Assembly (NCBI RefSeq): GCF_000013005.1
Contig: NC_007722.1
Location: forward strand, 1,431,501 to 1,495,500
Origin: Erythrobacter litoralis HTCC2594
Lineage (GTDB): Bacteria > Pseudomonadota > Alphaproteobacteria > Sphingomonadales > Sphingomonadaceae
Reading direction: 5' to 3'
Length of the DNA: 64,000 nt
Positions within the stretch are counted from its first letter, which is position 1, and every line of letters starts with the position of its first letter. The translations under genes and the position numbers were made by a program. Positions 1 through 64,000 of this stretch are shown here, one piece after another. Below the pieces are notes generated by a model. The model ran no database searches. It was not told the DNA's origin and saw only the letters and a list, made by a program, of their open reading frames with translations.

Positions 1-758
1 CCCACCGCTGCGCAGGCAGCCAGTTCGCTGGCTCCGGGCATGGCACCCCCCACGACTGCGAGCAGGCCGCGGCGATATTTGTGGGCATCCCATGCCGGGC
101 GGGCGAAGTCCGGCTCGGGCGCCAACTGCTCGTCTTCGGATCGCGCGGCCACGCCGATATCGACCAGTTTGCGGGTGCCGCATTTCGCCGACGCTTCGCC
201 GATCCAGTGCGCGCGCTTCCACGCTCCCAATGCGATGGTACAGTCCCACGCCGCCATGCCTTCGGGCCACGCGCCGCTGTCCGCGTCGACGCCGCTGGCG
301 ACGTCGATTGCGACGCCGAGCGCGTGCTCCATTCGCAACCGCCGAAGCAGCGCGCGATGCTCGGCTGAGAGCGGTCGCGAGAGGCCGCTGCCGAACAGAC
401 AATCGACCAGCACTTCCCCGCGCAAGCCTTCGCCCGATGTGGTGACCTTGCCCTTGAATGTCTCGGCGGCCCGCTTCGCTGCTTCGGTCTTTGGCGGCAT
501 CGGTGCGACGACCCTTACTTCGCCACCGCGGCGCGCAATTTCCGCCGCGATGACATAGCCATCGCCGCCATTGTTACCGGGGCCGCACAACACGGTGACG
601 GGCCTGCCGCCGGTCATCCGCCAGATCCAGTCGGCGGCCCCTTGGCCGGCGCGCTGCATCAGTTCGTGGACGGAAATGCCAGCATCCATCAGATCCCGTT
701 CCGCCGCCTGCATTTCGGCGACGGTAAGGACCTGCCTGAGATTGGCGCTATTCGGCAT
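1..758 (-). CDS. nnr: NAD(P)H-hydrate epimerase / ADP-dependent hydrate dehydratase, C-terminus beyond window
   Basis: This YjeF-type enzyme repairs hydrated NAD(P)H: the N-terminal domain epimerises the R- and S-forms, and the C-terminal kinase-like domain dehydrates the S-form. About 252 codons are visible before the window edge. They begin [20 protein letters not shown] and contain the epimerase signature GPGNNGGDGYV near residue 58, then the short linker into the dehydratase domain (WDAHKYRRG, then VVGGAMPG). The ATG at 758 overlaps the stop of the upstream lipoprotein gene by 11 bases, so the two are probably co-transcribed. The dehydratase half is mostly missing only because the window ends. 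The identification is confident from the motif and the domain order. Confidence 0.88.
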   Translation of the reverse strand, partial: MPNSANLRQVLTVAEMQAAERDLMDAGISVHELMQRAGQGAADWIWRMTGGRPVTVLCGPGNNGGDGYVIAAEIARRGGEVRVVAPMPPKTEAAKRAAETFKGKVTTSGEGLRGEVLVDCLFGSGLSRPLSAEHRALLRRLRMEHALGVAIDVASGVDADSGAWPEGMAAWDCTIALGAWKRAHWIGEASAKCGTRKLVDIGVAARSEDEQLAPEPDFARPAWDAHKYRRGLLAVVGGAMPGASELAACAAV

Positions 759-1107
759 TCGCCTGCGCCGGGAAGCGATAGCGATCTTCTCCGACGGCAA
801 CCTGAAGGATATCGCCGTCGAGCGTATTCACCGCGCCTTCGGCTCCGTCATGCGGCACGAGCCCGCTGCCATCCGCTGCGATGTCGAACAGGCGGAAGCC
901 CCCGCCGGGATGGTTTACGCGGTAGATCGTTTCGCCGTCCTGCCCGACCTTTTGCAAGGTGCAGCTTTCGGTGAATTCCGTCCCGGCGCCGATGGCGCAG
1001 GCGAGCATCTGGTCGCCCGGTTCGACGGCCGTCTCGTCCACCGCGTCGCCGGAGCAGGCGACAAGAGCAGCCGTGCACACCAGCGCGCTAGATATCCGCA
1101 AAGACAT
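748..1107 (-). CDS. Small predicted lipoprotein, unknown function
   Basis: A 119-residue protein that starts with a hydrophobic signal sequence ending in the lipobox LVAC, so Cys18 should be lipidated and the mature protein anchored in the envelope. The mature part is acidic and contains two further cysteines (in MLACAIG and ESCTLQ) that could form a disulfide. I do not recognise a named domain. The start lies 20 bases inside the end of ilvD and the stop overlaps the start of nnr, so it belongs to the same transcript as both. The lipoprotein call rests on the lipobox; the cellular role is unknown. Confidence 0.75.
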
Positions 1108-2809
1108 GGCGTTCCGATTTCGCTCCCGGATGAGTCACTGCGCCCTCATGCGCAGGACCGACGTTCCTCGCATAGCGCCACAGCGCGCCGGACTGGTAAT
1201 CGTTCGCCCGCGGTGTCCAGCTTTGACGCCGTTTTTCAAGCGTTTCGGCATCGACGTCGAGCTCAATCGTGCCTGCAACGGCATCGATGCTGATTGTATC
1301 GCCATCCTCGACCAGCGCAATCGGGCCGCAGTCTGCCGCTTCCGGGCCGACATGGCCGATGCAAAAGCCGCGCGTCGCGCCGGAGAAGCGCCCGTCGGTG
1401 ATGAGCGCCACTTTCTCGCCCATGCCCTGCCCGTAGAGCGCTGCGGTAGTAGAGAGCATTTCGCGCATGCCGGGGCCGCCCTTGGGGCCTTCGTAGCGGA
1501 TTACGATGACGCAACCTTCGGCGATGTCGCGCTGCTCGACCGCCTTGAAGGCATCCTCCTCGCAATCGAATACTCGCGCTGGGCCGCTGAACTGGAGCCG
1601 TTCCATTCCCGCCACCTTCACAATCGCCCCGTCGGGCGCGAGAGAACCCCTGAGCCCGACGACGCCGCCGGTCGGCGTGATCGGATTGGATACGTCGTAG
1701 AAAACCTTCTGGTCGGGGTCCCAGGTGATCTCCTCGATATTCTCGCCCAGCGTCTTGCCTGTGACGGTCATCGGTTCGGGATCGAGGAAACCGCCCTCCA
1801 GCAGCGTTTTCATCGCCATGTAGACCCCGCCCGCCTCGTGCATGTCCTTGGCGACATAGCGCCCGCCAGGTTTGAGGTCTGCGATATAAGGTGTTGATTT
1901 GAATGTCTCGGCGACATCGAACAGGTCGAAGTCGATGCCGCATTCATGGGCCATGGCAGGCAGGTGCAAAGCGGCATTGGTCGAGCCGCCCGTTGCCGCG
2001 ACGACCCGTGCTGCATTCTCGAATGCGGCCCTTGTGCAGATGTCACGCGGGCGCAGGTTTTTCTCCAGCAGCGTCATGACCTGCCGCCCCGCCGCCACCG
2101 CGATCTCCTCGCGCGAACGATAGGGCGCGGGGGCCATATTGCTGTTGGGCAGCGACAGGCCGATCGCTTCGCCGACGCAGGCCATGGTGTTGGCGGTAAA
2201 CTGCCCGCCGCACGCGCCGTGCCCGGGACAGGCGACCTTTTCCAGCGCGGTCAGTTCTTTCAGCGGACAATTGCCCGCCGCGTGCTGGCCGACCGCTTCG
2301 AACACGTCGACGACGGTCACGTCCTTGTCGTGGAAGCGGCCCGGCAGGATCGATCCGCCATAGACGAAGATGCTCGGAACATTGAGCCGCAGCATGGCCA
2401 TCATCATGCCGGGCAAGCTCTTGTCGCAGCCGGCGAATCCGACCAGCGCATCATAGCAATGCCCGCGCACCGATAGCTCGATCGAGTCCGCAATCACCTC
2501 GCGGCTGACCAGCGAGCTTTTCATGCCCTGGTGTCCCATGGCGATACCGTCCGTCACGGTGATGGTGTTGAAGCGCCGCGGCATGCCGCCTGCTTGGTTG
2601 ACGCCAGTGCGACAGATGTCCGCCTGCGCATCGAGCGTCGTGTTGCAGGGCGCGCTGTCGTTGCCCGCGCTAACAATGCCGACGAAGGGTCGCGCGATCT
2701 CCTGCTCGGTCAGACCCATCGCGTAGTAATACGAACGATGCGGCGCGCGCTCTGGCCCGACCGAAACGTGGCGGCTGGGCAGCTTGGACTTGTCGAATCT
2801 CGACGACAT
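1088..2809 (-). CDS. ilvD: Dihydroxy-acid dehydratase
   Basis: IlvD converts 2,3-dihydroxy-isovalerate or -methylvalerate into the 2-keto acids that are the last intermediates of valine and isoleucine synthesis. It needs an iron-sulfur cluster and Mg2+. The 573-residue length is normal for the shorter IlvD class. The cluster cysteines are visible as Cys55 (SAPCNTT), Cys128 (GCDKS) and Cys200 (GHGACGG), and the last sits in the family signature [16 protein letters not shown]. The gene is preceded by a palindromic repeat (2820-2904) and followed by two overlapping genes. No attenuator or leader peptide is apparent. Confidence 0.97.
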
Positions 2810-2819
2810 TCACATCCCT

Positions 2820-2904
2820 CCCGTCACCCCAGCGAAGGCTGGGGTCTCATGCGGACATGTCCGACTTGGCGGACAGCGATCCCGGCTTTCGCTGGGATGA
2901 CGGG
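2820..2904. repeat. Palindromic REP-like doublet without cargo
   Basis: Two arms of about 27 bases face each other. The left arm starts cccgtcaccccagcgaagg; the reverse complement of the right arm starts cccgtcatcccagcgaaag. About 30 bases lie between them, including the palindrome ggacatgtcc. The doublet fills most of the gap between the amidohydrolase-like gene and ilvD. It belongs to the same broad family as the repeats at 18997-19078 and around the GIY-YIG gene at 53203-53577. It could also act as a hairpin in the mRNA. Confidence 0.8.
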
Positions 2905-2936
2905 CTAATTCAAGCGCACACAGGCTTTAGCGCGCC

Positions 2937-3668
2937 CTAGACACCCTTCAGCGCCAGCGCCGTGCGGTTGGCGATATCGGCGATCATCGCGGCCCAGCGC
3001 GCCTGGTCGGCCTCGTTGGTGATCAGGTCCTGGCGGATCTCGACGGTCAGGTAATGCCGGCCATGCGCCTCGGCATGGCGGTCCATCGTCGCGTTCAGTT
3101 CCTTGCCCGAATAAGGTTCGTTATTGCCGACAGTGAGTCCCTCTTCGCCGAACAGCCGGATCGCATGTTGCGCGGCGCTGTCGTCCTGGTTGTAGAGCAG
3201 CGCGACTTCCCACGGCCGTTCTTCATCGCTCGTTTCGAGGCTCGGTGTGAAACTGTGCAGCGCCACGATCAGTTCGGGACGCGCATCGTCGAGCCATGAC
3301 GCCAGCGCTTCGTGATAGGGCCGGTGATATTTTGCCAGGCGCTTTTCGACGTCGGCACCGATATTGCCCGCGATCAAATGTCCGTCGCTCGATGTCGGCA
3401 TCACGGCGGCATCGTCTTCCCTGCGATGCAAGTCGCATACGAGGCGACTGACGCACGCGATATGCGCCGGGATGGCATGACGCCGCGCAAGCCGGTCGGC
3501 GATGCCGCCGGTCCCGATATCGTAGCCGATATGGGTTTCGAGCAGCGCCGGATCGATCCCCAGCTCGATATCCTCCGGCACGAAGTTCGAGGCGTGGTCG
3601 GCCACGCATACGATCTTGCCGGGAATCGGCTCGCCGACCTGGCGATAGGGATTGTCGTCGAGAATCAT
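2937..3668 (-). CDS. N-formylglutamate amidohydrolase family protein
   Basis: A 243-residue member of the HutG-like family, metal-dependent amidohydrolases that deformylate N-formylglutamate or related N-acyl amino acids. Family features visible are VCVADHASNFVP near the N-terminus, ETHIGYDIGTGG, and ALHSFTP followed later by LTVEIRQDL. I chose the ATG at 3668 because it overlaps the ispE stop as ATGA and has AGGA eight bases upstream. An in-frame ATG at 3692 has no such site. There are no histidine-utilisation genes nearby, so the real substrate is uncertain. The gene continues the ispE transcript. Confidence 0.8.
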   Translation of the reverse strand: MILDDNPYRQVGEPIPGKIVCVADHASNFVPEDIELGIDPALLETHIGYDIGTGGIADRLARRHAIPAHIACVSRLVCDLHRREDDAAVMPTSSDGHLIAGNIGADVEKRLAKYHRPYHEALASWLDDARPELIVALHSFTPSLETSDEERPWEVALLYNQDDSAAQHAIRLFGEEGLTVGNNEPYSGKELNATMDRHAEAHGRHYLTVEIRQDLITNEADQARWAAMIADIANRTALALKGV

Positions 3669-4486
3669 TGGAGAGTTCCTGTCATCTGCCACCAGCCCGG
3701 GTGATGTTCGGCGATGGCTCGCGCGGCCTTATCGCGCATTTCGGTTTCATCATACAACGCAAAACAGGTCGCCCCGGATCCAGACATTTCGCACATCCAC
3801 GGATCGGTTGCCTCCAGCGCCTGAAGGACGTCCGCGATGGGAGGGCAGATGGCGACCGCGGGAGGTCTCAGGTCGTTCCGCCCCTTGCGGGCGATTTCGC
3901 GCGCGGTGCCTGTGGGCAGTGGCCCAAGATCCTCACCGCCTGCGGTGTCGGCCCACGCCTTGAAGACCGGCCCGGTCGGCAGCGGCACACGCAGGTTGAC
4001 CAGCAGCACCGCCATACCCGCCATGTCGTTCTCGACCGGTTCGAGGTCGGTCCCGGTCCCGCGCCCGATCGCCATCTCGCTGGCGACGCAGGCTGGCACA
4101 TCGGCGCCAAGGCGGATGGCCTTCTCTTCCCAGTCATCAGGCAGCCCATGCATCTGCTCGATGATGCGGAACATCGCCCCTGCATCGGCCGATCCGCCGC
4201 CGAGCCCCGCTGCGACGGGCAGGTTCTTCTCCAGCGTGACATGCAGCCCGCCCTCACGGGGAAGCGTCGACATCGTGCGCGCGACGAGATTATCGAAGGG
4301 ATTGTCGAGCACATCGGCAAATTCGCCGACCGTCTCCAGCCGATCCGCCTCCGCCGCCCGCGCCACCAGCACATCGCCCGCATCGACGAAGGCGAACAGC
4401 GTTTCGATCTCGTGGTAGCCATCCTCGCGCTTGCTGCGGACGTGCAGCGCAAGGTTGATCTTTGCGTAGGCGGTTTCGGTAATCAC
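3665..4486 (-). CDS. ispE: 4-diphosphocytidyl-2-C-methyl-D-erythritol kinase
   Basis: IspE is the GHMP kinase that phosphorylates CDP-methylerythritol in the MEP route to isoprenoids. The protein opens with ETAYAKINLALHV, the classic substrate-binding start with the conserved lysine, and has the ATP-binding glycine-rich loop PVAAGLGGGSADAG around residue 90. The GTG at 4486 overlaps the stop of the DUF559 gene as GTGA. A longer reading frame continues upstream but only through repeat DNA, so I reject it. The resulting 273 residues match the family length. Confidence in function is high. Confidence 0.95.
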   Translation of the reverse strand: MITETAYAKINLALHVRSKREDGYHEIETLFAFVDAGDVLVARAAEADRLETVGEFADVLDNPFDNLVARTMSTLPREGGLHVTLEKNLPVAAGLGGGSADAGAMFRIIEQMHGLPDDWEEKAIRLGADVPACVASEMAIGRGTGTDLEPVENDMAGMAVLLVNLRVPLPTGPVFKAWADTAGGEDLGPLPTGTAREIARKGRNDLRPPAVAICPPIADVLQALEATDPWMCEMSGSGATCFALYDETEMRDKAARAIAEHHPGWWQMTGTLQ

Positions 4487-4917
4487 CCTTCTTCCCCGAT
4501 CTGGGGAGGGGGACCATCCGCAGGATGGTGGAGGGGCGCGCGAGCTTTCCGCTTCAATTCCACTCGCCTGGCATCGCAAATCTCGACCAAGCGCGTCACA
4601 ACTGCCTCAATATCCTGCAGTATTAGTCGCGCCGGTATCCGGGTCATTGCTATCCCGCGGTCCCGAAGCCAAGCCGAGCGCCGCTTGTCTCGATCAACCA
4701 CGGCCTCACAATCATGGGCCTGCCCATCGACCTCGATGGCCAGCCGGGCTGCCGCGCAATAGAAGTCGAGCACAAATTGTCCCGCCGGATGCTGTCGCCG
4801 AAACTTGTATCCGCCGGGGCGCTTGCGCAGCTCTATCCACAACTTGCCCTCCGGCAGCGTCATCTCGCTACGCATCTTACGGGCGAGTTTCACAGAGTCG
4901 CGCGTGCCTGTGATCAT
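4483..4917 (-). CDS. DUF559 (Vsr-like endonuclease fold) protein inside an inverted-repeat unit
   Basis: A 144-residue protein of the DUF559 family, which is related to very-short-patch-repair endonucleases and has a PD-(D/E)xK-type fold. The candidate catalytic positions are visible: Asp51 in FVLDFYC, then Glu62 and Asp64 in IEVDGQAHD. The family hallmark FRRQHP lies just before them. The start is the ATG at 4917. The last residues, from about APLHHPADG on, are encoded by the left palindromic repeat, so the repeat supplies the C-terminus and the stop. The same repeat, inverted, lies directly upstream of the start. No partner methylase is present. Function in the cell is unknown; a self-mobilising or selfish role is inference. 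Confidence 0.85.
   Translation of the reverse strand: MITGTRDSVKLARKMRSEMTLPEGKLWIELRKRPGGYKFRRQHPAGQFVLDFYCAAARLAIEVDGQAHDCEAVVDRDKRRSAWLRDRGIAMTRIPARLILQDIEAVVTRLVEICDARRVELKRKARAPLHHPADGPPPQIGEEG
4489..4544. repeat. Left inverted copy of the repeat flanking the DUF559 gene
   Basis: Read on the minus strand, this copy carries the elements cgcccctccacca, tggtccccctcccc and cgggg in the same order as the copy at 4918-4970. The two differ only in the hairpin loops and a few bases. It contains two small palindromes. It codes for the tail of the DUF559 protein and ends next to the ispE start codon. Confidence 0.8.
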
Positions 4918-4970
4918 GGCTCGCCCCTCCACCACTTCGTGGTCCCCCTCCCCGTTTCGGGGAGGAAGAT
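4918..4970. repeat. Right inverted copy of the repeat flanking the DUF559 gene
   Basis: This copy fills the whole gap between the stop of the ETF:ubiquinone oxidoreductase gene and the DUF559 start codon. It has two hairpins, ccaccacttcgtggt and ccccgtttcgggg, which correspond to the palindromes in the copy at 4489-4544 in inverse orientation. Confidence 0.8.
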
Positions 4971-6619
4971 CACATATTCGGATAGTTCGGCCCGCCGCCG
5001 CCTTCGGGCGTGACCCAGTTGATGTTCTGGTTCGGGTCCTTGATGTCGCAAGTCTTGCAGTGGACGCAGTTCTGGGCATTGATCTGGAACTTCATCTCGC
5101 CCGAGTCTTCGTCCTCCAGCCATTCATAGACACCCGCCGGGCAATAGCGCGCCGAGGGCCCGCCATAGACGCCGAGCTCGCTTTCCTTCTGCAGCTCCCA
5201 GTCCTTCACCTGCAGGTGGACCGGCTGGTCTTCGGCATGGTTGGTGTAGCTGTAAGCCACATTGGTCAGCTTATCGAAGGTGATCTCGCCATCGGGCTTG
5301 GGATAGTCGATGATGGGATAAAGATCGGCACGGCCCGTTTTGGTGTAATCGGGATCGTGCTTCATCGTGAAGGGCAGGCCGATTTTCAGGGCGCGCATCC
5401 ACATGTCGGCGCCGGCCAGCACAGTGCCGATGTCGCCGCCATACTTGGCGACCAGCGGCTGCGCGTTCCTGGCCTTCTTGAGCTCGGTCGCGATCCAGCT
5501 GTCGCGCAGATTGCTGTCGTAATCGGCCAGCTCGTCATGCTCGCGCTCCGCCGCGATCGCAGCGGCGGCGGATTCCGCCGCCAGCATGCCGCTCTTCATC
5601 GCGGTATGGCTGCCCTTGATGCGCGGGACGTTGACGAAGCCTGCCGCGCAACCGATCAGTGCGCCGCCGGGGAAGGCGAGCCTGGGCACGGACTGCCAGC
5701 CACCTTCGTTGATCGCGCGCGCGCCGTAAGCGACACGCTTGCCGCCTTCGAGATATTCGCGGATCGCCGGGTGCTGCTTCCAGCGCTGGAATTCCTGGTA
5801 GGGGGAAACCCAAGGGTTTTTGTAATCGAGCGCGGTCACGAAACCGAGCGCGACCTGGCCGTTGGCCTGGTGGTAGAGGAAGCCCCCGCCCCAGCTGTCG
5901 CTTTCCGAAAGCGGCCAGCCCTGCGTGTGCAGCACGCGGCCCGGCACGTGCTTGTCGGGATCGATGTCCCACAATTCCTTGATGCCGAGACCGTAGACCT
6001 GCGGCTCACAATCGGCTTCGAGGTCGAACTTCGCCTTGAGCTGCTTGGTCAGGTTGCCGCGCGCGCCCTCGGCGAAGAAGGTGTACTTGGCCTCGATCTC
6101 CATGCCGGGCTGGTAGTCGGGCTTGTGGCTGCCGTCTTCGGCAATGCCCATGTCCTGCGTGATGACGCCCTTCACCGCGCCTTTCTCGTCGAACATGACT
6201 TCGCTGGCTGGGAAGCCGGGGAAGACCATCACGCCCAGCCCTTCGGCCTGCTCGCCGAGCCAGCGGGTGAGATTGCCGAGCGAACCGGTGTAGCAACCGG
6301 CATTCGACATGAAGGGCGGCATGGCGAGGTGCGGGACGGAAATCTTGCCATTCTTTGACAGCATCCAGTGCCAATTGTCGGTCACCGGGGTCTCCGCCAT
6401 CGGGCAATCCATGCTGCGCCATTCAGGCAGCAGTTCGTCGAGCGACTTGGGATCGACCACCGCTCCGGACAGGATATGCGCGCCGATCTCCGAGCCTTTC
6501 TCGAGCACGACGACTTCGAGTTCTTCGTTGATCTGCTTGAGACGGATCGCCGCAGCGAGGCCGGCAACGCCGCCCCCGACGATCACGACATCGCACGGCA
6601 TGGATTCGCGTTCGCTCAT
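4970..6619 (-). CDS. Electron transfer flavoprotein-ubiquinone oxidoreductase
   Basis: ETF-QO takes electrons from ETF, which is reduced by acyl-CoA and other dehydrogenases, and passes them to ubiquinone at the inner membrane. The 549-residue protein begins with the FAD-binding VIVGGGVAGLAAA (residues 12-24). It ends with the 4Fe-4S ligands Cys493, Cys518, Cys521 and Cys524 (CPAGVYEW, then CVHCKTCDIKDP). Length and domain order are complete. It fits with the acyl-CoA synthetase (13733) and crotonase (55242) of the window in fatty-acid oxidation. It stands first in a minus-strand series and its stop touches the DUF559 repeat unit. Confidence 0.96.
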   Translation of the reverse strand: MSERESMPCDVVIVGGGVAGLAAAIRLKQINEELEVVVLEKGSEIGAHILSGAVVDPKSLDELLPEWRSMDCPMAETPVTDNWHWMLSKNGKISVPHLAMPPFMSNAGCYTGSLGNLTRWLGEQAEGLGVMVFPGFPASEVMFDEKGAVKGVITQDMGIAEDGSHKPDYQPGMEIEAKYTFFAEGARGNLTKQLKAKFDLEADCEPQVYGLGIKELWDIDPDKHVPGRVLHTQGWPLSESDSWGGGFLYHQANGQVALGFVTALDYKNPWVSPYQEFQRWKQHPAIREYLEGGKRVAYGARAINEGGWQSVPRLAFPGGALIGCAAGFVNVPRIKGSHTAMKSGMLAAESAAAAIAAEREHDELADYDSNLRDSWIATELKKARNAQPLVAKYGGDIGTVLAGADMWMRALKIGLPFTMKHDPDYTKTGRADLYPIIDYPKPDGEITFDKLTNVAYSYTNHAEDQPVHLQVKDWELQKESELGVYGGPSARYCPAGVYEWLEDEDSGEMKFQINAQNCVHCKTCDIKDPNQNINWVTPEGGGGPNYPNM

Positions 6620-6708
6620 GACCTGTAAAACACCCCTATCGAAATCGGTGAAACTTGGCAGAAACCCTTGATTGCTGGGGGCGTTGAGGTCAAGACCTGC
6701 TCAGGTCC

Positions 6709-7494
6709 ATGGGCGCTGAACATTCCTCCCTTTCCGCAGCCGATATTGCCGCTGCCTTCGACTGGTGGAAGCTCGCCGGCGCCGATGTGCATGTGGTCGA
6801 CGAAGCGAGCGGCTGGCTCGATGGAGAGACGGGCACCAGTCCGCAACACGCTACGGCACAGCCGCAAGCGAAAGCACCGCCGCCCAAGCCGAAGCCGCCC
6901 GCGCCAGCGCCGCATGCCGCGCTGCCCGGCCTCTCCCCGGTGGGCAGCGAAACCGACACATGGCCCACTGAATTGGCGGAGTTCCAGCGTTGGTGGGTCG
7001 AGGATGAAAATTTTGCGGCGCAGGGTGCGTTTCCCCGCATTGCACCACGCGGGTCGGCCGACAGCGAGCTCTTGGTGCTGCTGCCGCAGCCCGAAGAAAC
7101 CGATGGGGACAGACTGTTTTCGGGTCCGCAGGGCGCGCTGCTTAACGGCTTCCTGAGAGCGGCGGGACTGGACGAGGAACAGGTCTATTTCGCTTCGATC
7201 CTGCCCCGCCACACGCTGCGTCCGGACTGGAGCGAAGTCGAGGCCGCGGGCTACGGCAGGCTTGCCGCGCACCACGTTGCGCTGGCCGCTCCGAAACGGT
7301 TGATCGTCTTCGGACGCGACATCCTGTCGCTATTGCCGCACGAATCGGCGCAAGACTCTGCAAATTTACGTATTTTCAACCATGAAAGCGGCAGCATTCC
7401 GCTGTTGCCAGCGCGCGATGTCGCCAATCTGGGGCGCCGCCCCGGTTTTAGGGCTCGCTTCTGGCAACAATGGTTGGATTTTTCAGGTAGCTAG
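6709..7494 (+). CDS. Uracil-DNA glycosylase superfamily-like protein, degenerate motifs
   Basis: A 261-residue protein whose second half matches the fold of family 4/5 uracil-DNA glycosylases: a strand ending in LLVLLPQPE, then DGDRLFSGPQGALLNGFLRAAGL, YFASILPRHTLRP and LIVFGRDIL. The usual GEAPG-type active-site loop is replaced by LPQPEETDG. The C-terminal HPS-type motif is not evident, nor are the four iron-sulfur cysteines of family 4. The first 80 residues hold a proline/alanine-rich stretch. It starts divergently from ETF-QO and is followed two bases later by the lytic transglycosylase gene. Glycosylase activity is therefore doubtful. Confidence 0.65.
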   Translation: MGAEHSSLSAADIAAAFDWWKLAGADVHVVDEASGWLDGETGTSPQHATAQPQAKAPPPKPKPPAPAPHAALPGLSPVGSETDTWPTELAEFQRWWVEDENFAAQGAFPRIAPRGSADSELLVLLPQPEETDGDRLFSGPQGALLNGFLRAAGLDEEQVYFASILPRHTLRPDWSEVEAAGYGRLAAHHVALAAPKRLIVFGRDILSLLPHESAQDSANLRIFNHESGSIPLLPARDVANLGRRPGFRARFWQQWLDFSGS

Positions 7495-7496
7495 GC

Positions 7497-9275
7497 ATGG
7501 TCCCCATTCGCGTGTTTCGTTCTCTGGTCGTAGCAGGCGTCCTCGCCGGTGCAGCCTTCGCCACGGCCATGCCCGCCCCCGCCTTCGCCAAAGGTGCCGC
7601 CGAGTATTTCCGCGCGCGGGCGGAAAACAACAATGTCCCCACGCTGCTCAGCGACAGCGAGAAAGCCTATTATGCGCAGCTTTTCGCGGCGATCGACGAT
7701 GAGCGCTGGGATACGGTCGAAACGCTGATCGGGCAGCGCAGCGAAGGCCCGCTGCACCAGGTTGCGCTGGCCGAATACTATCTCCACGCCAACAGTCCGC
7801 GGGTCGAACTGCCCCAAATCCAGACGTGGCTCGGTCGGGGCACGCGCCTGCCGATGGCCGAGCAGATCGCCAATCTCGGCCTCAAGCGCGGGTTGATGTC
7901 GGCGCCCTACCTCCCGCAGGAACAGAGCTTCACCCGCCAGCCCTACATCACCAAGCGCATCGCACCGCGGAGCATCGACGACGGCACCATGCCCGGTTCG
8001 ATCCGTTCGGCGATCCTCGACCGGATCAAGAACGACGATCCCGACGGCGCGCGGCAGCTGCTCGACGGGATCGACGCTTCGCTCAGCTCCGCCGCGCGGG
8101 CCGAATGGCGCAAGCGCGTGGCGTGGAGTTATTACATCGAGAACCAGGATGCCGCCGCGCTGGCCATGGCCAAGACCGTGAGCCTCGACGGCTCGGGTGC
8201 CTGGGTGGCGGAAGGCGAATGGGTCGCCGGCCTTGCCGCGTGGCGGCTCGGCAATTGCGGGGAAGCCGCGGACGGGTTCCGCCGTGCAGCGGCGTGGGCA
8301 ATGAACCCCGAATTGGGTGCAGCCTCGCACTATTGGGCTTCGCGCGCGCTGGTCCGGTGCCGCGAGCCGGAAAAAGCCGCCGAGCAATTGCGCGGTGCAG
8401 CGATGATGCACGAGACGCTCTACGGCATGCTCGCGCGCGAACAGCTCGGCCAGACCCTGCCCGACGACGGCGAAACGCCCGACCTCTCGCCCGCCGACTG
8501 GCAGCGCTTGCGCGATAACGGCAATGTCCGCGCCGCCGTGGCGCTGGCCGAGATCGGTCGCGACGATCTGTCCGACGAGATTCTCCGCCACGAAGCGCGC
8601 ATCGGCGACCCGTCCGAATATGACGCGCTGTCCCGCCTCGCGCGCGAACTCGGCCTGCCGGGCACGCAGCTGTGGATGGCGCAGAACACCCCGCGCGGCG
8701 GGACCTACGAGCCTGCGCTCCGCTTCCCGGCACCGCGCTGGCAGCCGGTCGACGGCTGGAAGGTCGATCCGGCACTCGCCTACGCACACACGTTGCAGGA
8801 ATCGAATTTTCGTCCGCGCGTCGTCAGCCCGGCGGGCGCGCGCGGCCTGATGCAGATCATGCCGGCCGCGGCGCGCGATCACGAGGGCACGATCGGCGTC
8901 TCCGGCACCGCCCGCAACCTCTCGCGCCCGGAAGTCAATCTCGCCTTCGGCCAGAGACACTTGCAGATGCTGCGCGACAGCGGCGCGACCGGCGGCCTGC
9001 TGCCCAAGATCATGGCTGCTTACAATGCAGGGCTCACGCCGATCACCCGCTGGAACAGCGAAGTGCGCGACCAGGGCGACGCGCTGCTCTACATGGAAAG
9101 CATCCCCTATTGGGAAACGCGCGGCTATGTCGCCATCGTGATGCGCAATTACTGGATGTACGAGCGCCAGGCCGATGCCGACAGCTCCAGCCGCAAGGCG
9201 TTGGCAGAGGGCAAGTGGCCGACTTTCCCCGAGGTCAGCGGCGCAACCGGTGTGCGGATGGCCTCCGCCAACTGA
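7497..9275 (+). CDS. Soluble lytic transglycosylase (SLT domain), secreted
   Basis: A 592-residue periplasmic murein hydrolase of the Slt70 type. These enzymes cleave the MurNAc-GlcNAc bond and form 1,6-anhydro ends. A signal peptide ends at about AFA-K (residue 31). A long helical superhelix region follows. The catalytic domain lies in the last third, with QESNFRP (catalytic Glu435), SPAGARGLMQIMP and the AYNAG motif. The gene begins two bases after the upstream stop, and its own TGA overlaps the moaB ATG (TGATG), indicating translational coupling of three genes. Confidence 0.92.
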   Translation: MVPIRVFRSLVVAGVLAGAAFATAMPAPAFAKGAAEYFRARAENNNVPTLLSDSEKAYYAQLFAAIDDERWDTVETLIGQRSEGPLHQVALAEYYLHANSPRVELPQIQTWLGRGTRLPMAEQIANLGLKRGLMSAPYLPQEQSFTRQPYITKRIAPRSIDDGTMPGSIRSAILDRIKNDDPDGARQLLDGIDASLSSAARAEWRKRVAWSYYIENQDAAALAMAKTVSLDGSGAWVAEGEWVAGLAAWRLGNCGEAADGFRRAAAWAMNPELGAASHYWASRALVRCREPEKAAEQLRGAAMMHETLYGMLAREQLGQTLPDDGETPDLSPADWQRLRDNGNVRAAVALAEIGRDDLSDEILRHEARIGDPSEYDALSRLARELGLPGTQLWMAQNTPRGGTYEPALRFPAPRWQPVDGWKVDPALAYAHTLQESNFRPRVVSPAGARGLMQIMPAAARDHEGTIGVSGTARNLSRPEVNLAFGQRHLQMLRDSGATGGLLPKIMAAYNAGLTPITRWNSEVRDQGDALLYMESIPYWETRGYVAIVMRNYWMYERQADADSSSRKALAEGKWPTFPEVSGATGVRMASAN

Positions 9276-9802
9276 TGGGAATCGACAAAAGTCTCGACTT
9301 CAAATCGGTGCGCATTGCACTGCTGACGATCTCCGACACGCGCACTTTCGACGATGACACATCGGGCGACATCCTTGCCGGGAGGATCGAGAAGAAGGGC
9401 CACGAACTGGTCGCCCGCGAAATCAGCCGCGACAGTGTCGAGGAAATCGCCGCACACCTGCATCGCTGGATCGACGATCCGGAGATCGACGCGATCGTCA
9501 CCACCGGCGGCACCGGGCTGACGGGCCGCGATGTGACGCCAGAAGCGCTCGACCGCGTGAAGAGCAAGGACATCCCGGGTTTCGGCGAGCTGTTCCGGTG
9601 GCTCAGCTACGAGAAGATCGGCACCAGCACGCTGCAATCGCGCGCCTGCGCCGTCGTCGCACGCGGCACCTATATCTTCGCCTTGCCCGGCTCCAATGGC
9701 GCGGTGAAAGACGGCTGGGACGGCATCCTCGATGCCCAGCTCGACAGCCGCCACAGACCCTGCAACTTCGTCGAACTCATGCCGCGCCTGAGAGAACGCT
9801 AG
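9275..9802 (+). CDS. moaB: Molybdenum cofactor biosynthesis protein B
   Basis: MoaB/Mog-family proteins bind molybdopterin, and some adenylate it before molybdate insertion. The 175-residue protein shows the family landmarks LTISDTR near residue 17, the MPT-binding loop TTGGTGLTGRDVTPEA, and the later FALPGSNGAVKDGW. The start ATG overlaps the stop of the transglycosylase gene by one base. No other moa, moe or mob genes are in the window, so its place here is probably operon hitch-hiking rather than a Mo-cofactor cluster. Confidence 0.92.
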   Translation: MGIDKSLDFKSVRIALLTISDTRTFDDDTSGDILAGRIEKKGHELVAREISRDSVEEIAAHLHRWIDDPEIDAIVTTGGTGLTGRDVTPEALDRVKSKDIPGFGELFRWLSYEKIGTSTLQSRACAVVARGTYIFALPGSNGAVKDGWDGILDAQLDSRHRPCNFVELMPRLRER

Positions 9803-9842
9803 GCCTTTCGGAACCGGCGCCAGCGCTCTGCGCTTTAGCCAT

Positions 9843-10877
9843 GTGCCCGAATTCGCGAGCCTTACCACCACCACGCTTGCCCTGCTGTTCGCCGGATCGG
9901 CACTGGTCATCGCCTATTTCGGCTCCAAGATGGCGGGCATTGCCGATGTCCTCGCCGACCGCACGGGCCTGGGTGAAGCGCTGATCGGTGCGGTCCTGCT
10001 CGGCGCGGGGACCAGCATTTCGGGCATCGTAACCTCGATCAGCACCGCTGCCAGCGGCGCGCCGGAGCTGGCCGTGTCCAACGCGCTCGGCGGGATCGCC
10101 GCGCAGACCATGTTCCTGGCCCTTGCCGATGTCGCCTATCGCAAGGTCAATCTGGAGCACGCCGGCGCCAGCGCGATCAATCTCGGCCAGGCGACGGTGC
10201 TCATCATCCTCACGGTCCTGCCTATCATGGCCTATGCCGCGCCGCCCTTCGCGCTGTTTGGCATCAATCCGCTCAGTCCGGTGCTGGTCGCGGTCTACCT
10301 GATCGGCCTGCACAATGCGCATAGCATCAAGCAGAAGCCGATGTGGAAGCCAAAGGAGACCGAGGACACCCGCCACGAGGAAGACGACGAGGAAGACGAC
10401 GCTCGTTCGACGACGGTGCTTGCGTTGCTGTTCTCTGGACTTGTGCTGATAGTCGGCTCGGCGGGCTATGTCGTCGGCGAGACCGGCCTCGCGCTCTCGG
10501 GGCGGCTCGGCATCTCGCAAGGCGTGGTCGGCGCGCTTGGAACCGCGATCGTCACCTCCCTGCCTGAGCTTGTGACCACCATCGCCGCGGTGCGCTGCGG
10601 CGCGCTCCAGCTCGCCATCGGGGGGATCATCGGCGGCAATATGTTCGACGCGCTGTTCATCGCCGCGAGCGACGTCGCTTACCGCGACGGCAGCATCTAT
10701 CATGCCATCAGCGAACGTAGCCTGTTCTGGATGGGGCTGGTCGCATTGATGACGGCGATCCTGCTGCTCGGCCTGCTCAGGCGCGAAAAGCTCGGACCCG
10801 GCGGTATCGGGTGGGAATCGGTGCTGCTGCTCGGACTGTGGGCTAGCGGTGCGGCGCTGCAAGTGTCGCTCGGATAA
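9843..10877 (+). CDS. Sodium/calcium exchanger (CaCA) family membrane protein
   Basis: A 344-residue integral membrane protein made of two halves of about five helices each. Each half carries an alpha-repeat: GAGTSISGIVTSI and NALGGIAAQT in the first, GTAIVTSLPELVTTIAA and GGIIGGNMFDALFI in the second. The second matches the canonical CaCA repeat well. The first lacks the usual conserved acidic residue at the equivalent place and is less typical. The halves are joined by a very acidic cytoplasmic loop (HEEDDEEDDA, about residue 178). The start is GTG at 9843; the ATG at 9841 is out of frame. Substrate is unproven; Ca2+ or K+ antiport is the family expectation. Confidence 0.85.
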   Translation: MPEFASLTTTTLALLFAGSALVIAYFGSKMAGIADVLADRTGLGEALIGAVLLGAGTSISGIVTSISTAASGAPELAVSNALGGIAAQTMFLALADVAYRKVNLEHAGASAINLGQATVLIILTVLPIMAYAAPPFALFGINPLSPVLVAVYLIGLHNAHSIKQKPMWKPKETEDTRHEEDDEEDDARSTTVLALLFSGLVLIVGSAGYVVGETGLALSGRLGISQGVVGALGTAIVTSLPELVTTIAAVRCGALQLAIGGIIGGNMFDALFIAASDVAYRDGSIYHAISERSLFWMGLVALMTAILLLGLLRREKLGPGGIGWESVLLLGLWASGAALQVSLG

Positions 10878-10887
10878 ACTTCCTTTT

Positions 10888-10902
10888 GTTCCACATTTGT
10901 TC
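10888..10902 (+). promoter_or_regulatory. Candidate LexA (SOS) box, GTTC-N7-GTTC
   Basis: The sequence gttccacatttgttc is an exact match to the direct-repeat LexA operator of alphaproteobacteria, GTTC-N7-GTTC. It ends 12 bases before the ATG of the radical SAM gene at 10915. The position close to the start would suit repression of that gene. In Pseudomonas aeruginosa the homologous gene PA0069 is, as I recall, reported as a LexA target, which supports the call. A promoter itself is not clearly visible. Confidence 0.65.
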
Positions 10903-10914
10903 TATCCTGTGCGG

Positions 10915-12000
10915 ATGGAGCAGAATCGCGAGAAACCGGTCGCCGGGCGCGGCGCGCAATCGGGCGATGTGTCGACCCGGTTCGGGCTGTCGGTCCGCAA
11001 AGTCGATGGCGACTGGCGCGATCACATGGTCGCGCTCGATGGCCCTCCCCCCAAGCTGCGTACGCATGTGACGGAAGAGCGACCCAGGTCGATCATCAGC
11101 TTCAACCAGTCGCCCGACATCTTCTTCGACCGCTCGATCAACGCCTATCGCGGCTGCGAGCATGGCTGCGTCTATTGCTTTGCGCGCCCGACCCACGCCT
11201 ATCACGATCTCTCGCCGGGCCTCGATTTCGAAACGCAATTGTTTGCCAAGCCCAATGCCGCGGAGCTTCTGCGCGCCACACTGGCGAAGCCCAAATACGC
11301 GCCCAGACCGATCGCGATGGGGACCAATACCGATCCCTACCAGCCGATCGAGCGCAAATACCGCATCACGCGCGAAGTGCTCGAGGTGTGTCTCGACGCC
11401 CGCCATCCGGTGACCATCACCACGAAATCCGACCGGGTGCTGGACGATCTCGACCTGCTGGCCGAAATGGCGCGGCGGCGACTGGTGGCTGTGGCGATCT
11501 CCGTCACCAGCCTCGATCCGAAGCTCTCGACCAGGCTCGAACCGCGTACAGCAACACCCGCCAAGCGACTCGATGCGCTCGGGAAACTGGCCGATGCAGG
11601 CGTGCCGACGCATTGTTCGGTCGCTCCTGTCATCCCTGCCATCACGGACCGTTTCATGGAAGAGATCGTCCAGCGAGCCGCCGCGCTTGGCGTACCGTCG
11701 GTCGGCTGGATCCCGCTGCGCCTTCCGCACGAAGTCTCGCCGCTCTTCCGCGAATGGCTGGACGTGCATTTTCCCGAGCGGGCGGGAAAAGTGATGTCGA
11801 TCGTTCGCTCGATCCGCTCGGGCAAGGACAACGATCCGAATTTCTTCACTCGCCTGCGCCCGACCGGCGTCTGGGACGATCTTTTCCGCGCGCGCTTCGC
11901 CCTCGCCTGCAGGAGAGCGGGCGTGAAGCGCCATCGCTTCGAACTGGATTGCAGCGCTTTCCGCAGGCCAGAAATCGACGGCCAACTCAGGCTGCTGTAG
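10915..12000 (+). CDS. PA0069-type radical SAM protein (spore photoproduct lyase-like)
   Basis: A 361-residue radical SAM enzyme. The cluster motif is CEHGCVYCFARP near residue 78, preceded by FDRSINAYRGC. Other family features are GTNTDPYQPIERKYRITR, TITTKSDRVLDDLD and SVTSLD. The family is related to spore photoproduct lyase, a DNA repair enzyme, but its actual substrate is not known to me. I start at the ATG at 10915 (MEQNREKPVAGRG). A longer frame would run into the antiporter gene. The putative LexA box just upstream fits a role in DNA damage. Confidence 0.87.
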   Translation: MEQNREKPVAGRGAQSGDVSTRFGLSVRKVDGDWRDHMVALDGPPPKLRTHVTEERPRSIISFNQSPDIFFDRSINAYRGCEHGCVYCFARPTHAYHDLSPGLDFETQLFAKPNAAELLRATLAKPKYAPRPIAMGTNTDPYQPIERKYRITREVLEVCLDARHPVTITTKSDRVLDDLDLLAEMARRRLVAVAISVTSLDPKLSTRLEPRTATPAKRLDALGKLADAGVPTHCSVAPVIPAITDRFMEEIVQRAAALGVPSVGWIPLRLPHEVSPLFREWLDVHFPERAGKVMSIVRSIRSGKDNDPNFFTRLRPTGVWDDLFRARFALACRRAGVKRHRFELDCSAFRRPEIDGQLRLL

Positions 12001-12089
12001 CCGCGCCGCGTGGGTCGCACAGCGCCGAGGTTGCATCCTTGCGAAGCACGGTGTTACGGTCCGGGCTGTTACATATCAGAGGGGGAAAA

Positions 12090-12587
12090 ATGCGACACCT
12101 GATCCTTGCCGCCACGATTGCTGCTGGAACCGCCACGATGGCTTTCACGCCGGCCACCGCCCAAAGCTTTTCGGCTTCGCGCACTCTAAACAGCTTCGAT
12201 TACGATACTCTGCGCGCCACGGTAACAGAGATCGGCGGCACAATCGAACCGGGCCAGAACGACGGCTTTCTGATCAAGTTTCCCAACGGCACCGCCGCGA
12301 CCGCGACTTTCACCGCTTGCGCTACCGGCAAATGTCTGGGCACCAATATTTCCGCGCGCTTCGGCAAGCCCAGCGACAAGACCGATTCACAAGTCGCCGA
12401 ATTGGTCCGCGACTATAACCGCCGCTGGTCGGCGGGGAAAAGCTATCTGACCGACGACGGCCGCGCCGTGGTGCAGGCCTACATGATCGCCGATGGCGGT
12501 ATCTCGATGGAAAACTATCGCATGCAGCTCGTGGTCTACTCGCAGATGCTCAAGAAGATGCGCGAGACGATCTACAAGGACGGCTGA
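12090..12587 (+). CDS. Secreted YbjN-domain protein
   Basis: A 165-residue protein with a signal peptide ending at about ATAQ-SF (residue 25), so the mature domain should lie in the periplasm. The rest resembles the YbjN/type III chaperone-like fold: LRATVTEIGGTIE, then FLIKFPNGTAATATF, and an end in YRMQLVVYSQMLKKM. It contains one cysteine pair (FTACATGKCLG). A strong ribosome site, agaggggg, lies six bases before the ATG. It converges with the next gene. A molecular role is not established. Confidence 0.72.
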   Translation: MRHLILAATIAAGTATMAFTPATAQSFSASRTLNSFDYDTLRATVTEIGGTIEPGQNDGFLIKFPNGTAATATFTACATGKCLGTNISARFGKPSDKTDSQVAELVRDYNRRWSAGKSYLTDDGRAVVQAYMIADGGISMENYRMQLVVYSQMLKKMRETIYKDG

Positions 12588-12607
12588 GGTCGCCCCGAGC
12601 AACGGCG

Positions 12608-13216
12608 CTAGAAATAGCGCGCGCCGAGCAGGCCGCGGTCGAATTCGTAAGCGATGGTGGTCGAGAGCGGCACGCGGATGACGCGGTCCCGCCGCTGCAC
12701 GCGCTGAAACAATCGCAGTTCGAGGTCGCTGGCAGTCTCGAAGGAGAACGAGGCGGCTTCGCGGCACGGCTGATTGAACGCGATGAAATCGATGCTGCGA
12801 CCGGCCTGAAAACTGTCGGTACCCGCGATGTTCTTGCCGAGGCAATCCATATAGTCCGTCACCGTTTCCGGCACCGGGCCGTAGTGCTGCTCGAGAATGC
12901 GGGCTTCGTCGTCGAGGAGGCGAAAGGCGCGCGCGAACTGGCGGTCGCGGGTCGGTTCCTTGCCGCGATGCCAGTAATAAAACGGATCGTCCGCTTCGGC
13001 CTGCAGCCGCGCTTTCTCGCCGCTGCATCCGGCAATGCGCTCGTCGGCTGTGGCGCCCGGTCCGCCGAAGACGCAGGCCGCGTATTGATAGAGATAGGGC
13101 ACCATCGCGTCGGTGAAGACGAGGTCTGCCGGGACGGTGCGCTCCGTCGCCAGCGCGGGTGTGGCCAGTGCCGCACCGCACAGCGCGGCCAGAGCCGTCT
13201 TGGTAAGCGTTTTCAT
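12608..13216 (-). CDS. Secreted protein of unknown function
   Basis: A 202-residue protein. The start at 13216 (MKTLTKTALAALCGAALAT) gives a clear signal peptide cleaved after about ALA-T and has gggagaa upstream; the longer frame from 13249 would bury the signal peptide. The mature part has four cysteines (CVFGG, CSGEK, CLGKN, CREAA), which suggests two disulfides in the periplasm. I recognise no family. It stands alone, convergent to the YbjN gene. Confidence 0.7.
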   Translation of the reverse strand: MKTLTKTALAALCGAALATPALATERTVPADLVFTDAMVPYLYQYAACVFGGPGATADERIAGCSGEKARLQAEADDPFYYWHRGKEPTRDRQFARAFRLLDDEARILEQHYGPVPETVTDYMDCLGKNIAGTDSFQAGRSIDFIAFNQPCREAASFSFETASDLELRLFQRVQRRDRVIRVPLSTTIAYEFDRGLLGARYF

Positions 13217-13294
13217 GTCGGTTCTCCCACTATCGCCGCCTTTGTGCACACCGTGCGGCAGGGAGAATGAACCGACAGTGAAGCCGGCACGTGC

Positions 13295-13729
13295 CTAGCC
13301 GAAGCCGCCGCCGACCTCGCCCGGCTCGAAGCGCATCAACCGGCTGTCGATCAGCGCTGCGGTACGGTTGATCACCGCTTGCTTGTAGTCAGCGTCGGTA
13401 ATCATCTCGAAGAAAGCGCCGGCATGCGGGTAGCGCGCCACGAATCCGTCGTGCCACGATTGGTCGTCGGGTCCGGTGACCATCGCCTGGAACGCGCCCC
13501 GCCACACGATCTCACCGCCTACGCGCTTGAAGATGGGACCGCTGGTGGTGCCGTATTCCTCGTAAGCGCGGCGTCCGGACCAGCCATTGCCGTGATGTTC
13601 ATGTCCCGGGGGATACTGGGCCAGATTGCGATAGCGCAGCAGGTTGAGCATGAGGATCGGCTCGTCGCGCGGCAGGTCCTTGAACGCCTGGAAATTTGCG
13701 GGCGAGGGATCGATGTAATGCTCCGCCAT
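13295..13729 (-). CDS. DUF1330-like (dimeric alpha-beta barrel) protein
   Basis: A 144-residue cytoplasmic protein with the pattern of DUF1330/dimeric ferredoxin-like barrel proteins: ILMLNLLRYR near the N-terminus, the central EEYGTTSGPIFKRVGGEIVW, and WHDGFVARYPHAGAFFEMI. Its start lies three bases after the stop of the acyl-CoA synthetase gene, so the two form one transcript. A link to fatty-acid or xenobiotic metabolism is suggested only by that position. Confidence 0.75.
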   Translation of the reverse strand: MAEHYIDPSPANFQAFKDLPRDEPILMLNLLRYRNLAQYPPGHEHHGNGWSGRRAYEEYGTTSGPIFKRVGGEIVWRGAFQAMVTGPDDQSWHDGFVARYPHAGAFFEMITDADYKQAVINRTAALIDSRLMRFEPGEVGGGFG

Positions 13730-13732
13730 TGC

Positions 13733-15331
13733 TCACGCCTCGAGCTTGTAATCGGCAAACCGGTCGCGCAGGTCCTTCTTGCTGATCTTGCCGGTCGCGG
13801 TGTGCGGGATGTCGTCGACGAACTCGACCGCATCGGGCAGCCACCATTTCGCCACCTTGTCGCTCAGGAAATTGACGATCGTTTCCGCCTCGACCTCCTG
13901 CCCTTCCTTTTTGACCACGAACAGCACCGGTCGCTCGTCCCACTTCGGGTGCGGCATGCCGACACAGGCCGCCTCGGCGACGGCTGGGTGACCGCAAGCC
14001 GCATTCTCCAGCTCGACCGAGCTGATCCATTCGCCGCCGGACTTGATCACGTCCTTCGTGCGGTCGGTGAGCTGCAAAGTGCCATCCGGATGGATGATGC
14101 CGACATCGCCGGTGTCGAACCAGCCGTCATTGCCGACCGCGTCCTGTTCGGCCTTGAAGTAACGCTTGATGATCCACGGCCCACGAATCTGCAGCGCGCC
14201 CGAGCTTTCCCCGTCGCGTGGCAGTTCGGTGACCATGTCGTCGAGGCTGACGGTGCGCAATTCGACGCCGAAGACCGGGCGGCCCTGCATCGCGGTCTTG
14301 TCGACCTTTTCCTCGAAGCTGAGCTGGTCCCAGTCCCAGGTCGGCCCGCCGACCGTGCCGATGGGAGAAGTCTCGGTCATGCCCCAGGCGTGCTGCACGC
14401 GGGTGCCGTTCTTCATCAGTCGCTCGATCATGAAGCGCGGACAGGCCGAGCCGCCGATGGTGGCAGCCTTCAAGGGCGGCAGGTCGATGCCTTCCTTGTC
14501 GCAATACTGGAAATGCGCGAGCCAGACGGTCGGGACGCCCGCGCTGTCGGTCACGCCTTCGTCGATCAGCAGCTGGTGCAAAACCGCCGGATCGTTGACC
14601 GCGCTGAAGACGAATTTGATGCCCGCCATCGCACCGGCATAGGGCAGGCCCCAGCTGGCAGCGTGGAACATCGGGACGACCGGCAGCATCACCGAGCTGG
14701 CGCTGAAATTGAAGGCTGCCGGTTGCAGACCGGCAAGCGCGTGCATCAATGTCGAGCGATGCTCGTACTGGACGCCCTTGGGGTTGCCGGTGGTCCCGCT
14801 TGTGTAGCAGATCATGCACGGATCGGTTTCCGCGCCGGTGACCCATTCGAAATCGCCATCCTGCGCGCCGATCCAGTCTTCAAAAGACTGGCTCTGCTCG
14901 CCGGAATCGTAACAGATATAATGTTCGACCGTGGTCCACTTCTCGCGCATCTTGTCGATGATCGGCTGGAACGCCGCATCATAGAGCATGACCTTATCTT
15001 CGGCGTGATTGACGATATATTCGAGCTGGTCCTCGAACAGGCGCGGATTCACGGTGTGGAGCACTCCGCCCATTCCGGCGACGCCATACCAGCTGACCAG
15101 GTGCCGCGAGTGGTTCATGGCGAGGCTGGCGACCCTGTCGCCCTTCCTGATGCCGAGCGCCTGCAGCGCCTGCGCCATTTTCAGCGCATCGGTGCGGATG
15201 CCTTTCCAGTCGGTGCGGGTTTCGCTGCCGTCGGCCCACCGCGTCACGATCTCGCGATCCCCTGCTTCGCGCGCCGCGTGGTCGATCACGTGGGTGATCC
15301 GCATGGTCCATTCTTGCATCTGGCCGAGCAT
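13733..15331 (-). CDS. Fatty acyl-CoA synthetase (AlkK-like AMP-binding enzyme)
   Basis: A 532-residue adenylate-forming enzyme that activates a fatty acid with ATP and CoA. The AMP-binding motif is [19 protein letters not shown], followed by [13 protein letters not shown], the WGMTETSP motif, and the C-terminal [20 protein letters not shown] and GKISKKDLR with its catalytic lysine. The beginning MLGQMQEW resembles medium-chain AlkK-type synthetases. The ATG at 15331 has aaggagagg upstream; the longer frame has no such site. With ETF-QO and the crotonase it makes a beta-oxidation context. Confidence 0.9.
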
Positions 15332-15419
15332 TGAAGTCCTCTCCTTCGATTTCTCTTTGCAACCAGATAGGGCGGGGAAAGCGCCCGCGGCAAGCGAGAA
15401 ATTGGCGGAGTGCCGCTCG

Positions 15420-18400
15420 TCAGGCCGCCTTGTTGAAGCGGCGCCCCTGCGGCCCGGCCTTTGGCACCAATCGGACATTGGCTATGCCGGGGATCGCCTG
15501 CAATTGCTCGGCGAGCTTGCCGTCGAGGCGGAAGTCGTGACCGAGCCGCATGCTCGCCACCATCCCCTCGCCGAGGTTCAGCCGCACCCGCACTTCGCCA
15601 TGCCCCGCTTCGCCCAATTGCAGCGCCAGCGCGAGTTCGGCGATGGCATCCTCGCTGGCGACATCAAGCGTCATCAGCATGCGCTGGCTACCGGCGACTG
15701 TGTTCAAGGGCCGCGCCCCGCGCACGGTTATGCGCGGAGGCTCGTCGGGCGACGGCGAGTCCAGTTCGACCGTCAGCAGCACGCAAGTGCCGTCCGCGGC
15801 CCATGTCTTGAAGCTTTCAACCAGACTGTCTTCGAAGCAGGCGGCGCTGAACTGGCCCGAACTGTCGGAGAAATCCGCGCGCACAAACTGTGCGCCTCTG
15901 CGGGTCGTGCCGATATTCACTTTCTCGACCATCGCCGCCATCATCGCCTTGCTGCGGCCCCCGGCAGGCGCGCCGCCCGTCATCAGCGAGGCATAGGGCC
16001 GCGCGCCGTTGGCGCTGGCGACGTCGCGGAAATGCTCGACCGGGTGTTCGGAGAAATAAAACCCGAAATTCTCTCGCTCCTTCGCCATCCGGGTCGGGCG
16101 GTCCCAGTCTTCGGCGTCCTTCAAGCGCAGTGTGTCTTCTGCTGCCAGGTCGCCCCCGAACAGCGCCTCTTGGCCGCTGGTACGCTCGCGGATCGCGGCA
16201 TCGGCGGTGGCGAGCAGCAGGTCGACATTGGCGGCGAGCTTGCCGCGATTGGGCTCCAGCCCGTCGAGCGCGCCCGCAGCGATCAGCGCCTCCAGCTGGC
16301 GGGAATTCATCGCGCCTTGCGGTAAACGATCGAACAGATCGCCGAGGCTTTCGAACACGCCGTTTGCCTCGCGCTCGCGCACGATCGCGTCCATCGCTTT
16401 CTCGCCGACATTGCGAATACCAGCGAGCGCATAGCGCACGGCATAGCCATCGTCGGTCCGCTCGACCGTGAACTCGGCTTCCGACGCATTGATATCCGGC
16501 GGCGCGACCACAATCCCGCCTTCGACGAGCGGATAGCGGCGCGCATCGTCGACGAATACCGCCAGCTTCTCCGACTGATGCATGTCGAAGCACATCGACG
16601 CGGCGTAGAATTCTTCCGGGTAATGCGCCTTGAGCCATGCCGTCTGGTAGGCGAGCAGCGCGTAAGCCGCCGCGTGCGACTTGTTGAAGCCGTAACCGGC
16701 GAACTTGTTGATCAAGTCGAACAGTTCGTTGGCCTTGTCGGCATCGATATCGGAAACCTTGGCGCAGCCTTCGACGAAGATCGCGCGCTGCTTGTCCATC
16801 TCGGCCTGGTTCTTCTTGCCCATAGCTCGGCGCAGCAAGTCGGCATCGCCGAGCGAGTATCCGGCGAGGATCTGCGCGGCCTGCATCACCTGCTCTTGGT
16901 AGACGAAGATGCCGTAAGTCTCGGCCAGAATTTCCTCGAGCTTCGGGTGCGGGTATTCGATCGGCTCGAGCCCCGCCTTGCGCTTGCCGAACAGCGGGAT
17001 GTTGTCCATCGGGCCTGGGCGATAGAGCGAGACGAGCGCGATGATGTCTTCGAACTTAGTCGGCTTCACGGCCGTCAGCGTGCGCCGCATACCTTCGGAT
17101 TCGAGCTGGAACACGCCGACCGTATTGCCGGACTTCATCAGCTCGTAGACCGCCGGATCGTCCCATGCGAGTGCGCCGAGATCGACATCGATCCCGCGCT
17201 TTTCCAGCAGGTCGACCGCCTTCTGCAGCACCGACAGCGTCTTCAGGCCGAGGAAATCGAACTTGACCAGCCCGGAGCTCTCGACATGCTTCATGTCGAA
17301 CTGCGTCACCGGCATGTCGGAGCGCGGATCGCGATAGAGCGGCACCAGCTGCGACAGCGGTCGGTCGCCGATCACCACGCCCGCCGCATGGGTCGAGCTG
17401 TTGCGCGGCAGCCCTTCGAGCTGCATCGCCAGGTCGATCAGCGCCTTGGTGTCGTTGTCGTTCGAATATTCCGCCTTGAACTCCGCCGAGCCATTGAGCG
17501 CGCGCGGGAGGGTCCACGGGTCGGTCGGATGGTTGGGCACCATCTTGCACAGGCGATCGGTGCGGTTGTAGCCATAGTCGACGATCCGCCCGACATCGCG
17601 CAGCACCGCCCTCGCCTTGAGCTTGCCGAAAGTGATGATCTGCGCGACCTTGTCGTGGCCGTAGCGCTCCTGCACGTAGCGGATGACTTCACCACGGCGC
17701 GTCTCGCAGAAATCGATGTCGAAGTCCGGCATGGACACGCGTTCCGGGTTGAGGAAGCGCTCGAACAGCAGCCCCAGACGGATCGGATCGAGATCGGTGA
17801 TGGTCAGCGCCCAGGCGACCAGCGAACCCGCACCCGAACCGCGTCCCGGCCCCACCGGGATGCCGTGGTCCTTGGCCCATTGAATGAAGTCGGCAACGAT
17901 CAGGAAGTAGCCGGGGAAACCCATTCGGTTGATGATGCCGATCTCGTAATCGAGCCGCTCGAAATATTCCTCGCGGTCTTCATCCGAGAGGTCCTCGTAG
18001 GGCTCCAGCCGTTTCTCGAGGCCCTTGGTCGAAAGCTCGCGCAACATCCGCTCCTCGCCTTCGAGATCGCCAGCGAGGCTCGGCAGGATCGGATCGCGAT
18101 AGGGCGGCGCATAGGCGCAGCGCTGCGCGATCACGAGCGTATTGGCGGTGGCTTCGGGCAGGTCCTCGAATATCTCGCCCATCATCCGGTCGGACTTGAC
18201 CCACGCCTGCTGGTCGGTGCGCGGGCGGTCTTCCTCGTGGATTTTGTAGCTGCCGGCGATGCACAGCATCGCGTCATGCGCCTTGTGGAAACCGGGCTCG
18301 GCGAAGTTGGCAGGGTTGGTCGCGACCAAGGGCAGGTCGCGGGCATAAGCCAGGTCCACCAGCGCCTCTTCGGCGGCCTGCTCGACTGCGTTGCCCCGCC

Positions 18401-18911
18401 GCGACAGTTCGACATAAAGCCGCTCGGGAAAGAGTGCCTGCAGGCGGTCGCAATAGGCTTCGGCGTGGTCCTTCTGGCCTTCTGCCAGCAGCTGCGTGAC
18501 CCCGCCCTCGCTCGCGCCGGTCAGCGCAATCAGGCCTTCGGTGCGGCCGTCGAAATCGTCGAGCGAAACATGCGGCACCAGTTCGACCGGCCGCTCCAGA
18601 TGCGCCTTGCTGACCAAGTGACAGAGATTGAGATAGCCCGCTTCGTCCTGTGCATAGAGCGGCAAGTGATCGATTGCGTCCGAGCCTGGCCGAGCCACGC
18701 CCACCAAGGCTCCAATGATCGGCTGGATACCCTCGTCGCGACAGGCCCCGGCAAAGGCCACCGCGCCGTAGAGCCCGTTGCGGTCGCAAATCGCGATGGC
18801 TGGAAAGCCGCGTTCCTTCGCCAGTTTCGCCAGCGCCTTCGGATCGATCGCGCCTTCGAGCATCGAATAGCTCGACAGGACGCGTAGAGGGACGAAGGGA
18901 GCGAAGGCCAT
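15420..18911 (-). CDS. dnaE: DNA polymerase III alpha subunit, replicative
   Basis: The catalytic chain of the replicase, 1163 residues, the usual length for DnaE1. In order one sees an N-terminal PHP domain (FVPLRVLSSYSMLEGAI), the polymerase palm with GPGRGSGAGSLVAW and the metal-binding aspartates of PDFDIDFCE near residue 400, the fingers (GVFQLESEGMRR, and GYGFNKSHAAAYALL), and the C-terminal OB domain. The first PHP metal-binding histidine is replaced by serine (RVLSSYS), as in proteobacterial alpha subunits that rely on DnaQ for proofreading. The ATG at 18911 was chosen over an upstream frame because it gives the conserved N-terminus. It is not the error-prone DnaE2. Confidence 0.97.
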   Translation of the reverse strand: MAFAPFVPLRVLSSYSMLEGAIDPKALAKLAKERGFPAIAICDRNGLYGAVAFAGACRDEGIQPIIGALVGVARPGSDAIDHLPLYAQDEAGYLNLCHLVSKAHLERPVELVPHVSLDDFDGRTEGLIALTGASEGGVTQLLAEGQKDHAEAYCDRLQALFPERLYVELSRRGNAVEQAAEEALVDLAYARDLPLVATNPANFAEPGFHKAHDAMLCIAGSYKIHEEDRPRTDQQAWVKSDRMMGEIFEDLPEATANTLVIAQRCAYAPPYRDPILPSLAGDLEGEERMLRELSTKGLEKRLEPYEDLSDEDREEYFERLDYEIGIINRMGFPGYFLIVADFIQWAKDHGIPVGPGRGSGAGSLVAWALTITDLDPIRLGLLFERFLNPERVSMPDFDIDFCETRRGEVIRYVQERYGHDKVAQIITFGKLKARAVLRDVGRIVDYGYNRTDRLCKMVPNHPTDPWTLPRALNGSAEFKAEYSNDNDTKALIDLAMQLEGLPRNSSTHAAGVVIGDRPLSQLVPLYRDPRSDMPVTQFDMKHVESSGLVKFDFLGLKTLSVLQKAVDLLEKRGIDVDLGALAWDDPAVYELMKSGNTVGVFQLESEGMRRTLTAVKPTKFEDIIALVSLYRPGPMDNIPLFGKRKAGLEPIEYPHPKLEEILAETYGIFVYQEQVMQAAQILAGYSLGDADLLRRAMGKKNQAEMDKQRAIFVEGCAKVSDIDADKANELFDLINKFAGYGFNKSHAAAYALLAYQTAWLKAHYPEEFYAASMCFDMHQSEKLAVFVDDARRYPLVEGGIVVAPPDINASEAEFTVERTDDGYAVRYALAGIRNVGEKAMDAIVREREANGVFESLGDLFDRLPQGAMNSRQLEALIAAGALDGLEPNRGKLAANVDLLLATADAAIRERTSGQEALFGGDLAAEDTLRLKDAEDWDRPTRMAKERENFGFYFSEHPVEHFRDVASANGARPYASLMTGGAPAGGRSKAMMAAMVEKVNIGTTRRGAQFVRADFSDSSGQFSAACFEDSLVESFKTWAADGTCVLLTVELDSPSPDEPPRITVRGARPLNTVAGSQRMLMTLDVASEDAIAELALALQLGEAGHGEVRVRLNLGEGMVASMRLGHDFRLDGKLAEQLQAIPGIANVRLVPKAGPQGRRFNKAA

Positions 18912-18996
18912 GGCTTCACTATGGTGAGCCGCGCGGGATTCGCAAAGGCTGCGGATCACCGCTTGGGGATAATCCAGTCGACAATGACCGCTTTAA

Positions 18997-19078
18997 CGTC
19001 ACCCCCGCGCAGGCGGGGGTCCAGCTGACTTTTGCATTTGGCAATCAAAGCTGGATTCCCGCCTTCGTGGGAATCACG
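18997..19078. repeat. REP-like inverted doublet without cargo
   Basis: The left arm begins cgtcacccccgcgcaggc. The right arm, reverse complemented, begins cgtgattcccacgaaggc, and both continue into a ccagct tail. About 22 bases separate them. The left arm is nearly identical to the 32-bp repeats around the GIY-YIG gene at 53203-53577. It occupies the gap between the dnaE start and the following small membrane protein gene. Confidence 0.82.
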
Positions 19079-19087
19079 GAGTGGGTC

Positions 19088-19432
19088 TTAAAGCGCGCTT
19101 TCCTCTCGCTGCTTCGCCGCTGCGATCTTCTTGCGCGTTTCGCGCACTTGCGAGAATGCGCCGTAGACGACCAGGGCGGCGAGGAAGATCCACACCCAGA
19201 CCGGAATATCCTGCCCGAAAATGGCGAGATAGATATAGGCCGATACGAAGAAGAACCCCGCCGCCATCGTCGGCAGCACTGTCGACTTGCCGGCCCGCGC
19301 GTTCTTCACCAGCCACGCGATCGAGCCGAGGAAAAACGGGATCGCGCCAACATAGATGGCCACGAACACATAGGGGTTCACGTTGTACTGCGCGCCTTGC
19401 GCCAGGATCCATTCGTTGATTGCTTCGAGCAT
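19088..19432 (-). CDS. Small three-helix membrane protein, unknown
   Basis: A 114-residue protein with three hydrophobic stretches (about residues 22-42, 55-72 and 77-93) and a basic, lysine-rich C-terminal tail (RETRKKIAAAKQREE). I recognise no family. The gene lies between a palindromic repeat and the glutathione peroxidase gene, on the same strand as both neighbours. It is likely real because of its length, composition and codon pattern, but no function can be proposed. Confidence 0.65.
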   Translation of the reverse strand: MLEAINEWILAQGAQYNVNPYVFVAIYVGAIPFFLGSIAWLVKNARAGKSTVLPTMAAGFFFVSAYIYLAIFGQDIPVWVWIFLAALVVYGAFSQVRETRKKIAAAKQREESAL

Positions 19433-19485
19433 GGCTCAAATCCCCATCTGAATATGCCCGTTGTTCGGATCGCGCACCCCCAAGG

Positions 19486-19965
19486 TTACAGCAGCTTCTC
19501 GACATGCCTGGCGATCGAGCTTGGCGAATCCTGCGGGGCGAAGCGCTTCACGACATTGCCTTCGCGATCGATCAGGAACTTGGTGAAGTTCCACTTGATC
19601 CCGGTCGAGCCCATCAGGCCTTCCGCCTCCCCCTTCATCCAGTCGAACACCGGCGAGGCGTCGGGGCCATTGACTTCGACCTTTTCCATCAGCGGGAAGG
19701 TGACACCGAAATTGACTTTGCAGAACTCTGCGATCTCGTCGGCGCTGCCCGGCTCTTGCGCCCCGAACTGGTTGCAGGGGAAGCCGAGCACTTCGAAGCC
19801 CTGGTTTTTGTATTGCTGGTAGAGCTCTTCGAGACCGTCATATTGCGGGGTGAAACCGCATTTGCTGGCGGTGTTCACCACCAACAGCACCTTGCCCTTC
19901 TTCTCGGCGAGATCGAGCTCTTCGCCGCGATTGGTGGTGACGGTGAAATCGGCAATGGTGGTCAT
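19486..19965 (-). CDS. Glutathione peroxidase family protein
   Basis: A 159-residue thiol peroxidase that reduces hydrogen peroxide or lipid peroxides with glutathione or thioredoxin. The active-site cysteine is Cys36 in NTASKCGFTPQY. The catalytic glutamine and tryptophan regions are visible as GFPCNQFGAQEPG and WNFTKFLID. It has cysteine and not selenocysteine. The ATG at 19965 overlaps the stop of the upstream secreted-protein gene by four bases (ATGA), so translation is coupled. Confidence 0.95.
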   Translation of the reverse strand: MTTIADFTVTTNRGEELDLAEKKGKVLLVVNTASKCGFTPQYDGLEELYQQYKNQGFEVLGFPCNQFGAQEPGSADEIAEFCKVNFGVTFPLMEKVEVNGPDASPVFDWMKGEAEGLMGSTGIKWNFTKFLIDREGNVVKRFAPQDSPSSIARHVEKLL

Positions 19966-20495
19966 TCGGGAGTCGCTTTCGGTCGATACAGGAGATCGAA
20001 GGACGTCTGCCACGAAAGCCCATGGTCCGTCGAGGATTCTCCGTGCTGGCGGACACTGCCATCGTTGTTGGGCGTATAGGTCATGCGGATCAGTTGGTGC
20101 GGCGCTACCGGCGTCGGCCAGTTGCCGGTCAGCACCATGCTCCCTTCGGCCAGCCCGCCGCTGAACTCCACCGCGCCGGGTGCCGAGCCGACCCATTTCT
20201 GGTGCCACATCCCGCTGGCCGGATCGACATGGTTGAGACTGGTTCCGCCAGCGCCGCGCAAGGGCATCCAGTTTTCCAGCACCGCACAGCCCCCGTGCTT
20301 GCGCTCGATGCGGCTGTCGGCGACCTTGGTGTCGCGCCCGTTGGGAAAGACCTCCCATTCGCCGACCCAGAAATCGAACTGGCCATGGGCCTCGCTCTGG
20401 CAGCCGGGCGGTGGCGAAGCAGGAAGCGTCGGCGGCGTTGCGGCCTGCGCAGTGACAGCATGGAGCGCGAATGCGAGAAGCAGTGATGTCGGCAT
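19962..20495 (-). CDS. Secreted DUF1579-like protein
   Basis: A 177-residue protein with a signal peptide ending at about AQA-A (residue 18). The mature region contains FDFWVGEWEVFPNG, a pattern found in DUF1579-type proteins, and alternates short beta strands rich in glycine and tryptophan, as expected of a lipocalin-like barrel. It is translationally coupled to glutathione peroxidase through a 4-base overlap. A shared role in envelope oxidative stress is only inference. Confidence 0.65.
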   Translation of the reverse strand: MPTSLLLAFALHAVTAQAATPPTLPASPPPGCQSEAHGQFDFWVGEWEVFPNGRDTKVADSRIERKHGGCAVLENWMPLRGAGGTSLNHVDPASGMWHQKWVGSAPGAVEFSGGLAEGSMVLTGNWPTPVAPHQLIRMTYTPNNDGSVRQHGESSTDHGLSWQTSFDLLYRPKATPE

Positions 20496-20592
20496 GATGT
20501 CCCCCTCGGTTAAGGAAGAGTGCCAGACGGGTCACGCCCAAGCAATGCCAGCCCTTATCGACCAGCGGCGCCCGGTATTCGGCAGAAACGCC

Positions 20593-20871
20593 CTATTCGC
20601 GCGGGAAATCGCTGCGCGCGGCCAAATGCGCGGCTTCGGCGGCGGAATATTCGCGGTCGCCGGCTTTCTCGATCACATAGTCGTCGCGCGTTTCCTCCGG
20701 CAGAAGCATGAGATGCCGGATGATGTCCGCGAATGTGCCGCGGCGCAGCGCCTTCGCGCCGTCGAGCACACCGTCGCCGTCATCGGCCTTGTGCAGCGCG
20801 GCGCGGTCGTCCCAGGCAATGGTGCCGGTCGATAGCGGGGTGTCGCCGAAAGCGGTGGGATGGTCTGACAT
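20593..20871 (-). CDS. Short hypothetical protein
   Basis: A 92-residue acidic protein without signal peptide or membrane segment, starting at the ATG at 20871 behind a good gagg site. It contains the phrase KALRRGTFADIIRHLMLLPEE, which should form a helix. No family is recognised. It lies just upstream of lolD on the same strand, separated by less than 60 bases, and is probably a real short gene. Confidence 0.55.
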   Translation of the reverse strand: MSDHPTAFGDTPLSTGTIAWDDRAALHKADDGDGVLDGAKALRRGTFADIIRHLMLLPEETRDDYVIEKAGDREYSAAEAAHLAARSDFPRE

Positions 20872-20921
20872 CAATTCCTCCTATTCAAGGGGATAACGCG
20901 CCACATGACACTTGGGTCCGC

Positions 20922-21596
20922 CTATTCGAGCACGCCTTCGTGCAAGCGCACCACACGGTCCATCTTGCTCGCCAGCCGTTCGTTATGCGTGGCGATCAGC
21001 GCCGCGCTGCCCTCGCCTCGCACAAGTTGCAGGAACTGGTCGAGCACAGCGTCGGATGTGTGTTCATCCAGATTGCCGGTCGGCTCGTCGGCAAGGATCA
21101 GGTCGGGCTTGTTGGCGAGGCCCCGCGCGACCGCGACGCGCTGCTGTTCGCCACCGGAAAGCTGGCTCGGCCGGTGATCGAGCCGCGCGCCCAGTCCCAG
21201 TGCCGTGAGCAATTCCTGCGCCCGTACCTCGGCCGCCTCGCGGCTCTTGCCCGCGATCATCTGCGGAAGCACCACGTTCTCCAGCGCGTTGAAATCGGGC
21301 AGCAGGTGATGGAACTGATAGACGAAACCAAGGTGGTCGCGCCGCAAGGTCGTGCGCGCCCCGGAGTCCGATTTCTCCGCCGCCGTCCCCGCAATTACGA
21401 TTTCGCCGCCGAAGCCGCCCTCGAGCAGGCCGACAGCCTGCAGCAGGGTCGACTTGCCGGAACCGGAAGGACCCAGCAGCGCGACGATCTCGCCCGGCTG
21501 CACCGCCAGGTCGATACCACGCAGCACGTCGATCCGGGTGCCGCCTTGCTCGAAGCTGCGGGTCACACCGCGCAATTCGACGACAGCCTTACTCAT
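20922..21596 (-). CDS. lolD: Lipoprotein-releasing ABC transporter ATP-binding protein
   Basis: LolD powers the release of outer-membrane lipoproteins from the inner membrane to LolA. The 224-residue ATPase has Walker [10 protein letters not shown] near residue 40, the LolD-typical [15 protein letters not shown], signature [15 protein letters not shown], and Walker [13 protein letters not shown]. Its start overlaps the end of the permease gene by eight bases, so both subunits are made from one message. The numerous predicted lipoproteins of this window would be its cargo. Confidence 0.93.
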
Positions 21597-22836
21597 AGCG
21601 CAGCACCTGAACCGGATCGGTGCCCGAAGCCTTGAGCGCGGGGTAAAGCGTCGCGAGGAAGCTCAGCACCAGCGCGAGAACCACGATGCCGATGATCTCG
21701 ACCGGATCGGCCTTCGCCGGAAGCGTCGAGAGGAAGCGGACTTCGGGGTCCCACAATTCCTGACCCGTCACGAACGCGATCACATCGACGATCGGTTCGC
21801 GGAAATAGAGCACAATCGTTCCCAGCAGGAGCCCCGCAAAGGTTCCGATCGCGCCGACCGTGAAACCGGTCGTCACGAAAATCTTGAGCAGCGATTTTCG
21901 CGTCGCGCCCATGGTTCGCATGATGGCGATATCGCGAGTTTTTGCGCGCACCAGCATCACGAGGCTCGAGAGGATATTGAACGCCGCCACCAGCACCATG
22001 AAGCTGAGCGCGAAGAACATCGCCACCCGCTCGACCTGCAAGGCTTCGAAGATCGAGCTGTTGATCTGCTGCCATGTGCGAACCTGGGCTATTCCGGAAA
22101 GTTTTGCCTCTACCGGAGCCATGATTTCCGCCACATTGTCGGCATCTTCGGTCTTCACTTCGATCATGCCGATGGTGTCGCCGGTCAGCAGCAGCGTCTG
22201 CGCGTCGGGGATCGGCATGACCATGAAGGCCTGGTCGTAGTCGTAGAGCCCGACCTCGAAGATGGCAGCGACCTCGTAGCCGACCTGCCGCGGCACTGTG
22301 CCGAAGGGCGTGGAGCGCCCTGCGGGATTGATGATCGTCACCACATCGCCAACCCGCGCGCCGATGTTCTCGGCCAGCCGCGCCCCTATCGCCACGACGC
22401 TCGCCTCGGGCTGCAGTCGCTGCAGGTTGCCGAGCACGACCTTGTCGGACAGTTCGGCGATATCCTCCTGCGTGTTGCCGCGCACGAAGACGGCCTCGAC
22501 CCGGCCGTTGAAAGTCACCAGCAGGGGCTGTTCGATCAGCGGCGAGGCTTCGGTGACGCCGGGCGTATCGCGCACTTCCTCGAGAATGCTTTCCCAATTG
22601 TCGAGACGGCCGCCATAGGCCTGTACGATCGCATGGCCATTCACGCCGACGATCTTGTCGAGCAGCTCGGCGCGGAAGCCGTTCATCACGCTCATCACGA
22701 TCACCAGCATGGCGACCGACAGCATCACGACGCCGACGCTGATCCCGGCGACGAGCGCGATGAATGCCTCGCCCCTGCCGGGTAGCAGGTAACGCTTGGC
22801 GATGGTCCATTCGAAGGGGCTGAGCAGCAAAGGCAT
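21589..22836 (-). CDS. Lipoprotein-releasing ABC transporter permease (LolC/LolE/LolF type)
   Basis: A 415-residue inner-membrane permease with one N-terminal transmembrane helix, a large periplasmic domain and three C-terminal helices. Family phrases include [19 protein letters not shown] at the start, [38 protein letters not shown], and the C-terminal [19 protein letters not shown]. Only one permease gene is next to lolD here, so the transporter may be a LolF-like homodimer instead of the LolC/LolE pair of enterobacteria. The ATG at 22836 fixes the usual N-terminus. The gene is divergent from purF. Confidence 0.92.
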
Positions 22837-23001
22837 TCCGATTGGTTGCTTGTGCCCACGCCTTAGAAATCCCTTCCTGTCTGCGCAATGAAATCCGCGA
22901 AGGTTATAACCGGGTAAGGATTGCGGTTCTTCGCCCCTTGTAATCGTGTCGTAACATCGCCATTGGGTTCGCGCACGGGGGCAGCAGCAGGCGCGACGGT
23001 C

Positions 23002-24474
23002 ATGATCACCAGCCATCCCTTTTACGACGAGCACGGCGACAAGCTGCGCGAAGAATGCGGAGTCTTCGGCGCAATCAATGCCACCGATGCATCCGCCGCG
23101 ACCGCGCTCGGGCTGCATGCCCTGCAGCATCGCGGGCAGGAAGCCGTCGGCATCACCAGCTTCGATGGCGAACACTTCTACCAGCGTCGCGGGCTCGGCC
23201 ACGTCGCGGAAAACTTTTCCTCGCCTGAGGCGATAGCCGAGTTGCCCGGCACCATGGCCGGCGGGCACGTGCGCTATTCGACCACCGGCGGGGCCGGCCT
23301 GCGCAATGTCCAGCCACTCTATGCCGACCTCGCCTTCGGCGGTTTCTCGATAGCGCATAACGGCAATATCTCGAACGCCGAGACGCTGCGCGCGGAACTT
23401 GTCGCCAAGGGCGCGATCTTCCAGTCGACGAGCGACACCGAAGTCATCATCCACCTGGTGGCAACGAGCCGCTATCCGACCCTGCGCGATCGGCTGGTCG
23501 ACGCCCTGCGCCTCGTCGAAGGCGCCTATGCGCTGATCGTGATGACGCCCGAAGGCATGATCGCCTGCCGCGATCCTCTCGGCATTCGCCCGCTGCAGAT
23601 GGGTCGGATGGGCAATGCCGTGGCTTTCGCCAGCGAAACTGTCGCCTTCGATGTCGTCGGCGCGAAATTCGATCGGCAGGTCGAGCCGGGCGAACTGATC
23701 GAAGTCGATTTCGACGGCAATGTCACGAGCTTCCGACCGTTCGGCGAAGGCGCGGCGCGGCCCTGTATCTTCGAGCATGTCTATTTCAGCCGCCCGGACT
23801 CGATCTTCGACGGGCGCAGCGTTTACGAAGCGCGCAAGGCCATCGGCCAGCAACTCGCGATCGAAAGCCCCTGCGACGCCGATCTGGTCGTTCCCGTTCC
23901 CGACAGCGGCGTGCCTGCTGCCATCGGCTATGCGCAGCAATCGGGCGTGCCTTTCGAACTCGGCATCATCCGCAGTCACTATGTCGGACGCACCTTCATC
24001 CAGCCTTCCGATGGCGCGCGGCATTCGGGCGTGAAGCGCAAGCACAATGCCAATCGCGCCCTCGTCGAAGGCAAGCGGATCGTGCTGATCGACGATTCCA
24101 TCGTTCGCGGCACCACCTCGATGAAGATCGTCGAGATGATGCGTGAAGCCGGGGCGACCGAGGTCCACTTCCGCGTCGCCAGCCCGCCTACCGCGCATAG
24201 CTGCTTCTACGGGGTCGATACGCCAGAGCGGAGCAAGCTGCTCGCCGCTCGAATGGACGTCGAGCCGATGCGCGAATTCATTCGCGCCGACAGCCTCGCC
24301 TTTGTTTCCATCGACGGCCTGTACCGCGCCGTGGGCGAGAAGCCGCGCAACAGCAATTGTCCGCAATTCTGCGATGCCTGCTTCACCGGCGATTACCCCA
24401 CCTCGCTGACCGACCTGAGCATGAAGCAGGACGGCGCGGCGCAGCTTTCTTTTCCTGTCAACAAAGTCGCTTAA
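23002..24474 (+). CDS. purF: Amidophosphoribosyltransferase
   Basis: PurF makes phosphoribosylamine from PRPP and glutamine, the first committed step of purine synthesis. From the ATG at 23002 the protein has 490 residues, with an 18-residue propeptide before the nucleophilic Cys19 (EECGVFGAI). The glutaminase domain continues with the oxyanion and glycine loops. The PRPP motif is VLIDDSIVRGTTS. The C-terminal CPQFCDACFTGDYP carries cysteines of the 4Fe-4S cluster found in the Bacillus-type enzyme. guaB of the same pathway is also in the window. The next gene starts directly after the stop. Confidence 0.96.
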   Translation: MITSHPFYDEHGDKLREECGVFGAINATDASAATALGLHALQHRGQEAVGITSFDGEHFYQRRGLGHVAENFSSPEAIAELPGTMAGGHVRYSTTGGAGLRNVQPLYADLAFGGFSIAHNGNISNAETLRAELVAKGAIFQSTSDTEVIIHLVATSRYPTLRDRLVDALRLVEGAYALIVMTPEGMIACRDPLGIRPLQMGRMGNAVAFASETVAFDVVGAKFDRQVEPGELIEVDFDGNVTSFRPFGEGAARPCIFEHVYFSRPDSIFDGRSVYEARKAIGQQLAIESPCDADLVVPVPDSGVPAAIGYAQQSGVPFELGIIRSHYVGRTFIQPSDGARHSGVKRKHNANRALVEGKRIVLIDDSIVRGTTSMKIVEMMREAGATEVHFRVASPPTAHSCFYGVDTPERSKLLAARMDVEPMREFIRADSLAFVSIDGLYRAVGEKPRNSNCPQFCDACFTGDYPTSLTDLSMKQDGAAQLSFPVNKVA

Positions 24475-25188
24475 ATGACTGAACAGAAATCTCTTTCGGG
24501 CAAGATTGCCCTCGTCACCGGCGCGTCCAAGGGAATTGGCGCAGCCACGGCCAAGGCGCTCGGTGCAGCAGGCGCGCACGTGATCCTGACCGCTCGCGAC
24601 GTGCGCGGGCTGGAGGAGGTCGAGGACGCGATCCACGATGCGGGGAGCAGTTCCACCATCGCCCCGGTCGACCTGACCGAAACGGACGGCGTCGCCCGGC
24701 TCGCCTCGGCGGTGGCGGGACGCTGGGATGCACTCGATATTCTTGTGATTTCAGCGGCCTATCTGCCGCACCTCACACCGGTGACACAGATCGACCAGAA
24801 GCAGTTCAACCAGGCGCTGACGATCAATGTCCTCGCGACGCAGGCGTTGCTGGCCAATTTCGATCCGCTGCTCAAGCGGGCCGAGGCAGGGCGCGTGATC
24901 GGGCTCACCAGCAGCGTCGGCGCCACCCCCCGCGCCTTCTGGTCTGCCTACGGCTCCAGCAAAGCCGCCTTCGACAATCTGCTCGATAGCTATGCGCAGG
25001 AAGTCGAAAAGGTCGGCAACATCCGCGTCGCTATCGTCGACCCGGGCGCGACGCGCACGCAAATGCGCGCCAAGGCCTATCCGGGGGAAGACCCCAAAAC
25101 GGTTAAGTCCCCGGATGAAGTCGCTGAAAGACTTGTTGAATTGCTTGGCGAAGACTTCGAAACCCGCCACCGCGAACGGGTTGGTTAA
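24475..25188 (+). CDS. Short-chain dehydrogenase/reductase
   Basis: A 237-residue classical SDR. The nucleotide-binding motif is TGASKGIGAA (residues 15-24). The expected NNAG motif is altered to ISAAY. The catalytic serine (GLTSSVGAT) and the YxxxK motif (SAYGSSKAAF) are intact. The ATG follows the purF stop without any gap, so it is transcribed with purF. The substrate cannot be deduced. The same arrangement of purF and an SDR is, as I remember, common in sphingomonads. Confidence 0.88.
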   Translation: MTEQKSLSGKIALVTGASKGIGAATAKALGAAGAHVILTARDVRGLEEVEDAIHDAGSSSTIAPVDLTETDGVARLASAVAGRWDALDILVISAAYLPHLTPVTQIDQKQFNQALTINVLATQALLANFDPLLKRAEAGRVIGLTSSVGATPRAFWSAYGSSKAAFDNLLDSYAQEVEKVGNIRVAIVDPGATRTQMRAKAYPGEDPKTVKSPDEVAERLVELLGEDFETRHRERVG

Positions 25189-25280
25189 TGCGGCTTAACC
25201 GCCGTTGATTACCTGCGGGTAAACTGCGGTCGTCCACATAGACCTTTCACGCGCGCACCCATGCGCTTGGAGTAGGCGGG

Positions 25281-25640
25281 ATGACCAAGCAGGACACCAA
25301 CGAGCGATACGAGCTTGCGGCGCAGGAAGATCGCTGCGCCCCGCGCACGAAGCTTTCGATCCCGGCGCAGCTACGGCCGTCGGGTGGTCGCCGCTATCAT
25401 ACGGTGGTACACGATCTATCGATCTCCGGCTTCAGCGCGGCTGCCATCAATCGCATGCACGAAGGCCAGGTGTGCTGGCTCACCCTGCCCGGCCTCGAAT
25501 CGCTGATGGCCAAGGTCATCTGGTGGGACAATTGCACCGTCGGCTGCGCGTTCGAGGACCTGCTCAGCCCGATTGTCCACGACGACATCCTGCGTCGTTA
25601 CACCGGCAAGGCCGGCCAGTGGTACGATCCCTTCGCTTAG
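25281..25640 (+). CDS. PilZ domain protein (c-di-GMP receptor candidate)
   Basis: A 119-residue single-domain PilZ protein. Both c-di-GMP contacts are present: the RxxxR motif Arg18-Arg22 (DRCAPR) and the D/NxSxxG motif Asp45-Gly50 (HDLSISG). The remaining barrel shows GQVCWLTLPGLESLMAKVIWW. It therefore probably binds cyclic di-GMP and acts as a small adaptor, for instance for motility or polysaccharide control. No diguanylate cyclase or flagellar gene is nearby. It converges on the serine hydrolase gene. Confidence 0.88.
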   Translation: MTKQDTNERYELAAQEDRCAPRTKLSIPAQLRPSGGRRYHTVVHDLSISGFSAAAINRMHEGQVCWLTLPGLESLMAKVIWWDNCTVGCAFEDLLSPIVHDDILRRYTGKAGQWYDPFA

Positions 25641-25652
25641 GGGGCGCGGACG

Positions 25653-26882
25653 CTACTCAGCCGCGTCTGCCCCTGCCCGTGCTTCCATGATCGGACCCGC
25701 GCGGCGATCCACCGCATCGCGTACCGCCTGGTAGAACCGCTCTCGCTCGGCCCCGACGCCATCGGCATCGGTGGCGGTCGGCCAGTTGGAGTTCGAAGCG
25801 ATCACGAGCTTGCGCGCCGGGTCGATGAAGATCCCCTGCCCGAAAATACCCTGCGCGGCATAGGCGCCGTCGTCATAGGTCCACCATTGGTAGCCGTAGC
25901 CTTTGCCGGGCGCGCCGATATCGGCTGATTTCACCGTCGCTTCTGCGAACCAGCCTCTGGGCACGACACGCTCGCCACCTGCCACGCCGTCCTGCAGCAC
26001 GAATAGTCCGAAGCGCGCCATGTCGCGCGTCGCCGCCTGGATGCAGCACCCGCTGATTTCATGTCCCGTAGCACCGAGCAACCAGGTCGCGTCCTGCTGC
26101 ATACCGAAGGGCTTCCAGATTTTCTCGGACAGGTATTCGGCCAGCGGCTTGCCCGTGGCTTCGCTCACCAGCACGCCGATGAGATTGGTCTCGCCGGTCT
26201 TATAGACCCATTTCTCGCCCGCAGGCGCCTCGCGCGGGAGCTGGCGCATGTAACTCACCGTCACGTCGAGACCGTTCTCGGCGCGATGATCGTTGAATTG
26301 GGCGACGTCGGACTGCGGATCGGTGTAATCCTCGTTCCACCGCACCCCGCTGGTCATCGTAAGCAATTGCTTGATCGAGACGTCCTCGTAAGGACTGCCC
26401 TCCAGCCCGACGATATATTTGGTGACGGGATCGTCGATGCTCTCGATCGCGCCATCCTGCAGTGCCGCGCCGACCATGGTCGAGGTGAGGCTCTTGGCGA
26501 CGGAAAAGCTCGTCCACTTGCCGTCTTTGTCGAAGCCGAGGCCATAGCGTTCGAGCACGATCTTGCCATCATGCAATATCACCAGCGCGGAGGTGCGCTG
26601 GCTGGCGAAATAGGCATCGAGATCGAAATCCATCTCCAGCGGCAGGCCCTCCGGCAGCGGATAGGGGTCGCCGCCCGCTTCGATGGTGCGCGTTTCGGCC
26701 AGCACCGGCAATGCGTCCATCGCCCGGAAGGCGGCATCGCGCTGCTCGACCGACCAGAACAGCACGTTGCGATCGGTCGGGAGATTGGCCAGCAGCGCTC
26801 TCTGGTCATCGTCGAGCGTCGCATAGCCGACGCCCGTTGCAGCGGCGATGACGGCCAGTCCGCCCAGGATCCATTTCTTCAC
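25653..26882 (-). CDS. Serine hydrolase, class C beta-lactamase-like
   Basis: A 409-residue protein of the penicillin-binding/esterase EstB-like superfamily. The N-terminus KKWILGGLAVIAAATGVGYA is a signal anchor. The catalytic SxxK is in SFSVAKSLTSTM, the second motif is the tyrosine of VYKTGETN, and the C-terminal strand is GQGIFIDPARKLVIA. The GTG start at 26882 overlaps the stop of the cfa-like gene as GTGA. Such proteins are usually esterases or peptidases with broad substrates; resistance to beta-lactams is not implied. Confidence 0.85.
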   Translation of the reverse strand: MKKWILGGLAVIAAATGVGYATLDDDQRALLANLPTDRNVLFWSVEQRDAAFRAMDALPVLAETRTIEAGGDPYPLPEGLPLEMDFDLDAYFASQRTSALVILHDGKIVLERYGLGFDKDGKWTSFSVAKSLTSTMVGAALQDGAIESIDDPVTKYIVGLEGSPYEDVSIKQLLTMTSGVRWNEDYTDPQSDVAQFNDHRAENGLDVTVSYMRQLPREAPAGEKWVYKTGETNLIGVLVSEATGKPLAEYLSEKIWKPFGMQQDATWLLGATGHEISGCCIQAATRDMARFGLFVLQDGVAGGERVVPRGWFAEATVKSADIGAPGKGYGYQWWTYDDGAYAAQGIFGQGIFIDPARKLVIASNSNWPTATDADGVGAERERFYQAVRDAVDRRAGPIMEARAGADAAE

Positions 26883-28147
26883 GCGTCCTCTCCCGTATCC
26901 TCTTTCACCAGTGTCACTTGGTGTACATCGATGCTGCCACAGCGAAAGCCGGCTTCGCAATATTGCAGGTAGTATCGCCACAAGCCGACAAAGCGCGCGT
27001 CGAAACCTTCGGGCAGGCGCCCCTGCCTGACGGCCTCGTTGAAATTCTCTCGCCACAGCCTGAGCGTTTCGGCGTAATCCTGCCCGAAATCGACCTGGTC
27101 CTGCCACGCAAGCCCGCGCTTTTCCGCCAAGTGGCGGAACTCGCTCGTGCGGATCAGCAGGCCGCCGGGGAAGATGTAGGCCTGGATGAAATCGGCGCTA
27201 TTCACGTAGGCCTCGAACAGGTCGTCGCGCATCGAAATGAACTGGAGCGCCGCTTTGCCGCCCGATTTCAGGTTGCGGGCGATGCAATCCATATATGTCG
27301 GCCAGAATTCACGCCCCAGGGCCTCGACCATCTCGACACTGGCGACCGCATCGTAGGGACCGTCGGTGTCGCGGTAGTCTTGCTTCAGGAATTGCACCTG
27401 CTCGCTCGCACCCTCGCGGGCCCAGGCCAATTGCTCGTCGGACAGGCTGATTGCATCGACGCGGGTCCCGCGTTCCGCCGCTGCCTGCGCCAGCGTGCCC
27501 CAGCCGCAGCCGATCTCCAGCATCGTTTCGCCTTCGCCGAGGTCGAGACGGTCGAGAACCGCATCGATCTTGGCATGCTGAGCACGGTCGAGGTCTGCTT
27601 CGCCCCCCCTCCCGAACAGCGCGCTCGAATAGGTCATCGTGTCGCCCAGCCAGGCGGCGTAGAAGTCGTTCCCGAGATCGTAATGCGCGCGGATATTGCG
27701 CTGCGAACCTTCGAGCGTATTGGCGTTCAGCCGATGGGCCTGGCGCAAGGCGCGCTGCCAGATGCTCTTGGCACGCGCGGTGGTGCCCAGCGTAGAGGCA
27801 TTGGCCCCGAACAGCGCGAAGACCTGCACGAGATCGGGGCTTTCCCACTCGCCCTGCTCCCATGCCTGGTACCATCCGATCGAACCGTTGGTAGCCAGCC
27901 GCAGCAGCGCGCGCCAATTGTGCAAGTGCACTTCGGCTTCGTAGCCGGGCGCGCGCCCACCGAGGACCCGCGTCGTGCCGTCGGGCAAGTGACCGATCAT
28001 GGTCCCGCGCTCTAGACCGGCATCGATCCGGTCGAGCACCTTGCGGAAGCCCGGTGCGAGCACGCGCGCGAGCAGGCCGGGCCCGCGCTCGAAACGCTGC
28101 GCGGCGTCGAACAGCCCGCCGCCCCTCCTGCTGCCCTCTGCATTCAT
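26879..28147 (-). CDS. Cyclopropane-fatty-acyl-phospholipid synthase family methyltransferase
   Basis: A 422-residue SAM-dependent enzyme of the CFA/mycolic acid synthase family, which methylenates or methylates unsaturated acyl chains of membrane lipids. The SAM site is MLEIGCGWGTLAQAAAERG, preceded by the family motif AHYDLGNDFYAAWL and GDTMTYSSALF. Later come VEMVEALGREFW and GGLLIRTSEF. The product could be a cyclopropane or another branched lipid. Its stop overlaps the start of the serine hydrolase gene. The photolyase and membrane-protein genes lie on the other side of a divergent promoter region. Confidence 0.9.
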   Translation of the reverse strand: MNAEGSRRGGGLFDAAQRFERGPGLLARVLAPGFRKVLDRIDAGLERGTMIGHLPDGTTRVLGGRAPGYEAEVHLHNWRALLRLATNGSIGWYQAWEQGEWESPDLVQVFALFGANASTLGTTARAKSIWQRALRQAHRLNANTLEGSQRNIRAHYDLGNDFYAAWLGDTMTYSSALFGRGGEADLDRAQHAKIDAVLDRLDLGEGETMLEIGCGWGTLAQAAAERGTRVDAISLSDEQLAWAREGASEQVQFLKQDYRDTDGPYDAVASVEMVEALGREFWPTYMDCIARNLKSGGKAALQFISMRDDLFEAYVNSADFIQAYIFPGGLLIRTSEFRHLAEKRGLAWQDQVDFGQDYAETLRLWRENFNEAVRQGRLPEGFDARFVGLWRYYLQYCEAGFRCGSIDVHQVTLVKEDTGEDA

Positions 28148-28253
28148 GGAGTGAGCCTATGCCGCGCTGCGCCACCCCTCGCAAGGCCCGCCATTCGGCG
28201 ATTGGAGCCTTGTCCCGAATTTGATAGGCCTGCCCCGAAGGGAGGAGCAGAAC

Positions 28254-28667
28254 ATGGAAAACACGTGGGTCCGCCTGATCTTAGCGACCTTGGCGGGATT
28301 GATCGCCGCGGTTTTTATCGTCGGTGCCGTAGAAAGCGCCGGGCACATGATTTTCCCACCGCCCGAGGGCCTCGACATGACCAAACCCGAAGATCAGGCG
28401 CGGCTGATGGAAGTCATCCCGACGGGAGCGAAGGTTACCGTGGTGGTGGCGTGGTTCCTCGGTTCCCTGTGCGGAGCGGCGGTCGCCACCCTCGTGGGCA
28501 AGACCATTACGCCGGGCTGGATCGTCGCCGGCTTCATGGTCCTGGCGAGCATTTTCACGACGCAGATGTTTCCGCACCCGACCTGGATGGTCGTGGCGGC
28601 GATCTTCGTGCCGGTGATGGGCAAGCTGCTGGCCGACCAGTTGCTGAAATCGCGCCTCAGTTCTTGA
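28254..28667 (+). CDS. Small membrane protein, unknown function
   Basis: A 137-residue protein with four hydrophobic segments: LILATLAGLIAAVFIVGAV, VTVVVAWFLGSLCGAAVATL, IVAGFMVLASIFTT and WMVVAAIFVPVMGKLLA. The ATG at 28254 has ggaggag upstream and is preferred over an earlier in-frame start. The final eleven bases overlap the convergent photolyase gene. I cannot assign a family. Confidence 0.7.
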   Translation: MENTWVRLILATLAGLIAAVFIVGAVESAGHMIFPPPEGLDMTKPEDQARLMEVIPTGAKVTVVVAWFLGSLCGAAVATLVGKTITPGWIVAGFMVLASIFTTQMFPHPTWMVVAAIFVPVMGKLLADQLLKSRLSS

Positions 28668-30048
28668 ATTCGCTATAGGCTTCGAGCGCGCGCTCGCGGC
28701 CTTCCTTGTGGGCGATGATCTTCGAGGGGTAATCGTCCGGCTTGCAGCCGTGCTCTTCGGGATCGTGGATCGTCTCGTCGGGCAAGTCCGCCAGTTCGGG
28801 CACGTATTCCCGGATATAGCCTGCCGCATCGAACTTCTCGCTCTGCGTCAGCGGCGCCATGATCCGGCTGAACATGTTGCTGTCGACGCCGGTGCCGCTG
28901 ACCCACTGCCAGTTGGTGCCGTTGCTGGCATAGTCGGCATCCACCAGCGTATCCCAAAACCATTTTTCGCCGTGCCGCCAGTCGATCAGCAGGTGCTTGA
29001 TGAGGAAGCTCGCGGCGATCATCCGCACGCGGTTATGCATCCAGCCGGTCTGCCATAGCTGCCGCATACCGGCATCGACGATCGGATAGCCGGTCTGCCC
29101 TTTCTGCCAGCGTTTCAGCTCCTCCTGAATGATGTGCCCGCGATTGGGATTGCGCCACGCCATGTCGGCATCCCAGCCGTCGCGATAGCTCTCTTTCGGA
29201 TAGGCCGGGAACTGGCAGATCACGTTTTGCGCATAGTCGCGCCAGATCAGCTCTTTCTCGTAAGTCTTCCACCCGTCGGAGCGCTTGTCCTTGAAGCGGT
29301 GCCAGATCTGGACCGGCGAGATCTCGCCATGATGGAGGTGCGGCGACATCTGGCTGGTTTCGTCGACCGAGGGCATGTTGCGCCCGTCATCGTATTTGTC
29401 GACCTCGTCGGACCACCAGTCGAGCCGCTCATGCGCCGCGTCTTCGCCGACGGTCCAGAAGTCGCGCAGGCCGCCGGCCCAGTCGGGCTTGGTCGGCAGC
29501 AGGTTCCAGTCGCCCAGATCGTCGCTGGCGGGCCACTCACCCGGTGAGGACAGCGTCTCCGGCTCCGGCACTTCATCGCGCGGGGGCATTTCCTGCAGCA
29601 TCGCCTTGGAGAACGGCGTGTAGATCTTGTAGGGATCGCCCGATCCTGTCGTCACGTGGCCCGGCGGAAATAGGTAGTTGCCGTCATAGAGCTTGAGCTC
29701 CAGTTCTTCGGCCAGCTCGCCCTGCGCCTTGCGCCACCACGGCTCATAGTGACGATTGGCATGGACGGTCTCTGCGCCGACAGCATTGGCGACGGTTTTC
29801 AGCTCCTCCACCGCATCGCCGCGGCGCAGGACAATCCGCGAATTGCGCGCGCCGAAGCTCTTGCCCAGGCTCTCCAGCGAATGATGCAGCCACCACCGCG
29901 CCGCCCCGCCCAGCTTGTGATCCTTGGGCCGTTCGTCGTCGAGCACATAGACCGCCACCACCGGTCCGGCCTTGGCCGCATGATACAGCGCCGGATTGTC
30001 CGCCATGCGCAGATCGCGCCGCAGCCATACGATTTGGGGTTTGGTCAT
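28657..30048 (-). CDS. phrB: Deoxyribodipyrimidine photolyase (class I CPD type)
   Basis: A 463-residue flavoprotein that uses blue light to split pyrimidine dimers. The N-terminal antenna-binding domain begins IVWLRRDLRMADNPALYHA. The C-terminal FAD domain shows LSPHLHHGEISPVQIWH, WRDYAQNVICQFPAY, GYPIVDAGMRQLWQTGWMHNRVRM and the run WQWVSGTGVDSNMFSRI. These are features of class I enzymes rather than cryptochromes of the DASH group. With the LexA-box radical SAM gene and recN-ligA it adds to the DNA-repair content. No SOS box is seen upstream. Confidence 0.94.
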   Translation of the reverse strand: MTKPQIVWLRRDLRMADNPALYHAAKAGPVVAVYVLDDERPKDHKLGGAARWWLHHSLESLGKSFGARNSRIVLRRGDAVEELKTVANAVGAETVHANRHYEPWWRKAQGELAEELELKLYDGNYLFPPGHVTTGSGDPYKIYTPFSKAMLQEMPPRDEVPEPETLSSPGEWPASDDLGDWNLLPTKPDWAGGLRDFWTVGEDAAHERLDWWSDEVDKYDDGRNMPSVDETSQMSPHLHHGEISPVQIWHRFKDKRSDGWKTYEKELIWRDYAQNVICQFPAYPKESYRDGWDADMAWRNPNRGHIIQEELKRWQKGQTGYPIVDAGMRQLWQTGWMHNRVRMIAASFLIKHLLIDWRHGEKWFWDTLVDADYASNGTNWQWVSGTGVDSNMFSRIMAPLTQSEKFDAAGYIREYVPELADLPDETIHDPEEHGCKPDDYPSKIIAHKEGRERALEAYSEFKN

Positions 30049-30075
30049 CCTTATCCCTTCGGATGCCCAACGTGG

Positions 30076-31104
30076 TTAGTCGTCAGGGGGTTCCGGTACA
30101 GCCACAACAGTCGGTCCTCCCCCAGAGTAGGCGGGATATACCTGGACGCATGACCAAGGCGGCAATTTGACCGAGAAGCGATCCCTCGCGAGTGGGTCAT
30201 AAAACCGTGCGTCCCTGAGAAGCCAACCATCACGCTCTGGATCCTCTGTTACAAAAGGCGCTCTAGACCAGAACAAGAAGGCAGTAATTTCCTTATCACG
30301 GGCTGCGGCCTCGTCGAGATTGCAGTGCGGCAAAAGCGCAGCCGCGCCGACATCGTCGCCATCGATAAAGAAGTCGCCGTATCCGTTGCCTTCGATGATC
30401 TCGCGATTCCAGAAGGCGACAGGTAGCGGGCTAGCAATGATTTGTTCCGCAGCGACCGCAGATGCTTTTTTGGCGCCTGCAACTTGCCCTTCGGCCTTTG
30501 CGGTGATCAGGCCATTCATCCCGATATACGCCAGAGAGACCGCAATCGCCCAGCGCGCCGGCTTGATCCATTCCCCGCCCTGCCTCTCCCGCCGCATAGA
30601 AAACCACGTTGCAAAGCCCATCAGCGCCCACAACCACACATCGATGATGAACAGCGTATCGCCGTAGAACCACTGGCTCGAGAACGGCTCCAGAAGCCGG
30701 ATGCCGTAAACATTGAGCCAGTCGAGCGCGGGGTGGGTCAGGCAGCCGATGAAGCTCAGCAGGAAAAGCCATTTGAAGCTGACCGGCCTGCGACCTTCGG
30801 GGCGATTCCCTCGGCTCGCCTGCCAGCGGTCGAAGCCCCATAGCAGCGCCGCCAGTATCAGCGGCAGCAGCACCAGCGCGGGCGGCCCGTGGGTGATCCC
30901 GCGGCGGAAGCCGAGATGCTCGGCCCCCTCCAGCCAGAAGAAGCAAGCCGCATCGACATCGGGCAGGTTCGCGCCGATGATCAGCGCAGGCATGGCGAGG
31001 CCGGTCTTTTTCTTGAGCCCCGCTTGCCCCAGCAGCGCGCCGACGAGGCTGTGGGTCAGATTATCGATGGCGCAGGCTCCCGAGACATGGACCGCATGGA
31101 CCAC
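30076..31104 (-). CDS. YdjM-like membrane-bound metal-dependent hydrolase
   Basis: A 342-residue protein with the family N-terminus DNLTHSLVGALLGQAGLKKKTG, then GANLPDVDAACFF, FRRGITHGPPALV and FLLSFIGCLTHPALDWLNVYG, whose histidines and aspartates are the presumed metal ligands between transmembrane helices. The last 100 residues form a soluble tail. Base composition changes inside the gene: the 3' end, about 30076-30480, is visibly richer in A and T than the 5' part. The start ATG lies ahead of the family's usual beginning and may be a few codons too long. Confidence 0.78.
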   Translation of the reverse strand: MVHAVHVSGACAIDNLTHSLVGALLGQAGLKKKTGLAMPALIIGANLPDVDAACFFWLEGAEHLGFRRGITHGPPALVLLPLILAALLWGFDRWQASRGNRPEGRRPVSFKWLFLLSFIGCLTHPALDWLNVYGIRLLEPFSSQWFYGDTLFIIDVWLWALMGFATWFSMRRERQGGEWIKPARWAIAVSLAYIGMNGLITAKAEGQVAGAKKASAVAAEQIIASPLPVAFWNREIIEGNGYGDFFIDGDDVGAAALLPHCNLDEAAARDKEITAFLFWSRAPFVTEDPERDGWLLRDARFYDPLARDRFSVKLPPWSCVQVYPAYSGGGPTVVAVPEPPDD

Positions 31105-31224
31105 TGTTCAGTAGCGAAAAAACCGCCCTCCGCTCCGAACGAAGAACAGGCACAGAAAACGGGATAGACCGCGGACATGGACCGCCTTCTAGGCACGCCG
31201 CATCGTGTAGGAAAGCCTGCATGC

Positions 31225-31257
31225 AAAAAGGGCGGCAAGCTCGTCGCTCGCCGCCCT
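31225..31257 (-). terminator. Rho-independent terminator of the EF-hand lipoprotein gene
   Basis: On the minus strand a GC-rich stem aagggcggc(g)agc pairs with gct(t)gccgccctt around a five-base loop. It is followed by a run of T residues that includes the end of the stem. It lies about 20 bases after the stop of the EF-hand gene (31279). Confidence 0.75.
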
Positions 31258-31278
31258 TCCAGCGTGATCCGGCAAGGG

Positions 31279-31971
31279 TCAGGGGGTCGCAGCCGGATCG
31301 AAGTTCTCGCCGCGTCGGGCAGCGGTGAATTCGCGGCGGTCGAGATAGGTATCGCCGTCGACATCGTAATAGAAGAAGCTGTCCGCAGCCTTGTTCGCCT
31401 GGGTCGGCGTTACATAGGGCGGCACTTCGTCATTCGGCTTGGGATTGGTCGGATCGAGCGGGATGGCCCAGATCGCATATTCGGCGACCGACAGGCGGTT
31501 GTCGTCGTTCCGGTCGAGATAGGACCAGGTCATGGACGCGCGCGTGCGCATGTTGGTAGTGCTGTCGCGGGTCGGCATGGCATTGCTGCCGCTGCTATCG
31601 GCGGAACTGCCCGCATTGGCGCTGGACGAGCCGCTGGACGCATCGTCCGAACCCGAACCGCTGTTATCCGACGATGCGGCCATGCGTTCGGCTTCGCGTT
31701 CGGCGGCCATGCTTTCCTCGGTGTCGCGCTCGGCGACGACCTCGTCGCGATAGCCGGCATATTCGGTGCCGAACGCATCGGCATCGAATGCGTCGCGCCG
31801 GGCCTGGGCATCTTCGCTCAGGGTGTAGTCGCGGGTCATCGGATCGTATTCTGTATCGGCATCGGCGATTTCGTCGATATCGTCGACCACGGTGTTCTCG
31901 ACGTCGTCGGAATCGCACGCAGCCAGGCTGGCGAGCGAGACGGTCGCAGCAAAAGCGATAATCTTTCTCAT
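31279..31971 (-). CDS. EF-hand lipoprotein
   Basis: A 230-residue predicted lipoprotein: signal sequence ending in the lipobox LAAC, with Cys19 as the lipidation site. Next comes an acidic region, and then a low-complexity Ser/Gly/Asp stretch (SSDNSGSGSDDASSG and more, about residues 100-130) that is probably a flexible spacer. Two EF-hand loops follow: DRNDDNRLSVAEY near residue 152 and DVDGDTYLDRREF near residue 205. Both have the calcium ligands in place. Aggaggaac precedes the ATG. It probably binds Ca2+ at the envelope. A partner is unknown. Confidence 0.82.
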   Translation of the reverse strand: MRKIIAFAATVSLASLAACDSDDVENTVVDDIDEIADADTEYDPMTRDYTLSEDAQARRDAFDADAFGTEYAGYRDEVVAERDTEESMAAEREAERMAASSDNSGSGSDDASSGSSSANAGSSADSSGSNAMPTRDSTTNMRTRASMTWSYLDRNDDNRLSVAEYAIWAIPLDPTNPKPNDEVPPYVTPTQANKAADSFFYYDVDGDTYLDRREFTAARRGENFDPAATP

Positions 31972-32060
31972 GATGTTCCTCCTGTTCGCGCCGGAAATCC
32001 GGCCTCTCGCCGAATCAATGCGCGAACAGGAAAAAGGTTCAAAAAAAGTGCTTTAGCAGG

Positions 32061-33095
32061 TCAGACGGGGTCCTGCGCGGTGCCGCTGACCGTCCAGGTC
32101 TGCCCCTTTGCCAGCAGCGCCGCGAGATTGGGCTGCTTGCCCTTCGCCGCCCGGGAGCGCTCCTCCGCCACCGCCGCTTCGAAGGTCGGGCGCGGGTCGT
32201 CGTAGAGCACGCCGAGCGCCATCGGGAACGGTCCGAACGGCATTTCGACCAGCATATGCGCGATCGAGCGATTGGTGACGTCGTGCACGATGACACCGGC
32301 CGCTTCCCAGTCGTCACCTTCCACGTCGACCACTTCGAGGCTCAGTTTTTCGCGATCCAGCGCGATGCCCTTGGCCCCGCCGGCGAACAGCATGGGCTGG
32401 CCGTCTTCGAGCCATAGCTGCTGGTCTTCCGCGCCCTTCGGCGCGGCGAAATCATGGAACACGTCCTTGTTGTAGACGATGCAGTTCTGGAAGATCTCGA
32501 TGAAGGCCGCGCCCTGATGGGCGTGTGCGGCCTTGAGCACGTCCGGCAGGTTCTTCGAGACATCGAAGCCGCGGCCCACGAACCGCGCCCCGCTGCCCAG
32601 CGCAAACGCCGCCGGCCGCGCCGGATGATCGTAGCTGCCGATCGGGGTCGATGGCGACTTGGTGCCTTCACGGCTGGTCGGGGAAGCCTGCCCCTTGGTG
32701 AGGCCGTAGATCTCGTTGTTGAACAGCATGATCTGCATGTTCACGTTGCGGCGCAGCACATGCATCATGTGGTTGCCGCCGATCGACAAGCCATCGCCAT
32801 CGCCGGTCACCAGCCAGATATCGAGATCGGGATTGGCGAGCTTGGTTCCCGTCGCCACCGCCGGCGCGCGGCCGTGGATGGTGTGGAAGCCGTAGCTTTC
32901 CATGTAATAGGGGAAGCGGCTCGAGCAGCCGATGCCGCTGATGAACACCGTGTTCTTCGGGTCCGCTCCCAGTTGCGGCAGCGTGCGCTGCACCGCCTTG
33001 AGGATCGCGTAGTCCCCGCAGCCCGGACACCAGCGGACTTCCTGGTCGGTTTCCCAGTCCTTGAGGGTGGTTTCGATCTTGGTCATTTCATTCAC
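32061..33095 (-). CDS. korB: 2-oxoacid:ferredoxin oxidoreductase beta subunit (KorB)
   Basis: The thiamine-diphosphate subunit of a 2-oxoglutarate-type oxidoreductase, 344 residues. Cluster cysteines are Cys23 and Cys26 (RWCPGCGDYAIL) and Cys57 (SGIGCSSRFP). The ThDP site is GDGDGLSIGGNH near residue 98. I use the GTG at 33095 because ggagg lies seven bases upstream; the in-frame ATG at 33086 would shorten the protein by three residues. The enzyme would oxidise 2-oxoglutarate to succinyl-CoA and reduce ferredoxin. The exact substrate is inferred from the family. Confidence 0.9.
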   Translation of the reverse strand: MNEMTKIETTLKDWETDQEVRWCPGCGDYAILKAVQRTLPQLGADPKNTVFISGIGCSSRFPYYMESYGFHTIHGRAPAVATGTKLANPDLDIWLVTGDGDGLSIGGNHMMHVLRRNVNMQIMLFNNEIYGLTKGQASPTSREGTKSPSTPIGSYDHPARPAAFALGSGARFVGRGFDVSKNLPDVLKAAHAHQGAAFIEIFQNCIVYNKDVFHDFAAPKGAEDQQLWLEDGQPMLFAGGAKGIALDREKLSLEVVDVEGDDWEAAGVIVHDVTNRSIAHMLVEMPFGPFPMALGVLYDDPRPTFEAAVAEERSRAAKGKQPNLAALLAKGQTWTVSGTAQDPV

Positions 33096-33112
33096 AGTGC
33101 AACCTCCCCAAC

Positions 33113-33205
33113 CCGTTCGGGCTGAGCTTGTCGAAGCCCTGCACTTTTCTTCGAATGCAGCGCTGGAAGTGGAAGACAGCCCTTCGACAGGCTCAGGGCG
33201 AACGG
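33113..33205. repeat. Palindromic repeat between korA and korB
   Basis: An inverted pair: the left arm begins ccgttcgggctgagcttg, and the right arm reverse complemented begins ccgttcgccctgagcctg. Both continue into tgtcgaag. Repeats of this ccttcgacaggctcaggg type are widespread between genes in many proteobacteria. Here the pair splits an operon, so it probably forms a stable mRNA hairpin between the two cistrons. Confidence 0.82.
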
Positions 33206-33228
33206 TAGTAGAGTGAGGCGCTTGGTCA

Positions 33229-35154
33229 TCAAACCTCCGGACTCGGCAATTGGTCGTCATTGACCGGCACCTGTCCGCCTTCATTGTCGTCGATCCCATC
33301 AAAGAACTTGCCGATCTCCGCCTGTAACTCGGCGATGGCAAAGGGCTGCCCGCTGGTCTTCGTCAGCGGGACCGCGTCGACCAGGAACTGGTCGCGCAAA
33401 ACGGTCTTGAACTGGCCGGTGTTCATTTCCGGCACCAGCACATGATCGAAGCCGTGGAGCAGCGCGCCGAGATTTCCGGGCAGCGGCCATATATGGCGCA
33501 CGTGGATGTGGCTGACGTCGCAACCCTTGTCGCGCTCGCGCCGCACGGCCTGGTGGATCGGGCCGTAGGTGCTGCCCCAGCCCACCACTGCAAGCTTGCC
33601 CGAGGTTTCGCCGAGGCAGACTTCCTGGTCGGGCACGTCAACGCAGAGAACCTTGCCGACGCGGGCGTCGGTCATCGCCTGGTGGTTGTCGGGTGAGTAA
33701 TCGATATGGCCGGTATCCGCCGCTTTCTCGATCCCGCCGATGCGGTGCATGAGATCTGGTGTGCCGGGCTTGATCCAAGGACGCGCGCCCTTGGTATTGC
33801 GCTTGTAGGGAAGCAGCTCATCGTCACCGTTTTTCTCTTGCAGGAACTGCGCAGGGAACGGCTCGAAAGTGCTCGGGTCGGGCACTTTCCACGGCTCGGC
33901 GGCATTGGCGATATAGCCATCGGTCAACAGCATCACCGGGGTCATATACTGCACCGCGATGCGGCACGCCTCGATCGCGGTCTCAAAGGCATCGCCGGGG
34001 CTGCTCGCAGCGATCACCGGCATCGGCGCATCGCCATTGCGGCCATAGACCGCCTGATAGAGGTCGCTCTGCTCGGTCTTGGTCGGCAGGCCCGTCGACG
34101 GCCCGCCGCGCTGCGAATTGACGATGACCAGCGGCAGCTCGGTCATGATCGCGAGGCCCATCGCCTCACCCTTGAGCGCGATGCCGGGGCCCGACGACGA
34201 AGTGACGCCAAGGCTGCCCGCATAGCTCGCGCCGATGGCGGCACAGATCGCGGCGATCTCGTCTTCGGCTTGGAACGTGGTGACGCCGAATTCCTTGAGC
34301 CGCGCGAGATGGTGCAAGATCGCGGATGCCGGCGTGATCGGATAGCCGCCGAAGAACATCGGCAGTTCAGCCAATTGTGCACCGGCCACGAGGCCGAGCG
34401 AGACGGCTTCGGCCCCGGTGATCGTGCGATAGAGCCCTGGCGCGCTCTCGACCGGCGGCATGGTCAATTGCTTGACCGGCCCGCTCAATTCCGCCGTCTC
34501 GCCATAGGCATGCCCGGCATCGAGCGCGGCGATATTGGCGTCGGCAATTTCGGGCTTCGACTTGAACTTGGCCTTGAGCCAGTCGTGGATCGGTTCGCGC
34601 GGGCGATCGAACATCCATAGCGCGAGGCCCAGCGTCCACATGTTCTTGGACCGCAGCGCGTCCTTGTTCCCGAGCCCGAACGGCTTGACCGCTTCGATGG
34701 TCATTTCGCTGATGTCGAAGGCGAGCACATCGAACTTGGCAAGGCTGCCATCTTCCAGCGGGTTCTGCTCGTACTTGGCCTTATCCAGATTGCGCTTCGT
34801 GAAAGCTCCCGTGTCCGCGATGATGAGCCCGCCGGGCTTCAACGCCCCGAGGTTCGTCTTGAGCGCGGCCGGATTCATCGCGACGAGGACATCGGGCGCA
34901 TCGCCCGCCGTGTCGATCGCCCGGCTGCCGAAATTGATCTGGAAAGCGGAAACGCCGAACAATGTTCCCTGCGGAGCGCGGATTTCGGCCGGGAAATCGG
35001 GGAAGGTTGCAAGGTCGTTGCCCGCCAGCGCGGTGGAGAGCGTGAATTGCCCGCCCGTCAGCTGCATGCCGTCACCGCTGTCGCCGGCAAAGCGGACCAC
35101 CACGGCTTCCGGCTGGTGGGAATTGTCGGGGCTTTCTGCCACCTGCGTCGCCAT
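33229..35154 (-). CDS. korA: 2-oxoacid:ferredoxin oxidoreductase alpha subunit, gamma-alpha fusion (KorA)
   Basis: A 641-residue chain in which the gamma domain (about residues 15-190: VVRFAGDSGDGMQLTGGQ, IRAPQGTLFGVSAFQI) is fused to the alpha domain (ELPMFFGGYPITPASAILHHLAR, FQAEDEIAAICAAIGASYAG, TSSSGPGIALKGEAMGLA, NSQRGGPSTGLPTKTEQSDL). The ATG at 35154 has agagga upstream. korB follows after a repeat of about 90 bases. The pair offers an alternative to the NAD-linked 2-oxoglutarate dehydrogenase; a ferredoxin partner gene is not in the window. Confidence 0.92.
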   Translation of the reverse strand: MATQVAESPDNSHQPEAVVVRFAGDSGDGMQLTGGQFTLSTALAGNDLATFPDFPAEIRAPQGTLFGVSAFQINFGSRAIDTAGDAPDVLVAMNPAALKTNLGALKPGGLIIADTGAFTKRNLDKAKYEQNPLEDGSLAKFDVLAFDISEMTIEAVKPFGLGNKDALRSKNMWTLGLALWMFDRPREPIHDWLKAKFKSKPEIADANIAALDAGHAYGETAELSGPVKQLTMPPVESAPGLYRTITGAEAVSLGLVAGAQLAELPMFFGGYPITPASAILHHLARLKEFGVTTFQAEDEIAAICAAIGASYAGSLGVTSSSGPGIALKGEAMGLAIMTELPLVIVNSQRGGPSTGLPTKTEQSDLYQAVYGRNGDAPMPVIAASSPGDAFETAIEACRIAVQYMTPVMLLTDGYIANAAEPWKVPDPSTFEPFPAQFLQEKNGDDELLPYKRNTKGARPWIKPGTPDLMHRIGGIEKAADTGHIDYSPDNHQAMTDARVGKVLCVDVPDQEVCLGETSGKLAVVGWGSTYGPIHQAVRRERDKGCDVSHIHVRHIWPLPGNLGALLHGFDHVLVPEMNTGQFKTVLRDQFLVDAVPLTKTSGQPFAIAELQAEIGKFFDGIDDNEGGQVPVNDDQLPSPEV

Positions 35155-35322
35155 AATATCGGTCCTCTTGCGCGTGTCCTCGCGCCGGATTTTCATTCGG
35201 GCTCGCGACCTAGGTGCGCTTATGTGGGCGGGCAATCAAGTTTTTCTGTCACATCGGGTAATCGCGGCAGGTGGACAGTTTGCGCGCTGCCGCTATGCCT
35301 TTGAGACAAGAGGAGAGCCGCG

Positions 35323-36273
35323 ATGCAAGACACCGAATTCTTCGTGCGCGATGACGTGCGCAACTTCCTGGCGATGCTGGAGCAGGCCGGGGGCGCACCG
35401 ATCGACGAGGTCTCGCTTGAGGAAGCGCGCGCCGCCTATATGGCATTGCACCAGATGGCCGATGCGCCCGCGCGCGAACTGGCGGTGATCAAGGATTTGA
35501 GCTGCCCCGGCCCGGCCGGCGACATCGGTTTGCGGCTCTACGATACGCAGGAAAGCCGCGATCCCGGTCCGGTCATCGTGTTCTACCATGGCGGCGGTTT
35601 CGTGATCGGCGATCTCGATACGCACAATGCATTGTGCACGGAGATCGCGGCGCAGATGGACCTGCCGGTCGTGGCGGTCGACTATCGCCTTGCGCCCGAG
35701 CATCCCTTCCCCGCCCCGATCGAGGATTGCATCGCCGCAACGCGCTGGATCGCCGGATCGCCCGACGCCCTGGGTCGCGGCGCGACGGGCGTCATCCCGA
35801 TCGGCGACAGCGCCGGCGGCAATGCCACAATCGTCGTCAGCCAGGCGCTTGCGCAGGAGCCCGCCGATGCGCCGGTCGTGCTGCAAGTGCCGATCTTTCC
35901 GCTGGCGAGCGACAGCGCCAGGTCCAACAGCATCGAGGCCTTCGCGGAAGGCTTCGTGCTGACCAAGGCCGCAATCGAATTTTTCGAAGCCGCCTACAAG
36001 CCCGACAAGAACGACCCGCGGGCCATGCCGATCCTCGGCAGGCACGAGGACACGCCGCCGACCGTGCTGGTCACTGCCAGCCTCGACCCGATCCGCGATT
36101 CAGGGCGCGACTATGCCGCCGCCCTCGCCCATGCGGGTATCGACCACGTCTTCCTCGAAGTCGAAGGCGGCACCCACAGCTTCACCAACCTGCGGCAAGC
36201 AGTCCCGAGCTACCAGCGCGAGCTCGACAACGTCATCCAGGTCATGAAGCTGATGCTGGCGGTGAAAAGTTGA
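35323..36273 (+). CDS. Alpha/beta hydrolase, hormone-sensitive-lipase family esterase
   Basis: A 316-residue esterase. The oxyanion motif is HGGGFVIGD (residues 89-97), the nucleophile Ser163 lies in GDSAGGNA, the acid is in TASLDPIRDSG, and the catalytic histidine is in GGTHSF. This family hydrolyses short acyl esters and lactone-like compounds. Agaggag precedes the ATG at 35323. rppH starts three bases after the stop region, so the two are in one transcript. The physiological substrate is unknown. Confidence 0.9.
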   Translation: MQDTEFFVRDDVRNFLAMLEQAGGAPIDEVSLEEARAAYMALHQMADAPARELAVIKDLSCPGPAGDIGLRLYDTQESRDPGPVIVFYHGGGFVIGDLDTHNALCTEIAAQMDLPVVAVDYRLAPEHPFPAPIEDCIAATRWIAGSPDALGRGATGVIPIGDSAGGNATIVVSQALAQEPADAPVVLQVPIFPLASDSARSNSIEAFAEGFVLTKAAIEFFEAAYKPDKNDPRAMPILGRHEDTPPTVLVTASLDPIRDSGRDYAAALAHAGIDHVFLEVEGGTHSFTNLRQAVPSYQRELDNVIQVMKLMLAVKS

Positions 36274-36275
36274 CT

Positions 36276-36770
36276 ATGGCCAGCGGCTCGGCGGACCACG
36301 AGGACTTGCGATACCGGCAATGCGCCGGCGTCATGCTCGCCAACCGCGAAGGGTTGGTCTTCGCAGCGCAACGGATCGACTCGAAAAACCTCGGCGCATG
36401 GCAAATGCCGCAAGGCGGGATAGATCCGGGCGAGACGCAACAAGAAGCGGCGATGCGCGAGTTGGAAGAGGAAACCGGCGTTTCCGCCGATCTGGCCGAT
36501 GTGATTGCGCGCATGCCCTACCCGGTCCGCTATGATTTGCCGGAGGAATTGCAGGGCAAGCTATGGGGAGGGAGATACCGAGGCCAGGAGCAGCACTGGT
36601 TCCTCGCCCGCTTCACGGGCACGGATGCCGACATCGATATCGCTGCCCATAATCCCCCCGAATTCAGCGAGTGGAAATGGGTCGAACCCGACGAACTTCC
36701 GCGTCTTATCGTGCCCTTCAAGCGCGAAGTTTACCGCGCCGTCGTCAAGGAATTCCGGTCGTTGATCTAG
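36276..36770 (+). CDS. rppH: RNA 5'-pyrophosphohydrolase
   Basis: RppH removes pyrophosphate from triphosphorylated mRNA 5' ends and so triggers RNase E decay. In this 164-residue protein the Nudix box runs from Gly47 to Val69 (GGIDPGETQQEAAMRELEEE, then TGV), with all metal-binding glutamates. The RppH-specific surroundings are AWQMPQGGID and, further on, YRGQEQHWFLARFTG and FSEWKWVEPDELPRLIVPFKR. It begins just after the esterase stop. A dinucleoside polyphosphate hydrolase role is an alternative known for the same family. Confidence 0.93.
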   Translation: MASGSADHEDLRYRQCAGVMLANREGLVFAAQRIDSKNLGAWQMPQGGIDPGETQQEAAMRELEEETGVSADLADVIARMPYPVRYDLPEELQGKLWGGRYRGQEQHWFLARFTGTDADIDIAAHNPPEFSEWKWVEPDELPRLIVPFKREVYRAVVKEFRSLI

Positions 36771-36774
36771 CTCT

Positions 36775-36856
36775 CGTCATCCCGACGAAATCAGGGATTT
36801 CGTAAGGGCAGAACGGCGCTGGTTCGAATGCATCCCAGCCTTCGCTGGATTACGCG
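36775..36856. repeat. Degenerate REP-like doublet
   Basis: Starts with cgtcatcccgacgaaatc. At the right end the reverse complement reads gcgtaatccagcgaaggc. The two arms resemble the repeat family at 2820-2904 but have diverged. It sits between two convergent genes, rppH and the TPR protein gene, where it may also work as a bidirectional terminator. Confidence 0.55.
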
Positions 36857-36862
36857 GAACCA

Positions 36863-37366
36863 TCAATTCTGCGACACCGTCGCGTCGGGCATCACGGCCT
36901 CGGCGCGCAGCACGCGCGGCTGCGGGCCGCGGGAGATGGCCGTGGCGAGGTCGCGCGTTTCCGGGCATGTTTCGCCGCACAAGGATTCCAGCCGCGACAG
37001 GTTGCGCCGCGCTTTCTCGACCGCGCCTTTCTCGACCAGAGCCGCGCCCTCGCCCGACATGGCGGCGTAATTGTCCGGGTCGCGTTTCAGCGTCTCGCGG
37101 TAATAGCCGATGGCCTTGCCTTGCAGCCCCTCGCGGCGCGCGGCTTCGGCCAGGTGCAAGTAGATCGGCGTATGGCCGGGATCGACCGCCAGCGCGGCCT
37201 CGAAAGCGTCCACCGCGCGCTGCGGCTGTCCCGCCTCGAGCGCCGCCATGCCTTCAGTGATCAGCATGGCCGCCCGCGGAGCCGGTGCGCCTTCGTCCGC
37301 ATAGCTCACACTCGTTTGCACGGCGACGAGCAGCGAAAGGGCAGCGGCGGCTGGGGCGAAACGCAT
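36863..37366 (-). CDS. Secreted TPR protein
   Basis: A 167-residue periplasmic protein: signal peptide up to about SYA-D (residue 23), then three tetratricopeptide-like helical repeats (ITEGMAALEAGQPQRAVDAF, PIYLHLAEAARREGLQGKAI, AAMSGEGAALVEKGAVEKAR). The C-terminal part has a cysteine pair, CGETC. The ATG at 37366 is preceded by aagga. TPR domains mediate protein contacts; the partner is unknown. It is transcribed away from rsmB's promoter side but on the same strand. Confidence 0.78.
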   Translation of the reverse strand: MRFAPAAAALSLLVAVQTSVSYADEGAPAPRAAMLITEGMAALEAGQPQRAVDAFEAALAVDPGHTPIYLHLAEAARREGLQGKAIGYYRETLKRDPDNYAAMSGEGAALVEKGAVEKARRNLSRLESLCGETCPETRDLATAISRGPQPRVLRAEAVMPDATVSQN

Positions 37367-37434
37367 AAGCAATTCCTTCACGCGAAGACTCGCAGGTGGC
37401 GCGGATGACGGTCCATCAACCATACCCGGCGGGG

Positions 37435-38616
37435 CTAGCACGGCAAGACTGCACGGGCGATGAAGAATCCGTCCGTACCGTCATGGAACGGCGAGAGCCG
37501 GATACCTTTCCCGCGTTGACGGCCGAGCGGCAACTCGGGGATATCGGCCTCCCATCGAGAATTCCCCACCAGAAACGCTTCGAAGCGATCCGGGCCCTCG
37601 GCGTCGAGCAGCGAGCAGGTCACGAAGACCACGCGGCCGCCCGGCTTGACGAGCCTGGCTGCGACATCGAGGAGGTGGTCCTGCAAGTCGGCATAGCGCT
37701 GAAGCGCATGCGGCGTGAGCCGCCACTTCGCCTCCGGCTTGCGCCGCCAGGTGCCCGTGCCGGAACAGGGCGCATCGACCAGCACGCAATCGACCTGGCC
37801 TGTCAGGTCGCCCAGCACCTCCAGCTCGCGGCCGGGATCGAGCAAGCGCGTTTCGATCCCGGCGGCGCCGGCGCGTTCGGCGCGGGGCAGCAATTGTCGG
37901 CCGCGCCGCAGGTCGGTGTCGCTGGCGATCAACCGGCCACGCAATTCCATGCTCGCTGCCAGCGCCAGCGTCTTGCCCCCTGCCCCGGCGCAAAGATCGA
38001 GCACCGTCTCGCCGGGCCTTGCGTCTGCGGCGCGGCAGGCGAGCTGGCTGCCAAGGTCCTGCACCTCGATCTTGCCGTCGCGATAGGCGGGCCATTGCTC
38101 GACCTGCGTGCCGGACGCAAAACGCAGGGCGTTCGGCAAGGCAAGCGGTTCGCCATCTTGGGGCAGTTCGACCGTTTCGGTGCTAGCCTTCAGCGTATTG
38201 ATGCGAATGTCGAGCGGCGCACGGCCCAGCAGCGCCTCTCGTTCCTCGTGCGAGACGCCGGAATGCGCCAAGGCCTCTGTCAGCCAGCCCGGTGCGATTC
38301 CACGCGAAGCCACGCCTTCCTCTTCGCCGATCCGCTCTGGTCCATATTGCGAGCCGTCGAAGCATTCGCGCAGCGACGTGTCTTCTTCGGCAAGCGCCAG
38401 CAACGCGGCCCGCCCCGTTTCGGGAACCTCGCCGCATATCCGTATCGCGCTGTACACCAGCTCACGCACCGCGCGGCGGTCCTTGCTTCCGGCATACCGA
38501 TTGTTGCGCGCCCAGTCGGCGATGATCCGGTCCGCCGGCGCACCTTCGCTGCGCGCAGCATCGATCACGCGGTCGAGGATGTCGATTGCGGCTTGAACCC
38601 GCGCGGCGGGGGTCAT
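37435..38616 (-). CDS. RsmB-like rRNA cytosine-C5 methyltransferase
   Basis: A 393-residue member of the NOL1/NOP2/Sun family, which methylates C5 of cytosine in 16S rRNA (C967 for RsmB in E. coli). An N-terminal helical, NusB-like RNA-binding domain (about residues 1-130) precedes the Rossmann domain. The SAM motif is VLDLCAGAGGKTLALA, motif IV is VDAPCSGTGTWRRKPE, and motif VI is YVTCSLL-like (VFVTCSLLDAEG) with the catalytic cysteine. Which position it methylates cannot be decided from the sequence. Confidence 0.88.
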   Translation of the reverse strand: MTPAARVQAAIDILDRVIDAARSEGAPADRIIADWARNNRYAGSKDRRAVRELVYSAIRICGEVPETGRAALLALAEEDTSLRECFDGSQYGPERIGEEEGVASRGIAPGWLTEALAHSGVSHEEREALLGRAPLDIRINTLKASTETVELPQDGEPLALPNALRFASGTQVEQWPAYRDGKIEVQDLGSQLACRAADARPGETVLDLCAGAGGKTLALAASMELRGRLIASDTDLRRGRQLLPRAERAGAAGIETRLLDPGRELEVLGDLTGQVDCVLVDAPCSGTGTWRRKPEAKWRLTPHALQRYADLQDHLLDVAARLVKPGGRVVFVTCSLLDAEGPDRFEAFLVGNSRWEADIPELPLGRQRGKGIRLSPFHDGTDGFFIARAVLPC

Positions 38617-38638
38617 GCGCTTGTCCTTCGCGAGGACT

Positions 38639-40204
<1,566 letters not shown>

Positions 40205-41641
40205 TCACTCGTCCCCGTTATCGGCCGCCGGCGCGCCTTCCGTCCGCTCGCCCGGCTGGTATTTCTGCACGCTGCCGAAATGCTGGAGCAAGGCGATGTG
40301 CGTGAAGATGTCATCGGTCGCGCCGCCCAGTTCCAGGTCCTCGCGCCATTCGTCGTTCGGACCGTGGTAAGCGCCGCTCAGGAAAGCCCCGAACGCCTTG
40401 GCGTCCCCGAAGGACGTACTCACCAGCACCGCCGGCACGTCGCGGCTGAGCAGGGCCCAGCCATCCTGCCGCCGGACGAACTGCTCGGTATATTCGTCGA
40501 CCTTGAACTTCCGGTCCAGGCCTTCAACGACCACGCGGATGTCTTCGTCGAGCGGCGTGCGGCCCCAGCCAACGACCGTGGTGGAGGCCCCGCGCGGGGC
40601 AATGGCGACGGTATCGATGTTGAAGGCCGCCACGATGGTCGGCAGCGGCAAGGGCGGGTCCCGGGCGAAAGCTTCCGCGCCGAGCAGGCCGATTTCCTCC
40701 GCCGTGGTGCCGACGATATAGAGGTCGCGATCGAGGCCGCCCTGCAGCGCAATCCGGCGCGCGGTTTCCAGCATCACGCCGATGCCCGACGCATTGTCGA
40801 CGGCCCCATTGCACAGCCGATCTTCGTCCCCTTCGCTGCCGCATTCCCCCAGATGATCCCAATGCGCGAGGACCAGCACCGCCCCGCTGCCCGGAACGTT
40901 GCCCGCGAGGCGGCCTATCACATTGGCGGTCTCGACGCTCTGGATGCTGGGTCGCGATTCGACCGAGATGGAGAGCGGGCTCTCGCCGGGCGCGGTAAAA
41001 GCCGCGAATTCGGGTGAGAGCACGGCGATCGGCGGCTGCGCCTCCTCGTCGTCGTTGAGTTGCCATCGCCCGCCGCTCACGAAACGGGAGAACTGCTCGA
41101 ACTCCTCACTGGTCGCGGCCTGCAGGACGATCGCGTCCGGTGCGCCTCCGTTGACCTCGGCGAACAGCCCCCGCGCATCGGCGGCATCCAGCAGCGCCGC
41201 CTTGCCCGACAAGGCTCCCTCGCGAACCGCCTCATCGGCAGCGATCCGCTCGACGGGCAGGTCGAGCAGATCCTGCGGTGGACCCGACACTACGAGCAGG
41301 TCGCCTTCGACTATCCGCGTCTCGTCGCCCGACATCAGCGTCACCTTCGCCTCGGCCGGAGAATACCGCACCAGTTCCACCGGCTGGCGCCATTCTCCAT
41401 CCCCGGCCCCGGGTGCGTAGCCATAGCTTTGCAGCGCATCGACCAGATATTGCTCGGTCTTCCGACCGCCTTCGGTGCCGGGCTGCCGCCCGCCATAGTC
41501 ATCGCCGGACAGCACGCGAATATGGGTATCGAGAGCGGCCTGCGCAGCGTCGAACTGACGCTCCGCACCGGGCATGGTCTGGCAAGCGGTGAGCGACAGC
41601 CCCGCGACCAGCCCGAGAAGCGCCCTGCCCCCTGTTCTCAT
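40205..41641 (-). CDS. M28 family metallopeptidase, predicted lipoprotein
   Basis: A 478-residue envelope peptidase. The signal sequence ends in lipobox LTAC with Cys20 as anchor. Zinc ligands of the M28 aminopeptidase fold are visible: LVLAHWDHLG (His and Asp), GAVDNASGIGVMLE (bridging Asp), and GTTAEEIGLLGAEAF (catalytic and ligand glutamates). A protease-associated-like insert occupies about residues 95-220. The ATG at 41641 begins the signal peptide; a much longer frame upstream is the shadow of the next gene. It probably degrades peptides or clips amino acids at the cell surface. Confidence 0.88.
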   Translation of the reverse strand: MRTGGRALLGLVAGLSLTACQTMPGAERQFDAAQAALDTHIRVLSGDDYGGRQPGTEGGRKTEQYLVDALQSYGYAPGAGDGEWRQPVELVRYSPAEAKVTLMSGDETRIVEGDLLVVSGPPQDLLDLPVERIAADEAVREGALSGKAALLDAADARGLFAEVNGGAPDAIVLQAATSEEFEQFSRFVSGGRWQLNDDEEAQPPIAVLSPEFAAFTAPGESPLSISVESRPSIQSVETANVIGRLAGNVPGSGAVLVLAHWDHLGECGSEGDEDRLCNGAVDNASGIGVMLETARRIALQGGLDRDLYIVGTTAEEIGLLGAEAFARDPPLPLPTIVAAFNIDTVAIAPRGASTTVVGWGRTPLDEDIRVVVEGLDRKFKVDEYTEQFVRRQDGWALLSRDVPAVLVSTSFGDAKAFGAFLSGAYHGPNDEWREDLELGGATDDIFTHIALLQHFGSVQKYQPGERTEGAPAADNGDE

Positions 41642-41670
41642 GCGACCCGTTTGCCCTTTCTTGCGCGATG

Positions 41671-42429
41671 CTACTCGGCGGTCCAGCCGCCGTCGATGCT
41701 CCAGTTCGCGCCCGTTACATTGCCCGCTTCCTCGCGGCACAGGAATACTGCGAGCGCGCCGATCTCGTGCGGCTGGACGAATTTCTTCGTCGGCTGCTTG
41801 GCGAGCAGGACATCCTCGATCACTTCCTCGCGACTGAGGCCGCGCGCCTTCATGGTGTCGGGGATTTGCCCTTCGATCAGGGGCGTCCAGACATAGCCCG
41901 GGCTGATGCAATTTGCCGTCACACCTGTCTGCGCGAGCTCCAGCGCGATGGTCTTGGTGAAGCCGTCGATACCGTGCTTGCTTGCGTTGTAGGCACTCTT
42001 GAAAGGCGACGCCGTTTTGGAATGGGCACTGGCGGTATTGATGATGCGTCCCCAGCCCTTGTCCCGCATCGCCGGCACGGCCAGCCGCGTGGTGTGGAAG
42101 GCGGCTGTCAGGTTGAGCGCGATGATCAGGTTCCACTTGTCGACCGGGAAATCCTCGACCGGCGAGACATGCTGCATGCCCGCATTGTTGACGAGAATAT
42201 CGAGCGGACCGGCATCGGCCATCATCGCTTCGACGGCGGCAACGTCGGTCAGGTCGGTGCCGAAATGGGCCGCGCCGCCAAGCTCTTCGCGCAGCGATGC
42301 AATCTCGCTGTCGTCGCCGAAGCCGTTGAGGACCACTTCGGCCCCTTCCGCGTGGAGAGCCTTCGCCACGGCGAGGCCGATGCCCGAGGTCGAGCCGGTT
42401 ACCAAAGCACGCTTGCCTTCGAGGAACAT
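41671..42429 (-). CDS. 3-hydroxybutyrate dehydrogenase (SDR family)
   Basis: A 252-residue SDR. The cofactor motif is TGSTSGIGLAVA, then NNAGMQHVSPVEDFP, SAHSKTASPFKSAYNASKHG with the catalytic Tyr and Lys, and the region CISPGYVWTPLIEGQIP typical of D-3-hydroxybutyrate dehydrogenase. The C-terminus NWSIDGGWTAE fits too. It would oxidise 3-hydroxybutyrate, a product of polyhydroxybutyrate breakdown, to acetoacetate. The ATG at 42429 has cggagaa upstream. No PHB genes are near. Confidence 0.88.
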   Translation of the reverse strand: MFLEGKRALVTGSTSGIGLAVAKALHAEGAEVVLNGFGDDSEIASLREELGGAAHFGTDLTDVAAVEAMMADAGPLDILVNNAGMQHVSPVEDFPVDKWNLIIALNLTAAFHTTRLAVPAMRDKGWGRIINTASAHSKTASPFKSAYNASKHGIDGFTKTIALELAQTGVTANCISPGYVWTPLIEGQIPDTMKARGLSREEVIEDVLLAKQPTKKFVQPHEIGALAVFLCREEAGNVTGANWSIDGGWTAE

Positions 42430-42530
42430 CGGGTTCTCCGGTGAATTGAATGGACGCGAGGGTCGTTTTGCGGCCAAAACCGCCCCTGTCCAGCCAAAAC
42501 AGGCGGCGAACGTACGAAGGGGACAGGATA

Positions 42531-43400
42531 ATGCGGCTCAATCCGTTCGATACCAGCAAGATACGCGTACGTTCGAGCGGTGGTGGCGGATTGCCGGGAG
42601 GCAAGGCCGGCGGCATCGGGTGCGGGACCTTGGTGATTGCCCTGATCGGCGCGGTCGTATTCGGTGTCGACCCGATGCAGACGATCGGGGTTGTCGAAGG
42701 TGTGCAACAGGGCGCATCGATTGAGCAGCGTGGCGGAGACTTGAGCGAGCAGGAGGTCTGCACCAGCGGCGAATATGCGCGCGAGGCCTGCAACGCGCTC
42801 ACATCGCTCAACGAGACCTGGGCGCCCGAATTCCAGCGCGCGGGCATCCGATTCCAGGATCCGGTACTCGATCTCTATCGCAACGGTCGCGTCAATACCG
42901 AAGGCTGCGGCAGCGCTAGTTCGGCCGCCGGCCCGTTCTATTGCCCGGCCGACATGGGGATCTATATCGACACCAGCTTTTACGACCAGCTCGCCCGCAT
43001 GGCCGGTACCGGCGGAGACTTCGCGCGCTATTACGTGATCGCGCACGAATACGGCCACCATATCCAGAACCTGACCGGGCTGGCAGGGCAGGTTCGCAGT
43101 CTGCAGCAGCAGAACCCGGGACGCGCCAACGATCTGCAGGTGCGCATGGAATTGCAGGCCGACTGCTATGCCGGGGTTTGGGCCGGGAAGAACCGCAATC
43201 TGATCGAACCGGGCGACATGCAGGAAGGCTTGCAGGCTGCGAGTTCGATCGGCGACGATACGCTGCAGCGCCGTGCGGGCGGTCGGATCGATCCGGAGAG
43301 CTTCACGCACGGTACAAGTGCGCAGCGTATGCAGGCTTTGCGTGCGGGCCTCGACAGTGCCGATGACACCGTGTGCGACCAGTATTTCGATTTCAGGTGA
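42531..43400 (+). CDS. YpfJ-like neutral zinc metallopeptidase
   Basis: A 289-residue membrane-anchored protein. After a Gly-rich basic start (SSGGGGLPGGKAGGIGCG) there is one transmembrane helix (about residues 32-45), then the periplasmic domain with the zinc motif VIAHEYGHHIQNLTG and the downstream glutamate region ELQADCYAGVWAG. The family phrases FYCPADMGIYIDTSFYDQL and SFTHGTSAQRMQAL confirm it. The biological substrate is unknown. A second secreted protein gene follows after four bases. Confidence 0.88.
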   Translation: MRLNPFDTSKIRVRSSGGGGLPGGKAGGIGCGTLVIALIGAVVFGVDPMQTIGVVEGVQQGASIEQRGGDLSEQEVCTSGEYAREACNALTSLNETWAPEFQRAGIRFQDPVLDLYRNGRVNTEGCGSASSAAGPFYCPADMGIYIDTSFYDQLARMAGTGGDFARYYVIAHEYGHHIQNLTGLAGQVRSLQQQNPGRANDLQVRMELQADCYAGVWAGKNRNLIEPGDMQEGLQAASSIGDDTLQRRAGGRIDPESFTHGTSAQRMQALRAGLDSADDTVCDQYFDFR

Positions 43401-43404
43401 TCCA

Positions 43405-43935
43405 ATGCACAGATTTTCGCTTCTCGCTCTCCCCTTGGTCCTGATCGGCGCGAGTGCCGCCTCGCAGGACGAGCCGAAACGCGTCGACAAGGCTCCCAAT
43501 GCCGGAGACATTGCGATGACGCCGATCCAGGACCTCAACCTCTCCAGCGATCCCATTCCGCCGATCCTGATCGCGGCGGAGGATGCGCCCTATGCCAACG
43601 AGAACCTCTCGGATTGTAGCGCCATCGGCGATGAAATCGCGCGATTGACGGCGGTCCTCGGTCCCGATCTCGACATCGAAAACGGAAAGGACGGCCTCTC
43701 CGTAGGCAAGGTCGCCAAGAGCGCGGTCGGTTCGTTGATCCCGTTCCGCGGCGTCGTTCGCGAAATCACCGGGGCGGCAGACAAGCAGCGCGAGTTCCAG
43801 GCCGCGATCCTCGCAGGCGCAGTGCGGCGCGGCTACCTCAAGGGCCTCGGCGAAGCGAAGGACTGCCCATATCCTGCGCGCCCCGCCTTCGTCGAAATCC
43901 AAGTCGAAGACGAAGAGCAGGTCATCGACGACTGA
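43405..43935 (+). CDS. Secreted protein of unknown function
   Basis: A 176-residue protein with a short signal peptide (about residues 1-19). The mature part contains two cysteines (LSDCSAIG and AKDCPYPARP) and a small hydrophobic patch, GSLIPFRGVVREITGA, seen in other sphingomonad proteins. It follows the YpfJ-like gene by four bases and ends before a strong terminator, so the two form a two-gene operon. No function can be assigned. Confidence 0.65.
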   Translation: MHRFSLLALPLVLIGASAASQDEPKRVDKAPNAGDIAMTPIQDLNLSSDPIPPILIAAEDAPYANENLSDCSAIGDEIARLTAVLGPDLDIENGKDGLSVGKVAKSAVGSLIPFRGVVREITGAADKQREFQAAILAGAVRRGYLKGLGEAKDCPYPARPAFVEIQVEDEEQVIDD

Positions 43936-43960
43936 CAGGAGCGCAGGTCGCCAGAAAACA

Positions 43961-43996
43961 GGGCGTCTCCCGCTTAGGCAGGAGACGCCCTTTTTT
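43961..43996 (+). terminator. Strong Rho-independent terminator, possibly bidirectional
   Basis: A perfect 10-bp stem gggcgtctcc / ggagacgccc with a 10-base loop, followed by six T. It lies 25 bases after the secreted-protein stop and about 40 bases before the convergent M56 gene stop. On the minus strand the stem is followed by tgtttt, so it may stop both transcripts. Confidence 0.92.
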
Positions 43997-44035
43997 CGCG
44001 GAGCACTGGGGGTGCTCCCGCGAGGCCTTGGCGGC

Positions 44036-45718
44036 CTAGCTTTCGATCTTCAGTCCGGCGATCGCTTCATCGATCTCGGCCAAGGCTTCGCTGCGCTGGC
44101 TCTCGGTCAAATTCCGTTCGCTGACGATCGCCTTGCGCGCGACCTTCAGGCTCATCATCGCGAGCTTTTCCGGGTGAATAGAGTGACCGCCCACGCAGAT
44201 TCGCTCGACCGTCCTTGTCCCGTCCGCGGCGATCTTGGTCCAGCCGGCTTTCCTGTCGTCGCATTTGAGCGCGAGCTTGCTGGCGGCGAGGCCCTGCTCG
44301 GCGGCGATGCGACCGATTTCTTCCGCTTCTTTCTCGATCGTCTTGACGCGCTTCTCGATTTCCTTCTCGCGCATCTTCATGCGCTTCTCGATGCGCTTTT
44401 CCATCTTCTCCCAGTCTTTCTCGCGCGCGGCCATCTCGCTTTCGATCCGTTCTTCCAGCGCCTTGGCTTCCGCGTCGGTAAGGCCGTCGCGTTCGATGAC
44501 CTGGGTCTCGCCATCGGCACCGGTGCGGCGGATGACGATGCGATTGACGTCGCGGCCGTCGCCCTTGCGGACATTGCGCTCGACGATGACCTTGCGCTCT
44601 TTCACCACGCGCTCCTCGTTGCCGAATGCTTCGTCGAAATCCTCGTCCTGGGCAAAGGCCGGGGGTGCCGGAGGCGCAGGCGGCGCTGGCGGCAGCGGCG
44701 CATCGCCCGGCGCCGGCGCTTCAGGCGCAGCGGGTGCTTCGGGCGGCGGCGGCACTGTCTCGGCGTAGGAGATCGAAGCCGTCAGCGGCAGCGCCATTGC
44801 GCCTGCCATCAGCAGAGCGCGGCCAGCCCAGCGGCGGCGCGGGGAAATATCGGTCATGGTCAAATTCCTCAAACGTTGGATGATCGATTTGTCGCCCAGC
44901 ACCGGACAGGCCATCGGAGCGGCCAGCGCGACCCTTGGTCCCGCTGCGAAGCTTGCAATCGTGTGCGCATAGGTGGCGCGCATCTCGGCATCCGCAGTCC
45001 CGACGACGCGCGCATCGCACGCCGCCTCCTGGTCACGCCGCATGGCATGCCAGCCAACCCAGCCGAGCGGGTTGAACCAGTGCAGCGCAAACAGCGGCTG
45101 CACGGCGAAATTCACAAACAGATCCCCACCGCGATGGTGGGCAATTTCATGCGCCAGCGCGAGGTCGCGCACCGGACGTTCGGTCATCGCGAGGAAGCGC
45201 GGTGGCAGCGCGATCACGCGGTCGCGCACGCCGAAGGCCAGCGGCCCGTTGGTGGCGGGGGTCTCCACCAGCCGGATCGGGCCGAGCGCACCGCCTTCGA
45301 TGGCCCCGACCTGCTTCGCATCCTCGAGCAATTCGCGCCGCATCTGGAAATAGGCGCGGAAGCGGAAGACCAGAAAAACAATCACGCCGGTCAGCCACGC
45401 AGCCGATGCGAGCGGCACTAGGTCGAACGGCAGCGTCGCGACCGGTTCGGCCACCGCGGGCACGACGGGGTCGCTGCCTTCGGCGGTCAGCACGAAAAAG
45501 CCTTCACCGGCGGGTGCCTCTGCCAATACTGGCTCGGGCGACGGGTTCATCCACGCGGGCAAAGTGATTCCCGGCATCACCAGCCGAAGCGCAGGAATAA
45601 GCCACAGCGCATAGGCGGCCTGCGCCCCGAACCATACGGCTACGGGACGACGGATCAGCAGCACCAGCGCGATCAGCGCGCCGGTCCACAGCAGCGTATC
45701 GACCAGCCACTCGGTCAT
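44036..45718 (-). CDS. M56 (BlaR1-like) membrane metallopeptidase with charged coiled-coil C-terminus
   Basis: A 560-residue sensor-protease candidate. Several N-terminal transmembrane helices surround a cytoplasmic zinc domain with LALAHEIAHHRGGDLF (His190, Glu191, His194) and the downstream EAACDARVVG. After the last helix comes a Pro/Ala-rich linker (about residues 325-350), then a long Lys/Glu/Arg coiled coil (about residues 410-470). BlaR1 and MecR1 instead end in a penicillin-binding sensor domain, which is absent here. The start overlaps the blaI-like stop by four bases. By analogy it would cleave or inactivate the BlaI-type repressor when it senses an unknown signal. Confidence 0.88.
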   Translation of the reverse strand: MTEWLVDTLLWTGALIALVLLIRRPVAVWFGAQAAYALWLIPALRLVMPGITLPAWMNPSPEPVLAEAPAGEGFFVLTAEGSDPVVPAVAEPVATLPFDLVPLASAAWLTGVIVFLVFRFRAYFQMRRELLEDAKQVGAIEGGALGPIRLVETPATNGPLAFGVRDRVIALPPRFLAMTERPVRDLALAHEIAHHRGGDLFVNFAVQPLFALHWFNPLGWVGWHAMRRDQEAACDARVVGTADAEMRATYAHTIASFAAGPRVALAAPMACPVLGDKSIIQRLRNLTMTDISPRRRWAGRALLMAGAMALPLTASISYAETVPPPPEAPAAPEAPAPGDAPLPPAPPAPPAPPAFAQDEDFDEAFGNEERVVKERKVIVERNVRKGDGRDVNRIVIRRTGADGETQVIERDGLTDAEAKALEERIESEMAAREKDWEKMEKRIEKRMKMREKEIEKRVKTIEKEAEEIGRIAAEQGLAASKLALKCDDRKAGWTKIAADGTRTVERICVGGHSIHPEKLAMMSLKVARKAIVSERNLTESQRSEALAEIDEAIAGLKIES

Positions 45719-46095
45719 GGGCGAAGCTCCTTCAGCAGAGCCTCGATCTCGGCGATATCATTCTCGGTAAGCGCTTCCTGCTCGGCGAGATGGGCCACCA
45801 GCGAGGCGGCCTTGCCTCCAAACAGCCGGTCCACGAGACGCCGACTTTCGCCGCCGACGTAATCGGCGCGGGCAATAGCGGGGGAATAGAGGAAGCGGCG
45901 TCCATCCGGCTCGGTCAGCACGGCGTCCTTCGACACCAGCCGCGAGAGCAATGTCTTGACCGTCGCGAGGCTCCAGTCGCGCGTCCGGCAGACGCTATCG
46001 CACACTTCGGCAGCGGTCAGCGGGCTTTTCGCCCACAGCGCCTCCATGACCGCGTGTTCCGCTTCGCTGATCTGTGGCTGGCTGTTATCCGACAC
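45715..46095 (-). CDS. BlaI/MecI-family transcriptional repressor
   Basis: A 126-residue winged-helix repressor: ISEAEHAVMEALWAKSPLTAAEV is the N-terminal helix-turn-helix start, DWSLATVKTLLSRLVSKDAV the recognition helix region, and RRFLYSPAI the wing. The C-terminus should dimerise. The GTG start at 46095 has ggagg five bases upstream; an in-frame ATG at 46170 lies within the operator and is unlikely. It is co-translated with the M56 protease, which it probably depends on for derepression. Target genes beyond its own operon are not known. Confidence 0.9.
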   Translation of the reverse strand: MSDNSQPQISEAEHAVMEALWAKSPLTAAEVCDSVCRTRDWSLATVKTLLSRLVSKDAVLTEPDGRRFLYSPAIARADYVGGESRRLVDRLFGGKAASLVAHLAEQEALTENDIAEIEALLKELRP

Positions 46096-46132
46096 CCTTA
46101 CCTCCCATGAGACCGGCTCCCGTCCGGCTTCG

Positions 46133-46166
46133 ATTACAGATGTAGGCAGTTCGATTACGTTTGTAA
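46133..46166. promoter_or_regulatory. Double BlaI-type operator upstream of blaI-like gene
   Basis: Two similar sites, gattacagatgta (46133-46145 region) and gattacgtttgtaa (46153-46166). The first contains TACA-N2-TGTA, the core dyad recognised by BlaI/MecI repressors; the second is one mismatch away (TACG-N2-TGTA). Their centres are 21 bases apart, two helical turns. They lie 40-70 bases before the GTG start. Autoregulation is therefore likely, and the divergent gene at 46236 may also be controlled. Confidence 0.7.
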
Positions 46167-46180
46167 ACATGAAGCTTCTA

Positions 46181-46194
46181 TGAACAATTGTTCA
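46181..46194. promoter_or_regulatory. Perfect 14-bp palindrome in the divergent promoter region
   Basis: The palindrome tgaacaattgttca stands between the BlaI-type operator and the start of the plus-strand gene at 46236. Its symmetry and position suggest a binding site for a dimeric regulator, but it does not match the BlaI core and is not the direct-repeat LexA box. Confidence 0.4.
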
Positions 46195-46235
46195 TCTCGC
46201 TTGCCAATCGGCAAACGACCTATCACCATGGATGA

Positions 46236-47066
46236 ATGACATTTCTTCCCCGCTCCCCCGTACTGGCGACCGGCCTATCGGCGCTTGTATCCGCCGCTTC
46301 CCTCGCCGCGCAGGACTTGGGTGAGCAGCCACAGCGCGGCCCTGTCGAAGCCGCGCGCGAGACGCCGATCGTGGTGACGGCAGAACGCGAGGAGGACCGC
46401 ATTTCCGAGCAGACCGGCTCGCGCATTCCCGGTAAGCCGCTTTTCACCAACGAGAATATTCGTAGCGCCACAGGCATTGCCCCTCTGACGCCCGGTTCGG
46501 GCATGAGCCCGCTTGGCGGACAGAGCCGCATTCACAAGAAGCGCATCGCCACCTGCGTCGCCGACAATGACGCGATCGGCGAACAGGCAAGCTGCATTCT
46601 GGCGCGGGCGCAGGAAGATATCGCGGCCGGTGAGGTCGGGCTCGGCGCGGACAGCTATCGTTACCTCGCGTCCTCGGACCGGTTTTCGGCCGAGGAACGG
46701 CTGGCGGGCGGCAACAAGCTCTACGAACTGGGCGAAGCACGGAGCGACGATGGCTTGCGCGAGGAAGCCCTGATCCGCTTGCTGGAAACCGATGCCATGC
46801 CCGCAAACGAAGCGCGCTCGGCGCGGCGCACACTGGTGGCGATGGCGCTCACGCGGAAAGATACGACGCTGGCAATCGAGCGGTTGGAGGATATCGTGGC
46901 GAACGATCGCGGCGATGCTCGCAGCCTCGCCAATCTCGCTATCCTGCTGCGGCAGGAAGGGCGCGAGGGCGCGTTGCAGCGGATGGCGGAAGCGATCGCC
47001 GCGACCGAAGCGACCGGCGGTACCGCGCCAAAAGGCTGGACCGACTTCGTGAAACAGGAAGGATAG
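46236..47066 (+). CDS. Secreted protein with TonB-box-like segment and TPR-like tail, unknown
   Basis: A 276-residue protein. The signal peptide ends about ASLAAQ (residue 26). The mature N-terminus contains ETPIVVTAEREEDRI, strongly resembling the TonB box and plug start of sphingomonad TonB-dependent receptors, but no barrel follows. After a cysteine pair (TCVADND and ASCILAR) the remainder is helical and TPR-like (YRYLASSDRFSAEERLAGG, RTLVAMALTRKDTTLAIERL). It is followed by a cyclophilin gene six bases later, forming an operon. The promoter region is shared with the blaI-like operon. Confidence 0.65.
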   Translation: MTFLPRSPVLATGLSALVSAASLAAQDLGEQPQRGPVEAARETPIVVTAEREEDRISEQTGSRIPGKPLFTNENIRSATGIAPLTPGSGMSPLGGQSRIHKKRIATCVADNDAIGEQASCILARAQEDIAAGEVGLGADSYRYLASSDRFSAEERLAGGNKLYELGEARSDDGLREEALIRLLETDAMPANEARSARRTLVAMALTRKDTTLAIERLEDIVANDRGDARSLANLAILLRQEGREGALQRMAEAIAATEATGGTAPKGWTDFVKQEG

Positions 47067-47071
47067 TGCTG

Positions 47072-47707
47072 ATGCTGCGTTCGTTTCTCGCCGGTGTGCT
47101 GGCTGTCCTCGCGCTCCCGCTTGCAGCGCAGGAAGCTGAAGCGCCCGCTCCTTCCCTTCAGGAATACGAGACGGTCGATGTGGTGCTGGAAACCACCATG
47201 GGTGCGATCACTGTCGCGTTGGAAACTGAGCGTGCTCCGATCACGGCGGGCAATTTCCTGCGCTATGTCGACGAAGGCCGCTTCGACGGCACGGTCTTCT
47301 ACCGCGCCATGCATCTCGACTGGGAACCGCAGCCGAACGGTTTGATCCAGGGCGGCACCCAATGGGACCCGGACCGCGTTCTGCCCGGCATCCCGCACGA
47401 GCCCACCACGCAAACCGGCCTCAGCCACACCCGCGGCGCGCTTTCCATGGCGATGGGCGAACCGGGCACCGCCAACGGCGACTTTTCGATCATGGTGCAG
47501 GACCAAACCGGGATGGACGCCGACCCGGAAGCCGAGGACCCGGTATGGCAGAACGGATATGCCGTGTTCGGCTATGTCACCGACGGGATGGAGGTGGTCG
47601 AGGCCATCCACGCCGCCCCGCTCGACCCCGACAAGGGCGAAGGCTGGATGAAGGGCCAGATGCTGGCGGAACCGGTAAAGATCCTGACCGCGCGACGGGC
47701 CGAATAG
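47072..47707 (+). CDS. Secreted cyclophilin-type peptidyl-prolyl isomerase
   Basis: A 211-residue periplasmic PPIase. A signal peptide (LRSFLAGVLAVLALPLAAQ) precedes the cyclophilin fold: VVLETTMGAITVALETERAPITAGNFLRY, then FDGTVFYRAM, LIQGGTQWDP, GALSMAMGEPGTANGDFSIM and AVFGYVTDGMEVVEAI, each line given here as separate pieces of one domain. The arginine of FYRAM and the QGG stretch are active-site features. I start at the ATG at 47072 with aggaagg upstream. A GTG at 47066 is too close to that site. Confidence 0.9.
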   Translation: MLRSFLAGVLAVLALPLAAQEAEAPAPSLQEYETVDVVLETTMGAITVALETERAPITAGNFLRYVDEGRFDGTVFYRAMHLDWEPQPNGLIQGGTQWDPDRVLPGIPHEPTTQTGLSHTRGALSMAMGEPGTANGDFSIMVQDQTGMDADPEAEDPVWQNGYAVFGYVTDGMEVVEAIHAAPLDPDKGEGWMKGQMLAEPVKILTARRAE

Positions 47708-47747
47708 AAGGTCAGGAACGCGCGCCTTTCCGCTTGGTTGGTGGGGT

Positions 47748-48311
47748 ATGGACACAGACCAGCAGAAGCAATCGATCCTTTCTTCGCCGCAGCTGCGCCT
47801 CATCGGCGGGGTCGACGAAGCGATGTATGCGGAATTCCGCAACCAGCTCGGCGCCGCGCCTACGGAAGGTCCACTGGTCCTCGCACTGACGACGCTGGGC
47901 GGCGATCCCGAAGTGGCGCGCGCCATGGGCGACGACATTCGCCTGCTGCGCGACGCGGGGCGCGACATCTGCTTTCTCGGCAAGGCGGCGGTTTATTCGG
48001 CCGGCGCGACCTTCATGGCGAGCTTCCCGGTCGACAAGAGATATCTAACCAGCGGCACCCGTCTGATGGTGCACGAGCGCCAGATCGCCAAGACCATCAA
48101 TCTGTCCGGCCCGCTCAAGAGCTGCATCGCGCAATTGAAAGCGACACTGCACGAGATCGAGCATTCGATCGCGATCGAGGAAGAAGGATTCCAGTCTTTC
48201 GTCGAGGGGTCTTCGGTCGATTTCGAGACCCTCCGCGAGAAAGCGCCCGACAATTGGTATATCCCGGCTGAAGAAGCGCTCGACAAGGGTCTGATCGCCG
48301 GAATAATCTAG
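47748..48311 (+). CDS. ClpP-like serine peptidase (S14/crotonase fold)
   Basis: A 187-residue soluble protein with the ClpP fold. The likely nucleophile is Ser84 in KAAVYSAGATFMAS, and the histidine is His109 in GTRLMVHERQIAK. Around them are LVLALTTLGGDPEVARAMGD and, near the end, PAEEALDKGLIAGII, which matches the end of ClpP domains. It is shorter and quite divergent from housekeeping ClpP. No Clp ATPase gene is beside it. It could be a stand-alone or phage-type protease. Confidence 0.78.
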   Translation: MDTDQQKQSILSSPQLRLIGGVDEAMYAEFRNQLGAAPTEGPLVLALTTLGGDPEVARAMGDDIRLLRDAGRDICFLGKAAVYSAGATFMASFPVDKRYLTSGTRLMVHERQIAKTINLSGPLKSCIAQLKATLHEIEHSIAIEEEGFQSFVEGSSVDFETLREKAPDNWYIPAEEALDKGLIAGII

Positions 48312-48325
48312 CGGGCGCCGGGACG

Positions 48326-49255
48326 TCAGCAGACCTCGGCGGTATTTTTGGGAATCGGTCCGGGCGGCACGCGCGCTTCGCTCAGATAGAACGGATCGGA
48401 CTCGAGCCAGTGGTTGGTGCCGTAAGCCTTGGACAGCGCCGCGTAGAGCGCCGGATCGTAATCCGCGAGATCCTGGTGATTGAGGATACGTCGCCCGTCG
48501 ACCACCACCAGGCGATTGCTGTCGAACCAGAACTGCGTGCCTTCCGCCCAGTATTCCTGCACGGTCGTCGTCGCGTATTCGTTGAGCCAGCGCCCCTCCG
48601 CCAGCGCAGCGGCATAGGCCGCTTCGACCCCCGCGAAGAGCGCGGGATCGACCGCCTCGATCGCGAACAGCACGTTGTGGGCGAATTCGTGCACGAATAT
48701 CGTCTCGCCGTAATAGCGGCTGGACGGCATACCGAGGACATCCTCCTCCGACCCGACCGTATGCACCCCGCCGATCCCCCGCGCCCGCGCATTCCAGTAG
48801 GCCCGGTCTGTGAGTGAGCCGATCCGCACTTCGTAGAGCTTGCGCTCGCACCGGGTCAGGCGAGGATCGTCGCGGTCCGGTCGCTTCCAATCGCCAAAAT
48901 CCGGCAGGTCGAGCAGCGCCTCTTCCTCGGCAATGATCGACACGCGATAGCCCGCGCTGACCAGATGGTCGCGCAGATCGGGGCGGAAGGCCAGCATTGC
49001 CTCGACCATATCCTTCGCCGCCTCGAGCGCCCCGTCGGAAACGCGCGCCGACGAGCGGATCGGAATGCCGCCAGCATCGACTTGCTGCGAATAGACATAG
49101 GGCTCGCCCAGCGGACCCACAGCCGTTGGCGGCGCCGGTGGACCGGCACTTGCACATGCGGAAAGCGCCATGGCGAAGAGCAACGCAGCCCTCAGTCGCA
49201 AACCGCACCTGGTTGAAATGACCGCGCTAACCCAAGGACCGGCGAGGTCTGACAT
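48326..49255 (-). CDS. Predicted lipoprotein with HExxH-type zinc motif
   Basis: A 309-residue protein. A hydrophobic stretch ends in lipobox LSAC (Cys34); the first 18 residues look like an extension, and a TTG near codon 19 may be the true start. The centre carries FVHEFAHNVLFAIE, an HExxH zinc-protease motif, and later NEYATTTVQEYWAEGTQFWFDSN, where WAEG may supply the third ligand. Flanking phrases suggest a family of secreted alpha-proteobacterial metallopeptidase-like proteins that I cannot name. Substrate is unknown. Confidence 0.7.
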   Translation of the reverse strand: MSDLAGPWVSAVISTRCGLRLRAALLFAMALSACASAGPPAPPTAVGPLGEPYVYSQQVDAGGIPIRSSARVSDGALEAAKDMVEAMLAFRPDLRDHLVSAGYRVSIIAEEEALLDLPDFGDWKRPDRDDPRLTRCERKLYEVRIGSLTDRAYWNARARGIGGVHTVGSEEDVLGMPSSRYYGETIFVHEFAHNVLFAIEAVDPALFAGVEAAYAAALAEGRWLNEYATTTVQEYWAEGTQFWFDSNRLVVVDGRRILNHQDLADYDPALYAALSKAYGTNHWLESDPFYLSEARVPPGPIPKNTAEVC

Positions 49256-49279
49256 CGGATATTTCGGACGATGTTCTGA

Positions 49280-49651
49280 TCAGCTTATGATGCACGGAGC
49301 TCCGCTCGTATATTCGCCGTTCGTAATGCATCCATAATCGAAAAAACCGTCGTCACTGGTGAAGATGTCGTACATCTGCCCATTGAGCATATGGCGACCT
49401 CTGTAAGTCCAAATGCGCCCGTAAGTTGTGTGGTCGGTATCAGAATCGAGTTCGAATACATCCCCGCCGATAGCTATCTCTTTCGCGGGATCAGGATGCG
49501 TTTCCGCCTCAAGCACGAACCCATCCGACGATTCCTCGGATTCGTCGGTCTCGGCGGTTTCGCAATCTTCATTCGTGGCAAAACAACCGGAAAGTGCGAT
49601 TGTCAGAGCGGCTACCACAACCAGTTTCGATTTTGACGTACCGATGTTCAT
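49280..49651 (-). CDS. AT-richer small lipoprotein downstream of sdhA
   Basis: A 123-residue protein. From the ATG at 49651 the signal sequence runs to the lipobox LSGC (Cys23 or so). The mature part is very acidic (DCETAETDESEESSDG), followed by a small beta-rich domain with two cysteines (DYGCITNG and GAPCIIS). The local DNA is clearly richer in A and T than the neighbouring genes, which suggests recent acquisition. It lies between sdhA and the HEFAH lipoprotein gene on the same strand, where sdhB would often be found. Function unknown. Confidence 0.65.
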   Translation of the reverse strand: MNIGTSKSKLVVVAALTIALSGCFATNEDCETAETDESEESSDGFVLEAETHPDPAKEIAIGGDVFELDSDTDHTTYGRIWTYRGRHMLNGQMYDIFTSDDGFFDYGCITNGEYTSGAPCIIS

Positions 49652-49678
49652 AACCTGTCCCTTTTTAGCTATATCCAA

Positions 49679-51511
49679 TCAGTACACCCGCTTTTTCGGT
49701 TCGATATACTCGGCGTCGTCGGTGAGCGTATATTCGTGCACCGGGCGATAATCGATCCGCATCGCGCCGCCGCTTCCGCCCCAGCCGTCGAACCAAGTGA
49801 TGGTGTGCTTCATCCATTCCTTGTCGTCGCGCTCGGGGAAATCCTCGTGCGCATGTGCGCCGCGGCTCTCCTTGCGGTTTTCCGCGCTGGCGATGGTGAC
49901 ATTGGCTTGGGCCATCAGGTTGTCGAGCTCGAGCGTTTCGATCAGGTCGCTGTTCCAGATCAGCGAGCGGTCGGAGACAGCGATGTCCTCCATGCTCTTG
50001 TTGACCTCGGCCAGCAGTTCGACGCCTTCACTCAGCAGCTTGCTGTCGCGGAACACGGCGGCGTGCTTCTGCATGCCCTTCTGCATGTTCTCGCGAATCT
50101 TCGCGGTCGGCGTGCCACCCTTGGCGTGGCGGAAGTGATCGACGCGGGCGAGCGCCAGTTCCGCACTGTCCGAAGGCAGCGCGTCATGCGCAGCATTGGG
50201 CTTCAAGTTTTCCTTCAGGTGCAGGCCGGTTGCGCGGCCGAACACCACCAGGTCGATCAGCGAATTGGAACCCAGGCGGTTGGCGCCATGGACGCTGACA
50301 CAGGCCGCTTCGCCGACCGCATAAAGCCCCGGCACGACGGCATCGGGATCGCCCGCCTTACCGGCCACGACTTGCCCGTGATAATTACAGGGAATCCCGC
50401 CCATGTTGTAGTGGACGGTCGGCGTCACCGGCAGCGGCTGGCGCGTCAAATCGACACCGGCAAAGATCTTGCCGCTCTCGGTAATGCCCGGCAGGCGCTC
50501 GGCCAGCACCTTGGGATCGATGTGATCGAGGTGCAGGTAGATGTGATCGCCATCTTCGCCGACGCCGCGCCCTTCGCGCATTTCCAGCGCCATCGAACGG
50601 CTGACGACATCGCGCGAGGCAAGGTCCTTCGCGCTCGGCGCATAGCGCTCCATGAAGCGCTCGCCTTCGGAATTGGTGAGATACCCGCCCTCGCCGCGTG
50701 CGCCTTCGGTGATGAGCACGCCCGCTCCGTAGATGCCGGTCGGGTGGAACTGGACGAATTCCATGTCCTGCAACGGCAAGCCGGCGCGCAGCACCATGCC
50801 GCCGCCATCGCCGGTGCAGGTGTGCGCGCTGGTCGCGGTGTAATAGCACCGGCCATAACCGCCGGTCGCCAGCACCACGGCATGCGCCTTGAAACGGTGG
50901 ATCGTACCGTCATCCAGGCACATCGCGATCACGCCGCGGCATTTCTTGCCCTCGGGCGTATCTTCCATGATCAGGTCGAGCGCGAAATACTCGATGAAGA
51001 AATCCGCGTCATACTTGAGGCTCTGCTGGTAGAGCGCGTGCAGCATGGCGTGGCCGGTGCGGTCGGCCGCGGCGCAGGTGCGCTGGACCGGCGGGCCTTC
51101 GCCCATGTTCTGCATGTGGCCGCCGAACGGGCGCTGGTAAATCGTCCCATCTTCGTTGCGGCTGAAGGGTACGCCTGCGTGTTCGAGCTCATAAACCGCG
51201 GCCGGAGCCTCGCGCGCCAGATATTCGATCGCGTCCTGGTCGCCCAGCCAGTCGGCACCCTTCACGGTGTCGTACATGTGCCACGACCAATGATCGGGCG
51301 TGTTGTTGCCGAGCGATGCGGCGATGCCGCCCTGAGCCGCGACGGTGTGCGAGCGGGTCGGAAAGACCTTGGAGATATTGGCGGTTTTCAGCCCGGCCTC
51401 GGCGGCACCCATGGTGGCGCGCAGGCCCGAGCCGCCTGCGCCGACGACGACGACATCGAAGGTGTGGTCGATAATCTGGTAAGCGGGGGCAGCGTTAGTG
51501 TCGGTCGCCAT
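49679..51511 (-). CDS. sdhA: Succinate dehydrogenase flavoprotein subunit
   Basis: SdhA carries covalent FAD and oxidises succinate to fumarate in the citric acid cycle and respiratory complex II. The 610-residue protein shows the FAD motif [21 protein letters not shown], the flavinylation histidine in [15 protein letters not shown], and the catalytic regions [19 protein letters not shown] and [13 protein letters not shown], given as pieces of the family profile. NYHGQVV and [19 protein letters not shown] complete it. The ATG at 51511 overlaps the sdhD stop by one base. sdhB does not follow. Confidence 0.97.
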
Positions 51512-51897
51512 CAGGCAACACCTCCAAGAGCAAGACGGGCGATGCAGAAGATGCCGAAGACACCGCCTGCGACCGCAGCAAGGTTGAGCGCCGCGAGTGC
51601 GGCGAATTTGAGACCGGCTTCGTGGACGTAATCCTCGATCAGCACGGTCAGGCCGAGCCGGGCGTGCCAGAATACGCTGACGATCAGCAGCACCATCGCC
51701 GCCGCCGGGATCGGCGATGCAAGCCAGCCGCTGACGGTGTCGTAGCTGAGGTTCGGCAGCAGGATGAAGCTCGCCACCAGCCACAGCATCAGCACCACAT
51801 TGCCGATCGCGGTGAAGCGCTGGACGATCCAGTGATGTGCGCCTTCCTTGGCTGAACCGAGACCGCGAACGCGCCCGAGTGAAGTTCCGTTGCCCAT
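51511..51897 (-). CDS. sdhD: Succinate dehydrogenase membrane anchor subunit
   Basis: A 128-residue hydrophobic subunit with three transmembrane helices ([58 protein letters not shown]). The histidine in [17 protein letters not shown] is the expected heme b ligand and the following acidic/tyrosine residues line the quinone site. N-terminal [18 protein letters not shown] is the SdhD hallmark. Translation is coupled to sdhA by TGATG. Confidence 0.92.
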
Positions 51898-51907
51898 GGT
51901 GTGCCCC

Positions 51908-52288
51908 TTATTTCAGCAGGACCACGGCCCAGAAGGCCACGGTGAGAAGGACGCCGAGTACCGGCGAGACGATCGACCACATCTTGTTGGTATCGAGTTC
52001 GTAGCCCGCACCGATATCGAGGACGAAATGGCGAAGCCCGCTCATCAGGTGGGTGAAGAACGCCCAGCTCAGCCCGACGAGAACGACATAACCGATCGGG
52101 GTTGTCGCCAGCGTCGAGAAGGTTTCATAGGCCTCCGGCCCGCTCGCCAGCGCGCCGAGCCACCACAGCAGTACGCCGAGCCCGACCAGCGCCATCCCGT
52201 CGCCGGTGATACGGTGGAGGATGGAGACCAGCATATGCGGGCCCCATTTCCAGATTTGCAGGTGCGGTGAGAGTGGGCGGTTGGCCAT
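51908..52288 (-). CDS. sdhC: Succinate dehydrogenase cytochrome b556 subunit
   Basis: A 126-residue subunit with three helices. The beginning RPLSPHLQIWKWGPHMLVSI and the following LHRITGDGMALVGLGVLL are the classical SdhC signature, with the quinone-binding serine and arginine. The heme histidine lies in MSGLRHFVLDIGAG. It is the first gene of the sdhCDA group and is divergent from an SDR gene. The promoter should be in the 165-base gap upstream. Confidence 0.93.
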   Translation of the reverse strand: MANRPLSPHLQIWKWGPHMLVSILHRITGDGMALVGLGVLLWWLGALASGPEAYETFSTLATTPIGYVVLVGLSWAFFTHLMSGLRHFVLDIGAGYELDTNKMWSIVSPVLGVLLTVAFWAVVLLK

Positions 52289-52453
52289 AGATCGTCTGGT
52301 CCCGAAAAAACGTCCCGAAATTCATCGGTGGATGTGCGCCTCCACTTAGCGCAACGAGCGCTCTGTGCAAGGATAGGCTAAGGGCCGTGCACCAAAGTCC
52401 GGTCGTCGATCCATGCTCGACAGCCGCTTCCCCTTGCGCGTATCGCTCGCGCC

Positions 52454-53179
52454 ATGTCCACCATCCTCCTCACCGGCTCCAGCCGCGGCATCGGTGCCGC
52501 CACCCGCGAAATGCTCGAAGCGCGCGGGGCCAGGGTGATCGGGCATTCGACGCAAGGCGACGGCGAAAGCGAACTCGCCGCCGATTTTACCGAGCCGACC
52601 GCGCCGCAGATGTTGTGGGAACATGCGCTGGAAATGGCCGGAGGGCGGATCGATGTGCTGATCAACAATGCCGGGTTGTTCCAGCAGAATCCGCTCAATG
52701 CCGCCGATATCCGCTGGCTCGATGCGTGGGAGGACACGCTGCGGATCAACCTGACGGCCGCCGCGCAGCTCAGCCGCTTCGCCGTCCAGCACTGGCTGGA
52801 GCGGGAGCGGGCCGATAGCGAGGAAGCGGGCCGCATCGTCCATATCGCCAGCCGGGCGGGACATCGCGGGGACAGCCCGGCGCACTGGCACTACGCCGCG
52901 GCGAAGGGCGGAATGCTGGCGATGCACAAGACCATCGCGCGCGCGTATGGGAACGACGGCATCTACAGCTATGCCGTTACGCCGGGCTTCACCGACACAT
53001 CGATGGCGGGCGACTATCTCGAAAGCCGCGGCGGACCGGGCCTGCTGGCCGACATCCCGCTCGGCCGCGTCGCTAAGCCCGAGGAAATCGCCAATGTCGC
53101 GACCTATCTCGCGCTCGATGCCCCACCCAGCCTGACCGGCGCGACGCTGGACGCAAACGGGGCGAGCTATGTCCGCTAG
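52454..53179 (+). CDS. Short-chain dehydrogenase/reductase
   Basis: A 241-residue SDR with TGSSRGIGAAT at the N-terminus, NNAGLFQQNP, and the catalytic serine and YxxxK region in HIASRAGHRGDSPAHWHYAA followed by AKGG. The C-terminus ATYLALDAPPSLTGATLDANG is typical of the FabG-like branch. Which ketone or alcohol it uses is unknown. The stop is 23 bases before the left inverted repeat of the GIY-YIG unit. Confidence 0.88.
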   Translation: MSTILLTGSSRGIGAATREMLEARGARVIGHSTQGDGESELAADFTEPTAPQMLWEHALEMAGGRIDVLINNAGLFQQNPLNAADIRWLDAWEDTLRINLTAAAQLSRFAVQHWLERERADSEEAGRIVHIASRAGHRGDSPAHWHYAAAKGGMLAMHKTIARAYGNDGIYSYAVTPGFTDTSMAGDYLESRGGPGLLADIPLGRVAKPEEIANVATYLALDAPPSLTGATLDANGASYVR

Positions 53180-53202
53180 CGATATGAAAACGCGCACCAC
53201 CT

Positions 53203-53234
53203 CGTCATCCCCGCGCAGGCGGGGATCCAGCTTC
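53203..53234. repeat. Left 32-bp inverted repeat of the GIY-YIG unit
   Basis: Begins cgtcatccccgcgcaggc and ends ggatccagcttc. It is a perfect inverted copy of 53546-53577. The internal ccccgcgcaggcgggg forms a small hairpin. It ends 14 bases before the nuclease start codon. Confidence 0.95.
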
Positions 53235-53248
53235 TTTTTGGCGCACCT

Positions 53249-53545
53249 GTGAAGAAGGGAGGTCACGTCTATATCATGGCCAACCGCTATCGCGGGACTA
53301 TCTACATTGGCGTCACAAGCTCACTCCCACACCGGGTGCTACAACACCGCACAGGCGCGGGATCGGATTTCTGCGCACAATATGGATGCGACCAACTCGT
53401 GCTCGCGGAGAGGTTCAACTCGATCGACGAAGCCATCCAACGCGAGAAGCAACTTAAAAAGTGGAACCGCGACTGGAAGATCAGGCTTATCGAGGAGCAG
53501 AATCCAGACTGGGAGGACAGGTTTGCAGACCTGGTCATGTTGTAG
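53249..53545 (+). CDS. GIY-YIG nuclease domain protein bracketed by inverted repeats
   Basis: A 98-residue single-domain protein. The motif pair is present as HVYIM (GIY half) and TIYIGVTSSL (YIG half, residues 18-27). The catalytic arginine is in HRVLQHRTG. The metal-binding glutamate is in LVLAERFNSIDEAIQREKQL, and KKWNRDWKIRLIEEQNPDW is the usual end of this UPF0213/YhbQ-like type. The GTG start at 53249 is needed to include the first motif half; an ATG at 53276 would lose it. The stop codon directly touches the right repeat. DNA cleavage is expected from the family; the biological target is unknown. Confidence 0.93.
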   Translation: MKKGGHVYIMANRYRGTIYIGVTSSLPHRVLQHRTGAGSDFCAQYGCDQLVLAERFNSIDEAIQREKQLKKWNRDWKIRLIEEQNPDWEDRFADLVML

Positions 53546-53577
53546 GAAGCTGGATCCCCGCCTGCGCGGGGATGACG
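53546..53577. repeat. Right 32-bp inverted repeat of the GIY-YIG unit
   Basis: An exact reverse complement of 53203-53234 (32 of 32 positions), beginning gaagctggatccccgcctg. It abuts the stop codon of the GIY-YIG gene and may also serve as its transcription or mRNA end structure. Confidence 0.95.
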
Positions 53578-53602
53578 GAGAAAAAGAGAAATCGAACTGG
53601 AC

Positions 53603-54523
53603 ATGACTGCGAGCTGGAAACTCACCGCCTTTGCGCCGAAGCCCGTGATACAGTCCGCGCTCCTCGCGCATGACGAGGCGTGGGACTGGGACGATGCGGT
53701 GGTCATCTCGGGACGCGAAGTGGCGGAAGACCGGCCCGAGGACTGGGTGCTCGAATGCTGGTACCCGCGCCGACCGACCAAGGCGGACAAGCAGGCGGCC
53801 GCCGCCCTGTTCGCGGGCGAGGCTCCGCCTTTCGAAGTCGAGAAACTCCCGGAAGAGGACTGGGTGACGCTCAGCCAGCAGGGCGTCGAGCCGATCCGGG
53901 CGGCGCGCTTCTACGTCCACACCCCCGACTTCCCGCCTGATGACACACCCGGCACGGTCAACTTCGCGATCCCCGCCAGCCAAGCCTTCGGTACCGGCCA
54001 GCACGAGACGACCGCCGGATGTCTCGCGATGCTGGACCTGATGAAGCGGCAGGGCGTTTCAGCGCGCAACATCGCCGATATCGGCACAGGCACTGGGCTG
54101 CTCGCGTTCGGCGCCTTGAGGCTGTGGCCACATGCTACGATGACCGCGACCGATATCGACGCGAATTGCGTGCCGGTCATCGAAGCCAATGCCGCCACCA
54201 ACGGCATCGCGCAGGGGAGCGGGCCGGGCGAAATGACGATGATCGTCGCTGCGGGCACCGACCATTCGCTGATCGCTGCGCGCGGCCCCTACGACTTGCT
54301 GATCGCCAATATCCTCGCCGGGCCGCTGGTCGATCTGGCCGGGGATTTCGCCGCGCATGTCGCTCCTGGCGGGCATCTGCTATTGGCAGGGCTGCTGGAA
54401 ACACAGGAAGCGCGGGTGCGCGCCGCTTACCGGCGTGCCGGATTTCGCCTCGCCAAGAGGCTCGTGAACGGAGACTGGTCGATCCTATGGATGCGAAAGC
54501 GTATCGGACGCAACGCGGGCTGA
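53603..54523 (+). CDS. prmA: Ribosomal protein L11 methyltransferase
   Basis: PrmA trimethylates lysines of ribosomal protein L11. The 306-residue protein has an N-terminal substrate-recognition domain (EDWVLECWYPRRPT), then the linker and methyltransferase domain: IPASQAFGTGQHETTAGCL, the SAM loop IADIGTGTGLLAFGALR, and LLIANILAGPLVDLA with the NILA motif of PrmA. Loss of PrmA is tolerated in many bacteria. The next gene starts 37 bases before this stop, in another frame. Confidence 0.93.
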   Translation: MTASWKLTAFAPKPVIQSALLAHDEAWDWDDAVVISGREVAEDRPEDWVLECWYPRRPTKADKQAAAALFAGEAPPFEVEKLPEEDWVTLSQQGVEPIRAARFYVHTPDFPPDDTPGTVNFAIPASQAFGTGQHETTAGCLAMLDLMKRQGVSARNIADIGTGTGLLAFGALRLWPHATMTATDIDANCVPVIEANAATNGIAQGSGPGEMTMIVAAGTDHSLIAARGPYDLLIANILAGPLVDLAGDFAAHVAPGGHLLLAGLLETQEARVRAAYRRAGFRLAKRLVNGDWSILWMRKRIGRNAG

Positions 54524-55215
54524 AGCCCTGGTTCGGCGGTACGCTCCGGATCCTCGGCATCGCGGTCGGCGCATTGCTGCTCCTCGTCCTGGCCTTCCTG
54601 CTGTCGGCCTGGATCGGCAGTTCGATCCCGCGCAATGCCGGGTGGACCGAACCCGAGGCCGGCATTCCGGTGATGATCGAGACGAACGGCCTCCACACCG
54701 GAATCGTCATGCCGGTCGTCAGCCCCCTGAAGGATTGGCGCGAGACCTTTCCGACCGCCGGCCGGCCGCGCGAGGATGGCTGGATGCCCACCCACATCGC
54801 GGTCGGCTGGGGCGAGAAGGAGGTATTCCTCAATACGCCGACATGGACGGATCTCGATCCGGCCGTCGCCGCCAACGTGGTATTCGGGGGCGGTGAAGGC
54901 CTGCTGCGGGTGGCGCATTACGTCCGGCCGCAGGCCAGCGAGGATTTTCGCTGGATCACGCTTCGTCCGGAAGAATACACGCGCCTGGTCGAGCAGGTCG
55001 AAGCGGCACTGCCCCCTGTGCCGCTCGCCACGCCGCGCAAGAGCTATACGAGCTACCAGCAACACGCCGTCCATTTCGACGCGACCGGCCGCTACACGCT
55101 CACCAACACCTGCAACCAATGGGTCAGCGACACCCTTGCGGAAGCGGGAATCAAGATCGGCACCTGGACACCGCTCGCGGGCGGCGTGATGAAGTGGATA
55201 CCCGAGGGTGAATAG
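54487..55215 (+). CDS. TIGR02117/DUF2459-family membrane protein
   Basis: A 242-residue protein with one N-terminal transmembrane segment (about residues 20-45) and a periplasmic domain. It shows ETNGLHTGIVMPVVSP, AVGWGEKEVFLNTPTW and the terminal TLTNTCNQWVSDTLAEAG that define the DUF2459 family. The cysteine, histidine and tryptophan there resemble a papain-like fold, so peptidase or amidase activity is possible but unproven. Its ATG lies inside prmA with a 37-base overlap. Confidence 0.82.
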   Translation: MDAKAYRTQRGLKPWFGGTLRILGIAVGALLLLVLAFLLSAWIGSSIPRNAGWTEPEAGIPVMIETNGLHTGIVMPVVSPLKDWRETFPTAGRPREDGWMPTHIAVGWGEKEVFLNTPTWTDLDPAVAANVVFGGGEGLLRVAHYVRPQASEDFRWITLRPEEYTRLVEQVEAALPPVPLATPRKSYTSYQQHAVHFDATGRYTLTNTCNQWVSDTLAEAGIKIGTWTPLAGGVMKWIPEGE

Positions 55216-55241
55216 CCAGCCAAAACTACGAGGGGCCCGCC

Positions 55242-56045
55242 ATGCACAATGACTACACCACCATCACCGTCGAAAAGCGCGGCGAGGTCGACTGGCTGAC
55301 GCTCGATCGGCCCGATGCGCTCAATGCCATCACGCTCGACATGGTGGCGGAGCTCAACGACTATTTCGGACGGCTCTACAACGACGGGTCGGTGCGCGTG
55401 GTGGTGATGCGCGGTGCGGGCAAGGCCTATTGCGCCGGGCTCGACATCAAGGAGCGGCAGGGCGAAGATCAGGAATTCCCCTTCGGTGGCGGGTTCGGAT
55501 TCCAGGGCTTTCTCGCCGATGTCTATGTGAAGATGCGCCGTTGCCCGCAGGTGATCCTCTCGCTGGTGCACGGACCGGCATGCGGCGGCGGGTTCGCTTT
55601 CGCCCTCGCCTCCGATATTCGGCTGGCGGGTGAGAGCGCCCGCATGAATGCCGCTTTCATCAAGATCGGCCTGTCCTCATGCGACATGGGTGTGAGCTAT
55701 TTCCTGCCGCGCCTGGTCGGGCAATCCATTGCCAGCGAGCTGATGCTGACCGGGCGTTTCATCCATGCCGAGCGTGCGTTGGCCGTAGGGCTGGTTTCCG
55801 AAGTCGTGCCGGACGACCAGTTGGAGAGCGCAGCGCAAGGCTGGATCGACGACCTGCTCGCCGCCTCGCCAAAGGGCCTGCGCATGACCAAGGAAGGGCT
55901 GCAGATCGCCACCGATGCCGGCAGCCTCGAAGCCGCCATGGCGATCGAGAACCGCAACCAGCTGATGACCAGCGCCAGCCCCAATTTTCATGAAGGCATG
56001 CGCGCCTTCCTCGAAAAGCGGAAGCCCGACTACACGCCCGACTAA
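55242..56045 (+). CDS. Enoyl-CoA hydratase/isomerase family protein (crotonase)
   Basis: A 267-residue crotonase. Oxyanion-hole segments are GAGKAYCAGLDIKER and LVHGPACGGGFAFALASDIRL, followed by AFIKIGLSSCDMGVSYFLPR and the C-terminal FLEKRKPDY. The catalytic glutamate expected after the second segment is in a divergent position (KIGLSSCDMG), so whether it is a true hydratase or another crotonase is not certain. A good gagggg site precedes the ATG. With the acyl-CoA synthetase and ETF-QO it supports beta-oxidation. Confidence 0.88.
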   Translation: MHNDYTTITVEKRGEVDWLTLDRPDALNAITLDMVAELNDYFGRLYNDGSVRVVVMRGAGKAYCAGLDIKERQGEDQEFPFGGGFGFQGFLADVYVKMRRCPQVILSLVHGPACGGGFAFALASDIRLAGESARMNAAFIKIGLSSCDMGVSYFLPRLVGQSIASELMLTGRFIHAERALAVGLVSEVVPDDQLESAAQGWIDDLLAASPKGLRMTKEGLQIATDAGSLEAAMAIENRNQLMTSASPNFHEGMRAFLEKRKPDYTPD

Positions 56046-56111
56046 TGCGGAACATCGCAGCGCGGAGCGCTTTGATCAAGCATCAGCCCCAACAGCAGAG
56101 CGAGATTTCCC

Positions 56112-56783
56112 ATGGCCAAGACCCTCCTCATCACCGGCGCATCGAGCGGCATCGGTGCCGCCACTGCCAAGGCCGCTGCCGCTGCCGGATGGAATGTCGC
56201 ACTGCTGGCGCGATCGGGCGACAAGCTCACCGATCTTGCCAATGAGATTGGCGACGCAGCGCTACCGATCCAGGCCGACGTCACCGATCGCGGCGAAGTG
56301 ACGAGCGCGGTCGAGCGGACGGTCGATCGCTTCGGCGCGCTCGACGCGGTGTTTGCCAATGCCGGGACCGGCGTCAACAATCCGGGCATCGAAACGGGTG
56401 ATCCGCAGGAATGGCACGACATGATCCATGTCAACATCCTCGCCGTGCTCTACACCGCCCATGCGACGCTACCCGAACTGCGCAAGACCAAGGGCAACTT
56501 CATTGTCACCGGCTCCAAGGCCGGGCGCGAGCACTTCAAGGGCTCTGTCTACAGCGCGACCAAGTGGTTTGTGCACGGTTTCGCGGGCAATCTGGCCGAG
56601 GAGATGCGCGAATTCGGCGGACGCTGCTGCGTGATCTCGCCCGGCATGGTCAACACCGAGTTCTTCGACGAGCCCAAGCCTACCAAGCTCCAGCCCGAGG
56701 ATGTGGCAGACGCAGTCGTCTTCGCACTCAACCAGCCTGACACTTCGGCGGTGCGCGAAATCCACATGATGCCCAACGATTGA
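56112..56783 (+). CDS. Short-chain dehydrogenase/reductase
   Basis: A 223-residue SDR: TGASSGIGAATAKAAAAAGW at the N-terminus, ANAGTGVNNPGIE, and VTGSKAGREHFKGSVYSATKW with the catalytic serine, tyrosine and lysine. ISPGMVNTEFFDEPKP follows. It is shorter than usual at the C-terminus and so belongs to the group of clan-41-like SDRs with unknown substrate. It lies 66 bases after the crotonase gene, probably in the same transcript. Confidence 0.88.
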   Translation: MAKTLLITGASSGIGAATAKAAAAAGWNVALLARSGDKLTDLANEIGDAALPIQADVTDRGEVTSAVERTVDRFGALDAVFANAGTGVNNPGIETGDPQEWHDMIHVNILAVLYTAHATLPELRKTKGNFIVTGSKAGREHFKGSVYSATKWFVHGFAGNLAEEMREFGGRCCVISPGMVNTEFFDEPKPTKLQPEDVADAVVFALNQPDTSAVREIHMMPND

Positions 56784-56825
56784 TGGGCGATTGCGCAGCG
56801 CGGGCTTCGCTCATAGAGCGCGCGC

Positions 56826-57332
56826 ATGAAATACGACGATGCTTCGTGGCATTATGACGGCACCTTTCCCGACGACCTTCCCAAGGAGGCGGGCGCGACG
56901 CATATCGGGATGTATTTCGCCTGGGCCGTCCTCTCGGACCTGACGAGCGACGAATTCGCGGCGGATTCTGCGGAAGCGATCCGGCAGGTGAAGACCTACG
57001 GCCAGACGCCGGGCCAGTGGATGCTCGCGCACTTCGACGGCGTCTTCACCAGCGACGACCTCGATGAGGAAGGCAACGTCTTCACCCGCGCCTATTATGC
57101 CGACGACGACGGGATGCGGCACGGGGGGCATTCGTACTACGACGATTACCACGTGCAATTCCGCATCGGCAAAGGGGATTTCTACCGCGTGTCCGACAGG
57201 TGGTCGAACTTCTACCACCTGCGTTCCCGGCTCGATGCGCGGCTGGCGATCTTCCGGCAGACCGGGAAGCTGGTCCTGCCCAAGGGCGAGACGCTCAAAA
57301 TCGACGGCAAGCCGGTGGTGCCGCCCGGCTGA
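56826..57332 (+). CDS. Uncharacterised cytoplasmic protein
   Basis: A 168-residue soluble protein of unknown function, rich in aromatic and acidic residues: YDDASWHYDGTFPDDLPKEA, HIGMYFAWAVLSDLTSDEF and YYDDYHVQFRIGKGDFYRVS. Phrases like these occur in a small conserved family (I believe DUF7832) found in many Gram-negative genomes. There is no signal peptide. It converges with the CinA-like gene, whose stop codon directly adjoins this stop. Confidence 0.7.
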   Translation: MKYDDASWHYDGTFPDDLPKEAGATHIGMYFAWAVLSDLTSDEFAADSAEAIRQVKTYGQTPGQWMLAHFDGVFTSDDLDEEGNVFTRAYYADDDGMRHGGHSYYDDYHVQFRIGKGDFYRVSDRWSNFYHLRSRLDARLAIFRQTGKLVLPKGETLKIDGKPVVPPG

Positions 57333-57820
57333 TCAGCGCGACAGCACCTGTTCGAGGAATTCCAGCGCGGCGCGGGTGAAAGCCTGCATATTGGCGATGC
57401 GATCGTCGCTGCCTGTTTCGGTTACTCGGGTGAACTCGCCCGCCGGCCCCACGACTGCGACGCAACTGCGCCCGGCAGGAGCGCCGCTCGGGTGGCTCGA
57501 TCCGCCGACCGAACCGCTCTCGGCAATGCCCCATTCGGCCCCGAAATTGTCGCGGATCGCGCGGGCCTGGAGCAGCGCATAGTCCTCGCTCGTGCCGCGC
57601 ATACCGCGATAGGCTTCTCGCGGCAGGACGAACAGCACATCGCGGGCGCGCAGCGAATAGACCACCCCGCCCCCGACGAAGAAGTCGAGCGCGCCAGGGA
57701 CAGTGAGCAGCGAAGCGGCCATCAGACCACCGGTCGCTCCGTCGGCAACGGCGACTTTCTCTCCCTTCCCTCGCAGGCGATCAGCGATACGCAGGGCCAT
57801 GGGCTGCAGTTCTTCCAGTA

Positions 57821-57824
<4 letters not shown>
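57333..57824 (-). CDS. CinA C-terminal-domain protein with altered catalytic motifs
   Basis: A 163-residue CinA-domain protein related to nicotinamide-nucleotide amidohydrolase PncC, which recycles NMN to nicotinate mononucleotide. The fold is clear from VAVADGATGGLMAASLLTVP and SGSVGGSSHPSGAPAGRSCV. However, the family motif AES-x-TGG, with the catalytic serine, reads ADGATGG here. The YSNxxK motif, with the tyrosine and lysine, reads YSLRARD. Deamidase activity is thus doubtful. The GTG start at 57824 overlaps the beta-lactamase stop as GTGA. It is the last gene of the recN-ligA run. Confidence 0.78.
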
Positions 57825-61918
<4,094 letters not shown>

Positions 61919-61919
<1 letters not shown>

Positions 61920-63583
61920 CACACCCCCTCCAGCAAGCGATCCGCCTGCGCGCGTGCTTCGTCGGTGATCTCGGCTCCGCTGAGCATGCGCGCGATCTCT
62001 TCCTGGCGCCCGGCCTCATCCAGCCGCTCGACCGATGTCTTCGTCACCGTCCCCTCGGAGGACTTGGCGATGCGGTAGTGCGTGCCGCCGCGCGCCGCGA
62101 CCTGCGGTGAGTGCGTCACCGCCAACAATTGCCCGTCCTGCGCCAGTCGCGCGAGCCGCTCCCCGATGGCGCTCGCCACCGCGCCGCCGACGCCGCGGTC
62201 GATCTCGTCGAAGATCACCGTCGCCGCCCCGCCCTGCTCAGCCAGCGCCACCTTGAGCGCGAGGATGAAGCGCGAGAGCTCACCTCCCGAAGCGATCTTG
62301 GCGAGCGGCGCGAAGCCTGCGCCGGGGTTGGTCTCGATCAGGAATTCGACCGCGTCGATCCCTGCCGCGCCCCATTTCTCCGCCGGCAGTTCCTGCACGT
62401 CGGTACGGAATTGCGCGGCGTCGAGTTTGAGCGGCGCGAGTTCCGCCGCCACCGCCGCGTCCAAGCGTTGCGCCCCATTTATCCGCGCTTCATGCAATTG
62501 CCGCGCCGCGGTGCGATAGAGCTCCCCCTTCTCGCGCTCGGCGGTCTCCAGCGCGTCGAGTTCCGCTTCGCCGCCTTCGATGGCATCGAGTGCCGCGCGG
62601 AATTCGCGCATCTTGCGCGGCAGTTCGTCGACTTCGCAGCGATGCTTGCGAGCCAGCGCGCGCAGTTCGAACAGCCGCGTCTCGGCGGCGTCGAGCGCGG
62701 CGGGATCGTGCTGTAGCGCCTCGGCGGCCGCTTCCAGCTTCTCCTCGGCCTCGGTCGCTTCGATCACGGCACGGTCGAGAGAAGCCAGCGCTTCGGCCAG
62801 CAGCGGATGTTCCCCGCCGATCCGGTCGAGCCGCCGCGCGGCGCTGCGCAATTGCGCCAGCGGCGCGTCGCTGCCGTCCCAGACGTGGCGCAATTCCTCG
62901 AGGTCGCCCGCCAGCCTCTCGCCCTTCTGCATGTCGGCGCGGGCATTGGCGAGCCGCTCCTCCTCGCCCGCCTGCGGTTCGAGCGTCGTCAGCTCGGTCA
63001 GATGCGCCAGCAGCAGGTCCTGCTCGGCTTTCGCTTCTTCGATTTCTTCTTGCGCTTTGCGCAAGGCTTCGCTGGCGCGCTGCCACGCCGTCCACGCCTG
63101 CGCGACCGCCTCGACATCACCACCCGCATAGCGATCGAGCAGCACCCGGTGCCCGCGCGGATTCACGAGCCCGCGATCGTCATGCTGGCCATGCAGTTCG
63201 ACCAGCGCACCGCCGATTTCGCGCAGCAGCGCCACGCCGACGGGCTGGTCGTTGATGAACGCCTTTGATCCGCCATCGGCCTTCAGCTGCCGGCGGATCA
63301 GCAGCGGCTCGCCCTCTTCGATTTCGAGGTCGGCATCGTCCAGCGCTGCGGAAAGAGTGGACGGGAGGCGCGCGAACTCGAAACTCGCGGTGACGCTGGC
63401 CTTGTCCTCTCCGGCCCGCACCAATCCGCTATCCGCTCGATTGCCAAGGACCAGCCCCAGCGCATCGAGCAGGATCGATTTGCCCGCCCCCGTCTCGCCG
63501 GTAAGAACGCCCAACCCGCGCCCGAAGTCAAGCTCCAGCGCCTCGATCAATACGATATTGCGGATGGAAAGCCGGGTCAGCAT
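61919..63583 (-). CDS. recN: DNA repair protein RecN
   Basis: RecN is an SMC-like ATPase that acts on double-strand breaks with RecA. The 554-residue protein has Walker A GVLTGETGAGKSILLDALG, a long coiled coil from about residue 150 to 370, then ASGGELSRFILALK (signature) and VIFDEIDRGVGGAVASAIG (Walker B), ending with GTHYRIAKSSEG. It stands first in a run of five overlapping genes. Upstream are two short palindromes but no clear SOS box. Confidence 0.95.
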
Positions 63584-63686
63584 ACAGGCCGCAGTCTCTA
63601 GACCAAGCCGCGCGGCGCGTCACCGTTGGTAATTGCGCAATTCCACCGCGTTGCGCGCAATCAATGACTTACTTGCGCGCGAGCGA

Positions 63687-64000
63687 TCAGCCGCCGAGTT
63701 GCGTCGGCGCGTGATCGCCGATCAGTTCGTAGGCTTTCTCGTACCATTCGCTGCCCGGATAATTTGCGCCCAGAACGGCGGCATATTTCTTCGCTTCGGT
63801 CGGAATACCGAGCGCGAGGTTCGATTCGGTCAGGCGATAGAGCGCTTCGGGCGCGTGGCTGGTGGTCTGGTAATCGTCGACCACGTTCTGGAACCGGATC
63901 ACCGCCGCCGCCCATTTGGCAGTGCGCTGGTAGAAGCGGCCGATTTCCATTTCCTTGCCGGCCAGGTGATCGTTGACGAGATCCATCTTGAGCCGGGCGT
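63687..64000 (-). CDS. bamD: BamD outer membrane assembly lipoprotein, C-terminal part
   Basis: The last 104 codons or so of BamD, the TPR lipoprotein of the BAM complex that inserts outer-membrane proteins. EIGRFYQRTAKWAAAVIRF, VVDDYQTTSHAPEALYRLTE and NYPGSEWYEKAYELIGDH are the C-terminal TPR repeats, which bind BamA. The signal peptide and N-terminal repeats lie beyond the window edge. The stop is at 63687. recN follows at 63583, on the same strand. The gene order bamD-recN is common in alphaproteobacteria. Confidence 0.88.
   Translation of the reverse strand, partial: ARLKMDLVNDHLAGKEMEIGRFYQRTAKWAAAVIRFQNVVDDYQTTSHAPEALYRLTESNLALGIPTEAKKYAAVLGANYPGSEWYEKAYELIGDHAPTQLGG

Follow-up and report, generated by a model that had tools for sequence, protein, structure and literature searches.

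A GIY-YIG nuclease gene between inverted CGTC-tagged REPs of Erythrobacter litoralis: a probable REPtron-like mobile unit

Introduction

Within the window analyzed here, a stretch of 64,000 nucleotides from Erythrobacter litoralis HTCC2594, a small gene encoding a GIY-YIG nuclease is enclosed by two copies of one repeat in opposite orientation, and the locus raises the question of whether enzyme and repeats together constitute a mobile unit. The original prediction held that they do, with a GIY-YIG enzyme in place of a RAYT mobilizing the repeats and with gene-less pairs of the same repeat as its non-autonomous relatives.

According to a 2013 description, CGTC-tagged REPs form a superfamily apparently without a dedicated transposase, whose mobilizer was left to future work, and they are equated with dRS3 of Neisseria, which corresponds to the CGTC-1 repeats of that genus, as well as with RPE-4 and RPE-6 of Rickettsia (Di Nocera 2013, PMC3733652). 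Although the system was initially thought to have no established name, its repeats had thus already been given one; the link to a GIY-YIG nuclease, on the other hand, is absent from the literature found, as a full-text search of open-licence PubMed Central recovered no paper joining the two, and PMC3733652 reports no associated transposase gene and lacks the term GIY-YIG. The same paper indicates that REPs within hypothetical proteins of less than 120 aa were excluded from the list of intragenic elements; one might suspect, purely as conjecture, that distrust of short open reading frames is one reason why a 98-aa gene was overlooked.

Structure of the Unit

The predicted perfect 32-bp inverted repeat exactly framing a 98-codon gene was borne out, coordinates included (Table 1). 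The two arms are 32 nt each, 100% complementary, and separated by 311 nt, giving an inverted-repeat (bracket) score of 32, while the open reading frame begins 14 nt past the left arm and ends with its stop codon touching the right arm. The runner-up pair in the same search of the window, conducted for arms of at least 20 nt spaced within 1500 nt, reached 29 nt at 86%. The encoded protein matches the Pfam GIY-YIG family (PF01541, E=1.1e-12), which is its sole Pfam domain, and lacks any known transposase or recombinase domain. Residues R29 and E66, which we take to be the catalytic Arg/Glu pair of GIY-YIG enzymes, are invariant among 34 aligned members, and the only two solved structures matched by the sequence profile are those of the UPF0213 proteins BH0048 (1zg2) and EF2693 (1ywl).

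Table 1. Positions of the unit, its host flanks, and the gene-less doublets in the window
Feature	Position	Strand	Description or basis
Left terminal inverted repeat	53203..53234	+	CGTC-1 type REP: tag CGTC, 8-bp stem ATCCCCGC/GCGGGGAT, loop GCAG, tail CCAGCTTC
GIY-YIG nuclease gene, single-domain, 98 aa, GTG start, TAG stop	53249..53545	+	Open reading frame and Pfam
Right terminal inverted repeat	53546..53577	-	Exact reverse complement of left arm
Left host flank, SDR-family gene	52454..53179	+	Directly abuts prmA in six relatives
Right host flank, prmA-like methyltransferase gene	53603..54523	+	Pfam and prmA loci of relatives
Gene-less head-to-head doublet, repeat family of the unit	18997..19078		CCAGCT tail on both arms as in the unit; right tag mutated
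Gene-less head-to-head doublet, CCCAGC-stem sister family	2820..2904		Tail TCTC on one arm, CGCT on the other

The window repeat is a typical CGTC-1 REP. In each arm, an unpaired 4-nt CGTC tag at one end (TGTC and CCTC being accepted variants) is followed by a stem of 8 bp whose first bases are AT, by a loop of 4 nt, and by a tail that starts with CCA, in agreement with the AT-opening stem of 8-9 bp, loop of 4-5 nt, CCA tail, and head-to-head dimers that PMC3733652 gives for CGTC-1. The E. litoralis genome holds 50 pattern matches of CGTC-1, and head-to-head dimers are present as opposite-strand matches some 50-60 bp apart. Whereas no transposase gene was found for the repeats in the earlier description, the repeats studied here form the ends of a nuclease unit. 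Gene-less inverted doublets of the same family had likewise been claimed for the window: both doublets are real, but only the one at 18997-19078 belongs to the family of the unit, the other having stems of the CCCAGC type found in two other units of this genome. Doublets and gene-bearing units have tag and stem type in common and, for the most part, the tail, with the CCCCGC family also sharing the CCAGCT tail, and the best reading of the doublets is that they are non-autonomous relatives of the GIY-YIG unit.

Bracketing of GIY-YIG Genes Across Genomes

When the genome of E. litoralis and those of 39 relatives were searched with the 98-aa protein, a GIY-YIG match was present in 25 of the 40. 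The 76 matches correspond to 71 loci, five having been dropped (three fragments of genes already included and two that were short or weak), and 68 of these were scored; L131, L133, and L136 could not be located, while L063 and L135, wrongly placed by the query, are counted as misses. With bracketing defined as an inverted-repeat score of at least 14, 57 of the 68 loci were bracketed as compared with 0 of 131 displaced windows, the maximum of which was 12; L063 and L135 are among the 11 loci that fell below the threshold. The null rose when flanks were re-paired between loci (99th percentile, 27), a consequence of the repeat families that the loci have in common. Neither prmA genes (0/30) nor pseudo-genes tiled every 250 nt along the window (0/254), a tiling that does not happen to frame the unit itself, reached 14, and these controls rule out chance framing of the window gene. 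Rare bracketing of GIY-YIG genes in relatives, named beforehand as an outcome that would speak against the proposal, was thus not what was found, bracketing being far above controls, and the bracketed arrangement is general.

A second set of 93 loci was composed of 80 from named genome contigs (the best 80 of 562 confirmed relatives) and 13 from among 33 plasmid-collection records. Three lay too close to contig ends, and two of the named loci, L150 and L159, coincide with L050 and L051. Bracketing was observed in 52 of the 90 testable loci versus 4 of 338 displaced windows, leaving 38 below 14; these include L150, although L050, the same locus, scores 25, a miss probably due to an open reading frame that reads into the repeat. 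When motifs rather than complementarity were assessed, outward CGTC REPs were located on both sides of 71 of 157 loci (2 of 607 displaced windows) and on at least one side of 122 (34 of 607). Inward-facing motifs on both sides (20/157) were fewer than outward ones, yet not uncommon, which is what doublets located at unit ends would produce. Among 68 loci selected for a tag on both sides, 87 of the 136 ends start CGTCAT.

The named set includes alpha-, beta-, gamma-, and deltaproteobacteria, and further cases scoring 14-24 come from Nitrospirae, Atribacteria, Flagellimonas, and one Halobacteria-labelled record, though taxon labels in this set may be wrong because many records are MAG bins. A record of Neisseria gonorrhoeae (L149) has a GIY-YIG match within inverted CGTC-type repeats, with a score of 21.

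The single 3.05-Mb contig of the E. litoralis genome contains eight matches to the 98-aa protein, of which seven are strong; each of these seven lies between inverted palindromes (scores of 32, 26, 30, 24, 20, 19, and 20). Six kinds of repeat surround these seven paralogs: those with a CCCCGC stem, those with a CCCAGC stem (two units), and the GAGTCCC, GCTGAACTTGTTTCAGC, CATTGCGAG, and CCCCGGACTTGTTCCGGGG types. The eighth match, with a score of 9, is a member of a different GIY-YIG clade.

Covariation of Repeat and Protein

The covariation analysis was confined to the loci scoring 14 or more. Among the 57 bracketed units from E. litoralis and its relatives, the similarity of proteins was correlated with that of repeats over 1520 between-genome pairs (r=0.469), a value reached by 0 of 2000 permutations, and the correlation persisted (r=0.401, 0/2000) upon removal of pairs having homologous outer flanks, 44 in all. 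A similar value was obtained with all 109 bracketed units (r=0.429, 0/2000), while covariation was weaker in the 42 named units alone (r=0.325), where 4 of 2000 permutations reached it. At the level of whole genomes, a CGTC-2 repeat was carried by 9 of 10 genomes with the CGTC-2-type GIY-YIG clade, a clade assigned by eye, versus 3 of 30 without it (Fisher p=7e-6, phylogeny ignored). Likewise, the median copy number of CGTC-1 was 16 in genomes with clade-A GIY-YIG genes and 0 in those without (n=24 and 16, p=0.0013, phylogeny again ignored).

A Probable REPtron-Like Unit with a Nuclease as Partner

The reading that we favor, with a probability of roughly three in four, is that the window feature represents one copy of a widespread mobile unit of about 390 bp, REPtron-like in its organization, in which a GIY-YIG nuclease serves as the partner enzyme and inverted CGTC REPs form the ends. 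The predicted autonomous unit with a GIY-YIG enzyme instead of a RAYT is supported by the bracketing, the doublets, the empty sites described below, and the lack of a Y1 transposase match in this genome, while the mobilization of the repeats by the enzyme is a part of the proposal that we infer from sequence comparisons. The unit shares with RAYT-REP/REPIN systems an enzyme gene within inverted REPs, gene-less inverted doublets in the genome, and a link between repeat and enzyme subfamily. It differs from them in that its enzyme is a single-domain GIY-YIG protein whereas RAYTs are HUH tyrosine transposases (Y1_Tnp), and in that its tag is CGTC where RAYT-linked REPs carry GTAG. The data suggest that a large class of dispersed DNA repeats, the origin of which has been unexplained, finds its missing partners in such nucleases.

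Mechanistically, the nuclease would recognize its cognate repeats by tag, hairpin, and tail, in extruded or single-stranded form, and would cut or nick the DNA close to the recognized hairpin, after which host repair or replication may copy the stretch between, with or without the gene, into new places. Such a mechanism predicts covariation of repeat and protein, a conserved tag, and homology that ends at the repeats, and the observations made here fit these predictions. GIY-YIG enzymes hydrolyze DNA without a covalent intermediate, which makes a homing-like, repair-dependent route more likely than classical transposition. Free-standing GIY-YIG homing endonucleases are likewise small enzymes with a plausible cut-and-repair mode of spread; the unit differs in that no intron was seen here and in that its bounds are members of a dispersed palindromic repeat family.

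If this reading is right, CGTC REPs gain a concrete and testable candidate for their mobilizer, acting in matched repeat-enzyme pairs of which several reside in one genome. A unit of about 390 bp with an enzyme of about 95-100 aa would also rank among the smallest autonomous mobile elements, and hairpin-ended repeats would be able to spread without a transposase.

Empty Sites and Two-Tagged Hairpins

At the 29 prmA loci of relatives that were read, the SDR-family gene directly abuts prmA in six (G001, G004, G006, G007, G012, and G022), lies farther off with other sequence between in ten, and was not found in the stretch in thirteen; no GIY-YIG match stands beside prmA in any other of the 40 genomes. 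Given the six empty sites and the lack of any other match beside prmA, the window unit is an addition at this junction in the present lineage. A second example is provided by Azospirillum lipoferum 4B (L140), where a unit flanked at both ends by a REP doublet lies between sufB and sufC of the iron-sulphur operon, while three relatives of approximately 96% identity have 87-129 bp between the two genes and no unit. A fixed vertical gene, which in the form of a locus held at one place without empty sites had been stated at the outset as an outcome that would overturn the proposal, is ruled out by these two junctions; the picture of a mobile unit is tempered by the finding that some units are inherited in place between genera. 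Around the units of Rhizobium CIAT894 and N. aromaticivorans no usable empty sites were obtained, nor was one found around that of R. tumorigenes, for which all eight full-length matches also carry the gene.

At other sites, relatives carry a trace of the repeat. In Sphingobium, a unit is situated between fnrL and a response-regulator gene in seven records (three read, four judged by full coverage), two other records have a single hairpin that bears a tag at each side, and the repeat is missing from TYG72, TYG65, and S. herbicidovorans. Similarly, at the gltA-lpxB site Sinorhizobium K101 has a two-tagged hairpin where an S. meliloti record has a unit plus a remnant. Such hairpins consist of the outer half of one REP joined to the other REP, as expected from deletion between stem arms, and occupy 52 places in 11 of the 40 genomes, none of them in E. 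litoralis. They are suggestive of deletion or excision scars but may instead be targets. Two-tagged hairpins, among which are L234, L235, and L233, sometimes have two different arms.

These sites bear upon a variant of the favored reading in which the unit would spread only by converting existing REP sites, through gene conversion following a cut at an empty REP or doublet, and never into naive DNA. The solo hairpins at the Sphingobium fnrL site and at gltA-lpxB of Sinorhizobium K101 speak for such homing, in which the enzyme would cleave an empty allele and the unit would be copied into it, but as signs of it they are only suggestive, since a two-tagged hairpin is also the expected product of a stem-arm deletion and either direction is possible. 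Moreover, some gains seem to have reached naive DNA, because SDR and prmA abut in relatives and because a REP between sufB and sufC is absent from three of the four Azospirillum relatives read, the remaining one, B510, having a palindrome of another kind. We regard exclusive conversion of existing sites as unlikely, though it is the alternative that deserves the most serious attention.

Edges of Homology, Selection, and Distribution

The mobile-unit reading is further consistent with the discreteness of the units, the outer-to-outer length of which has a median of 392 bp and quartiles of 373 and 425.5 (111 units). In 61 pairs the alignment runs the length of the unit and ends near the outer limits of the repeats (median overshoot, 0; 5-95%, -3 to 9); other gene pairs alignable as DNA share genomic context (15) or align partially (266). 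Under a more stringent check, nine of the 61 proved to have homologous flanks and 52 to have none, or 48 once three near-identical Sphingobium loci are merged, with 46 units involved in the latter group. These nine, the 15 pairs in shared context, and the 44 with homologous outer flanks show that the distribution is in part vertical. L045 and L065 occupy two sites in a single 430-contig assembly and show 89.8% identity over 420 bp, with divergence setting in about ten bases beyond the tags. The units of S. meliloti and Shinella match over about 385 bp while their neighboring genes differ. At L030/L114 and at L125/L127, the same site in two genomes carries the unit in opposite orientation relative to flanking genes, as if it had inverted between its own inverted repeats.

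Classical insertion sequences, too, consist of a gene enclosed by terminal inverted repeats. The GIY-YIG unit differs from these in having no known transposase or recombinase domain and no target-site duplication: in the 68 loci tagged on both sides, direct matches of 1-7 nt at the ends are about as many as in re-paired flanks. A classical insertion sequence with target duplication is ruled out on this basis, yet the lack of duplication remains a weak argument against insertion sequences as such, because some of them also lack duplications. In the same 68 loci, a pyrimidine immediately precedes the tag, on its outer side, at 59 left and 56 right ends, figures that may reflect the generally C-rich flanks.

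In most pairs measured dN/dS was low, at 0.09-0.13 in 10 of 14 hand-picked pairs, several of them with saturated dS, and ranged from 0.02 to 0.45 overall, the two highest values occurring at very low divergence; several copies contain internal stops or a frameshift. The gene was matched in 33 of 72,556 records of the plasmid collection, several of which are chromosome-sized, and in none of 50,697 phage records (98-aa protein as single query, E 1e-6), the latter result ruling out phage cargo at that threshold. RAYTs are low-copy, chromosomal genes with many small dependants, and the distribution of the GIY-YIG gene, by analogy, resembles theirs.

Low dN/dS, scarcity in plasmid and phage records, and the inheritance of part of the units in place are also compatible with a host-domesticated nuclease that trims cruciforms at REPs and moves nothing, the REPs simply accumulating beside its gene. 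This explanation we consider improbable, as it does not account for two copies at different sites of one genome (L045 and L065), for the 52 pairs whose homology ends at the repeats and does not extend into the flanks, or for near relatives with empty sites; together with the copies bearing internal stops, the overall pattern is that of a mobile lineage as opposed to a fixed host gene.

Were the REPs instead moved by a RAYT or another transposase, the GIY-YIG gene might be a passenger, that is, cargo caught between two REPs. In keeping with this, any DNA can be flanked by two REPs, the comparison made here covering GIY-YIG, DUF559, prmA, and tiled controls, and some genomes have CGTC-1 repeats with no GIY-YIG match to the one query protein (G032, 48 copies; G021, 33 copies in an 85% complete genome; G018, 10 copies). 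The E. litoralis genome, however, has no Y1 transposase match (RAYT; Y1_Tnp, PF01797), which led us to reject mobilization by a RAYT there, and only 9 of the 40 genomes searched have one. As the GIY-YIG subclade also tracks repeat type and the prmA and tiled controls were never bracketed, a passenger role appears improbable. Finally, the notion that an ordinary gene merely lies between hairpins that are terminators or random palindromes, which draws on the commonness of hairpins next to genes, deserves almost no credence, being already contradicted by controls at or near zero, by the 32-nt perfect inverted identity, and by the conservation of tag and tail outside the stem.

Parallel Nuclease-Repeat Pairs

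Beyond the unit with CGTC REPs, two further pairings of a small nuclease with palindromic repeats were encountered. Firstly, nine of 14 weak GIY-YIG matches (L125-L130 and L132-L134, from eight genomes) form a second clade that is bracketed by CCGTTCG-type (CCGTTCGnnCTGAGCnTGTCGAAGnnC) repeats or variants thereof. The E. litoralis genome contains 58 pattern matches of this repeat, while the clade member that it encodes (L031) lacks such bracketing. Secondly, a DUF559 gene is enclosed by an imperfect inverted repeat at window positions 4488-4968, made up of CTTCxTCCCC...GGGGAGGGGGACCA and a further hairpin. Among 30 DUF559 loci of the own and related genomes, six were too close to contig ends, and 18 of the 24 testable loci were bracketed versus 0 of 96 displaced windows, with the reservation that some loci share context and that L251 and L252 are near-identical stretches in two genomes.

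It is conceivable, at slightly less than even odds, that a guild of minimal mobile units, each composed of one small nuclease between two hairpins and no transposase, has several of the abundant orphan palindromic repeats of Proteobacteria as its non-autonomous offspring. Its members would be the GIY-YIG nucleases of clade A with CGTC REPs, those of clade B with repeats of the CCGTTCG...GTCGAAGG type, and DUF559 with repeats of the CTCCCC...GGGGAGG type. If so, a nuclease acting with host repair would constitute a further general way of moving DNA, and one invented more than once. In a Sphingomonas record, a DUF559 gene is annotated between sufB and sufC, the very junction that holds the GIY-YIG unit in A. 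lipoferum.
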